Positions 1 to 41,528 of a stretch of DNA of 41,528 nucleotides are shown here, piece after piece. The stretch is from assembly GCA_021736215.1 (NCBI GenBank), contig JAIPGI010000010.1:1-41528 (forward strand). The letters are read 5' to 3'. A program made the translations under genes and the position numbers. Numbering within the stretch: the first letter of the stretch is position 1; each line of letters begins with the position of its first letter. The DNA comes from Candidatus Altimarinota bacterium. Its GTDB lineage: Bacteria > Patescibacteriota > Gracilibacteria > UBA4473. The notes under the pieces were generated by a model, which saw only the letters and a program-made list of their open reading frames with translations, had not been told where the DNA came from and made no database searches.

Positions 1-1442
1 ACCCCTTCAAGCCCCCAATAGTGGGGGTCGTCTTTGGGAATTCCTATCTGTCCACACGCTTCGATAACTGATTTTGCATGTTTTATACAACGTTCAAGAA
101 ATTCTATTTTTATCTTTTTTCCTTCTGGAACTTTTTCATTGACGATATCTTTTTTTTCGGAAGGAGTTTCTTTTTCTTGCTTGAGTTTTTGTATTTTTTG
201 GATTTCTCGCTGGGAGTGTTCAGAATCTATAGATTGCAATTTTCGTGCGGAACTCTCTGCAGCATGAAGATTTCCTTGTTTTTTATATGACTCTATTTCG
301 TTTATAATAATACCTATTTTGTTTTTTCGTTCTGTGTATGAATTGGTATTTGAAATACTATGAGGAAGATGTTTCGAGTCCTGTATTTTTCCGAGTTCTT
401 GAAGCAGAACGTTCTTTTTATTTTCGTTTTTTTCTTTTCGTATTTGTTCTTCTAGTTTCTCTGTTTTTTCCACAGCTATCTCTATTTTCCTTACAAAACC
501 TCTCTGCCCCAGAGACTGGAGGACATTACTCCCATATTTTTTCTGTAAATCATTGATTTCAGAAAGTGCTGCTTTGGGGTTTTTATTAAGCGTTAAATTT
601 TGAATGTTATGAAACGATTGTTTTGCCAATTCTTGGTGTTTCTCTTTTTGATCATGAATTCGTAAAACGCATTCCAAAATTTTTGAAGGATTATTTTCTT
701 TTTGATCTTTTATTTCTTGAAGAAATCGTTTTCTATCTCTCGAAGAAAAGTATTCTGAAAGCATTTCTTGTACGTCTTCCAAGGCAGCAGATTTTATTTT
801 TTCAGGAAATTTTTCTATCTCTGAAACTGAATTTTCTTGTGTAAATGTAGCCTTCAAGGCGAAATTGAATGCTACCGTGAAGTGGGGAAATTGCGAAGGA
901 TGCATTTGATCGGCAAGCTTCCAAAACCTTTCGGGAAATATTTTTTCAGATTGCTTGAATACATCTTCATTCAGGACTTGTGCTACCCCAAAATGAACAT
1001 CTCCAGAGGTAATTTTCTGTTGCACCAAAAATTGCAACGTAATCTGATTTTTTCGAAACGCCTCAACCGTGTTTTTAATTTTTTGGATATGTTCCAATTT
1101 CATTTCTCGTCCTTCTCCATGAGTTGGTTTACTCGTAACTCGGCGAATAATATTTCGAACTCCCTCTCTCTTTTGTGGATCTGATATGTTTTTGTCGATT
1201 TCGCTCTGAATTTCAGCAATACGATCATAAAATTGATACTTCTGTTTAATGGCTTCGACAGGTTCTCCTTCTTGAAGCAACTGGCGAGCATCTTTATCTC
1301 TCGCCCAATATTTGTCGACATCATCCATATACTTCAATCCATCGATAAATTTCACAATATCGATTAATTGAGCATCAATATCCTTCGAATCATTCTCGTT
1401 TAGCATTTCTGCAAAGCCCGTAGGATAAAGTTCGTTTTTCAT
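1..1442 (-). CDS. Unknown charged, probably coiled-coil protein, C-terminus cut by window edge
   Basis: Reading the minus strand from an ATG at 1442 gives about 480 codons without a stop until the window ends, so the C-terminus is missing. The protein starts MKNELYPTGFAEMLNENDSK. It is very rich in Lys, Glu, Gln and Ile, with long helical stretches and a probable coiled coil around residues 270-430. There is no signal peptide, no membrane segment and no motif that I recognise. The frame stays open upstream to a TAA at 1494-1496, with a TTG at 1479-1481 as an alternative start; no Shine-Dalgarno sequence precedes the ATG. It reads in the same direction as groEL and is separated from it by palindromic repeats. 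A role cannot be assigned; the reading frame itself is well supported by its length. Confidence 0.75.
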   Translation of the reverse strand, partial: MKNELYPTGFAEMLNENDSKDIDAQLIDIVKFIDGLKYMDDVDKYWARDKDARQLLQEGEPVEAIKQKYQFYDRIAEIQSEIDKNISDPQKREGVRNIIRRVTSKPTHGEGREMKLEHIQKIKNTVEAFRKNQITLQFLVQQKITSGDVHFGVAQVLNEDVFKQSEKIFPERFWKLADQMHPSQFPHFTVAFNFALKATFTQENSVSEIEKFPEKIKSAALEDVQEMLSEYFSSRDRKRFLQEIKDQKENNPSKILECVLRIHDQKEKHQELAKQSFHNIQNLTLNKNPKAALSEINDLQKKYGSNVLQSLGQRGFVRKIEIAVEKTEKLEEQIRKEKNENKKNVLLQELGKIQDSKHLPHSISNTNSYTERKNKIGIIINEIESYKKQGNLHAAESSARKLQSIDSEHSQREIQKIQKLKQEKETPSEKKDIVNEKVPEGKKIKIEFLERCIKHAKSVIEACGQIGIPKDDPHYWGLEG

Positions 1443-1502
1443 GTCCGAAATGTACGAGGACTTTATAAAAACGCTCGACAAAAGTCGAGCAGATTAAACC
1501 TT

Positions 1503-1595
1503 CCCCCTTTGTTAAAGGGGGAAATGAAGGGGGATTTTTTTCATACTTCAAGAATTTAAAATCTCCCTCCAACTCCCTCTTTTGCAAAGAGGGAG
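1503..1595. repeat. Pair of C/G-rich palindromic repeats downstream of groEL
   Basis: There are two perfect hairpins. The first is CCCCCTTT at 1503-1510 pairing with AAAGGGGG at 1514-1521. The second is a 10-base arm, CTCCCTCTTT, at 1573-1582 pairing with 1586-1595. Half-repeats between them (GGGGGATTT near 1529 and ATCTCCCTCC near 1561) can pair with each other as an outer stem. Similar paired elements sit at 23312-23385 and 28515-28576, so this is a dispersed family. Lying just past the groEL stop, it could also end groEL transcription, although the minus strand shows no long T run. Confidence 0.75.
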
Positions 1596-1608
1596 GGTTT
1601 TTATATTT

Positions 1609-3267
<1,659 letters not shown>

Positions 3268-3283
3268 TTAAGAATTTTTGGTC

Positions 3284-3302
3284 ATTCCGGCTTGTCCGGA
3301 AT
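3284..3302. repeat. CTTGT-loop palindrome, copy 1
   Basis: A perfect 7-base stem, ATTCCGG / CCGGAAT, surrounds a CTTGT loop, with flanking GTC and CC. Copies at 21988-22006 and 22088-22106 keep the loop and flanks but change stem bases in compensating pairs. It lies between groES and groEL, next to short AAGAATTAAGA direct repeats (3248-3275 and 3432-3443). Confidence 0.75.
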
Positions 3303-3311
3303 CCTGAGAGG

Positions 3312-3425
3312 TTAAGAAATAATGAGGGGAATAAAGATTATTAGAATTGATATTAGTATCCATTTAATCCATTTTATATTTGAGTTAATTTCATTTAAAG
3401 CGTCGTGATATCCACCGATAGCCAT
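3312..3425 (-). CDS. Possible 37-residue single-span membrane protein between groES and groEL
   Basis: The ATG at 3425 opens 37 codons and ends at a TAA at 3312-3314. The N-terminal 18 residues are polar (MAIGGYHDALNEINSNIK). They are followed by WIKW and a continuous hydrophobic stretch of about 15 Ile/Leu-rich residues, enough for one membrane span. The amphipathic-then-hydrophobic layout resembles small membrane proteins rather than random translation, and it is co-directional with both chaperonin genes. Against it: the ORF is short, there is no Shine-Dalgarno sequence, and AT-rich DNA readily yields Ile/Leu-rich shadows. Function unknown; reality uncertain. Confidence 0.4.
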   Translation of the reverse strand: MAIGGYHDALNEINSNIKWIKWILISILIIFIPLIIS

Positions 3426-3527
3426 TTTTTGAGAATTAAGAATTTATAGTTTAAGAGGTATTTTTTCCCATTCATTGGCTGACGGGAGGGGATAGGGGAG
3501 GGTGATTTAATTTCCCCTCTCCTCAAT

Positions 3528-3548
3528 CCTCTCCCGCAAGGGGAGAGG
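3528..3548. repeat. Palindrome downstream of groES
   Basis: CCTCTCCC at 3528-3535 pairs with GGGAGAGG at 3541-3548 around a 5-base loop. It lies just past the groES stop in a C/G-rich patch (3482-3548) that also holds inverted GGGGAGGG / CCCCTCTCC pieces. This belongs to the same general class as the repeats near 1503 and 23312, and could form a hairpin at the groES mRNA end. Confidence 0.6.
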
Positions 3549-3558
3549 AAGTTTTTTG

Positions 3559-3855
3559 TCATTTTTCAATAGCCAATAAAGAATCTGCTCCCAGTACATA
3601 AAGTTCTTCTCCATCTATTTTGATTTCGGTAGGGGAGTATTTTGTAAAGATAACAACGTCGCCTTCTTTGACGTCCACAGGCATACGTTTTCCGTGTTCA
3701 TCGAACTTTCCTGGCCCGACAGCAAGCACTTTCCCTTTCATGGGCTTTTCCTTGCTTGCGGTATCAGGAATAACGATACCAGAGGCGGTCTTGTGTTCTT
3801 CTTCGATAGGTTTGACGATAACATTATCATGCAGAGGAATAAGCTTTTTTGCCAT
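3559..3855 (-). CDS. groS: Co-chaperonin GroES (10 kDa)
   Basis: This 98-residue protein is the lid of the GroEL chamber. It has the standard family layout: N-terminal [11 protein letters not shown], a mobile loop around residues 18-35 ([15 protein letters not shown]), GKVLAVGPG near 40, and the C-terminal [20 protein letters not shown]. The length is normal. The start is followed by MAKKLIPL and preceded by no Shine-Dalgarno sequence. The promoter and CIRCE operator lie 36-65 bases upstream, so HrcA-type heat-shock repression is expected. It is the first gene of the groES-groEL unit. Confidence 0.97.
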
Positions 3856-3890
3856 TTGTGCAAAAGGGTTAAAAAATCAAAAGCGACGAT

Positions 3891-3920
3891 ATTTTAGCAG
3901 TCAGTAACTCAGAGTGTCAA
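3891..3920 (-). promoter_or_regulatory. groES sigma70-type promoter
   Basis: On the minus strand the -35 box TTGACA (3915-3920) is separated by 18 bases from the -10 box TAAAAT (3891-3896), with a TG dinucleotide one base before the -10 box as an extended element. The leader to the groES ATG is about 28 bases. Both boxes lie inside or touch the CIRCE operator. Confidence 0.85.
3894..3920. promoter_or_regulatory. CIRCE operator (HrcA binding site)
   Basis: TTAGCAGTC, nine bases, then GAGTGTCAA. The known CIRCE consensus is TTAGCACTC-N9-GAGTGCTAA; the left arm matches 8 of 9 and the right arm 7 of 9, with exact spacer length. It overlaps the groES -35 box and abuts the -10 box, so bound repressor would block RNA polymerase. 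No hrcA gene is in the window. Confidence 0.9.
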
Positions 3921-3961
3921 GTTATTATATTTGACTAAATTCTATAATTAATTTAATTAGT

Positions 3962-4653
3962 ATGATGATGCTTGAAGAACAATATTTTGTTGGTTTAGGA
4001 GAACCGGGGACGATGAAAGCCCTTCATGATATAACTCTAAAAATGGGGCTTGATTCCGATTTGCCACTCCCCGTGGTTTCTCTTGAGGGAGTGGGGGACT
4101 TAGTAAGCAAAACAGAAAAACTTCCATTCATATTTGTAATAAATACCGAAGAATCTGATATAGAGCTTGTTAATAAATCCATAAGGAGGGATGTTCAAGC
4201 AGTTTTAAGAAAAAATGAGTTTGCCCTTCAGGTGCTTCGCATATTAAGTTGGAATTACATCCCATGCATGCAGAAAGATTTGTTGTAGCGATTTCCCACA
4301 ATCCAAGAAAAAAACGAGAGATGAGGCAATTGATTGATGCTTCAATAAATAGTATTGCCACCGATTTGCCTGTGTTTCAGAATAAGAAAGATATTATAAA
4401 GTTTTTAGTTGGACAATATTCTGAACGATCTCTTGCTGTTTTTGAAAAAATACCACTTTTTTTTGTCTCGGGAAGCGATTTTGGAGACAAACAAAATATA
4501 AATTCATTGTTAGATTTTTTTTGTTCGGATATTCTAGCTCAAGTAGGAAAACAAGCTGGTATAAGATTTGGCAATGATAAAGATGATACAAATATTACTA
4601 TTTGTGCTCTGCCTCAAATATCTTCATTATGTAAATACGAAACTGTACACTAG
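3962..4653 (+). pseudogene. Unknown protein gene broken by a single-base frameshift
   Basis: Two overlapping frames read as one protein if one T is restored in the TTT at 4220-4222. The first frame runs MMMLEEQYFVGLGEPG to RKNEF. The second then continues CPSGASHIKLELHPMHAERF and runs to a TAG at 4651-4653. The rebuilt protein is about 230 residues, soluble, with no signal peptide or clear membrane span. I do not recognise the family. The second frame meets a TGA at 4216-4218, so the shift must fall after it; no slippery heptamer is present there. It is either a real decaying gene or an assembly/read error in a short T run. It lies 2 bases upstream of the DJ-1 gene and divergent from groES. 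Confidence 0.6.
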
Positions 4654-4655
4654 TT

Positions 4656-5168
4656 ATGAAATCCATTCTGATGATTTTGGCTCCCAGTGACTTTCGGGAT
4701 GAAGAATATCTTCATCCGCGCAAAGTATGGGAAGATGCTGGATGGGAAGTTCGCACCGCATCTTCGAGTGAACACTCTGTAGGACGGTTTGGAGAGCAGG
4801 TAGATAATGATTTTCTTCTCACTCAAGTGGAAACAGAGGAATTTGATGCAATTTTTTTTGTTGGAGGTGGGGGATGCCTCCAATATTCAGAGAATGCCAC
4901 TGCTAAAAAGTTGGCCAAAAAATTTCTTTCTGATGCGAAACTCGTAGGCGCTATTTGTGCTGCTCCGAGATTGTTTTTGAAGTGGGGGATACTTTCTGGA
5001 AAAAATTTCACTGGTTGGAACGGAGATAATGCCTTAGAAGGCCTTGGCAATGTCGCAGGTGCTCACTATACGGGCGAGGAAGTCACTATCGATGGACTCA
5101 TTGTAACTGGAGATGGACCAGAGAGTGCTGAAAAAATGGGAAAAATTTTTATGAAGGGAGTGAAATAA
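4656..5168 (+). CDS. DJ-1/PfpI family protein
   Basis: This 170-residue single-domain protein has the class I glutamine-amidotransferase-like fold of the DJ-1/PfpI family. The nucleophile elbow is visible as GAICAAPRLF near residue 98, with a conserved acidic residue in DFRDEEYLHP near 18 and the FVGGGGC loop near 68. Family members act as glyoxalases, deglycases, chaperones or peptidases; the exact activity cannot be read from sequence. The absence of an obvious His directly after the Cys argues against the PfpI-protease subgroup. The ATG begins two bases after the stop of the frameshifted gene, suggesting co-transcription. An AT-rich inverted repeat (AACAAAT...ATTTGTT, 5166-5188) follows the stop. 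Confidence 0.85.
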   Translation: MKSILMILAPSDFRDEEYLHPRKVWEDAGWEVRTASSSEHSVGRFGEQVDNDFLLTQVETEEFDAIFFVGGGGCLQYSENATAKKLAKKFLSDAKLVGAICAAPRLFLKWGILSGKNFTGWNGDNALEGLGNVAGAHYTGEEVTIDGLIVTGDGPESAEKMGKIFMKGVK

Positions 5169-5506
5169 CAAATATTTATATAATTTGTTATGAAATTGAT
5201 TCCGTGCATAATTTTTTGAAATTTGAAAAAAAGAAAGAATTAAAATTAGTGTAAATGAATGAGAATACCTTTTTTGAAAAAAAAACGCTTAAAACACAAA
5301 ATACTCAGAAACCCTTTTTCAGATTGATATAAAGAGAGAGGAGTGGTTTCGAATATATAAACTACTTAACACAATATATCTTGGTTTAACTAAAAATACT
5401 TGTTCCCAATTTGTATTCAAATTTGTTTTCTTACTTTCTAAATATCTAAATAATTAAAAATTGGAAATTGAACATAAGTAATTAAAAATTTTTTGTTGTT
5501 TCTCTT
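5169..5506. other. Gene-free AT-rich stretch
   Basis: No credible ORF or structured RNA is visible. The stretch holds the AT-rich inverted repeat just after the DJ-1 stop and a 12-base direct repeat, TAATTAAAAATT, at 5451-5462 and 5479-5490. It probably serves as the upstream region of the atpD promoter. Confidence 0.6.
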
Positions 5507-5534
5507 TTGACATTCTTTCGAGAAAATTTACAAT
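5507..5534 (+). promoter_or_regulatory. Promoter of atpD and the surface-protein gene
   Basis: A perfect -35 box TTGACA (5507-5512), a 16-base spacer, then TACAAT (5529-5534). The ATG lies 31 bases past the -10 box. No Shine-Dalgarno sequence lies between. Confidence 0.75.
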
Positions 5535-5565
5535 CTGCGCGCTTATTTCGAAATACCTTTTTATT

Positions 5566-6216
5566 ATGGCAATCAAAAGTGTAACGGCAACTCGTATGAC
5601 TATGTTGGGACTCAAAAACCAGGAAAAAGTCGCTCAACGTGGACACAAGCTTCTCAAGGATAAACAGGATGGACTTATGCAGGAGTTTCTAAAAATCGTT
5701 CGAAAGGCTAAACAAATGCGTTTGGATGTAGAACAATCACTTCAACAAGCAAATGCCGCATTTTTAGAAGCTCAAGCATTAATGCCGAAGTCGGTACTCG
5801 AGAATACGCTTTCTGTGCCTTCTCAAACTTTGAGCTTGCACGTAAAGACAAAAAATGTCATGTCTGTGCGTATTCCTCAGTTCGAACTCAATACTTTTGG
5901 AAATGCTCTTCATTACGGATTGGCACAAACCCGTGGAGAATTAGATATTGCCATTAAAAAGTTTGCTAAAGTATTTCAACTCCTTTTGCAATTGGCAGAA
6001 GTTGAAAAATCAGCAGAAAATCTTGCTTTTGAAATAGAAAAAACGAGACGACGAGTGAATGCACTTGAACACCGCCTGATTCCTGATCTCAAAGATACAT
6101 TGAAGTTTATTCGTATGAAGTTGTCCGAAACAGAACGGTCTGCTATTATACAGGTCATGGCGATCAAAAATTTGATCGAAAAGCAGGAAAAAGCCAAACG
6201 TGTTTCTCATGATTAA
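5566..6216 (+). CDS. atpD: V/A-type ATP synthase subunit D
   Basis: This 216-residue subunit is the central rotor shaft of V/A-type ATPases. The family start SVTATRMTMLGLKNQ...GHKLLKDKQDGL is unmistakable, followed by the long helical region, the variable middle and the C-terminal helix with RRRVNALEHRLIPDLKDTLKFI. Length is normal. It has its own promoter. The other ATPase subunits (A, B, C, E, F, I, K) are not in the window, although D is usually at the end of a run of them. The next ORF overlaps its last 8 bases (ATGATTAA), implying coupled translation with a surface protein of unrelated type. Confidence 0.95.
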   Translation: MAIKSVTATRMTMLGLKNQEKVAQRGHKLLKDKQDGLMQEFLKIVRKAKQMRLDVEQSLQQANAAFLEAQALMPKSVLENTLSVPSQTLSLHVKTKNVMSVRIPQFELNTFGNALHYGLAQTRGELDIAIKKFAKVFQLLLQLAEVEKSAENLAFEIEKTRRRVNALEHRLIPDLKDTLKFIRMKLSETERSAIIQVMAIKNLIEKQEKAKRVSHD

Positions 6217-7405
6217 AAAAATATTATCGATTTCGGCATTGTTATTGTCATCATTTTTTGTTCAGAATTCTTTTGCGGCGGCGCCACTCTCTTCAGATTT
6301 TCCGTATGAAAGAAAAGTTATACTTTCCCCTCTTGCGGAAAAAGCTGAAGTTGCACTCTCTCTACAAGGAGAAATTTTACAAAAAATATCTCAAAGATTT
6401 AGTAATGCCGATCTTTTTAATCAAGAAAACGAAGAAGTTCCTTTTGTGCTTTTTTATGACGAAATTTCCCGATTGAAACAAGAAAATATTAAGGTTCTGA
6501 GCGTTTCCTCTCAAAAAGAAGATCCAATCACCTATTTGGCAGACGAAGATCCTTTTACAACGTATTCTTTTGATGAAAAAGTCGATGGGAAAAACGATTC
6601 TTGGTTTGTTCTTGATTTAGGACAATCCTATCCATTGGTACGTTTAAACCTTTTTAAACCAGATCGAGCACAAATTCGTTTTGTACAAATTCAGGGTGGT
6701 GAAACTCTCGACTCCATGAAAACCCTTGTTTCTAAGCGAGCCTATTCTTGGCAATATGACTTCAACGCTTCTTCTATTCGATATTTAAAAGTATCACTTT
6801 GGGGAGCAGGAATAAAATTGGATGACATCAAGCTCTACAAAGGAGAAAGTGCACAAATGTATTTCACTGCCGAGCCGGAAAAAGAATATAAATTGTTATA
6901 CGGTGGAACAACCGATCTCATCCGATACAAAGAACGAGTTTCTCAACTAAAACCATCTATTCCCTTTGTGCAGATGACAAAGGAACAGGATAATCCCCTT
7001 TTCCCACAAGATTTTGATGGGGATGGATACGATAATAATAATGATAATTGTCCGTTTATTTCAAATCCTCTTCAGAAAGACAGTGATGAAGATCGTGTGG
7101 GAAATGATTGTGATAATGCAGTTGATGTCAAAAACTCAAATCAATATGACACAGATTATGATGGAGTTGGCGATGTTGTTGATAATTGTAAACTTATCCC
7201 AAATCTCGATCAGGGAGATCGCGATGATGACGGATATGGAGATGCTTGTGATAATGCTCATGCGGTTGAAAATTCAGAGCAATTACATTCGCTTTCACTC
7301 TCGTCTATTGGGTTGGCAACAGGAGTAGGAATTATCTTACTGGCAATCGTTTTTGTCGCTTGGAAATTCGGGATTTTAGAAAAAATTTCAAACCTCAAAA
7401 AATAA
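6209..7405 (+). CDS. Secreted, membrane-anchored protein with discoidin-like domain and thrombospondin type 3 Ca-binding repeats
   Basis: This 398-residue protein has an N-terminal signal peptide (MIKKILSISALLLSSFFVQN, Ala-rich cleavage site near 25). A beta-rich region around residues 90-215 contains ADEDPFTTYSF and WFVLDLGQSYPLVRLNLF, like F5/8 type C (discoidin) domains. Three Asp-rich repeats follow at about 268-350 (DFDGDGYDNNNDNCP, DTDYDGVGDVVDNC, DRDDDGYGDACDNA), the thrombospondin type 3 pattern, each a likely calcium site. A transmembrane helix at about 362-385 and a Lys-rich tail complete the protein. An outside-facing, calcium-stiffened stalk is inferred. An ATG nine bases upstream (6200) is an alternative start; 6209 is preferred because it overlaps atpD by only 8 bases and begins the signal peptide. 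Confidence 0.85.
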   Translation: MIKKILSISALLLSSFFVQNSFAAAPLSSDFPYERKVILSPLAEKAEVALSLQGEILQKISQRFSNADLFNQENEEVPFVLFYDEISRLKQENIKVLSVSSQKEDPITYLADEDPFTTYSFDEKVDGKNDSWFVLDLGQSYPLVRLNLFKPDRAQIRFVQIQGGETLDSMKTLVSKRAYSWQYDFNASSIRYLKVSLWGAGIKLDDIKLYKGESAQMYFTAEPEKEYKLLYGGTTDLIRYKERVSQLKPSIPFVQMTKEQDNPLFPQDFDGDGYDNNNDNCPFISNPLQKDSDEDRVGNDCDNAVDVKNSNQYDTDYDGVGDVVDNCKLIPNLDQGDRDDDGYGDACDNAHAVENSEQLHSLSLSSIGLATGVGIILLAIVFVAWKFGILEKISNLKK

Positions 7406-7435
7406 CATTGTTTTTGTTCTCGCAAGTGTAATTCG

Positions 7436-7464
7436 TTGTGAGAAATTGAAGAATGATGTATAAT
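7436..7464 (+). promoter_or_regulatory. clpP promoter
   Basis: TTGTGA (7436-7441), 17 bases, then a perfect TATAAT (7459-7464) preceded directly by TG. The ATG is 25 bases past the -10 box. Confidence 0.7.
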
Positions 7465-7489
7465 AAAAAGAACATTAACTATTTTACAG

Positions 7490-8104
7490 ATGATCCAAAA
7501 TCAATATCTTGTTCCCACCGTTATCGAAAAAACAGACCTCGGAGAGCGTGCGTTTGATATCTATTCTCGATTACTCAAAGAGCGCATTGTTTTTGTGGGA
7601 ACTCCAATCGATGACATGGTTGCAAATTTAGTTATCGCACAACTTCTCTTTTTGGAAGCAGAAGACAGCAAAAAAGATATCACGATGTATGTGAATTCTC
7701 CTGGAGGATCTGTGAGTGCGGGACTCGCTATCATCGATACTATGAACTATATCAAACCAGATGTTTCCACGGTTTGCGTTGGAATTGCGGCTTCTATGGG
7801 AGCCATGATTTTGATGTGTGGAGCCCGCGGAAAACGATTCAGCCTCCCCCACTCAGAAGTCATGATTCATCAACCATTGGGTGGAACGCAAGGACAAGCT
7901 TCTGATATTGCTATTCATGCTGAACATATCCTCGAAACGAAAGAATTGCTCTACGATATGATTCAAAAATCCACTGGTCAGGAGCGAGATCAGATCATCA
8001 AAGATTGTGATCGAGATAAATTTATTAAAGCTCCTGAAGCTGTGAAATACGGGAAATATGGACTTATTGATAAAGTTATCGAAAGGAAAGGCGTGGTATC
8101 TTAA
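7490..8104 (+). CDS. clpP: ATP-dependent Clp protease proteolytic subunit
   Basis: This 204-residue serine protease forms the two-ring tetradecamer that degrades unfolded or tagged proteins delivered by ClpX, ClpA or ClpC. The motifs are clear: [20 protein letters not shown] near residue 64, the nucleophile Ser in [11 protein letters not shown] near 103, the catalytic His in MIHQPLGG near 127, and the Asp in the C-terminal [19 protein letters not shown]-like region near 178. Full length with the usual short N-terminal loop ([10 protein letters not shown]). It has its own promoter. No clpX or other ATPase partner is nearby, unlike the frequent tig-clpP-clpX order; trigger factor lies 22 kb away. 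Confidence 0.97.
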
Positions 8105-8129
8105 CTGAATTGGTAGGGATTGTTGCCAC

Positions 8130-8158
8130 TTGAAAAGGTCCTATTTCGAGTGTATAAT
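8130..8158 (+). promoter_or_regulatory. Promoter 6 bases upstream of an ATG (leaderless candidate)
   Basis: TTGAAA (8130-8135), 17 bases, then TATAAT (8153-8158) preceded by TG. Only six bases (AAAAGG) separate the -10 box from the ATG at 8165, so transcription should begin at or next to the start codon. Confidence 0.75.
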
Positions 8159-8164
8159 AAAAGG

Positions 8165-9343
8165 ATGAAAAACCTTTTGTATAGCAATTGTTTTGGACAA
8201 CAACCGAAGAGGTGGATTTTTTTTGCTGGAGATTCTGAAAGAATATCTGTTGAAAGGAAGCAAAAGGAAAAAACATCAGATTCAGAAATAAAAAACAAAG
8301 AGTTGTTTTCCGTGAAGCAATATACACGATCGAAGCTCGGGGAACTAAATTCTCTTGTATTACAAAAATATACGGCACAAAAAGATACAACAAATGTTGT
8401 AATGAAAAGATTTGATAAGGAGATTTCAATTAAAAATGGTAAATTATACGAAGAAAATATGAAATTGGAACTCCTCAAGGGGTTCGATTCGGACTTGATT
8501 ATTCAAGAAGTTTATGAGAAAGATAAAAACAACGATTTTTTTCATATTGGTGAGGATTCTGCGCTTCGAGATTCTTTTGAAAAAACACTTAAAAATGCTT
8601 ATCTAGATTACAAACAAAGTCCAAACGCAATTTCTCGACATGATTTCCAAAATAAATGTGAAAATATCTATATTAAATTCCTTCGGCAGAGAGCCTCTCG
8701 GATACCTGGAGAAGAATTCGTAAAAATAATTGATCGAGCGGGAGGCATGGGAAATATTGCGCAAGAATTGAAACTTCCTGCTGGGAGTATGTCTGGAGTG
8801 AAGCTTTCAAATATGGTTACTGACGAAGAAACACGAATTGGACAAAAAAATATTCAACAGATGTCCTCATTGTTAGATATCCCTTCAATCCCAAAAGATC
8901 GTGTTATCGATGGGATTCGTATTCATGAATTTATTCAAAAGAATAATGTTCGTACGTATAGTGATCTTATAAAGGCGGTTGAAAAACATTATGGATTTAG
9001 TGGAACCATACAAAAAATCATGTGGCACGAGTCTAAATTTGATCAGTTTGCAATTTCAGATACTTATTGTGTCGGAATAGGGCAAGCCTCGAGATTTTTT
9101 TACGGAAAAGAGGGTGCATTTCGATCTAATCCTATTAATCCCTTAAACCCCGTGGAGAGTATAATTAGAGAAGGAGCTTTCTTGAGAGATCTCAATGGAC
9201 AGATTCCTCCTAATAAAAAAGGAAATGTAAGGGAAAGAGAGTTATTGAGGCTTTATAACAACGATCCAAATCTTGGTTATGCCTATTCTGACAGAGTCGC
9301 ACAGGATTATGCATTACTAAAAAAATACACAAAAAAAAGTTAA
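8165..9343 (+). CDS. Putative lytic transglycosylase (SLT-like C-terminal domain)
   Basis: A 392-residue protein whose first ~265 residues are charged, helical and unrecognised. The C-terminal part (about 270-392) matches the soluble lytic transglycosylase / goose-lysozyme pattern: IMWHESKFDQFAISDTYCVG with the catalytic Glu at about 289, GIGQAS, then NPVESIIREGAFLRDL and ELLRLYNNDPNLGYAYSDRV, equivalent to the family's YNaG...Y..RV motif. The expected role is cleavage of peptidoglycan glycan strands. No signal peptide is seen, so export would need another route. The frame extends upstream to a TTG at 8120, but the promoter falls inside that extension, which favours the ATG at 8165. Confidence 0.7.
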   Translation: MKNLLYSNCFGQQPKRWIFFAGDSERISVERKQKEKTSDSEIKNKELFSVKQYTRSKLGELNSLVLQKYTAQKDTTNVVMKRFDKEISIKNGKLYEENMKLELLKGFDSDLIIQEVYEKDKNNDFFHIGEDSALRDSFEKTLKNAYLDYKQSPNAISRHDFQNKCENIYIKFLRQRASRIPGEEFVKIIDRAGGMGNIAQELKLPAGSMSGVKLSNMVTDEETRIGQKNIQQMSSLLDIPSIPKDRVIDGIRIHEFIQKNNVRTYSDLIKAVEKHYGFSGTIQKIMWHESKFDQFAISDTYCVGIGQASRFFYGKEGAFRSNPINPLNPVESIIREGAFLRDLNGQIPPNKKGNVRERELLRLYNNDPNLGYAYSDRVAQDYALLKKYTKKS

Positions 9344-9371
9344 CTATCATTCTTTGTTTTTAATCAAAAAA

Positions 9372-9809
9372 TCAGAGCTTGTTTAGTTGCATTCTTCGTC
9401 GTACATGACGATCAGACATATCTGGTTGTGTGTGCAGAAATATATGTACAATTTCCAAAGGATCATCAATAAAATTGGTCCGCCCTCCTAATGCCAAGAT
9501 ATTGGCATCATTGTGTTGTCGTCCCAAAATAGCTAACTCCAAAGAATTACAGAGTGCGGCACGAGCGCCTTTTATTTTATTAGCCGCCATAGAAATCCCT
9601 ATCCCCGATCCACAACAAATAATTCCGAAACTTCCCTCATGAGCAACGACTTCTCTCGCTACTCCAGAACCAAATTCAGGATAATCACACGACTCTTCAC
9701 TCTTACAACCCATATCAATGATTTCATATTCCCCTATTTGAGAAAGATACTCAATAATTTTTGTTTTGAGCTCATATCCACCGTGATCCGCTCCAAGAAA
9801 TATTTTCAT
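9372..9809 (-). CDS. rpiB: Ribose-5-phosphate isomerase B
   Basis: This 145-residue RpiB/LacAB-family sugar isomerase interconverts ribose 5-phosphate and ribulose 5-phosphate in the pentose phosphate pathway. Visible features are GADHGGYELK at the start, the proton-transfer Cys in IICCGSGIGISMAANK near residue 66, RAALCNS near 87, the HNDANILALGGR stretch near 99, and a basic C-terminus (RHVRRRMQ) for phosphate binding. Length is normal. A -10 box lies 7 bases upstream of the ATG. It follows the glycosyltransferase on the same strand with a 58-base gap. Confidence 0.96.
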   Translation of the reverse strand: MKIFLGADHGGYELKTKIIEYLSQIGEYEIIDMGCKSEESCDYPEFGSGVAREVVAHEGSFGIICCGSGIGISMAANKIKGARAALCNSLELAILGRQHNDANILALGGRTNFIDDPLEIVHIFLHTQPDMSDRHVRRRMQLNKL

Positions 9810-9816
9810 TGAATTT

Positions 9817-9846
9817 ATTTTATCTTACGTCATCCTGATGAGTAAA
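9817..9846 (-). promoter_or_regulatory. rpiB promoter (leaderless candidate)
   Basis: On the minus strand TTTACT (9841-9846), 18 bases, then TAAAAT (9817-9822). Seven bases separate the -10 box from the rpiB ATG. The -35 match is only moderate. Confidence 0.5.
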
Positions 9847-9867
9847 GCGATGCAATGTTTTTTTGTT

Positions 9868-11061
9868 TTAAGATCGTGATGGCAATGAAAATATAAATTT
9901 TTTTATTTTTTCAATAAACACTTTTTTATCAAACATTAATCCTCGTTCTTGAAGTTTTTGTGAATTGAATGTTGTTTCTCGTTTTAGAAACTCATCAATT
10001 CCCTTTTGTACACTTTCGACGGTTTGCGCATCAAAAGGAATCCCCCATTCCCCTACGGATTCTGTTGCTCCTCCTCGATTAAAATAAATAACGGGAGTGC
10101 CCGCACTCATCGCCTCTATAGGAGTTAATCCAAAGTCCTCCTCTACTGGAAAAAGAAAGGCGCGAGCTTTTGCAAAAAAATCTGGCAATTTATACCGAGG
10201 AACAAATCCAAAAAATTCAATATTTGAAGCGCGAAGTTCGAATGCCATTTGTCGACATTGTTCAAAAGAGGGGCCACTCCCAACAAGCTTGAGTGGAAGT
10301 TTGTTTGCGGAAAATACTTCAATCAAAAGATCGAATTTTTTATATGGGATAAAGCGTCCCACTGCAAGAAAATAATCTCTTTCTCCGAGGGAATACGATT
10401 GTGATTTCTCCAAAGATTGAGTTTGTGCAATAGTTTTTCCTGCAGCAACAAATGGTTCTGTGTCAACACAAGGATAAATAGTTATTGGTTTTTGATCGTA
10501 ATACGTCTGAATACGTTCTCCTACGAAATTAGAATTAGCAATAAACCAATCTACTTTTTGTGAAGCGAGTTGGTCTTTGCGAGTTAAATAATCAAGAAGA
10601 TATGGCAACAATGGTTTCAACGGGAATGCCCACCATGGAAGTGGGTAATCATTGAGATATTCTTCTCGTGCGTGATACAAAAAACGAACGGGTGTATGAC
10701 AGTAGCAGATATGAATACTCCCCTCTTTTTGTTTTCGTGCACATTTGGAAAATCCAGAGCTGGAGGAAGAAATAATAATGTCGTATTCCAACAAATCTAA
10801 AGATTCGAATGCCTTTGGAAAAAAGGGAAGTAAAAATTGATGTCGTCGACGTAAAAATGCAGGGAGATATTGTAAAAAAGTGGTTCTCACATCCCTATTT
10901 TCAAGTTCTGGAAAGGCTTCTCTATTAAACACGGACGTAAAAATCGTTGCCTCTGGGAAAGCCTCAGTGAGAGCGATGATAACATGTTCTGCTCCTCCCC
11001 GATCGGTGAGCCAATCGGTGATGATGGCAATACGTTTTTTGGGAGCAAGAGAACCTTCCAT
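9868..11061 (-). CDS. Family 4 glycosyltransferase
   Basis: A 397-residue GT-B-fold glycosyltransferase. The N-terminal Rossmann half starts RIAIITDWLTDRGGAEHVI, the typical GGAE donor/acceptor loop. The hinge precedes YFLAVGRFIPYKKFDLLIEVF near residue 230. The nucleotide-sugar site is visible as AFLFPVEEDFGLTPIEAMSAGTPVI near 310 with the E-x7-E motif, followed by FNRGGATESVG. The likely role is transfer of a sugar from an activated donor to a lipid- or glycan-linked acceptor at the inner face of the membrane; the exact sugar is unknown. It is within 2 kb of a polysaccharide flippase, suggesting a shared surface-glycan job, although the flippase is divergently oriented. Confidence 0.9.
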   Translation of the reverse strand: MEGSLAPKKRIAIITDWLTDRGGAEHVIIALTEAFPEATIFTSVFNREAFPELENRDVRTTFLQYLPAFLRRRHQFLLPFFPKAFESLDLLEYDIIISSSSSGFSKCARKQKEGSIHICYCHTPVRFLYHAREEYLNDYPLPWWAFPLKPLLPYLLDYLTRKDQLASQKVDWFIANSNFVGERIQTYYDQKPITIYPCVDTEPFVAAGKTIAQTQSLEKSQSYSLGERDYFLAVGRFIPYKKFDLLIEVFSANKLPLKLVGSGPSFEQCRQMAFELRASNIEFFGFVPRYKLPDFFAKARAFLFPVEEDFGLTPIEAMSAGTPVIYFNRGGATESVGEWGIPFDAQTVESVQKGIDEFLKRETTFNSQKLQERGLMFDKKVFIEKIKKFIFSLPSRS

Positions 11062-11253
11062 TCAGCGTTTATTGTGGCAGAAAGAGAATGAAAAATAAAA
11101 CTCGTTTATACATTGTTGCTATTTATCTGTATTTATTATATAATAACAAAATATATTTCTTATAAATTATCCTTGCCCACACAGAACCTATTTTTCTAAG
11201 AATTCCTTCAAAGAATTTTTTCTTTTTTCGAAAATTTTTAAAAAATAGAAAAG
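11062..11253. other. Gene-free AT-rich stretch upstream of the glycosyltransferase and tRNA-Glu
   Basis: Nothing coding is credible here. AAAGAATT repeats and an AATTC / GAATT hairpin near 11200 are the only structures noted. Confidence 0.5.
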
Positions 11254-11281
11254 TTGACGCGTATATATTTTTCAATAGAAT
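11254..11281 (+). promoter_or_regulatory. tRNA-Glu promoter
   Basis: TTGACG (11254-11259), 16 bases, then TAGAAT (11276-11281). The mature tRNA starts 39 bases after the -10 box. Confidence 0.65.
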
Positions 11282-11319
11282 CGCCGAGTTCTTTTCAGAA
11301 GAGATATACAAAAAAATAA

Positions 11320-11394
11320 GGCGCCATCGTCTAGTGGTTAGGACGCCAGGTTTTCATCCTGGTAACAGGGGTTCAATTCCCCTTGGCGCTGCCA
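11320..11394 (+). tRNA. tRNA-Glu (anticodon TTC), CCA encoded
   Basis: Full cloverleaf of 75 bases. The acceptor GGCGCCA pairs with TGGCGCT (one G-T pair at the end). The anticodon stem CCAGG / CCTGG encloses TTTTCAT, giving anticodon TTC. The T arm is AGGGG-TTCAATT-CCCCT, the discriminator is G and CCA is encoded. A perfect TGCACT-AAG-AGTGCA hairpin follows at 11400-11414 without a T run. Confidence 0.97.
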
Positions 11395-11641
11395 CATAGT
11401 GCACTAAGAGTGCAGAGTGACACCGATCCCCCTTAGGGTTATTCGGCATGTTTGTGAATTGGTTTATGCCCCTTTGTGAGTCTTGTTATAGCTCGTAGAG
11501 CGAAACAGGACATTTTTGCGATTTGACTAGATGAGGGGTAGTAAAATAAACTCATGAATAAAAAAGAAAAACAGGTTATAGAACCTAAAGAATATTGGGG
11601 ATGGTGTATTCTAATGAGAACGAACGAGTGTTGTTCCTTCT
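11395..11641. other. Intergenic stretch after tRNA-Glu
   Basis: I see no supported gene. The stretch holds the TGCACT / AGTGCA hairpin (11400-11414) and a GGCAT...ATGCC inverted repeat near 11444. Two short ORFs, one on each strand, were considered and not accepted. Confidence 0.5.
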
Positions 11642-12199
11642 TTAATAGCACATCACATCATACGATATGAGATCAGAATTTCTACTGAGATTAATTTGAT
11701 ATTCAGGAAATAAACTTTCGTTTAAGTAAATCAGTGATGATGGAAGATGCAGGATTTTTATAGTTTCCTCTGGTGTGAGGGTTAGTAAATTACTAAAAGT
11801 CTCTCGACTTTTTTCACGGGAAAATCCAAATATATGGAGATCAACCGACATATTGGGATTAATAACTCCTCCTTTCGCACGAGCAATGATACGAACACCG
11901 TGCGCGCAGGTATTAGAAGAAATGGTATAATTTTGGGTACCGGCTCTATTTACCGCGAGAAAAAATTCACTAGTTCCACTTGTTGCTGAAAAATCTTTTT
12001 CAGCGAGCATTTCTTTTTTGGCAGAAGTTGGTGTGGTGATAACGGTATTCGGAACAACTGTCTTCTCCACAACAGGCGGTGTTGCCGCACGTGTAAAAGT
12101 GCTTGCAAAAAACAAATTCCCCATTGCTTCAAATGGAATTACTAAACTTATTCCTGCAAAAAAGAGAATAACCAGAGACGGCAGAAGTGCTTTTTTCAT
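11642..12199 (-). CDS. Unknown exported protein with N-terminal membrane segment
   Basis: A 185-residue protein. Residues 6-32 form a hydrophobic signal peptide or anchor (LLPSLVILFFAGISLVIP). A Thr/Pro/Lys linker follows (about 38-75), then a compact C-terminal domain (about 78-185). The domain starts SEFFLAVNRAGTQNYTISSN and contains two Cys (CAHGVRI near 98 and the penultimate Cys) that could form a disulfide. I do not recognise the domain. It is divergent from the flippase gene, with the two promoters overlapping in the 91-base gap. Probably located outside the cytoplasmic membrane. Confidence 0.75.
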   Translation of the reverse strand: MKKALLPSLVILFFAGISLVIPFEAMGNLFFASTFTRAATPPVVEKTVVPNTVITTPTSAKKEMLAEKDFSATSGTSEFFLAVNRAGTQNYTISSNTCAHGVRIIARAKGGVINPNMSVDLHIFGFSREKSRETFSNLLTLTPEETIKILHLPSSLIYLNESLFPEYQINLSRNSDLISYDVMCY

Positions 12200-12210
12200 G
12201 ATTTTTTCTT

Positions 12211-12239
12211 ATGATACTCTTGTATAATAGATTCTCCAA
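12211..12239 (-). promoter_or_regulatory. Promoter of the 185-residue exported protein (near-leaderless candidate)
   Basis: On the minus strand TTGGAG (12234-12239), 17 bases, then TATCAT (12211-12216), 11 bases from the ATG. On the plus strand a TGTATAAT (12221-12228) sits in the same segment and probably serves the flippase, so the two promoters face apart and overlap. Confidence 0.55.
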
Positions 12240-12290
12240 AAATATTTTTCTATTGCTCATTCTCCCCTCTTCGCCGATAATCCTTCGCGC

Positions 12291-13718
12291 ATGGCATCCC
12301 ATACCAAAGTCCTTTCAAACGCTTTTGCTCAGTTTTTTGGGAAAATCATTTCCATTGGAGCAAGTTTAGCGATAGTCAAGATTGTTACAGGCTTCGGAAC
12401 AGAATTTTACGGAAACTATATTACGGCATATGAATTTTTAGCTTTTTTTGGAATTATTGCTGATGGAGGACTTTTCGCGATTGCGGTAAGAGAAATGTCC
12501 AAAAAACCAGAAAAATCCGAATATATTCTTGGAAATATTTTTTCGATGCGCCTCGGTCTTATTCTTTTGGTAACACTCATTGCAGGGATTTCTGCACAAT
12601 TTGTTCCCACTTATGCTCCCGTTGTAAAAATCGGAATCTGGATTACGGGACTCTCTATGGCTCTGACCATTGTAGCGGGCACACTCTCTTCAATATTACA
12701 AGCCCGTATGAAGATACAATATTTTTCAGGGGCATTGGCTTTGGGGAAAATGCTCTTAGCGGTATGTATTTATGTGATTTCTCAGCATATAGGGCTTTTT
12801 GAAAATGTTTTTTTTACAATGCTTTGGGCAGGAGTATTATCAAACGTTTTCTTTTGTGTACTGGTTTCGTTTTTTGCTTCACGCGAAGTTTCAATACGTC
12901 TCGGATGGGATTTTTCTTGGTGGAAAAAAACACTCAAAATGTCTCTTCCCTACGGATTGGCATTGATTTTACAAACGCTGTATTTACGCATTGATGTTGT
13001 TTTAATCTCTATTTTGTTGGGGGCTTCTGCTGTCGGAATATATGGGGTGGCGACAAGAATTTTGGAAAGTTTTTTGATTTTGGGGGTATTTTTTGGGCAG
13101 GCGATTTTGCCAAGACTTTCTGCTCAAGAAGGAGATCATGATAAAGCACAAAAAACACTCGGTTGGGGCATGGAAATTCTTCTCATTTTTTCCATTCCGA
13201 TTGTGATTGGATCTATTATTTTTGCTCCTCAAATTATCCAATTAATCAGCACGCCCGAATATCTTTCAAGTGGTGTATTTTTGGGGTCGGACAAAGTACT
13301 CTCTCTTCTCGTTATTACTGTGTTTTTTGCGTATTTCAACCAACTTTTTACCTTCACTCTTGTTGCGAAAAATAGACAAAATTACCTTCTCTTTGTAAAT
13401 GGGTTTGCTTTCGCTTTGAATGCCTGTTTGAATATTTTATTTCTGACCCGATATGGAATTATTGCAGCAGCAATATCAACTATTCTTTGTGAAATTTTAG
13501 TATTTGGACTCTTGATGAAAGAAATATGGAAACATTTTCGAATTCCTTTGCGCGTCAAAAATGTAGGAATTATTTTGTCCGCAAATATGATTCTTTTTTC
13601 CATGATTTATTCCGCCCATCTCCAAAACAATCTCATACTGGCAGTAACTTCAGGCGTTTTTGTTTATTTTGGAATTTTATGGATTTTCAAAAATCAATTC
13701 TTTGAAAAAGAAAAATAA
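12291..13718 (+). CDS. Polysaccharide flippase (Wzx/MATE-like, MOP superfamily)
   Basis: A 475-residue integral membrane protein with about 12-14 predicted hydrophobic helices spread over the whole length. The opening HTKVLSNAFAQFFGKIISIG, and the layout of two six-helix bundles (split near residue 240, LYLRIDVVLISILLGASAVG), match polysaccharide-biosynthesis flippases of the MOP superfamily. The expected role is moving lipid-linked glycans across the cytoplasmic membrane. Substrate unknown. Its neighbour across the gap is an exported protein, and a GT4 glycosyltransferase lies 1.2 kb away, consistent with a small surface-glycan locus. A TATAAT at 12223-12228 is the likely -10 box; no Shine-Dalgarno sequence is seen. 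Confidence 0.88.
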   Translation: MASHTKVLSNAFAQFFGKIISIGASLAIVKIVTGFGTEFYGNYITAYEFLAFFGIIADGGLFAIAVREMSKKPEKSEYILGNIFSMRLGLILLVTLIAGISAQFVPTYAPVVKIGIWITGLSMALTIVAGTLSSILQARMKIQYFSGALALGKMLLAVCIYVISQHIGLFENVFFTMLWAGVLSNVFFCVLVSFFASREVSIRLGWDFSWWKKTLKMSLPYGLALILQTLYLRIDVVLISILLGASAVGIYGVATRILESFLILGVFFGQAILPRLSAQEGDHDKAQKTLGWGMEILLIFSIPIVIGSIIFAPQIIQLISTPEYLSSGVFLGSDKVLSLLVITVFFAYFNQLFTFTLVAKNRQNYLLFVNGFAFALNACLNILFLTRYGIIAAAISTILCEILVFGLLMKEIWKHFRIPLRVKNVGIILSANMILFSMIYSAHLQNNLILAVTSGVFVYFGILWIFKNQFFEKEK

Positions 13719-13742
13719 TATCCCCCTATAACTAAGTATATT

Positions 13743-14558
13743 ATGAATCGAGAAACCCTTTTCATCATACAACTGGTTACTTCATTTGTTGTCGGTGGTG
13801 TATTCATAGCATTCCTTAGTTTTATTGCCGAAAAAGCTTCTGAAAAAACAGCGGGAATAATCATTTCTCTTCCTGCTACCATTGCCCTTAGTTTTTTCTT
13901 TATCGGATGGACTTTGTCTCCTGAAAAAGTAGCAGAAGTTGCCCCCATTGTTCCCATTATGGAAGGAGTTATTATGCTTTTTACGATTACGTATCTCTCT
14001 CTTTCTCGAATAAAATTAAATAAAATTCCTTCAATAATCCTGTGTACACTTGGGGGGCTTTTTGTTTGGTTCGTTCTCGCGATACCCCTTGCCCTTATCG
14101 AGTTATCAAATATATCTATTTCTATTATCGGATATGTGATTCTTACAACAATTGCTTATTATTTTATAACTGTAAAAGTTCATCAGAAATCCATATACGT
14201 CCCTTTGAAGTACTCAATACTACAGAAAATTTTTCGAGCAACATTTGCAGGGTTTATTATTGCCCTGAGTGTTTTTTTAGCAAAAACACTAGGACCTTTT
14301 TGGGGGGGCGTTTTTAGTTCATTTCCAGCTGTATATTTATCAACCTTTATTATTGTTCATTGGCATTATGATAGTTTTTTCCTTTTTAAAGTCTGGAAGA
14401 ACAGCCCACTCGGATCTATAATTTTCGTTATTTATCCTCTTACCGCTATATATACCTTTCCAGCTTTTGGGATTTGGGGCGGAACTATTTTTTCATATGC
14501 AATATGTCTCATTGCTTTTTTGTTTCTTATAAAAATACAAAAAAAACTCAATAAATAA
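13743..14558 (+). CDS. Unknown multi-span membrane protein with internal duplication
   Basis: A 271-residue protein with about 8 hydrophobic helices. The two halves look alike. The first has GGVFIAFLSFIAEK...AGIIISLPATIALSFFFIGW; the second has FAGFIIALSVFLAKT...GGVFSSFPAVYLSTFIIVHW. Both halves end in a small-residue helix with a central Pro, suggesting an inverted or tandem repeat fold as in small transporters. It may belong to the uncharacterised DUF3147/GlpM-like group, but I am not certain. It follows the flippase by 24 bases on the same strand and is probably co-transcribed. Function unknown. Confidence 0.7.
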   Translation: MNRETLFIIQLVTSFVVGGVFIAFLSFIAEKASEKTAGIIISLPATIALSFFFIGWTLSPEKVAEVAPIVPIMEGVIMLFTITYLSLSRIKLNKIPSIILCTLGGLFVWFVLAIPLALIELSNISISIIGYVILTTIAYYFITVKVHQKSIYVPLKYSILQKIFRATFAGFIIALSVFLAKTLGPFWGGVFSSFPAVYLSTFIIVHWHYDSFFLFKVWKNSPLGSIIFVIYPLTAIYTFPAFGIWGGTIFSYAICLIAFLFLIKIQKKLNK

Positions 14559-14569
14559 TTTGAATCGAC

Positions 14570-14645
14570 TGGAGCCACCAACCGGATTTGAACCGGTGGC
14601 CTGCACGTTACGAATGTGCTGCTCTACCAGCTGAGCTATGGTGGC
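14570..14645 (-). tRNA. tRNA-Thr (anticodon CGT), CCA encoded
   Basis: A 76-base cloverleaf. The acceptor GCCACCA / TGGTGGC is perfect, the D stem is GCTC / GAGC, the T arm is ACCGG-TTCAAAT-CCGGT, the discriminator is T and CCA is encoded. The anticodon loop TTCGTAA gives CGT. The closing pair of the anticodon stem is an A-C mismatch (positions 31 and 39); the other four pairs are intact. Confidence 0.95.
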
Positions 14646-14901
<256 letters not shown>

Positions 14902-15034
14902 ATCAGTCTAGAATGTTTTCAAAAAAGCGGCGAGAGTATAAATTTTACGGGTAAAAGGTCAAAAAAATAATTTTTTGAACTCTTTTTTCATATGTGCCAC
15001 AATGCTGTTCGCGCCTTCTCTCCACAATCATTCC

Positions 15035-16543
15035 ATGAGAAAAATCCCATCCACTATGGCGACTCAGCATCCTGATAATGCGATGCCTTCGCCTTTTTCA
15101 GGAAATAGATATGTTTCTAATGCCGATGAAATTGAAGAATGTTATCGGTGTTTTTCCGAACTCAAAGTAGAAGAATATATGTGGGACTGGGAGGGAAAAT
15201 TCGTAGATGAAGCCGTTATTGACCGACTGTATCAAAACTATCACGACTATTTCAAAAAAAACCAATTGGGAAAAGACAAATTTCTTACCTTTCGTGTTCC
15301 CAATATCTGGCAGGAAACCTCTCACCGACTTCCGAGAGCATTTATGAATCTCATATCAGCAGAACACGCCGCCAAAAAATATGGATTTCATTCACCACCA
15401 ATGTTTGAGGTTATTTTGCCCATGACGACTTCCTCTAGTCAATTGATTTATCTCCAGAAAAAATTTCGAGAGATTGCCAATGCCACAGAAGAGATTTTTG
15501 ATATGAAATCTAATATGAAATACATCGACGTTATTCCCCTTTTTGAAGAAGTGGGCAGTATGGCGGATGCTTTTCAGACGCTAGAGGAATACGTTGATTT
15601 TCTTCAAAAAGAACTGCACCACAAACCAGAATACTTACGAGTATTTATTGCCCGATCCGATCCCGCCATGAATGCTGGACTCATCCCTGCCATGATGGCA
15701 CTCAAATCTGCTGTTTCTTCCTATCATAATTTCGGAAAGGGAAGAGGTATTGAAATTTTCCCATGGGTCGGAGGAGGAAGTCTTCCTTTCAGAGGAGCTA
15801 TTAATCCAGAAAACGCCCCTTTTGTCATTCAGGAATATGGAGGGGTTTCCTCACTCACAATACAAAGCGCCTTTCGATCGGATTATCCGATGGATGATGT
15901 CAAAAAAGCTATTAAGTTATTTAATACCGAACTTCCGAAACGACGAGCTCAATACCGTCATGTAACGAAGGAAGAATCGGTGGCTATCAGAAAATTTAAC
16001 GAAAAAGCACAAACTTTTTTTAGTCATACAATTGAACCACTCGCACCCCTTATCAATAAAGTTGCCTCCCGACTGCCTTCTCATCGTGAACGTGTTCAGC
16101 ATATTGGAATTTTTGGGTATGCTCGTGGCATAGGCAAGGTAAAACTTCCTCGAGCCATTAAATTTACTGGCAGCTTTTATAGTCTTGGGGTACCACCAGA
16201 ACTCATCGGTACTGGACGAGCACTCAAACTCGCCAAAGAAATGAAAATTGAACATTTGGTACGAGAGCTCTACGTCAATATAGTGAGAGACTTGTCTCAT
16301 GCAGGACACTATCTCAATCGTGAAAATCTCGATATTCTCTGTCATCAAAATAAAGTCTGGAAAGAAGTGAGAGATGGAATCCAATATATCGAAGAATTTA
16401 TTGGACAGGAAATTGGGTCGTGTCAGCCTCACCATGTGATTCATCGAAATTTCACTTCCAATGTTCTCCAAAAATTGCAGTTGGATGAAAATATTGATGA
16501 AGATGTTTTGAAGGCGGCAGAAATTCGGAAATCTTTGGGATGA
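15035..16543 (+). CDS. ppcA: Archaeal-type phosphoenolpyruvate carboxylase
   Basis: This 502-residue enzyme fixes bicarbonate onto phosphoenolpyruvate to give oxaloacetate. It is the short archaeal type, about half the length of the usual bacterial enzyme. The diagnostic start is MRKIPSTMATQHPDNA. Further family features are LTFRVPNIWQE near residue 95, GAINPENAPFVIQEYGG near 265, and the C-terminal HIGIFGYARGIGKVKLPRAI near 368 with FTGSFYSLGVPPELIGTGRA near 390. The frame extends 20 codons upstream to a TTG at 14975, but that segment is unlike the family and holds a possible promoter (TTGAAC, 17 bases, CACAAT at 14998-15003), so the ATG at 15035 is preferred. Its oxaloacetate would feed aspartate and pyrimidines. 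Confidence 0.95.
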   Translation: MRKIPSTMATQHPDNAMPSPFSGNRYVSNADEIEECYRCFSELKVEEYMWDWEGKFVDEAVIDRLYQNYHDYFKKNQLGKDKFLTFRVPNIWQETSHRLPRAFMNLISAEHAAKKYGFHSPPMFEVILPMTTSSSQLIYLQKKFREIANATEEIFDMKSNMKYIDVIPLFEEVGSMADAFQTLEEYVDFLQKELHHKPEYLRVFIARSDPAMNAGLIPAMMALKSAVSSYHNFGKGRGIEIFPWVGGGSLPFRGAINPENAPFVIQEYGGVSSLTIQSAFRSDYPMDDVKKAIKLFNTELPKRRAQYRHVTKEESVAIRKFNEKAQTFFSHTIEPLAPLINKVASRLPSHRERVQHIGIFGYARGIGKVKLPRAIKFTGSFYSLGVPPELIGTGRALKLAKEMKIEHLVRELYVNIVRDLSHAGHYLNRENLDILCHQNKVWKEVRDGIQYIEEFIGQEIGSCQPHHVIHRNFTSNVLQKLQLDENIDEDVLKAAEIRKSLG

Positions 16544-16565
16544 GATAAAAATAAAGAAGATACTC

Positions 16566-16593
16566 TTGCCCTAAATTCATTTTCGCTTAATAT
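16566..16593 (+). promoter_or_regulatory. purF promoter (candidate)
   Basis: TTGCCC (16566-16571), 16 bases, then TAATAT (16588-16593), 23 bases upstream of the purF ATG. Box matches are moderate. Confidence 0.5.
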
Positions 16594-16616
16594 GTACCCG
16601 CTTTTCCCCTTTCTCC

Positions 16617-18116
16617 ATGTGTGGAATCATTGGCCTCGCCAAAATCAGAGATGACGCGGTTTATGAGGCTTATGATGGACTTTTGATGCTCCAACACCGA
16701 GGACAAGATTCAGCGGGACTCGTTTCTTTTGACGGAAAAAAGTTTTATGAACGACGCGGCAAAGGACTCGTTCAGGATGTTTTTGAAGAGTCTGATATCA
16801 GATCCCTTCGAGGACCCATGGCAATCGGTCATTGTCGGTATACCACCTGTGGAAACTGTGATGATATCAACGAAGCACAGCCATTTTTTGTAAATGCTCC
16901 TTTGGGAATTTACCTGATTCATAATGGAAACCTGACAAACACGAATCAAATGAGAGAATTAATCCAAAACAACTATCACCGTCACTTGCGTACGGGTTCA
17001 GATACGGAAATTTTGCTCAATGTTTTCGCTGACCAAATTTATCAAGTAATGAAACGCAAAGGAGAAAACGATTTGCCCAAAGTAATTTTTGAGGCAACAA
17101 GACTCACTATGCAAAAAATAACAGGGGCCTATTCAATTATTACGCTGATTGATACCGTTGGGATGTATGTGTTTCGAGATCCACGAGGAATTCGTCCGCT
17201 CGTCATGGGCAAACGAGAAACAACTCGTGGTACTGATTGGGCTTTTGCTTCCGAAGATGTTGCCCTCAAGGCATTGGGCTTTGAAATCTTGCGGGACGTA
17301 AATCCTGGGGAAGGGATTCTTATTGATAAAAATGGGACGATGACGTCTCATCAGTGTGTAAAGGGAAAACTTATGCCTTGTATCTTTGAGTATGTCTATC
17401 TGGCACGTCCAGACAGTATGATTAATAAAATCTCCGTGTACAAAACAAGATTGCGTTTGGGGGCTTCTCTCGCCAAACAAATTGCAAAAGCCCACTTGGA
17501 AATTGACTCGGTAATGCCAGTACCTGATTCAGGACGTCCTTTGGCATTACAAATCAGCCAAGACTTAGGAATCAAATATCGTGAGGGATTGGTAAAAAAT
17601 CGTTATGTTGGACGAACATTTATTATGCCTGGACAGGCTATGCGTCAAAAATCAATTCGTCGCAAACTCAATGTTATAGAACTGGAATTCAAAAATAGAA
17701 ACATTCTTCTCGTCGATGATTCCATCGTCCGTGGAAATACTATAAAGAAAATTATCTCCATGTGCAGACAGGCTGGAGCGAAGCATGTCTACGTAGCCAG
17801 TGGAGCTCCTGCTGTGCGCAATCCTGATGTATATGGTGTCGACATTCCTACTCGGGCAGAACTCATTGCCAATGGACTGACGACCGAAGAGATTAGAAAA
17901 GTTATTGGAGCAGATGCTTTGTTTTATCAGACTGTTGAAGATTTGGTTGCTGCGGCAAAAGCTGGAAATCCAGAAATAAAACAATTCCACACTGGGGTTT
18001 TTGATGGACATTATGTCACGCCAGAGGTAACAGAAGCATACCTTCAAGAAGTAGAATTCCAAGGACGAGGACTTCAGCAAAAAAATAACCAAGAAATCCC
18101 ACTTTTATCTGTTTAA
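16617..18116 (+). CDS. purF: Amidophosphoribosyltransferase
   Basis: This 499-residue enzyme makes phosphoribosylamine from PRPP and glutamine, the first step of purine synthesis. The N-terminal nucleophile Cys2 is visible (MCGIIGLAKI), with QHRGQDSAGL near residue 26 and the GHCRYTT loop near 75 of the glutaminase domain. The phosphoribosyltransferase domain carries NILLVDDSIVRGNT near 362. YGVDIPTRAELIANG, with no Cys in the C-terminal third at the usual cluster sites, suggests the form without an iron-sulfur cluster, as in E. coli. It heads a unit with the Wzz-like gene, purM and hpf. Confidence 0.96.
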   Translation: MCGIIGLAKIRDDAVYEAYDGLLMLQHRGQDSAGLVSFDGKKFYERRGKGLVQDVFEESDIRSLRGPMAIGHCRYTTCGNCDDINEAQPFFVNAPLGIYLIHNGNLTNTNQMRELIQNNYHRHLRTGSDTEILLNVFADQIYQVMKRKGENDLPKVIFEATRLTMQKITGAYSIITLIDTVGMYVFRDPRGIRPLVMGKRETTRGTDWAFASEDVALKALGFEILRDVNPGEGILIDKNGTMTSHQCVKGKLMPCIFEYVYLARPDSMINKISVYKTRLRLGASLAKQIAKAHLEIDSVMPVPDSGRPLALQISQDLGIKYREGLVKNRYVGRTFIMPGQAMRQKSIRRKLNVIELEFKNRNILLVDDSIVRGNTIKKIISMCRQAGAKHVYVASGAPAVRNPDVYGVDIPTRAELIANGLTTEEIRKVIGADALFYQTVEDLVAAAKAGNPEIKQFHTGVFDGHYVTPEVTEAYLQEVEFQGRGLQQKNNQEIPLLSV

Positions 18117-18125
18117 TTCTTTTTT

Positions 18126-19019
18126 ATGAATTTCATTGAATTTCTCTCTCCGCTCCTCCGAAAAAAATGGATGTTTCTCCTTCTTTTTGTGATTTTTAGT
18201 GCTGGACTTTTCGGGGCATCATTTTTACTTCCAGATGTTCAAAAAATTACAGTTTATTTTTCTATAAAACCTATGGCGAGTGCAGAAACTGCTGAACGGT
18301 ATTCACTTGATCCAGTCGAAGCCGCTTCCAAGATTGCCGAAGCCGTTGCTGGTTGGGAACAAAATCCTGCATTCAGACAAGATATTTTAGATGATGCCGG
18401 TGTATACATTCCTCATTTCAAGAACAAAATCACGGCTCGTCGACAAAATAGAGTCAATGTTTTTTGGACTTTGAAACTCTGGGGAGACGATGTTCAATAT
18501 GGAGAAAAAGTTACACAAAGCCTTATTAATGTTTTCGAAAAACACTTTGCTCAGTTTAATGACAAAAACTCCTTTCCCCTTGCGATGACTCCCGCACAAA
18601 CTTTTTCGGAAATGTCGCTCTTTCCATTGTCATGGATACTCGTGGCTTCTGTCTTTTTGGGATTTGTTTTTTCTTTTGGAAGCATTTATTTGTGGGAAGC
18701 TTTTTCCGATAGATTGTCTTTCGTAACACAAGTCATGGAACGACTCCCTGAATCTCCTATTTTGAGAATGAATAAACCTTTGGGAAAACACAATGCAACC
18801 GTATTGGAACAATTCGTATTGACGTTTGAATCTCCTCGATTGATTGCCACATTTGAAGGTGCTGGAGAATACTTTTCTCTTGCCCCCATGGACTCTATTG
18901 ATGAAGAAATTGATGTTCCTATTCTGTTGGTACGGTTGGGACACACTCGTATTCGTGATTTAGAAAACATGGCTTCTATTTTTGGGGAAGATATTGGTAT
19001 TGTGGTGTTTGAAAAATAA
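18126..19019 (+). CDS. Wzz-like two-span membrane protein
   Basis: A 297-residue protein with a short cytoplasmic start, a first membrane span (about residues 14-35, WMFLLLFVIFSAGLFGASFL) and a polar external domain (about 36-163). A second span follows (about 164-190, LSWILVASVFLGFVFSFGSI), then a ~105-residue C-terminal cytoplasmic domain. The two-span layout with a Pro before the second span resembles Wzz/chain-length-determinant proteins, but the C-terminal domain has no Walker motifs, so it is not a tyrosine autokinase. It sits 9 bases after purF and its stop overlaps the purM start (TAATG), so it is co-translated with purine genes for no obvious reason. Confidence 0.65.
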   Translation: MNFIEFLSPLLRKKWMFLLLFVIFSAGLFGASFLLPDVQKITVYFSIKPMASAETAERYSLDPVEAASKIAEAVAGWEQNPAFRQDILDDAGVYIPHFKNKITARRQNRVNVFWTLKLWGDDVQYGEKVTQSLINVFEKHFAQFNDKNSFPLAMTPAQTFSEMSLFPLSWILVASVFLGFVFSFGSIYLWEAFSDRLSFVTQVMERLPESPILRMNKPLGKHNATVLEQFVLTFESPRLIATFEGAGEYFSLAPMDSIDEEIDVPILLVRLGHTRIRDLENMASIFGEDIGIVVFEK

Positions 19020-20107
19020 TGAAGAAAATTACCTACGCCGAATCCGGAGTAAATATTTCACAAGGTGATGCCGCATCTCGTGAGGCTTATTCCAATGCCA
19101 AAAAAACATTTGCTTCGCGCAAAGGGATGATAGGAGAACCATTTGCACTGGATGGAGGGTTTTCTGGAGCTTTGGATATGGGAGATTATCTCCTTGTTCA
19201 AAACGATGACGGTGTCGGTACCAAAATGGAAATGGCAGAACGTCTCGGCAAATACGATACCATTGGCGAAGATTTAGTTGCTATGGTTGCTGATGATGCG
19301 ATTTGTGTTGGAGCAGAGTGTATTTCTATTACCAATACCGTTGATACTCCCAAAGTCGACAAAGATATGATTGCTTCTATGACAGAAGGACTCGCTCGAT
19401 GTTGTCGATCCCAAAAAATTGTTATTCCAGGAGGGGAAATTGCTGAACTCGGCAATGCTCTCAATAGGGTTGTTTGGAATGCAACAGCCGTAGGTATCGT
19501 TAAAAAGGAAAAATTTATCACTGGTCAAAATATTCGTGCTGGACATAAAATCATAGGGCTTCGCGGGCGCGTTATCCGATCCAATGGATCTAGTCTTGCT
19601 CGCAAAGTTTGTGAAACAGCATTTGGAAAAGATTGGCACAAAAAAGAATGGCGTAATGGTATTTCTTGGGGAGAAATTCTTCTCACCCCTTCCAAAGTAT
19701 TTCACAGAGTTGTTCTCGATACTATTTTGGGCGATTTTACAGGAAAGCGACAATTTCCAGTCCATGGCGTGGTTCACATCACAGGAGGAGGCGTACCAGG
19801 AAATGTTCCTCGCATTCTTCCCAAAGGTCTTGGTGCACAATTTACAGACCTTCACGAACCCCACCAAGCAATAAGGGATTTACAAAAACTCGGAAATATC
19901 GATGAAAAAGAATGTTATCGCACGTGGCATTGTGGTACAGCAATGATGTTAATCGTGGAAGAATCCGACGCTTGTAATATTTGCAACACATTAAATTCGG
20001 CAGATTCAGAAATAGATGCTAGAATAATCGGTGAAATAACTCATGAAGAGACTATCTCTCTGCTCTCCAAGTTCTCTGGAACAGAATTAAAGTTTTCCAT
20101 TGGGTAA
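19019..20107 (+). CDS. purM: Phosphoribosylformylglycinamidine cyclo-ligase (AIR synthetase)
   Basis: This 362-residue purine enzyme closes the imidazole ring of AIR using ATP. Features of the PurM family are ITYAESGVNISQGDAASREA at the start, LVQNDDGVGTKMEMAE near residue 60, DLVAMVADDAICVGAECI near 87, VIPGGEIAELGN near 138, and the C-terminal VVHITGGGVPGNVPRILPKG near 248. Length is slightly longer than the usual 340. Start and stop positions fit the 1-base overlap with the gene before it. Other pur genes are not in the window. Confidence 0.95.
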   Translation: MKKITYAESGVNISQGDAASREAYSNAKKTFASRKGMIGEPFALDGGFSGALDMGDYLLVQNDDGVGTKMEMAERLGKYDTIGEDLVAMVADDAICVGAECISITNTVDTPKVDKDMIASMTEGLARCCRSQKIVIPGGEIAELGNALNRVVWNATAVGIVKKEKFITGQNIRAGHKIIGLRGRVIRSNGSSLARKVCETAFGKDWHKKEWRNGISWGEILLTPSKVFHRVVLDTILGDFTGKRQFPVHGVVHITGGGVPGNVPRILPKGLGAQFTDLHEPHQAIRDLQKLGNIDEKECYRTWHCGTAMMLIVEESDACNICNTLNSADSEIDARIIGEITHEETISLLSKFSGTELKFSIG

Positions 20108-20134
20108 TTTCGCTATTTTTTAATCATTCGATTC

Positions 20135-20449
20135 ATGATCTTTCACTTTCAGACCGGTGACGTGACTTTTTTTGATGAAGATAAGGAGTATTTTCAAAAG
20201 CGATTATTCCCCCTCAAAAAGCTCCTCGGATGGGAGTCTGGAGATGACGATACCGTCGATGTACAGGTAAAAATAGCTAAAAATAAGCATCATACTGGAG
20301 ATAAATTTGAATCTTCGGTAACGATTCTTGCTCCTAATGGTGGAAAATTTCACGCCAATGTATCTGCTGATACAATTCGTAAATGCGTAGATATGGCGCA
20401 AGAAAAAATAAAAGTTCAAATAGCAAAATTTCATGGAAAAAAGAAGTAA
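20135..20449 (+). CDS. hpf: Ribosome hibernation promoting factor, short form
   Basis: A 104-residue RaiA/HPF-family protein that binds the small ribosomal subunit at the tRNA and mRNA sites and silences ribosomes under stress. The beta-alpha-beta-beta-beta-alpha layout is visible: FHFQTGDVTFFDEDKEYFQKRLFPLKKLL, then DVQVKIAKNKHHTG, KFESSVTILAPNGGKFHANV and the basic helix ADTIRKCVDMAQEKIKVQIAKFHGKKK. It lacks the C-terminal dimerisation domain of long HPF. Last gene before the terminator at 20508. Confidence 0.85.
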   Translation: MIFHFQTGDVTFFDEDKEYFQKRLFPLKKLLGWESGDDDTVDVQVKIAKNKHHTGDKFESSVTILAPNGGKFHANVSADTIRKCVDMAQEKIKVQIAKFHGKKK

Positions 20450-20464
20450 TATAATTACATAAAT

Positions 20465-20492
20465 CCCGGGTTTTAGAATTTTAGAACCCGGG
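20465..20492. repeat. CCCGGG palindrome, intergenic copy
   Basis: CCCGGG, 16 interior bases (TTTTAGAATTTTAGAA), CCCGGG; the arms extend outward with AAAT / ATTT and inward with TT / AA. It matches a copy inside carA (26597-26624) at 23 of 28 positions. It lies between hpf and its terminator. Confidence 0.8.
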
Positions 20493-20507
20493 ATTTATAC
20501 AAAGTAA

Positions 20508-20532
20508 GGGCTCCGAAAGGAGCCCTTTTTTT
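20508..20532 (+). terminator. Intrinsic terminator of the purF-hpf unit
   Basis: GGGCTCC (20508-20514), loop GAAA, GGAGCCC (20519-20525), then seven T (20526-20532). Strong rho-independent form. Confidence 0.93.
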
Positions 20533-20555
20533 GTATGGATGTCTGTTTGACAAGG

Positions 20556-21092
20556 TTAGGCCTCATTTTTCTTGGAAAAAGCCCAAGAAATGAAAATCGC
20601 AACAGCGGCAAAAAATCCAAAGAAAAGGGTTCCCCATGTGTCTGGTCCTGTTGGAACAAGTCCGCAATGGAGAGGAGCTTGTATCGTTTTCCCCTCCCAT
20701 GTAACAGAAATATTTTTCATATCTCCACAATTGGGTCTTATTCGAGCAAAAAAAGTAAAGGCGTATGTACAGGGAGCTTTTTGATTTATGGCAGGATAAG
20801 TCAAAACATTCCTATTTATTTCTCCGAGACCTGTGTCGATAATTTCCGCAGCTTTAAGTATATTTGTCACATCAACACTTGTAGAGAAATCGATCACATC
20901 TTCTCTTTGAGAGGTAAGCATGAGCTCGTACCGTAAAACATCTCCTGGTTGTGCACCCTGGATGACGGCATTTTTATTATCTTGAGAAATATTAACAACG
21001 CTGAGAGCAAAACTAGCCGAGGGTGGAACTTGTGCCGAAGCAGTTCCCCAAAGGAACAAAATTCCCAAAACCCACAAAATATTTTTTTTCAT
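20556..21092 (-). CDS. Secreted protein with beta-sandwich-like domain and C-terminal anchor
   Basis: A 178-residue protein with a signal peptide (about 1-20, KKNILWVLGILFLWGTASAQ) and a beta-rich external region (about 27-140). It contains VQPGD-like AQPGDVLRYELMLTSQRED near 47, resembling DUF11/cell-surface repeat domains. Three Cys residues at about 108, 117 and 138 allow disulfide formation. A transmembrane helix at about 150-170 (LFFGFFAAVAIFISWAF) is followed by a short Lys-rich tail. It is probably a surface protein exposed on the outside. It converges on the hpf unit and has no clear partner. Confidence 0.75.
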   Translation of the reverse strand: MKKNILWVLGILFLWGTASAQVPPSASFALSVVNISQDNKNAVIQGAQPGDVLRYELMLTSQREDVIDFSTSVDVTNILKAAEIIDTGLGEINRNVLTYPAINQKAPCTYAFTFFARIRPNCGDMKNISVTWEGKTIQAPLHCGLVPTGPDTWGTLFFGFFAAVAIFISWAFSKKNEA

Positions 21093-21225
21093 TCTTTGAA
21101 TACAAAAGTTGTCCTCATTGTTTCACATTTGCCTTTCTGGTCAAAGATTTTTCGTTGCGTGAACACAAAAATTGTTTTTAAAATACTATTTCATTGTTGC
21201 CATTGCAAGAATGAATGAAGTGAAG

Positions 21226-21257
21226 GCGAAGCAATCTCTGAGATTGCCGCGCTTCGC
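21226..21257. repeat. GCGAAGC / GCTTCGC palindrome downstream of recO
   Basis: An inner hairpin, GCAATCT-CTG-AGATTGC (21231-21247), and an outer pair GCGAAGC (21226-21232) with GCTTCGC (21251-21257), partly overlapping. CAATGACA follows. Part of the dispersed palindrome set; it lies at the 3' end of recO mRNA. Confidence 0.65.
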
Positions 21258-21275
21258 TCGCAATGACAATACATT

Positions 21276-21893
21276 TCAGTACTCCCCTTTTCCTTCTCGT
21301 TTTTCCAAAAACTCCTCGATTTCCCTGAGACTGGTGGCGGGAATGTGAGGAAGTTTTGCGAAAACTCCTGCGATATCACTCTGAGAGAGAAACTCAAGAA
21401 TTTTGACGGTGCTCTCTGATATTTTTTCTCGTTTGCAGAGTTCGCTATCGAGGTCTGGCAGGAGACCGAGCCATTGGATGATTTTGAGTCGGAGGTAGCA
21501 ATCACAGATCGGACAATCTCCATTTCGGGCTTCGTCCAAGAATTTGCAGATAAATTCAAAAAATCTCTGTGTGGGTTTGTCCTCGGAGGTGATATGGCGG
21601 AGGGTTTGGAGCCACTGGAATCCTTTTTGATTGAGTTCGAGGTTGGTATTGAACCCGTGGAACATTTTGATTGTCGTCACTCCTCGCAGGGACTTACTCC
21701 CCCGCCCCTGAAAGATAACGAGCTCCATCAATCTGAAGAAATCAATCTCTCGCGTGCGCTTGGCAGATCGTCCGAAGGCTTTGACCGATACGGTGATTTT
21801 GCCAAACTCAGGGGTAAAGAATTCCAACAACCCATCATCGTTTCCAAGGATAGTTTTGTGCAGCAGTATTCCAAGAGTTTTGATTTCTCCCAT
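21276..21893 (-). CDS. recO: DNA repair protein RecO
   Basis: A 205-residue RecO that helps load RecA onto single-stranded DNA in gap repair. The N-terminal OB-fold is visible: KTLGILLHKTILGNDDGLLEFFTPEFGKITVSVKAFGRSAKRTR. A helical middle follows, then a pair of closely spaced Cys (CPICDCYLRLKIIQWLGLLPDL) near residue 126, as in the zinc-finger site of many RecO proteins, although only part of the four-Cys set is present. It is shorter than the usual ~240. A TATAAT (21902-21907, minus strand) lies 8 bases upstream of the ATG, again with no Shine-Dalgarno sequence. No recR or recF is nearby. Confidence 0.85.
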   Translation of the reverse strand: MGEIKTLGILLHKTILGNDDGLLEFFTPEFGKITVSVKAFGRSAKRTREIDFFRLMELVIFQGRGSKSLRGVTTIKMFHGFNTNLELNQKGFQWLQTLRHITSEDKPTQRFFEFICKFLDEARNGDCPICDCYLRLKIIQWLGLLPDLDSELCKREKISESTVKILEFLSQSDIAGVFAKLPHIPATSLREIEEFLEKREGKGEY

Positions 21894-21907
21894 GTGAGTG
21901 CATTATA

Positions 21908-22435
21908 GCCCACTTTTTTCATTCCCGCGAAAACAGGAATCTATGAATTCTCGGATCAAGTCCGAGAACGACAATCTAGCTCTCGTCATTCTGGCTTGTC
22001 CAGAATCCTGTGCGTAAAAATCGATGTTATAAGCGTTAGCACTTATTTTTTGTTAGAGAGTTAAAATAAGAGATATTTCTTCGAAGGACTCCGGACAAGC
22101 CGGAGTGACGAATAGCTCGTCATGACAGCCCTTTTTTTCCGTCTTCCTGAAGGAGTCCGCCTAAAGCGGATGACTGAAGGATCTTCCTATTTTTTAAAGA
22201 ACTATTTCGAAGATTCTTCGTCCGCTTCAGCGGACTCAGAAAGACAATAAATAAGGGATTGCCCCCTCACCTTCAATTCCCCTCCCGCACATGGGGCGGG
22301 GAAGAAAGAGGATACGATTGCCACTCCCGCGTACGCGGGATCGCAATGACAATGAGATTGCTGCGGTCGTCCTCTTGTTTTTCGAGACCGGTTTCTTTTT
22401 CCTCAATACAAAAAAAGCTCGTCGACTATTCTTCC
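21908..22435. repeat. Cluster of dispersed palindromic repeats (repeat island)
   Basis: No gene is supported over about 530 bases. At least six short palindromes are present: CTCGGA-TCAAG-TCCGAG (near 21945); ATTCTGG-CTTGT-CCAGAAT (21988-22006); ACTCCGG-ACAAG-CCGGAGT (22088-22106, the same element inverted); GTCCGC / GCGGA near 22157; GTCCGC-TTCA-GCGGAC near 22220; and CCCGC-GTAC-GCGGG near 22326. Between them lie ordinary AT-rich bases. It sits between the recO start and the ftsX stop. Confidence 0.75.
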
Positions 22436-22438
22436 CCC

Positions 22439-23284
22439 TCACTCCCCAAATTTTCCTCTCAAATACTTCCTCACTGCAATCCATGCCCCAGCGACTCCTA
22501 CAAGCCCTGCAGAGAGGATTTCGAAGGAAAAGATGTCATTCCATAAATGGAGAAATATCTCGCCTCTAGGGAGCACCTCGATTTGCTTGAGCACAAAAGT
22601 AAAAAGTACAATCGCCAATAAACTCGAGACCATTCCCAGTAGTCCCCCTTCGACCAAAAATGGTCCTGCAATAAATTTGGGATCGGCTCCCACTAATCGC
22701 GCAATAAAAACTTCATCCTTGCGAGAGAAGAGCACAATCCTGAAGGTATTGAAAGCCAAAAGCACACCTCCCGCCAAAAACAAAAGTATCAACCAAAAAC
22801 TCGCCCGACTTACCCCCTCTCTGACATTGAGAAGCTTCCCAACAATATTGACGAAGTCCCGCTCCCCTGCACTGTCCCAGTCCCCTACAACACTGTCGTA
22901 ACGAGGTTTTTTCAAAATCTCAAATACTTCTTGTACCTGTTCTAGCTTTTTAAACTTGATGTGAAGTCTAGGAGGAACCTCCACGTCTTCCCTCGTTTCG
23001 GCTTCGAAAACCTGTGTCTGAACATCAAACATTCCGAGCTCATTTCGAAGTGCGTCAAACTCAAACGCATCAAAATCATCCTTGAGCACAACCGAAAAAT
23101 CAGCTCTTGATTCTAAATTGCGAATCGAATAATCAGCAAAAAACTGAATCGAAAAAACAAAATTCAATAAAAATAAAATCAACGCTCCCAATAAAATTGT
23201 CGTCCCTGATAAAAACTTATTTCTCCAGACCTGAATCGATCCTTCGCGAAAACTGCGTGAGAGCAGAGCCTTCCAATGTTTCAT
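22439..23284 (-). CDS. ftsX: Cell division protein FtsX
   Basis: A 281-residue FtsX-family membrane protein of the FtsEX complex, which links ATP hydrolysis in the cytoplasm to cell-wall hydrolase activation outside. The layout is diagnostic: a cytoplasmic N-terminus with RSFREGSIQVWRNKFLSGTTI, a first span at about 28-50, a large external loop at about 51-160, then three spans in the C-terminal FtsX domain (about 163-185, 205-235 and 252-272), with FRIVLFSRKDEVFIARLVGADP between them. No ftsE is adjacent, unusual because ftsE-ftsX are normally linked. Its promoter uses a -35 box inside a palindromic repeat. Confidence 0.92.
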   Translation of the reverse strand: MKHWKALLSRSFREGSIQVWRNKFLSGTTILLGALILFLLNFVFSIQFFADYSIRNLESRADFSVVLKDDFDAFEFDALRNELGMFDVQTQVFEAETREDVEVPPRLHIKFKKLEQVQEVFEILKKPRYDSVVGDWDSAGERDFVNIVGKLLNVREGVSRASFWLILLFLAGGVLLAFNTFRIVLFSRKDEVFIARLVGADPKFIAGPFLVEGGLLGMVSSLLAIVLFTFVLKQIEVLPRGEIFLHLWNDIFSFEILSAGLVGVAGAWIAVRKYLRGKFGE

Positions 23285-23298
23285 GTGTTTTTGAAGGG

Positions 23299-23327
23299 AT
23301 TATAAACTGGCCCTCCCTCTTTGGCAA
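23299..23327 (-). promoter_or_regulatory. ftsX promoter with -35 box inside a palindromic repeat
   Basis: On the minus strand TTGCCA (23322-23327), 17 bases, TATAAT (23299-23304), then 14 bases to the ATG. The TTGCCA is the centre of the 25-base palindrome at 23312-23336. The predicted leader is about 7 bases. Confidence 0.75.
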
Positions 23328-23385
23328 AGAGGGAGGTGGAGGGAAATTTTAAATCCCCCTTTCCTTCCCCCTTTTTCTAAGGGGG
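23312..23385. repeat. Pair of C/G-rich palindromes upstream of ftsX
   Basis: A 12-base arm, CCTCCCTCTTTG (23312-23323), with a one-base loop and its exact complement (23325-23336). Then CCCCCTT (23367-23373), with its complement AAGGGGG ending at 23385. Between them lie GGAGGG-AAATTTTAAAT-CCCCCT half-repeats. Same architecture as 1503-1595 and 28515-28576. Confidence 0.8.
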
Positions 23386-23392
23386 AGAATCA

Positions 23393-23788
23393 TTAAAACT
23401 TCGAGCTCTTGAAAATCTCTGGCTTGTACGCTTCTCCTTTGAGAATTTTCATTTGAGGAAATGCTTCTTGAAACTGACTCTCATCTATGTGCTGGTCATA
23501 CCCAAGAAAAAGCACATCAGGCGATTCTTCTTTCACCGTTTCGATAAAATTCCCGTCCTCTCTCCCGAGTCGGACGTGGGCTTGTGGATATTCCTGCGTG
23601 AGTTTAAAAAGCCGTTCTTCCTGCGTGTGAATAGGACGACGCCCTTTGATTCTTTCTACGGTTGCGTCACGAGCAATAATAATTGTTATCTCCTCTCCCA
23701 AATCACTCGCTTGTTTCAAAAAAAACTGATGTCCCGCGTGAAATTTATCAAATGTGCCCGCAACAAAAACTTTTTTGAAAGATTTCAT
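23393..23788 (-). CDS. Small cytidylyltransferase-family nucleotidyltransferase
   Basis: A 131-residue single-domain nucleotidyltransferase of the HxGH superfamily. Key motifs are VAGTFDKFHAGHQFFLKQA near residue 9 (GTFD and HxGH for nucleotide binding), IIARDATVERIKGRRPIH near 37, RLGREDG near 74, LGYDQ near 95 and the C-terminal KPEIFKSSKF, equivalent to the family's TSxIR-type loop. Relatives include glycerol-3-phosphate cytidylyltransferase, archaeal FAD synthetase RibL and phosphopantetheine adenylyltransferase; the substrate cannot be fixed from sequence. A TATAAT (23797-23802, minus strand) lies 8 bases upstream of the ATG. It lies upstream of ftsX on the same strand, separated by the repeat pair. 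Confidence 0.82.
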   Translation of the reverse strand: MKSFKKVFVAGTFDKFHAGHQFFLKQASDLGEEITIIIARDATVERIKGRRPIHTQEERLFKLTQEYPQAHVRLGREDGNFIETVKEESPDVLFLGYDQHIDESQFQEAFPQMKILKGEAYKPEIFKSSKF

Positions 23789-23825
23789 GTGCGGGAATTA
23801 TACCATAGCTTTTTTCCGTTTCGTC

Positions 23826-23845
23826 ATCCCCGTGCAGACGGGGAT
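23826..23845. repeat. GTCATCC-type palindrome upstream of the cytidylyltransferase gene
   Basis: ATCCCCG (23826-23832), six-base loop, CGGGGAT (23839-23845), flanked by GTC and CC exactly as in the CTTGT-loop palindromes. A diverged member of the same family. Confidence 0.65.
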
Positions 23846-23973
23846 CCAAAGCTTCTATAACACGATAGTTTGTAATAATGTTTTGTTTGTGCCTCTATCC
23901 AAGGGCGGAAACCGTAGATTTCAGCTTTCGCTAGGATGACAAAATATCGTAAAGAAATAACCAGAATTTCATT

Positions 23974-24001
23974 TTGCAGTTTTGCTTCTTTTTCCTATAC
24001 T
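23974..24001 (+). promoter_or_regulatory. gatC-gatA-carA-carB promoter
   Basis: TTGCAG (23974-23979), 16 bases, then TATACT (23996-24001). The gatC ATG at 24029 lies 28 bases downstream, which supports that start rather than an in-frame ATG at 23936. Confidence 0.7.
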
Positions 24002-24028
24002 GCACCAGAGCTACAAATTCCCACCCAG

Positions 24029-24313
24029 ATGATTACCAAAAAAGAAGTACAGCATATTGCGAAGCTGGCAAAACTTCATCTCACGGATGCAGAGGTTGAG
24101 AAGTTCACGGGGCAATTGGGAAGTATTTTGGATTTTTTTGCACAACTTCAAGAAGTCAAAACCGACCATACCGAGGAAACTTCTCAGGTAACAGGACTGG
24201 AGAATGTCACTCGGCTGGATCAGGTCAATGTATACACAGAAGAAGATAGCCTCTTGGATTGTTCTCCTCATAAAATTGAAAACCATTCTATAAAAGTACC
24301 AAAAATATTTTGA
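24029..24313 (+). CDS. gatC: Glutamyl-tRNA(Gln)/aspartyl-tRNA(Asn) amidotransferase subunit C
   Basis: A 94-residue subunit that wraps around GatA and GatB and stabilises the amidotransferase that turns Glu-tRNA(Gln) into Gln-tRNA(Gln). The family pattern is clear: KKEVQHIAKLAKLHLTDAEV at the start, LGSILDFFAQLQEV near residue 33, and the C-terminal LRxD-like segment (NVTRLDQVNVYTEEDSLLD...). Its TGA stop precedes the gatA ATG by 2 bases. First gene of a four-gene unit. A 31-codon upstream extension was not used because the promoter falls inside it. Confidence 0.92.
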   Translation: MITKKEVQHIAKLAKLHLTDAEVEKFTGQLGSILDFFAQLQEVKTDHTEETSQVTGLENVTRLDQVNVYTEEDSLLDCSPHKIENHSIKVPKIF

Positions 24314-24315
24314 AT

Positions 24316-25755
24316 ATGGATATCGTGAATAAAACTCTCGCTGAACTTTCTCACCTCTTCCGTGAGAAGAAACTCAGTTCTCGAGAAATCACCGATGCGT
24401 TTATTCATGAAATCGAAAAGCATGACAAGAAACTTAACTGTTTCGTAACCAAGACTTTTGATTTAGCGCGAGAGATGGCAGATGCCTCAGATTCCCGAAG
24501 AAAAAATAACAAACTCATCTCTCCCTTAGACGGGATGCCCATCACCCTCAAGGATGTGGTCTGTACCCATGGTATCCGTACTACCGCGAGTTCCAATATC
24601 CTAAAAGATTTCGTACCTCCCTACAATGCGACGGTTTGGAAAAAGCTTCAAGATGCAGGAGTTGTTTTACTCGGAAAAACCAATACAGATGAATTCACCA
24701 TGGGAGCTTCGACGGAAACTTCTGCCTTCGGGGTTACCCGCAATCCTCACGATCCCACGCGGGTTGCAGGAGGAAGTTCGGGAGGGTCCACGGCTGCTGT
24801 TGCCGCAAATTTCTGTGCAGGATCTATTGGAACCGATACTGGAGGATCTATTCGTCAGCCAGCACATTTCTGTGGCGTCACAGGACTCAAGGTAACTTAT
24901 GGACGAGTTTCTCGTTGGGGAACTATTCCTATGGCTTCCAGCCTCGACACCGTGGGGCCCATCGCCAAGACTGCCGAAGACTGCGCTATGATACTTCAGA
25001 CCATTGCCGGGAAAGACGAACTCGATGCGACAACTCCTGACCAGAAAGTTCCCAATTACCTCGATGAAATTAAAAGTAAAGTCTCAGGACTTCGTATTGG
25101 TATCCCCAAAGAATATTTCATTGATGGTATTGATGATGATGTGCGAGAAGTCGTCAATTCAGCTAAAGAAATTCTTCAAGGTCTCGGTGCAGAGATTGTA
25201 AATATTTCGCTTCCTCACACCAAGTATGCGGTGCCAACTTACTACATCATTGCTCCGTGTGAAATCTCTGCCAATATGGCTCGATTTGATGGAATTCGAT
25301 TTGGGTCAGGCAAACACGAAAAAACAATCGAAGAAATTTATACTCAAACCCGTGAATCAGGACTAGGAGACGAAGTCAAACGACGAATCTTGATTGGCAC
25401 TTATGCACTCAGTGCTGGATATTACGATGCGTTTTATCGTAAAGCCCAAAAAGTTCGCACGCTCATCAAACAAGATTTCGACAAAGCCTTTGAAAAAGTA
25501 GATGCCATTCTGACTCCTGTAGCGCCTACGCCTGCTTTCAAAATCGGAAAAAATACAACCGATCCACTCAGAATGTACTTAGAGGACATCTTTACCATTG
25601 CGGCTAGTTTGGCAGGAATTTGTGGAATATCTCTTCCTATGGGGAAATCAGAAGTCGGAGAACTTCCTATCGGCATACAGATTCTCGGACCTGCCTTTCA
25701 CGAAGGTCGGGTCTTGCGTATTGCTCACCAAATTCAGAAAACCATACAAACATGA
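24316..25755 (+). CDS. gatA: Glutamyl-tRNA(Gln)/aspartyl-tRNA(Asn) amidotransferase subunit A
   Basis: A 479-residue amidase-signature enzyme that releases ammonia from glutamine for the GatCAB complex. The Ser-cisSer-Lys triad region is visible: the Lys in PITLKDVVCTHG near residue 75, GGSSGGSTAAVAANFC near 150 and the nucleophile Ser in GTDTGGSIRQPAHFCG near 173. The C-terminus has GELPIGIQILGPAFHEGRVL, which fits the family. A TTG 6 bases upstream is in frame but the ATG is preferred. Its TGA overlaps the carA ATG (ATGA). The gatB partner is 12 kb away on the other strand. Confidence 0.97.
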   Translation: MDIVNKTLAELSHLFREKKLSSREITDAFIHEIEKHDKKLNCFVTKTFDLAREMADASDSRRKNNKLISPLDGMPITLKDVVCTHGIRTTASSNILKDFVPPYNATVWKKLQDAGVVLLGKTNTDEFTMGASTETSAFGVTRNPHDPTRVAGGSSGGSTAAVAANFCAGSIGTDTGGSIRQPAHFCGVTGLKVTYGRVSRWGTIPMASSLDTVGPIAKTAEDCAMILQTIAGKDELDATTPDQKVPNYLDEIKSKVSGLRIGIPKEYFIDGIDDDVREVVNSAKEILQGLGAEIVNISLPHTKYAVPTYYIIAPCEISANMARFDGIRFGSGKHEKTIEEIYTQTRESGLGDEVKRRILIGTYALSAGYYDAFYRKAQKVRTLIKQDFDKAFEKVDAILTPVAPTPAFKIGKNTTDPLRMYLEDIFTIAASLAGICGISLPMGKSEVGELPIGIQILGPAFHEGRVLRIAHQIQKTIQT

Positions 25756-26855
25756 AGTTATTCCTCGCTAACGGTTCTGTCATAGAAGGTCAAAGTTTTG
25801 GAGCAGATATGGAGTGCGAGGGGGAAGTTGTTTTTACCACTGGAATGACGGGGTATTTAGAAATTTTGACTGACCCAAGCTACTTCGGACAAATCGTGTG
25901 TTTTACTTTCCCGCTTATTGGAAATTACGGCGTGTTTGATCAGCAAAAACTTATTGATGACATCGACAAGGTTTATGAATCTTCTCGCATCTGGGTACGA
26001 GGAATTATTTTGTCTGAAGTCTCTGAAAAGTTCTCTCATGCCTTGGGAAAAACATCTTTTGCTCGCTGGCTCAAAAAAAATAATATCCCTGCTCTCTCTG
26101 GCGTAGATACAAGAGCTTTGACACAAATATTGAGAGAACATGGAACGATTTGGGGGAAAATGGGAAATAACCCCCCCAATAAATTTATCGATGAATTAAA
26201 AGGAAGATATGTCCCCTTCGTGAGTCCCGAAAGTATTGAAATACTCGAACCTGAAAAACCTATAGGAAAAACAATTGCTTTTATCGATTGTGGAGCCAAA
26301 AATGGAATTTTTAGAAATTTCCTCCAGAGAGGTATACGAATCTATCGAATGCCCTTCGATCATAATCCATTTGAACTCAAGGAACATTTTGATGGAATTT
26401 TCTTCTCCAATGGACCAGGAGATCCGGCTACTGTGCATGAGACAATTGAGATTGCGGAAGTCGCCCTCCAAAAGAAGATTCCTTTCTTCGGAATTTGTTT
26501 AGGAAATCAAATCTTAGCTCTCGCTGCGGGCGGGAAAACACGAAAAATGAAATACGGACATCGCGGAGTAAATCAACCTGTGGGAGAAATACTAAACCCG
26601 GGTTCAAAAAATTCAGAACCCGGGTTTGTGAAGTATAAAAAGTGCCTCATTACGACCCAAAATCACGGATTTGAAGTCGATGTCAAAAGTCTCCCCTCCG
26701 ACTACCAAGAATGGTTCGTCAATCTCAATGACGGATCCAATGAGGGGATCAAACACAAAATCAAACCCATATTTGCCACACAGTTTCATCCAGAGGCGTG
26801 TGCAGGACCTGAAGATGCCCAATACTTATTTGATGAATTTATTGCTCAACTATGA
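25752..26855 (+). CDS. carA: Carbamoyl phosphate synthase small subunit, with an extra in-frame repeat segment
   Basis: A 367-residue glutaminase subunit that feeds ammonia to CarB for pyrimidine and arginine synthesis. The N-terminal domain (LFLANGSVIEGQSFGAD, FTTGMTGYLEILTDPSYFGQ) and the C-terminal class I glutamine amidotransferase domain are complete, with the nucleophile Cys in PFFGICLGNQILALAAG near residue 250 and the His-x-Glu in ATQFHPEA near 341. Between GHRGVNQPV and CLITTQNHGFEVD the protein has about 13 extra residues (NPGSKNSEPGF...), encoded by a CCCGGG palindrome. It overlaps gatA and carB by ATGA on each side. Confidence 0.95.
   Translation: MKLFLANGSVIEGQSFGADMECEGEVVFTTGMTGYLEILTDPSYFGQIVCFTFPLIGNYGVFDQQKLIDDIDKVYESSRIWVRGIILSEVSEKFSHALGKTSFARWLKKNNIPALSGVDTRALTQILREHGTIWGKMGNNPPNKFIDELKGRYVPFVSPESIEILEPEKPIGKTIAFIDCGAKNGIFRNFLQRGIRIYRMPFDHNPFELKEHFDGIFFSNGPGDPATVHETIEIAEVALQKKIPFFGICLGNQILALAAGGKTRKMKYGHRGVNQPVGEILNPGSKNSEPGFVKYKKCLITTQNHGFEVDVKSLPSDYQEWFVNLNDGSNEGIKHKIKPIFATQFHPEACAGPEDAQYLFDEFIAQL
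26595..26626. repeat. CCCGGG palindrome inserted in frame in carA
   Basis: AACCCGGGTT at 26595-26604 and again at 26617-26626, enclosing a 12-base AT-rich interior. The core 26597-26624 matches 20465-20492 at 23 of 28 positions with identical arms and length. It keeps the carA reading frame and adds a surface-type loop just before the glutaminase QNHGF motif. Confidence 0.85.
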
Positions 26856-28507
26856 AAATATTACTTTTGGGATCAGGGGCACTCAAGATCGGAGAGGCGG
26901 GAGAATTCGACTACTCTGGATCTCAAGCTATCAAAGCCTTTAAGGCGAATGGACACGAAGTCATTCTTCTTAATCCTAATATTGCAACGGTTCAGACTGA
27001 CCCAAAGCTTTTTCGCAAAGACGACCTCGGACCGGACAAAGTCTATTTTCTCCCCGTAACGGTAACGTCTGTTGAAAAAGTTATTCAAAAAGAAAAACCA
27101 AATGCCCTTGCACTCTCTTTTGGAGGACAAACCGCTTTGAATTGTGGACTTGAATTGGAACGTCAGGGAATTTTGAAAAAATATAATATCCAAGTCATGG
27201 GAACTCCTGTATCGGTTATCCAAGCAACGGAAGACCGAGAAATTTTTAAAAAGAAACTGGCGGAAATACGAGTACTAACCCCTCGTTCTATTGCTTCCAA
27301 AAACATATCAGCTGCAAAGAAAGCGGCAGAGAAAATAGGGTTTCCTCTTATTATCCGAGCGGGGTTTGCGTTGGGGGGAAAAGGATCTGGATTTTGTGAT
27401 GATATGAAAATTTTTGAAGAAATGGTGCGGGAAGCCTTTGCTTTTTCTCCACAAATTTTGGTAGAGGAAGATTTGCGTGGGTGGAAGGAAATTGAGTATG
27501 AAGTTGTTCGCGACGGTGCTGACAATGCCATTACTGTCGTCAATATGGAAAACTTTGATCCACTGGGAATCCATACAGGAGAATCCATTGTTGTCTCCCC
27601 TTCAATGACCCTCGCCAATACGGAATACCAAATGCTCAGGAGTATTTCACTCAAGACAATTCGCCATTTAGGAATTATAGGCGAATGCAATATTCAATTT
27701 GCGCTTAATCCTCTTGATGATAGAGACTATCGAGTTATCGAAGTTAATGCTCGTCTTTCTCGGAGCTCTGCACTTGCCTCCAAGGCATCTGGATATCCAT
27801 TGGCGGCGGTAGCGGCAGAAATTATTTTGGGAAAGACTATGCCAGAAATCCCAAATGCTATCACAAAAGTAACCACTTCTTTTTTCGAACCAGCCTTGGA
27901 CTATCTCGCTCTCAAAATTCCTCGTTGGGATCTTAAGAAATTCAGGAAAGTTTCTCATACTATATCAACAGAAATGAAATCGGTTGGTGAAGTGATGGCT
28001 CTTGGACGGAATTTCCCCGAATGTCTCCAAAAAGCTATTCGGATGCTTGCGATAGGGTCGGAAGGGATTTTAGATTCGCCTCTTGAGTTCAAAACCAAAG
28101 CAGAACTCGAAAAATATATTCGAGTCCCCTCCCCAAGTCGTATATTCGCCATAGGACAGGCATTTTTTACCAAGAAATTCTCTCTTGAAAAAATTTGGTC
28201 TCTGACAAAGATTGATCGTTGGTTTCTCCAACAAATTGAAAGAATTACCGACTGTGCCCATGAGATTTCCTCCTGTAGGCGAAATTGGCCAATCTCTCCT
28301 ACACTGTTAAAAAAAGCAAAGCTTTTGGGATTCTCTGATATAGATATCGCTTGTCTCATCAAAAGGAAGCCCTCTGACATTCGGACCCTCCGTAAAAAGC
28401 TAAAAATTCTTCCCGTTACCAAACAGATTGACACCCTTTCCGCAGAATTTCCTGCCAAAACGAATTATTTGTATATGACCTATGCAGGAAAGCAGGATGA
28501 TGTATAG
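26852..28507 (+). CDS. carB: Carbamoyl phosphate synthase large subunit, N-terminal half only
   Basis: A 551-residue protein equivalent to the first half of the ~1070-residue CarB: the carboxyphosphate ATP-grasp domain (about 1-400) and the oligomerisation domain (about 400-551). The start LLLGSGALKIGEAGEFDYSG, the glycine loop AGFALGGKGSGF near 170, and EVNARLSRSSALASKASGYPLA near 297 are typical. It ends cleanly at TNYLYMTYAGKQDDV, the normal junction between halves, so this is a split gene rather than a decayed one. The second ATP-grasp and allosteric half must be encoded elsewhere. Split carB is known in some archaea (for example Methanocaldococcus) and Aquifex. Confidence 0.95.
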   Translation: MKILLLGSGALKIGEAGEFDYSGSQAIKAFKANGHEVILLNPNIATVQTDPKLFRKDDLGPDKVYFLPVTVTSVEKVIQKEKPNALALSFGGQTALNCGLELERQGILKKYNIQVMGTPVSVIQATEDREIFKKKLAEIRVLTPRSIASKNISAAKKAAEKIGFPLIIRAGFALGGKGSGFCDDMKIFEEMVREAFAFSPQILVEEDLRGWKEIEYEVVRDGADNAITVVNMENFDPLGIHTGESIVVSPSMTLANTEYQMLRSISLKTIRHLGIIGECNIQFALNPLDDRDYRVIEVNARLSRSSALASKASGYPLAAVAAEIILGKTMPEIPNAITKVTTSFFEPALDYLALKIPRWDLKKFRKVSHTISTEMKSVGEVMALGRNFPECLQKAIRMLAIGSEGILDSPLEFKTKAELEKYIRVPSPSRIFAIGQAFFTKKFSLEKIWSLTKIDRWFLQQIERITDCAHEISSCRRNWPISPTLLKKAKLLGFSDIDIACLIKRKPSDIRTLRKKLKILPVTKQIDTLSAEFPAKTNYLYMTYAGKQDDV

Positions 28508-28514
28508 AGGAAAA

Positions 28515-28576
28515 CATTCCCCCTTGAAAAGGGGGAATGGGGTTTAAACCCTCCCAACCTCCCTTTTCAAGGGAGG
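28515..28576. repeat. Pair of C/G-rich palindromes between carB and rplS
   Basis: CATTCCCCCTT (28515-28525), three-base loop and complement (28529-28539); then CCTCCCTT (28558-28565) with complement AAGGGAGG (28569-28576). GGGTTTAAACCC lies between. Both convergent genes end here, so the hairpins may also act as terminators. Same family as 1503-1595 and 23312-23385. Confidence 0.8.
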
Positions 28577-28587
28577 AGTCAATTTTT

Positions 28588-29064
28588 CTAGTTCTCTTTT
28601 TTTTCTTCTTCTTTCGTCGTTTCTTCTTTTACTTCTTGAGCAGGTTCTTCTTCTGTCTCGACCACAACAGCCTCAAGCTCTGGATTTTTTGTATCGAATT
28701 CTTTTTCTACTAATTTAAAACTCACTTCTTTGAGTCGAAGCGCCTTTCCAGAAAGATCTCTCAAGAAGTGTAATTTTGCACGACGCACTTTGTGAGCACG
28801 TTGTACCTCTATTTTTACAATGCTTGGAGCATGAATAGGAAATACCTTTTCTACACCAATCCCTTCCGAAATTTTTCGAACAGTAAATGTTTGTCCCACA
28901 CCTTCTCCTGATCCAGTGGCGATAACCATTCCCTGAAAAACCTGAACTCGTTCTTTGTTTCCTTCAGTGATTTTTTGGTGAACACGCACCTGATATCCTG
29001 GGCGGAGAACGGGAATGCTCGATTTACAGCTTTTGAGCGATATTTTTTTCAATAATTGATCCAT
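28588..29064 (-). CDS. rplS: 50S ribosomal protein L19 with acidic C-terminal tail
   Basis: A 158-residue L19, which lies at the interface between ribosomal subunits. The L19 core (about 1-115) has VLRPGYQVRVHQKITEGNKE near 18, VQVFQGMVIATGSGEGVGQT near 37, FTVRKISEGIGVEKVFPIH near 59 and VQRAHKVRRAKLHFLRDLSG near 87. Beyond the usual ~115 residues there is a 40-residue tail almost entirely of Glu, Lys, Val and Thr, which is unusual for L19. Promoter TTGCGT-N16-TATAAT at 29088-29115. Confidence 0.96.
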   Translation of the reverse strand: MDQLLKKISLKSCKSSIPVLRPGYQVRVHQKITEGNKERVQVFQGMVIATGSGEGVGQTFTVRKISEGIGVEKVFPIHAPSIVKIEVQRAHKVRRAKLHFLRDLSGKALRLKEVSFKLVEKEFDTKNPELEAVVVETEEEPAQEVKEETTKEEEKKEN

Positions 29065-29087
29065 GACTAAAGTAATAAACCGGGCGG

Positions 29088-29115
29088 ATTATAAGAAGAA
29101 AATTTCGATACGCAA
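29088..29115 (-). promoter_or_regulatory. rplS promoter
   Basis: On the minus strand TTGCGT (29110-29115), 16 bases, TATAAT (29088-29093). The ATG is 23 bases past the -10 box. Confidence 0.65.
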
Positions 29116-29120
29116 GTTTT

Positions 29121-29696
29121 TTAGTCAGAAACTAAACTCTCTGTATCTTTCTTGAGCTTGTTCTTGAGAACAAGATTCTCTTTATCAGAAAAAATCTTTT
29201 TGACGAACTTATCTTTGAGCGTTAACCGATATAAGAAATCTTCCCGGGTCATAAGTCCATATTTGAGATTTTTTCCTGAAAAATTCTCATCCAAAAATTT
29301 CTCCAAATCTGGTTTTTTAAGATTTCCAACAAGGAAAAGATCAGTTTCCCCTGTCTTATCTACAAATGTTCCAGAAAGAATCAAAATATCAATATCTCCC
29401 AGTTTAGATATTTTTTTCAAAAATTCATCGTTTGTTTCATCCGTCTTTCTAATAATGGATGTAAGTTCACTGAGGAGCGAGAAGTGCGGGTTTACTCGAT
29501 AATATTTCTTTCGATTCCTATCGACGGACTTCAGAAGTCCGATTTTTTCCAAATTCTCAAGCTCACGACGAAGAGAATTGATCTGTTCATCCAGAATTCT
29601 CGTGAGTTCTCGGATAAAAAATTCCTCTTTCGGATTACTAAGGAACTGTTGGAAAAGTTTCACTCGAGCACCGGATCCAAATATTTTCTTGAGCAT
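29121..29696 (-). CDS. Winged-helix DNA-binding protein with nucleotidyltransferase-like C-terminal domain
   Basis: A 191-residue protein. Residues about 1-80 form a winged-helix domain: KLFQQFLSNPKEEFFIRELTRILDEQINSLRRELENLEKIGLLKSVDRNRKKYYRVN, like ArsR/MarR-type regulators. Residues about 95-150 read LGDIDILILSGTFVDKTGETDLFLVGNLKKPDLEKFLDE, which resembles the minimal nucleotidyltransferase (MNT) core, with a DLFLVG strand but without the usual GSxxR/GSYARG start, so catalysis is doubtful. Such fusions occur in archaea and candidate-phyla bacteria. A longer reading from 29723 is possible; the ATG at 29696 fits the promoter and domain start better. Target genes unknown. Confidence 0.7.
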   Translation of the reverse strand: MLKKIFGSGARVKLFQQFLSNPKEEFFIRELTRILDEQINSLRRELENLEKIGLLKSVDRNRKKYYRVNPHFSLLSELTSIIRKTDETNDEFLKKISKLGDIDILILSGTFVDKTGETDLFLVGNLKKPDLEKFLDENFSGKNLKYGLMTREDFLYRLTLKDKFVKKIFSDKENLVLKNKLKKDTESLVSD

Positions 29697-29725
29697 TTTT
29701 TGTGCGCAGAAATAACAGCACACAA

Positions 29726-29754
29726 AAATTATTCGTTTTCCAATAAAAAGTCAA
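29726..29754 (-). promoter_or_regulatory. Promoter of the winged-helix regulator
   Basis: On the minus strand TTGACT (29749-29754), 17 bases, TAATTT (29726-29731). Confidence 0.5.
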
Positions 29755-29907
29755 AACTTTTTTCAACAATATTCATGATTTTGGCTTATTTAAGCGAAAA
29801 TATTGGCGAAAAAAACTTACCATGAATCATATTTTTTTACAATCATGAATAAAAAAAGTATGCAAAAATTTTATGTTGAATACATTTTTTATACAATAAA
29901 AACATTA

Positions 29908-29932
29908 CAAAAAACCCGCCTCCACGGCGGGT
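29908..29932 (-). terminator. Intrinsic terminator of the tig unit
   Basis: On the minus strand ACCCGCC, 5-base loop, GGCGGGT, then a short T run (29914-29909). It lies downstream of the small membrane-protein gene that follows trigger factor. Confidence 0.85.
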
Positions 29933-29960
29933 TGAAAATCACAAAAGCAGTCATAATGTG

Positions 29961-30188
29961 CTAATATTCTTCTTCTGTAGGTTGCTTTTCTTTGGTTGTG
30001 GAAGCCAGTCCTAAGAAGAATCCAGTAGCTATACCTATCACCATCATAAGAACCAAAGTAAAGAAGAGACTTTGATTAAGGGTACTAAAAAGTATGAGTA
30101 CCTGCATGGTCATCGCTATATTCTCAAAAGCAATAATAAGACCAAAAAGCCCGAAACAGAGCGAGAGAATGAAGTACGTTTTTCTCAT
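29961..30188 (-). CDS. Small two-span membrane protein
   Basis: A 75-residue protein with two hydrophobic helices (about 5-27 and 37-62) and a short polar tail ending TKEKQPTEEEY. The layout with an FxxGLxxxxxNxxxTMxVLIL-like first helix resembles LapA-type or DUF1049 small membrane proteins, but similarity is not strong. It lies 21 bases after trigger factor and before the terminator, so it is the last gene of that unit. Function unknown. Confidence 0.65.
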   Translation of the reverse strand: MRKTYFILSLCFGLFGLIIAFENIAMTMQVLILFSTLNQSLFFTLVLMMVIGIATGFFLGLASTTKEKQPTEEEY

Positions 30189-30209
30189 TTGTTTGAAAAT
30201 AAAAAGCCC

Positions 30210-31475
30210 CTACAGCATAAGTCCGTCAATATATTTGTCAATTTTGAGATTGAGAATAGTCTTCTGAATTTCTTCTTCATAATCAACCCCTCCAGAATTG
30301 TTTTTACTCAATCGATTGTGTGCAATGAGCTCCGCTTTGTGAAGCTCATCTTTATCGAGTTCAACATGCTCTTTTTCAATAATATGAGAAAGTGCTAAAA
30401 AGACCTTGAGATCTTTTTCTGCTTGCTTCTCAAATTCCTTTTTTAAATCAACTTCTTTTTTCCCAATATGCTTCCAAAAGCTCTCTGGATCGTGTTTAAA
30501 ATGAGGATCATTTTTTATATTCTGAAGGCGACCTTCTACCTCTCGATCGATCCATGACTGTGGTAAATCTATTTTTACTGTTTTTACCAAGGTAGCGCTG
30601 TACTGAGCAATCTGTTTTTGTTTTTCTTGATCGTGTTTATTGCGTTCTACAATGAGAGAGATATCCTTCCTGAATTCGTCTATTTTCTTTTTTTTACCCA
30701 CAATTTTCTCGATCAACTCTTCATTTATGTTTTTTGAGGAAATTTCTTTAACACTGTGTACCTTTATATCAAAAGGGATTTTCTTTCCCGCCATATCAGG
30801 CGCTGGATAATCCTTGGGAAACCCAACTTTTACGGCTTTTTTTGACTCCCCCGCTTTCATTCCCTCATAAGCAGCTTCTAAGTCTGGTAAAAATCGACCC
30901 GATCCCAAAAGCAAAGAAACTTTCTCTCCTTTTGTATTGGGTATGGTTTCTCCCTTTTCATTTTTCCCTTCGAAATCAATCTCAAGGATATCCCCTTTCT
31001 TGCTCTTGCGATCAACAAGGACTCCAACCCCCGCTTCTTTCATAAAAGTCTCCATTGTTTCATCAATCTCTTTATCGTTTGCCTCAACCTTTATGGGCGA
31101 TAGCTTTATTTTCTGATAATTTCCCAAATCTATTTCAGGGAAAAGCTCTACCTCTATTTTGACTTCAATTGGTATTTTTTTGAGATCAGAAAAATTAACA
31201 TGAGGGGCCGCCGTTGGCTGAAGACGATTCTCTTTTATGAAATTTTGATATTTTTTATCGATAGCCGTCTGAACAGCCTCCAAACCAAGACGATCTTCTC
31301 CAACCTCCTTTTTTATAATATCCAAAGGGACCTGCCCCTTTCGAAATCCCTTTATATTGGTGTATTTTTGAAAATTTTCGAGAACTTTTTTATTGGCAAC
31401 ATCGATGTCTTTTTGTTCGATAGAAAGCGAAAAAGACACACGGGAACCTGAAATTTTCTTAAAATGATCAGTCAT
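30210..31475 (-). CDS. tig: Trigger factor (ribosome-associated chaperone)
   Basis: A 421-residue chaperone that sits at the ribosome exit tunnel. The N-terminal ribosome-binding domain has SRVSFSLSIEQKDID near 10 and the GFRKGQVP signature near residue 43. The middle FKBP-type prolyl isomerase domain is visible at about 155-240 (KKGDILEIDFEGKNEKGE, SLLLGSGRFLPDLEAAYEGM), and a long helical C-terminal domain (about 250-421) forms the substrate cradle. A longer frame extends to 31652, but it lacks family likeness, and a promoter (31502-31529) sits inside it, so the ATG at 31475 is chosen. Divergent from the SNase-like gene by only 16 bases. Confidence 0.95.
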   Translation of the reverse strand: MTDHFKKISGSRVSFSLSIEQKDIDVANKKVLENFQKYTNIKGFRKGQVPLDIIKKEVGEDRLGLEAVQTAIDKKYQNFIKENRLQPTAAPHVNFSDLKKIPIEVKIEVELFPEIDLGNYQKIKLSPIKVEANDKEIDETMETFMKEAGVGVLVDRKSKKGDILEIDFEGKNEKGETIPNTKGEKVSLLLGSGRFLPDLEAAYEGMKAGESKKAVKVGFPKDYPAPDMAGKKIPFDIKVHSVKEISSKNINEELIEKIVGKKKKIDEFRKDISLIVERNKHDQEKQKQIAQYSATLVKTVKIDLPQSWIDREVEGRLQNIKNDPHFKHDPESFWKHIGKKEVDLKKEFEKQAEKDLKVFLALSHIIEKEHVELDKDELHKAELIAHNRLSKNNSGGVDYEEEIQKTILNLKIDKYIDGLML

Positions 31476-31491
31476 AAATTTCTTTGAAAAA

Positions 31492-32502
31492 ATGCCGATG
31501 AATGATAAAGAAAAAAAAATGTTTGGCAATCGATTATTAAAAATACTCATATTTGTTATGATTTTGTCATTACAAAATACTGTGTTTTCAAAAAACGCAT
31601 GGACAACCCGAACCGTTGATAGAGTATTAGAAGATGGGCGATTGGTATTCAATAATGGGAAAGTTTCATTTTTGGAAGGAATGCAATTCCCAGAAAGGAA
31701 AAAAAATGACCCCGGATATTGCCATGCCCGTACATCATGGAGAGTATTGAAATTACTTCTGGAGGGACATTCTGTGCGTGTTCAAATACACGATGATGCT
31801 TTGAAGAATAATATTCCTATTTCACTCAAAAAAGAAAAAGCAGACATTGTTGAATTCTTACTCGAGAAGGGACTTGCTCGATTTGTGGACAGTGACCGTA
31901 TAAGTACTCCTCAACGAAAGAAGTATCAACTTCTCGAACAAGAGGCTCGTTTTTTTCAAAAGGGACTTTGGCAAGGATGTGAGACGCAATTATCGTTACA
32001 AAAATGGGGTCGCTCACAAGTGGAATACCAAAGGAAATATGCCCCATTCTTTGCTCCATTGTCGGTAGGAATCGTTGATCAAGTTTTGGCAGGAAATGTA
32101 CTCAAATTAAAAAACGGAATAATAATTCGGCTTTTGGGAATACAGGTTCCTTCACCAAATGATCAAAGACAAGGGTTCCGTTGCTTTGGAGAACAGGCTC
32201 GTAACTATCTAGAGTCTCTTCTTTTAGGAAAAACCGTGTATCTTCGGAAGGACTTTTCTCAGCTAGATGAGCGGAAACGACTTCTTCGGTATGTCTTTGG
32301 AGATATTAGAGAGAAAATATCGATAAATGAAACTTTGATCCGCGATGGATATGCAAAAAGCTTTTGGGAAGGAAAAGACGAACTTTATAAGAAACAATTT
32401 GAACACTCCCAAGAGCAATCTTATAGCAATTTAAATGGTGCATGGAAAAATTGTTCTAGTTTCATTTTTCATGAATTTGAAGCAAAAAAATTGAATAAAT
32501 AA
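31492..32502 (+). CDS. Exported protein with tandem staphylococcal-nuclease-like domains
   Basis: A 336-residue protein with a signal peptide (about 10-34, MFGNRLLKILIFVMILSLQN). Two SNase-like (OB-fold) domains follow. The first (about 37-165) has VSFLEGMQFPERK and lacks a clear Arg/Glu/Arg set. The second (about 190-320) has the fuller pattern: VLKLKNGIIIRLLGIQVPSP, CFGEQARNYLESLLLGKTVYL, and DERKRLLRYVFGD, where the two Arg of the family active site (R35, R87 equivalents) seem present but the Glu43 position is not clear. An extracytoplasmic nucleic-acid-binding or degrading role is likely. The ATG at 31519 is an alternative start directly at the signal peptide. Confidence 0.78.
   Translation: MPMNDKEKKMFGNRLLKILIFVMILSLQNTVFSKNAWTTRTVDRVLEDGRLVFNNGKVSFLEGMQFPERKKNDPGYCHARTSWRVLKLLLEGHSVRVQIHDDALKNNIPISLKKEKADIVEFLLEKGLARFVDSDRISTPQRKKYQLLEQEARFFQKGLWQGCETQLSLQKWGRSQVEYQRKYAPFFAPLSVGIVDQVLAGNVLKLKNGIIIRLLGIQVPSPNDQRQGFRCFGEQARNYLESLLLGKTVYLRKDFSQLDERKRLLRYVFGDIREKISINETLIRDGYAKSFWEGKDELYKKQFEHSQEQSYSNLNGAWKNCSSFIFHEFEAKKLNK
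31502..31529 (-). promoter_or_regulatory. tig promoter lying inside the 5' end of the divergent gene
   Basis: On the minus strand TTGCCA (31524-31529), 16 bases, TATCAT (31502-31507), each matching consensus at 5 of 6. The leader is about 20 bases. The boxes overlap the first codons of the SNase-like ORF. Confidence 0.65.
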
Positions 32503-32635
32503 ATTGTTCATTATTTTTTTATTGAACAAAAAATTTATTCAACAAATAGAGAAAAAATATTTCCTAAAAAACGATAAATAGATGGAAATAAATTCTGAAA
32601 TTTGTCATACTCTTTCGGAATTATTTTTTTGTGAC

Positions 32636-34363
32636 ATGAAATACTCGCAACTCTTTGTGAAAACGCAAAAAGAATTACCAGCGAAAGAAGACTCTCGAAA
32701 CGCGGAACTTCTTTTGAAAGCTGGTTTTATTCAGAAGGAAATGGCAGGCGTGTTTTCCTTTCTTCCCTTAGGACTTCGTGTACTTAATAAAATCGCCCAT
32801 ATCGTACGAGAAGAGATGAATCATGTGGGGGCAATAGAAATCCTCATGTCGGTTCTCTCCCCCAAGGAAAATTGGGAACGAACAGGACGTTGGAATTCCA
32901 TGGGAGTCCTCTATAAACTTGAGACAGCAACTGGAAAAGAAGTCGCACTTTCCCCTACTCATGAGGAGATTGTTACCCCACTGGTTCAAAAATTTTGCAG
33001 ATCTCATAAGGATTTTCCAGTCTGTGTTTATCAAGTTCAGGCGAAATTCAGAAATGAACCAAGAGCGAAGTCCGGATTACTCCGTGGACGGGAGTTTTTG
33101 ATGAAAGATGCTTATTCATTTCATACTTCCCAAGAAGATTTCGAACGATATTACCTCGTACAGAAAAAAGCGTACGAAACCATTTATAATCGTCTCGGCA
33201 TTGGAGATATTACCTACTATGTTGCCGCGTCTGGCGGTGATTTTTCGAAATTTTCTCATGAATTTCAAACCCGTTGTGAAACGGGAGAAGACACAATCTT
33301 TTGTATAGCAGGAACAAAAGATTGTTTTAATAAAGAAATTGCAGAAAGCCAAGCTCCTCTCGTTACCTACGAGGATAAATCCCCTCTTCCGATGGAAGAC
33401 GTGAAGGGAGTTGGAATCATTGGGGTAGAAGAATTAGCAAAATATCTCAAAATTTCTGTTGAAAAAACGACCAAGACCATTCTTTTTGAAACCGAAAACA
33501 AAGGAGAAGTCATCGCTGCCGCAGTAAGAGGAAATTATGATATTAATGAAATCAAACTCAAAACGATTATCGGTTGTAAGGAATTGCGACTTGCCACAGC
33601 AGAAACCGTAAAACGTGTCACGGGTGCGGAAGTCGGGTATGCAGGAATTCTGAACCTCCCAAAAGAAATAAAAGTCTTCATGGATGACTCCATGAAAGGG
33701 CGTATAAACTTCGAAATGGGAGCGAATAAAACTGATTATCATACCATTAATGTCAACTTTGGACGGGACTTACCAGAACCAAAAACTTTTTATGATATCA
33801 AAGTCGCACAAGAAGGAGATATTCATCCCACTAGCGGAAAACCTTATGAAGTGTTTAAGGCGATTGAGGTAGGGAATATATTTCCTCTTGCGACAAAGTT
33901 CTCTTCTTCTTTTAACTTTAAATTTACCGATGAGAATGGAAAAGAATTTCCTATTCTTATGGGGTGTTATGGTATTGGAATCTCTCGTATCATGGGATCT
34001 TTAGTAGAGATTTTTAGCGATGACAAGGGAATGCGTTGGCCGATGGCAGTTACTCCATTTCACATCTATTTAGCGGCCATAGGACGCGATGATGCAGTGT
34101 ATGATCAGGCAGAAAAACTCTACAAAGACTTTCAAAATGTAGGAATAGAAGTGCTTTATGATGATCGTCGCGACAAAAAAGTCGGTCCCGGTCAAAAATT
34201 TGCAGATCACGAACTCATGGGAATCCCCGCACGAATCGTTCTTTCTGAACGCACTCTCGAGGAAAATTCTGTAGAGTTTGTTGATAGAAAAACAGGAAAT
34301 ATTCAAAAAATAAAAATAGATGATATACTTCCTTTTGTTCGTACATTCTTGAATGTCTCATAA
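32636..34363 (+). CDS. proS: Prolyl-tRNA synthetase, bacterial type
   Basis: A 575-residue class II synthetase that charges tRNA-Pro. Motif 1 (GVFSFLPLGLRVLNKIAHIV), motif 2 (YQVQAKFRNEPRAKSGLLRGREFLMKDAYSFH) and motif 3 (MGCYGIGISRIMGSLVE) are all visible. Between motifs 2 and 3, residues about 225-390 form the INS/YbaK-like editing domain, marking the bacterial form, and the C-terminal anticodon-binding domain follows (FHIYLAAIGRDDAVYDQAEKLY...DDRRDKKVGPGQKFADHELMGIP). An ATG 54 bases upstream is in frame but adds no family likeness. The stop overlaps the next gene by 11 bases. Upstream 32503-32635 holds a TTGTTCA / TGAACAA hairpin and no gene. Confidence 0.97.
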   Translation: MKYSQLFVKTQKELPAKEDSRNAELLLKAGFIQKEMAGVFSFLPLGLRVLNKIAHIVREEMNHVGAIEILMSVLSPKENWERTGRWNSMGVLYKLETATGKEVALSPTHEEIVTPLVQKFCRSHKDFPVCVYQVQAKFRNEPRAKSGLLRGREFLMKDAYSFHTSQEDFERYYLVQKKAYETIYNRLGIGDITYYVAASGGDFSKFSHEFQTRCETGEDTIFCIAGTKDCFNKEIAESQAPLVTYEDKSPLPMEDVKGVGIIGVEELAKYLKISVEKTTKTILFETENKGEVIAAAVRGNYDINEIKLKTIIGCKELRLATAETVKRVTGAEVGYAGILNLPKEIKVFMDDSMKGRINFEMGANKTDYHTINVNFGRDLPEPKTFYDIKVAQEGDIHPTSGKPYEVFKAIEVGNIFPLATKFSSSFNFKFTDENGKEFPILMGCYGIGISRIMGSLVEIFSDDKGMRWPMAVTPFHIYLAAIGRDDAVYDQAEKLYKDFQNVGIEVLYDDRRDKKVGPGQKFADHELMGIPARIVLSERTLEENSVEFVDRKTGNIQKIKIDDILPFVRTFLNVS

Positions 34364-35135
34364 AAAAAATACCTATCGAAACGATATTCTTCTTCTTGTT
34401 GGCTTTCTTCTTTTGGCAGTAGGAGTTTCTCTCTGGGGTCAGACAACTTTTTTAGTTTCTATCTTTTTATTTTTTGGGTTTCCTGCCGCATGGTTGTCAT
34501 ATCGGAAACCCGAAAGAATTAAAAAACTTTTACTCTTTTCTGTGTTTTTTACGATTCCCTTCGTATTTCTTATCGACCATTTGGCAGTGTTAGACCAGTC
34601 ATGGCACGTCCCGACAATTTTTCCTTTTCGTCTCTTGGGAACCATTCCGATAGAAGATTATATATGGAGTGTTTTTTGTGTATATTTAGTCACTATGTTT
34701 TATGAGTATTTTTTGGATAAATATCGAGACAAACTGTTGTATCAGTACATGAAGTATTTTTTTATTCTTTCGGGTTTGGTTCTCATAATTTTTTTTACAC
34801 TCTTCTTTGCAAAACCCGATGCTTTGTATATTCAGTACACGTATCTTTTTGTTGGTATTTTTTTCGCTCTTTTACCAACTTTTGTCTTTCTTTTTCATTA
34901 TCCAAAATTGCTTTTTAAATTTTTTGCAACAGTGCCATATTTCTTTGTATTATTTTTGGCAATGGAATTGGTAGCTCTCCATTTAGGACACTGGAATTTT
35001 CCAGGAGAACATTTTGTCGGTTGGATAAATTTATTGGGACAAAATTTCCCATTTGAAGAACTTTTGTTCTGGATATTTTTATTTCCTGTTTCTATACTTT
35101 CTTATTATGAATACTTCAATGATGATCGACGATAA
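34353..35135 (+). CDS. Lycopene-cyclase-like membrane protein (CrtYc/CrtYd type, two fused halves)
   Basis: A 260-residue protein with about 7 membrane spans. Each half carries a short motif of the heterodimeric lycopene cyclase family: RLLGTIPIEDYIWSVF near residue 93 and LGQNFPFEELLFWIF near 230, the P-x-E-[DE] pattern next to a membrane helix. GHWNFPGEHFVGW before the second motif also fits. Known fused CrtYcd proteins cyclise lycopene ends. No crtE, crtB or crtI gene is near, so the real substrate is open. It overlaps proS by 11 bases and its stop lies within the RNase H 5' region. Membrane role certain, substrate uncertain. Confidence 0.6.
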   Translation: MSHKKNTYRNDILLLVGFLLLAVGVSLWGQTTFLVSIFLFFGFPAAWLSYRKPERIKKLLLFSVFFTIPFVFLIDHLAVLDQSWHVPTIFPFRLLGTIPIEDYIWSVFCVYLVTMFYEYFLDKYRDKLLYQYMKYFFILSGLVLIIFFTLFFAKPDALYIQYTYLFVGIFFALLPTFVFLFHYPKLLFKFFATVPYFFVLFLAMELVALHLGHWNFPGEHFVGWINLLGQNFPFEELLFWIFLFPVSILSYYEYFNDDRR

Positions 35136-35577
35136 TTTATTTTCTTCAGCACCCATGAAAGATAATTCTAAGCCTCGCAAAGGAATTTTGTACTGTGATG
35201 GAGGCAGTCGCCAAAACCCTGGCAAGTCTGCTGGAGCGGCAGTTCTCTATGATGATAAAAAGAAAGAAATCGCTTATGGTGGGGTCTATTGCGGTGTCCA
35301 AACGAATAACTTTGCCGAATATGCTGGGCTTATCCACGGACTTCAATTGGCGATAGAACATGGATTTACTGACATAGAGGTTGTTCTAGATTCTAAACTT
35401 CTTGTCGAACAGATGAGTGGTCAGTGGAAGGTCAAAAATGCGAACATTAAGCCTTCCTGTGAAAAAGCAAAAACTCTTTGTGAACAATTCCACTCCGTTC
35501 GATTCCGTCATGTTCTTCGTCACAAAAATACCGTTGCTGATAAAATTGTGAATGACGTGTTGGATCAGCACGAATGA
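35107..35577 (+). CDS. rnhA: Ribonuclease H type I
   Basis: An RNase HI-fold enzyme that removes RNA from RNA-DNA hybrids. The four acidic active-site residues are visible: Asp in GILYCDGGSRQNPGKSAGA, Glu in NNFAEYAGLIHGL, Asp in IEVVLDSKLLVEQMSG and Asp in HKNTVADKIVNDVL. The domain is about 130 residues. The start is uncertain: ATGs at 35107, 35119, 35122 and 35155 are all in frame. The first three overlap the previous gene, and 35155 would leave only a short lead before the domain. No Shine-Dalgarno sequence decides it. Last gene of the proS unit. Confidence 0.9.
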   Translation: MNTSMMIDDNLFSSAPMKDNSKPRKGILYCDGGSRQNPGKSAGAAVLYDDKKKEIAYGGVYCGVQTNNFAEYAGLIHGLQLAIEHGFTDIEVVLDSKLLVEQMSGQWKVKNANIKPSCEKAKTLCEQFHSVRFRHVLRHKNTVADKIVNDVLDQHE

Positions 35578-35593
35578 AACATTGTCCATTGCC

Positions 35594-35611
35594 AATTTTC
35601 AATTGAAAATT
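35594..35611. repeat. Perfect 18-base AT palindrome between rnhA and folC
   Basis: AATTTTCAATTGAAAATT, self-complementary over its full length. It lies exactly between the two convergent gene ends. Related TTTTCAATTG / CAATTGAAAA pieces lie at 37083-37112 and 37150-37160, in a gap of the minus-strand unit. Confidence 0.65.
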
Positions 35612-36789
35612 TATTTCGGGAATTCCGTTTGTTGAGACAAAATCTTTTCAACAGGATAAAAAATGGTTCTAATTTTTCCACACAGATAAAAACTCCCGCT
35701 GACCAAAGTACTTCTCTGTGGAAGTTCCTTCAAAAGGGCAAAAACATCTTCCTGTACAATTCCTTTCTCGAAGCGTTTTTTTAATTCTTCAGGTTTCCAA
35801 AATTCGTGTCCTTCTGCCCCAGCCGTCCAAATAATTTCATCAAATTCTGAAAGAATGATTTCAAATCCTTTGGGATCATGGTTTCGAACCATAGCAAAAA
35901 TACCTGTGCGAGGATGGGGTAATTTTTGGATCTTTGGTAAAATAAATTCAAAACGGGGAGGAGAATGAGATCCATCTAATATCAGAATGTTTTTGGAAGA
36001 AGCGACTTGTATCTTTTCCCATCGGGCAGGCATGGGGATTTTTTCCATTTCAAAAGAAGTTGTTTCCAAAATCTTTTCACAAATTTTTCGTACTAACTTT
36101 TTTCCCAGTTTGAAATCAATTCCTTTTATAAATTGAACTTCTTTTTGCGCTTCTTGAAGAAGGATGTTTTGAAATTTCTTTTCATAACTGATATTGAATA
36201 CCGAATCAGCAGTAAAAATTCCTGCTTTTTCGTGAGCCATATTATCGAGACTTCCAAAATACTGCATATGATCTTCTCCGATGAAGGTAAGTGCCGCGAT
36301 ACGTTTTCCTCGAACAGCGTTTACTGCATCAAATCTGCCACCCAATCCAATCTCTCCTACAAAAACCTCACATCCCATCTCTCGACCCGCTAAAACACCA
36401 GTCAAAACAAGCGCTTCGTAGTAGGTCGGCTTGATCTGAATTTCTTCAGATATTTTTTTTATTTTCAAAACAAATTTTCCAAAATCATCCTCTGATATGA
36501 GTCGTCCCTGTATTCGAATACGTTCAGTAATGCACTGCAAATGAGGAGATATCAGTGTCACTACGCTTTTTCCAGCTCGCAAAAGCACATCCTCTGTTCG
36601 TCGGCAAACACTCCCCTTTCCAGCGGTCCCTGCAACAATAACACGCCATTCGAAAAACTCATCAGGACTTCCCAGAGCATCTAAAATAGCTTCAACTGCC
36701 TTCAAAGAAGGCTTCGTGTTTTCACGAAAGAACTTTGCTTCACTCGAAAGTTCTACAAGCCAATCTTTCGCTTTTGAAAAGGATTCCAT
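35611..36789 (-). CDS. folC: FolC-like Mur ligase family enzyme (folylpolyglutamate synthase)
   Basis: A 392-residue ATP-dependent ligase of the Mur superfamily that adds glutamate to folates. The P-loop VIVAGTAGKGSVCRRTEDVL near residue 50, SPHLQCITERIRI near 80, and GEIGLGGRFDAVNA near 145 are FolC-type signatures. The C-terminal ligase domain (about 265-392) has ILDGSHSPPRFEFILPKI, corresponding to DGAHNP. Slightly divergent motifs leave room for a related ligase. It overlaps the upstream ribbon-helix-helix gene by 37 bases. No other folate gene is in the window. Confidence 0.85.
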   Translation of the reverse strand: MESFSKAKDWLVELSSEAKFFRENTKPSLKAVEAILDALGSPDEFFEWRVIVAGTAGKGSVCRRTEDVLLRAGKSVVTLISPHLQCITERIRIQGRLISEDDFGKFVLKIKKISEEIQIKPTYYEALVLTGVLAGREMGCEVFVGEIGLGGRFDAVNAVRGKRIAALTFIGEDHMQYFGSLDNMAHEKAGIFTADSVFNISYEKKFQNILLQEAQKEVQFIKGIDFKLGKKLVRKICEKILETTSFEMEKIPMPARWEKIQVASSKNILILDGSHSPPRFEFILPKIQKLPHPRTGIFAMVRNHDPKGFEIILSEFDEIIWTAGAEGHEFWKPEELKKRFEKGIVQEDVFALLKELPQRSTLVSGSFYLCGKIRTIFYPVEKILSQQTEFPK

Positions 36790-37007
36790 GGAGAAGTGGG
36801 TTTCGGAGTGGATACAACGGATTCTTGCTTCGACTTTTTTGGTCGGAGTGCTTGCTTCGCTGCTATCTGAAAGGGTAATTTCTGATCTTGGATAATTTTT
36901 CGTAAAAAGAGTTTTATCGCTGAAGAATAGGTAAGCCCCATCGAATTTAAAACTTCTTGAACTTGTTCTTTTTCGCTATCGGAAATGCGTATTTGAATGT
37001 GTCCCAT
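36753..37007 (-). CDS. Orphan ribbon-helix-helix protein, RelB/DinJ antitoxin-like
   Basis: An 84-residue protein. Residues 1-45 form a ribbon-helix-helix: the strand HIQIRISDSEKEQ, then VQEVLNSMGLTYSSAIKLFLRKIIQDQKLPF, which matches the RelB/DinJ pattern (MGLT...AIxLFLRxxxxxxxxPF). The tail (about 55-84) is Lys/Ser/Pro-rich, unlike DinJ. In known systems this protein binds DNA and neutralises a RelE/YafQ toxin, but no toxin ORF flanks it: upstream is a gap and then a membrane protein, and downstream is folC, overlapping by 37 bases. It may be a solitary regulator or an antitoxin whose toxin has gone. Confidence 0.8.
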   Translation of the reverse strand: MGHIQIRISDSEKEQVQEVLNSMGLTYSSAIKLFLRKIIQDQKLPFQIAAKQALRPKKSKQESVVSTPKPTSPWNPFQKRKIGL

Positions 37008-37161
37008 GGGAAATACCTTACAAATTTAAAATGACGCACGAAGAATAGAAATCGTCATGACAAAGTCAATGAAAGATATTTATTTTCAATTGCCAAGTGT
37101 CTATTTTCAATTTTAAAAACAAAAACAACGCCAGAGACGAACAATCGACAATTGAAAATTA

Positions 37162-37389
37162 TTATTTCTTCATCCAATCAAACACCTTGGACAGGATTTG
37201 TTGCGCCTGAATAATGAATCTCAATGGTTTTTGAATGTATTCGATGAAAATATCGCTCAAATCATCGAGCTTGGACATCAATCGTGTCGCAATCCAGAGC
37301 GTTCGTACAGCAAAAATACAGACGAGGAAAAATCCAACTCCTACGCAGAGATACATAATTTCGAGAGCGTGTGCAAATACATAATCCAT
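37162..37389 (-). CDS. Small single-span membrane protein
   Basis: A 75-residue protein with one strong membrane helix (about 8-32, LEIMYLCVGVGFFLVCIFAVRTLWI) and an amphipathic C-terminal helix (about 33-73, ATRLMSKLDDLSDIFIEYIQKPLRF...). The layout resembles small DUF948-type or stabilising membrane proteins but is not assigned. It lies 26 bases downstream of gatB on the same strand, so it is probably co-transcribed. Function unknown. Confidence 0.65.
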   Translation of the reverse strand: MDYVFAHALEIMYLCVGVGFFLVCIFAVRTLWIATRLMSKLDDLSDIFIEYIQKPLRFIIQAQQILSKVFDWMKK

Positions 37390-37415
37390 CTTTTTATTAT
37401 ACCACGTTTCAGTTC

Positions 37416-38837
37416 CTATGACAACCGTTTTTTGAGCATTTCTAGAACCTTTGGAGGATTTGCTGATCCTTTTGAAATTTGCATTACTTGTCCCATAAGA
37501 AACTGCAAGGCTTTCTCTTTTCCTTTTTTATAATCATCGACAGATTGTGGATTGGTCTTTATCACTTCTTCAACCCATTTCCCTAGGTCATTACTACTGG
37601 AAACCTGTTCCAAGTCTAAATCTATCATAAGTTCTTTGGCGGTTTTATCCTTTTGGGATTCTTTCATGGCCTCAATAAGGATTTCTTTCGCTCCCGTAGA
37701 AGAAATAGTCCCCTCTTCCAAGAGATTGATAACATCTGCAACCTGTTGGGGAACTATTGAAGATTTTTTCCAAGAGGTATTCCCCAAGATGACGGAAAGA
37801 ATAAAATTTGCTGATTTTTTCGGATTATCAGACAAATCAACTACCTGTTCAAAGAAATCCGCCAACACTTTGTCTTCGGAAAGCTTTAAGGCTTCCGGCT
37901 CTCCGAGATCAAAATCCGAACGATATCTGTGAAATTTTTCTGAAGGAAGTTCTGCAACCGCTTTTTCGATATCTTCAATCGCTTCATCGGTAAAAGTGAC
38001 AGGCGGCAAATCGGGTTCTGGGAAATACCGATAATCATTGGCCGATTCTTTGTCCCGCATGATGACTGTTTTTTCTTCATTATCGAGCCAACCGACTGTC
38101 GTTTCCTTGTCTGGAGGAGTTCCCTTTTCCCATAATTTTTTTTGACGATTGATTTCGTATGTAAGGGCTTTGAAAAGCGACACAAATGAATTCAAATTTT
38201 TGATTTCTGCTCGCGGATTTAATTTTTCTGTCCCTTTGTGACGCAACGAAACGGAGGCATCAAATCGCATCATTCCCTTCTCCATGTCGGCATCAGAAGC
38301 ATCAACGTAGCGAAGAATTTTTTGAATTTCTTTCGCCAAAATCTGTGCTTCCTCGGGAGATCTGAGATCCGGTTCTGTAACAATCTCCACCAAAGGAGTT
38401 CCTGACCTATTATAATCACAAAGTGTTCCAGATGGAGTATGAACGAGTTTCCCAGCATCATTTTCTAAATGAACACGAGTAATTCCAATCGTGTGGCGTT
38501 TGCCATCAACACTGATCTCTACTTTTCCTTTACAGGAAATCGGTTGATCATACTGGGAAATCTGAAATCCATTTGGTAGATCTGGATAAAAATAATTTTT
38601 CCGATCAAACTTTGAAAATTTTTGAATTTTACATCGCAATGCCGCCGCTCCTCGAACAGCTTTATCAAGTCCTTCTTTATTTAATACTGGAAGCATGCCT
38701 GGGAAACCCATACAAACGGGACACACTCGCGTATTGGGCTCTGCTCCGAATGCATCGTTATCACACCCACACCAAAGTTTCGATTTGGTAGAAAGTTGTG
38801 CATGAATTTCGAGCCCGATAATTGTCTCCAGTTCCAT
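37416..38837 (-). CDS. gatB: Glutamyl-tRNA(Gln)/aspartyl-tRNA(Asn) amidotransferase subunit B
   Basis: A 473-residue subunit that binds tRNA and activates the mischarged glutamate or aspartate for amidation. Family features are IIGLEIHAQLSTKSKLWCGC at the start, with the zinc-site Cys pattern CxC...CPVC near residues 23-42, GITRVHLENDAGKLVH near 120, DYNRSGTPLVEIVTEPD near 140, DYRYFPEPDLPP near 270, and the C-terminal YqeY-like tail that contacts tRNA. Full length. Its partners gatC and gatA lie elsewhere in the window on the other strand. The promoter lies 9 bases upstream of the ATG. Confidence 0.97.
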   Translation of the reverse strand: MELETIIGLEIHAQLSTKSKLWCGCDNDAFGAEPNTRVCPVCMGFPGMLPVLNKEGLDKAVRGAAALRCKIQKFSKFDRKNYFYPDLPNGFQISQYDQPISCKGKVEISVDGKRHTIGITRVHLENDAGKLVHTPSGTLCDYNRSGTPLVEIVTEPDLRSPEEAQILAKEIQKILRYVDASDADMEKGMMRFDASVSLRHKGTEKLNPRAEIKNLNSFVSLFKALTYEINRQKKLWEKGTPPDKETTVGWLDNEEKTVIMRDKESANDYRYFPEPDLPPVTFTDEAIEDIEKAVAELPSEKFHRYRSDFDLGEPEALKLSEDKVLADFFEQVVDLSDNPKKSANFILSVILGNTSWKKSSIVPQQVADVINLLEEGTISSTGAKEILIEAMKESQKDKTAKELMIDLDLEQVSSSNDLGKWVEEVIKTNPQSVDDYKKGKEKALQFLMGQVMQISKGSANPPKVLEMLKKRLS

Positions 38838-38846
38838 TTCAGAGGG

Positions 38847-38874
38847 ATTGTACTCAAAAACTTTGTTCTGTAAA
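38847..38874 (-). promoter_or_regulatory. gatB promoter (leaderless candidate)
   Basis: On the minus strand TTTACA (38869-38874), 16 bases, TACAAT (38847-38852), then 9 bases to the ATG. Divergent from the pgk promoter 4 bases away. Confidence 0.65.
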
Positions 38875-38877
38875 AAT

Positions 38878-38906
38878 TTGCCTCGCCTTTCCTCTCCTTC
38901 TACAAT
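38878..38906 (+). promoter_or_regulatory. pgk promoter
   Basis: TTGCCT (38878-38883), 17 bases, TACAAT (38901-38906), then 18 bases to the ATG. The predicted leader is about 11 bases with no Shine-Dalgarno sequence. Confidence 0.65.
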
Positions 38907-38924
38907 TTCAATGTACCCAATGAA

Positions 38925-40109
38925 ATGAAAATCAATACTCTCACTTCCGCTGCTATTAAAAATAAAGTTGTACTCATTCGAGTGGATTTCAATGTTCCAC
39001 TCAAGGCAGGAAAAGTCTTGGAAAATACTCGTATCGCCGAATCAATACCAACATTTCGGTTTCTGCTCAAAAATGGAGCCAAGCAAATTCATGTACTTAC
39101 CCACGTTGGACGTCCAAAGGAAGGTCCCACTCCCGAACTTTCGACAAAAAATCTAATTCCTGAATTTGAAAAACTTCTTGGCGAAAAAGTCGAATACCGC
39201 GCAGACTTCACAGCGGGGAAAGGGAAAATTCAGCTCCATGAAAACGTGCGATTCTATCCTGGAGAGAAAAAATCAAATCCTGAATTTGCGAAAGAAATTT
39301 TGAAAGGAACGGGAGCGGAAGTATTTGTTAATGATGGGTTTGGAGTATCTCACCGTGGGGACACCTCAGTTGTCGGATTTGCCGATCACATCCCCTGTGT
39401 AGCAGGATTATTAGTCTCCAAAGAAATCGAAGCTCTTTCGCCCTTCCTGAGTAAGAAAAAAATTCCGGGTCTTATGATTGTTGCGGGAGGACTTAAATTA
39501 GAAACCAAAGTGCCCGTCCTTATGCACTTTGCTCAAACCGCTGATCACATCCTTTTGGGAGGAGGGGTAGCAAATAATTTTGCTGTAGCTCAAGGATTCA
39601 ATATTGGTGAGAGTTTTTATCAAGAAGAATTTGTAAAGGATGCTCGTCGAGTGCTAAAAATTGCGAATCAAAACAAAACAGGTATTCATATTCCTATAGA
39701 CGTTATTTGTGCAGATGATCCAGAAAGCGTAAATACCGTAGACCTTCCTCTAGAAGATGTGGTTGGAAGTGCTAAAATTTTTGATATAGGATTGCATACC
39801 ATTGCGAGTTATATTGAACTATTAGAACACGCAAAAATCATTATCTGGAACGGTCCTTTGGGACTTTTCGAAAAAGATCAATTTGAAACGGGAACTAAAA
39901 AAATATTGACGTTTTTGAGTACGCATCCATCTGCCAAGGTTATTTTGGGAGGGGGAGACACGCTTGAATCTCTCAATAAATTTGGCATTCCTCAGAAGAA
40001 ATTTTTTCATGTTTCTACAGGAGGGGGCGCAATGCTTGAGTTTTTGGAAGGGAAAGAATTACCAGGGATAGAACAATTAAAAGCGAAGAATAAGACAGAG
40101 AAAAGTTAG
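38925..40109 (+). CDS. pgk: Phosphoglycerate kinase
   Basis: A 394-residue glycolytic kinase that passes phosphate between 1,3-bisphosphoglycerate and ADP. Both lobes are complete. The N-terminal lobe has VVLIRVDFNVPLKAGKVLEN near 15, HVGRPKEGP near 61 and ENVRFYPGE near 106. The hinge region is near 190. The C-terminal lobe has LLGGGVANNF near 206, NGPLGLFEKDQFETGT near 308 and ILGGGDTLESLNKFG near 345, with the nucleotide motif VSTGGGAMLEFLEGKELPG near 364. Length is normal. It has its own promoter and is divergent from gatB. No gap or tpi lies next to it. Confidence 0.97.
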   Translation: MKINTLTSAAIKNKVVLIRVDFNVPLKAGKVLENTRIAESIPTFRFLLKNGAKQIHVLTHVGRPKEGPTPELSTKNLIPEFEKLLGEKVEYRADFTAGKGKIQLHENVRFYPGEKKSNPEFAKEILKGTGAEVFVNDGFGVSHRGDTSVVGFADHIPCVAGLLVSKEIEALSPFLSKKKIPGLMIVAGGLKLETKVPVLMHFAQTADHILLGGGVANNFAVAQGFNIGESFYQEEFVKDARRVLKIANQNKTGIHIPIDVICADDPESVNTVDLPLEDVVGSAKIFDIGLHTIASYIELLEHAKIIIWNGPLGLFEKDQFETGTKKILTFLSTHPSAKVILGGGDTLESLNKFGIPQKKFFHVSTGGGAMLEFLEGKELPGIEQLKAKNKTEKS

Positions 40110-40168
40110 GCAGATGAAGAAAGAAAGGAAAAATAAATTTGTAAGCGACAATTCTTTTCTCTTCTCTG

Positions 40169-40204
40169 TATAATTCTTCTCTATACAAAAAGCTTTTGCT
40201 TTTT
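40169..40204 (+). promoter_or_regulatory. Candidate hppA promoter followed by a hairpin
   Basis: TGTATAAT gives a -10 box at 40169-40174, with a weak -35 match GCGACA (40145-40150, 18 bases away). The AAAAAGC-TTTT-GCTTTTT hairpin at 40187-40204 comes right after the predicted start and could instead be a terminator for pgk. Sixty bases separate it from the hppA ATG. Confidence 0.4.
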
Positions 40205-40264
40205 CTCAAAAATCTATTAAATTGTTACTCGAAAGTTTTTCTTACCCTTTAATTATTTTTTACC

Positions 40265-41528
40265 ATGAGTTATCTCCTCGGCGTTATTATTACGAGCCTT
40301 GTCTCACTACTAGCAGCAGTTATTTTTGCTGAATTTATCAAGAAAAAAGAGGAAGGAACGGCACGCATGAAAGAAATTGCCCACGCTATTCATGAAGGAG
40401 CGATGGCTTTTTTGAAACGCGAATATCAGGTTCTTTCTGTTTTCGTTGTTGCTTTGGCAGTTATTCTTTATATATTCCTTGATAACAAAACAACTCCTTC
40501 TGTAAATGAAGGATTGTGGACATCCATCTCCTTTATCTATGGGGCTGTTTCGAGTGTTTTAGCTGGATTTTTTGGAATGCAGATTGCAACTCGTGCCAAC
40601 GTGCGAACCGCCAATGCCGCTCGAAAAAGTTTAAGCGATGCACTTGGAGTCGCCTTTAAGTCAGGAGCTGTTATGGGACTTTCTGTTGTAGGTTTGGGAC
40701 TTTTGGGACTTTCCATTCTCTTCTATGTATTTTCTGATTTCTTGGGAATTGAAACCCAAGTCATTCTGAATGTTATCACTGGATACGGACTTGGAGCTTC
40801 TTCTATTGCACTTTTTGCTCGTGTAGGAGGAGGTATTTATACCAAAGCCGCTGATGTTGGAGCTGATTTAGTAGGAAAAGTTGAGGCAGGAATCCCAGAG
40901 GATGATCCACGGAATCCTGCTGTTATCGCTGATAATGTCGGGGATAATGTCGGAGATGTCGCGGGTATGGGAGCTGATCTTTTTGAGTCTTATGTAGGAT
41001 CTATTATTTCTGCAATGATTTTGGGATTTGTGGCATACGGGATAAATGCCGTCTATTTGCCACTTGTCTTGGCAGCAGCCGGTATATTGTGTTCTATTCT
41101 CGGAACATTCTTGGTTCAGGCCAAGACAGAAGCACATATTCATTCCGCTCTCAAAAAGGGTCTTTGGGGAGCTTCGGCACTCATGGTTGTTGTGGCTTAC
41201 TTTTTGACACAGTACTTCTTAGGAGAAAATGGACTCGCTGTTTTTATTGCCTTGATATCTGGACTTGTAGCGGGAATCATCATTGGACTTTTGACTGAAT
41301 ACTATACTTCTGCGGATTACAAACCTGTGCAACTTATTGTTGAAGCTTCTCAAACAGGAAGCGCTACCAATATCATTCAGGGACTCGCGATTGGTTACAA
41401 ATCAACCGCTTGGCCAGTCTTGTGTATTTGTGCTGCCATATTTGTGGCTTATTATTTCGCTGGACTGTATGGAATTGCTATGTCTGCAGTAGGAATGCTC
41501 TCGACCCTCGGAATTTCACTTGCTATTG
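40265..41528 (+). CDS. hppA: Membrane-bound pyrophosphatase (ion pump), cut by the right edge
   Basis: At least 421 residues of a membrane pyrophosphatase that couples pyrophosphate hydrolysis to H+ or Na+ pumping. The start [20 protein letters not shown] is a membrane helix. The catalytic block near residues 195-235 carries the family signature: [19 protein letters not shown], then [18 protein letters not shown], with the Mg-pyrophosphate Asp residues. Many further spans follow, with [20 protein letters not shown] near 360. The residue that separates K+-dependent from K+-independent forms lies beyond the window, so the ion cannot be called. It lies downstream of pgk. Confidence 0.95.

Follow-up and report, generated by a model that had tools for sequence, protein, structure and literature searches.

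Gene X (34353-35135, forward strand), an open reading frame with an ATG start, encodes a polytopic membrane protein of 260 residues with tandem lycopene-cyclase-like domains. It is preceded on the same strand by proS (32582-34363), which encodes proline--tRNA ligase (TIGR00409, 494.9 bits), and followed, again on the forward strand, by an rnhA-like RNase HI gene (PF13456, E 2.1e-22) whose longest open reading frame spans 35053-35577 and whose likely start is at 35119. The start of X overlaps the end of proS by 11 bases (34353-34363), which suggests that the translation of X may be coupled to that of proS. At its other end X shares 17 bases (35119-35135) with rnhA, taking the ATG start codon that we infer for the latter, and an X/rnhA overlap of the same length is present in a relative (L035/L006, 5126-5142). 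The rnhA-like gene is followed on the opposite strand by folC (TIGR01499, 180.4 bits). NCBIfam models confirm the identity of proS and folC, and likewise that of the trigger factor and gatB genes elsewhere in the window, by which we mean the whole 41,528-nucleotide stretch that was analyzed; pgk (38925-40109) matches only the bifunctional PGK model, below the cut-off of that model. The window corresponds to contig C14 of a CPR (Patescibacteria) genome of 1.01 Mb, which is 93.4% complete in 17 contigs, and the source bacterium is tiny and probably host-dependent. The proS-X-rnhA order is kept in a second genus, in which the X protein is 56% identical, and a Candidatus Gracilibacteria MAG is the nearest named record to share this order.

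The X protein has about eight hydrophobic segments, four in each half, as judged from its sequence and likewise from a low-confidence AlphaFold model. The model is too poor (pLDDT 55.3, pTM 0.42) to allow the active site to be checked. The first lycopene-cyclase-like domain comprises residues 32-120 (34446-34712, forward strand) and is matched by PF18916 at 22.9 bits (E 1.3e-4) when X is searched alone. This match covers the first half of the protein only and lies below the gathering score of 27, as does the 25 bits obtained for X in a whole-genome search. The second domain, residues 161-256 (34833-35120, forward strand), scores 21.0 bits with a profile of CPR CrtYc domains. Each half carries an acidic motif, as the sequence-only reading of this DNA had claimed: P99-I-E101-D102 (PIED; 34647-34658, forward strand), which aligns with the PVEE of CrtYc and the PLED of CrtYd, and P233-F-E235-E236 (PFEE; 35049-35060, forward strand), which aligns with the PVEE of CrtYc.

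The same reading had proposed that X is lycopene-cyclase-like and had named a profile search as a check. At the level of the family the proposal is borne out, through PF18916, TIGR03462 and hhalign; X alone stays below the curated cut-offs, and an NCBIfam scan of X alone gave no match. We gathered relatives by search and aligned 12 full-length members of the X subfamily, which are 24-56% identical to X. Five of the 12 are matched by PF18916 and five by TIGR03462 (E up to 0.01 in both cases), the best TIGR03462 match having an E of 4.3e-8, and the member from genome G369 exceeds the PF18916 cut-off with 29.8 bits. PF18916 additionally matches all three members of group A2 (E up to 1, best E 4.4e-7). 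Searches of solved structures with X found no meaningful relative; an ABC permease structure (E 0.046) was rejected because the match vanished with a deeper alignment.

Profile-profile comparison with hhalign, using as comparators the CrtYc and CrtYd domains of seven crt-linked CPR proteins, relates the two halves of the family both to each other (96.4%, E 1.4e-9) and to CrtYc. The second half matches the CrtYc domain at 93.6% (E 2.2e-7) and the CrtYd domain at just 5.0%; the first half matches CrtYc at 71.2% (E 3.7e-5) and CrtYd at 91.6%, the latter over 31 columns. Six comparisons were controlled with 60 column shuffles and with reversed profiles. In all six, including the half-to-half comparison and those of each half with CrtYc, none of the 60 shuffles reached the real score. 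The reversed profiles gave at most 1.2%, and less than 0.3% for the CrtYc comparisons, except that the family compared with the other orphan type described below still gave 40.9%, which indicates that membrane composition inflates some profile scores. The motif columns are in register: PIED and FPFEE both align with the PVEE column of CrtYc, as do D75 and W84 of X with its conserved Asp and Trp. At the level of the family the key Glu residues thus line up with those of CrtYc/CrtYd, the opposite of what the first reading had named as grounds for its refutation.

X resembles the CrtYc/CrtYd proteins (CrtYcd, CrtYef and LitAB, heterodimeric or fused; PF18916, TIGR03462) in having tandem hydrophobic domains of ~90-100 residues, in the shared pattern D...W...G...PxE[ED]..[FW], and in carrying PxE[ED] acids in both halves (PIED, PFEE) as CrtYcd proteins do. 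It differs in that identity in the profile alignments is 19-20%, and in that the order of a CrtYc-like half followed by a CrtYd-like half is not found in X. The canonical comparators here are CPR proteins that we call canonical by their crt neighbors, together with the Pfam and NCBIfam models; plasmid searches with three lycopene-cyclase-like proteins (L076, L077 and L090) for a characterized cyclase gave no match. At the level of sequence and profile comparison, these data show that X belongs to a family of proteins with two tandem domains, related to the lycopene-cyclase superfamily (CrtYc/CrtYd, PF18916/TIGR03462).

Ten columns are invariant across the 12 members: M1, W84, P91, Y117, E118, F197, E205, W214, P233 and E253. 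Position 101 is acidic in all 14 sequences that cover the first half (L033 and L034 dropped), and positions 235 and 236 are both acidic in 15 of 15 sequences (L032 dropped), so that no sequence covering these positions has lost an acid there, even at 24% identity. Position 102, the last of the first motif, is less constant: only seven of 14 sequences have an acid there, and the Pro of this motif is replaced in two of the 12 full-length members (L025 and L026). The acids kept throughout the family are therefore two in the second motif and one in the first: the first pair may be ED, DD, DE, EN, EV or EQ, and the second EE, DD or ED. In both halves of all 12 full-length members the motif is followed by Tyr-Glu (Phe-Glu in two), a feature that is found in only some of the crt-linked proteins.

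The order of the motifs in X (ED then EE) is the opposite of that in five fused crt-linked CPR proteins, whose first half has EE and whose second half has ED; a split crt-linked pair (L081) has EE then EN. HMM scores for the whole halves follow the same trend. The N-half of X scores 18.5 bits with CrtYd vs -0.3 with CrtYc, and the C-half 23.6 bits with CrtYc vs -2.2 with CrtYd; across the family the N-half is nearer CrtYd in nine of the 12 members and the C-half nearer CrtYc in all 12. With larger hhalign sets the N-half matches CrtYd at 93.9% and CrtYc at 87.5%, and the C-half CrtYc at 95.0% and CrtYd at 15.2%. The discriminator assigned 26 of 26 canonical halves correctly when one locus at a time was left out, and did so again with the motif masked. 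When the nine motif residues were masked, the N-half of X scored -1.0 and -2.0, with no clear preference, and its C-half 5.8 with CrtYc vs 2.4 with CrtYd; in the family, eight of the 12 N-halves then leaned to CrtYc, and the C-half was nearer CrtYc in nine of 12. A true domain permutation, in CrtYd-CrtYc order, is suggested by the whole-half scores, but since the N-half preference is lost on masking we limit the claim to the motifs: as read from the aligned residues, the order of the acidic motifs is shown to be reversed (ED then EE) relative to crt-linked CPR proteins.

Within the source genome and its relatives (n = 99) the subfamily occurs only in the source genome and in G012. In a sample of the phylum (n = 379) it occurs in 14 genomes, the source genome included; the matches in G386, G198 and G435 are short or cut, that in G345 is in two pieces with a TAG, and 12 of the 14 carriers are at least 90% complete. 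PF18916 matches are present in 47 of the 379 genomes, 41 of them above the cut-off, and the subfamily and PF18916 together account for 55. The phytoene/squalene synthase family is represented in 27 genomes of the sample. It is positively associated with PF18916 (14 of 47 genomes, Fisher p 1.9e-7), because true crt clusters exist, and shows no association with the subfamily (one of 14, p 1.0). No match to the phytoene synthase family was found in 41 of the 55 genomes that have the subfamily or PF18916. X is a variant of a known superfamily; within the phylum this variant is thinly spread and for the most part not linked to carotenoid synthesis.

The slot occupied by X can be followed through 19 proS loci. 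In the same-genus genome G001, proS leads directly into rnhA and X is missing; proS likewise adjoins an RNase H gene without X in G003, G004, G005, G009 and G011, an unrelated ORF fills the slot in G010, X is present in G000 and G012, and the remaining loci have different neighbors. The absence of X from this slot in relatives indicates that it is an accessory, gained or repeatedly lost, in a conserved operon, and X looks like a dispensable accessory in a housekeeping operon with no dedicated pathway. We rejected an origin from a mobile element, X being unmatched in viral contigs, plasmids and phages.

In other CPR families the subfamily is surrounded by what appear to be only housekeeping or unrelated genes; four of its loci are near a contig end (L024, L030, L031 and L034). 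Scanning 74 of the 101 listed neighbors of the subfamily found no Pfam family in more than three proteins, and scanning 86 of the 114 neighbors of the other orphans found none in more than two. By BLAST clustering, RNase H genes lie near six orphan loci (two of the subfamily, four others); gap, pgk and gpmI each occur near five (one of the subfamily, four others). This RNase H/gap/pgk/gpmI neighborhood is housekeeping synteny and carries no functional clue.

The other orphans include type B, two-domain proteins of ~230 residues with no crt genes seen nearby (L096; Methylophaga thalassica WP_007146145.1; Ilyobacter polytropus WP_013388869.1). In Ilyobacter a prenyltransferase gene follows directly. 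Type B and the X family are 97.9% similar by profile, to be read against the reversed control of 40.9%, and type B differs in standing apart from the X subfamily in the tree and in its consensus (GGI...YE). In the tree the subfamily forms one clade (support 0.998) whose placement is unstable, hhalign putting it nearer the other orphans and the tree nearer the crt-linked group. In family f38 of the genome set, the position following pgk is occupied by the subfamily in L027, by the other orphan type in L119 and, as a partial gene, in L107, and by a split CrtYc/CrtYd-like pair in L110, each from a different genome. That this one slot, which type B shares with the X subfamily, holds all the types argues for their common descent.

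Carotenoid clusters of the usual kind are present in the same phylum and contain members of the same superfamily. CPR crtI-crtB-crtYcd clusters (L076 in G116, L077 in G435, L078 in G225 and others) encode cyclases of which some are fused and similar in size to X. We looked at 15 loci, drawn from 14 genomes that have both PF18916 and the phytoene synthase family. A crtI-like gene is no more than five ORFs away in 14 of the loci and a crtB-like gene in 12; GGPP-synthase-like genes accompany seven and UbiA-type genes at least six. These labels were read from sequence and are backed by the positions of PF01593, PF00494 and PF00348 matches. The sequence-only reading had placed X in a proS-rnhA unit without crtE, crtB or crtI, and this holds for the source genome as assembled, where PF00494 (crtB, phytoene synthase), PF01593 (crtI-type oxidase) and PF00348 (crtE-type prenyl synthase) are all without a match, so that no lycopene supply from these families was found for X. 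Undecaprenyl diphosphate synthase (PF01255) is present. The phytoene synthase family occurs in one of the 14 subfamily carriers; when G012 is added to these 14, PF00348 occurs in three of 15 carriers, PF01593 in three (one just a 61-position piece) and PF01255 in four, the last from a search that covered 43 of the 56 genomes encoding lycopene-cyclase-like proteins and omitted 13 that have crtB. With PF01255 in only four of 15 carriers, we found no native isoprenoid that all members of the family could share as a substrate. A pathway of the ordinary kind might lie in the unassembled part of the source genome, which is 93.4% complete in 17 contigs, and the existence of crt clusters in other CPR lends this some color. 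It would, however, have to account for crtB, crtI-type and PF00348 genes going unseen together in this genome, and for the crtB family going unseen in 13 of the 14 carriers when 12 of the 14 are at least 90% complete, and we judge it highly improbable.

The suggestion that X might make retinal precursors for a rhodopsin, which would here mean converting a scavenged carotenoid to beta-carotene, fared worse. The genome look-up for rhodopsin, brp/blh and carotenoid genes that the sequence-only reading had proposed found none of them: the source genome has no match to PF01036 (rhodopsin) or PF15461 (Brp/Blh), a model that gives matches in two of 14 control genomes and only below its cut-off. By the rhodopsin search a class relative, G088, has a microbial rhodopsin (E 1.9e-43), so the class does include rhodopsin-bearing members and the search is able to detect such genes. 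This is the one point in favor of a retinal route, yet G088 itself has no match to X. No rhodopsin was found in the 14 control genomes, and among the 56 genomes with lycopene-cyclase-like proteins none has one above the cut-off, three having weak sub-threshold pieces. We regard this route as having next to no prospect of being correct.

The readings that remain concern the protein itself. X could be an unrelated polytopic membrane protein with coincidental PxE[ED] motifs, given that it is sub-threshold in Pfam (22.9 vs 27 bits) and absent from NCBIfam, that the reversed type B profile still reaches 40.9% against its family, that two of the 12 members also match 7TMR-DISM_7TM (best E 6.7e-5), and that the half-to-half preference comes largely from nine motif residues. 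Such a coincidence would nevertheless have to produce matches of both halves to CrtYc that none of 60 shuffles equals and reversed profiles miss (<0.3%), motif columns in register, a TIGR03462 match at E 4.3e-8 in one member and a PF18916 match above cut-off in G369, and the f38 synteny, and is very unlikely. Far more plausible, if still tentative, is that X is a repurposed scaffold, a cyclase-derived fold with no isoprenoid activity that serves the CPR membrane in structure, transport or regulation. The rarity of pathway genes among the carriers (crtB family in one of 14, PF00348 and PF01593 each in three of 15) fits this, as do the non-acidic residue at position 102 in seven of 14 sequences, the extension of the invariant columns beyond the acid dyads (W84, P91, Y117, E118, F197, E205, W214, P233 and E253) and the finding of a second orphan type on a Methylophaga plasmid, flanked by metal-efflux and arsenic genes. 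It sits less easily with the acids at 101, 235 and 236, whose persistence in all covered sequences down to 24% identity suggests chemistry rather than a scaffold.

We lean, with reservation, towards a reading in which X represents a lycopene-cyclase branch outside carotenoid synthesis and its retained acids may act on or bind a long isoprenoid from the host or the surroundings. In CrtYcd cyclases acids probably protonate one end of the polyene, after which the carbocation closes the ring. The acids kept in X, namely those at 101, 235 and 236 (Glu or Asp) with E205, E118 and E253, could support lycopene-cyclase-type acid chemistry, in which protonation of a C=C double bond would cyclize or isomerize a long isoprenoid chain; or X might at least bind such a chain. 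The isoprenoid would be scavenged from the host or surroundings, a proposal made because neither a lycopene-making gene nor a PF00348 prenyl diphosphate synthase was found. A scavenging life is attributed to CPR bacteria. In half of the family the first motif has lost its fourth residue. This points to a changed reaction, which makes a repurposed scaffold almost as likely as isoprenoid chemistry, and family-wide retention of full cyclase chemistry in the first half is doubtful, judging by the residues of this motif. The sequence-only reading had itself allowed for a host- or neighbor-derived carotenoid as substrate or for another role, and the data are compatible with either. That the X subfamily comprises CPR lycopene-cyclase-fold proteins outside carotenoid biosynthesis which, with their reversed motifs, modify some other membrane lipid taken from host or prey is a more specific version that we think possible and on balance unlikely.

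If that version is correct, a new isoprenoid- or lipid-modifying activity would lie behind the automatic 'lycopene cyclase' label, and if the orphan branches use a scavenged lipid they would provide a way to study what CPR bacteria draw from the membranes of other cells. Carotenoid genes are already on record for Patescibacteria, namely genes for bacterioruberin from Lake Baikal bins (PMC9948471). Among the open-access papers that our literature searches listed, none, going by title and the opening of the abstract, deals with an orphan lycopene-cyclase branch in CPR. Orphan domains as such are not new, since NCBI labels the type B proteins 'lycopene cyclase domain-containing', and this label makes it tempting to call a carotenoid or retinal pathway in genomes that show none. 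As a separate observation, DUF5676, ZIP and Cus/ars genes lie near some of the orphans, and a link of the orphans to metal homeostasis is only a hint.

A phytoene synthase family (PF00494) match was found by profile search in 27 of the 379 sampled phylum genomes. Several CPR lineages carry compact crtI-crtB-crtYcd clusters (loci L076, L077, L078, L079, L080 and L081, among others), some of which are accompanied by GGPP-synthase-like and UbiA-type genes. No rhodopsin scored above the cut-off in the 14 genomes tested from among the 27 with a PF00494 match. A microbial rhodopsin gene is present in G088, which belongs to the same class as the window genome (L003, contig C23, positions 3331-4035; PF01036 match, E 1.9e-43). 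This gene contains nine in-frame TGA codons, as would be expected if G088 reads TGA as an amino acid.

Interior stop codons are listed for five lycopene-cyclase-domain matches from four genomes (G211, G345, G352 and G207). Here they are exclusively TAG, with no TAA or TGA, and may reflect either broken genes or a recoded TAG.

A lycopene-cyclase-like gene recurs inside a lower-glycolysis cluster, both in one family of the genome set (f38) and in one other family (loci L027, L107, L110, L119 and L097). The hosting cluster comprises gap, pgk, eno, gpmI, recJ and rnhA, and varies in completeness. Orphan genes of the second type, encoding two-domain lycopene-cyclase-domain proteins of ~230 residues, are also carried by cultured bacteria. 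On a Methylophaga thalassica plasmid (L152) the gene is flanked by metal-efflux and arsenic genes, and on an Ilyobacter polytropus plasmid (L154) it is immediately followed by a prenyltransferase gene.

Elsewhere in the window (14975-16543 and 25620-28507), our reading of the translations suggests that this small genome encodes a putative archaeal-type phosphoenolpyruvate carboxylase and has putative carA/carB-like genes.
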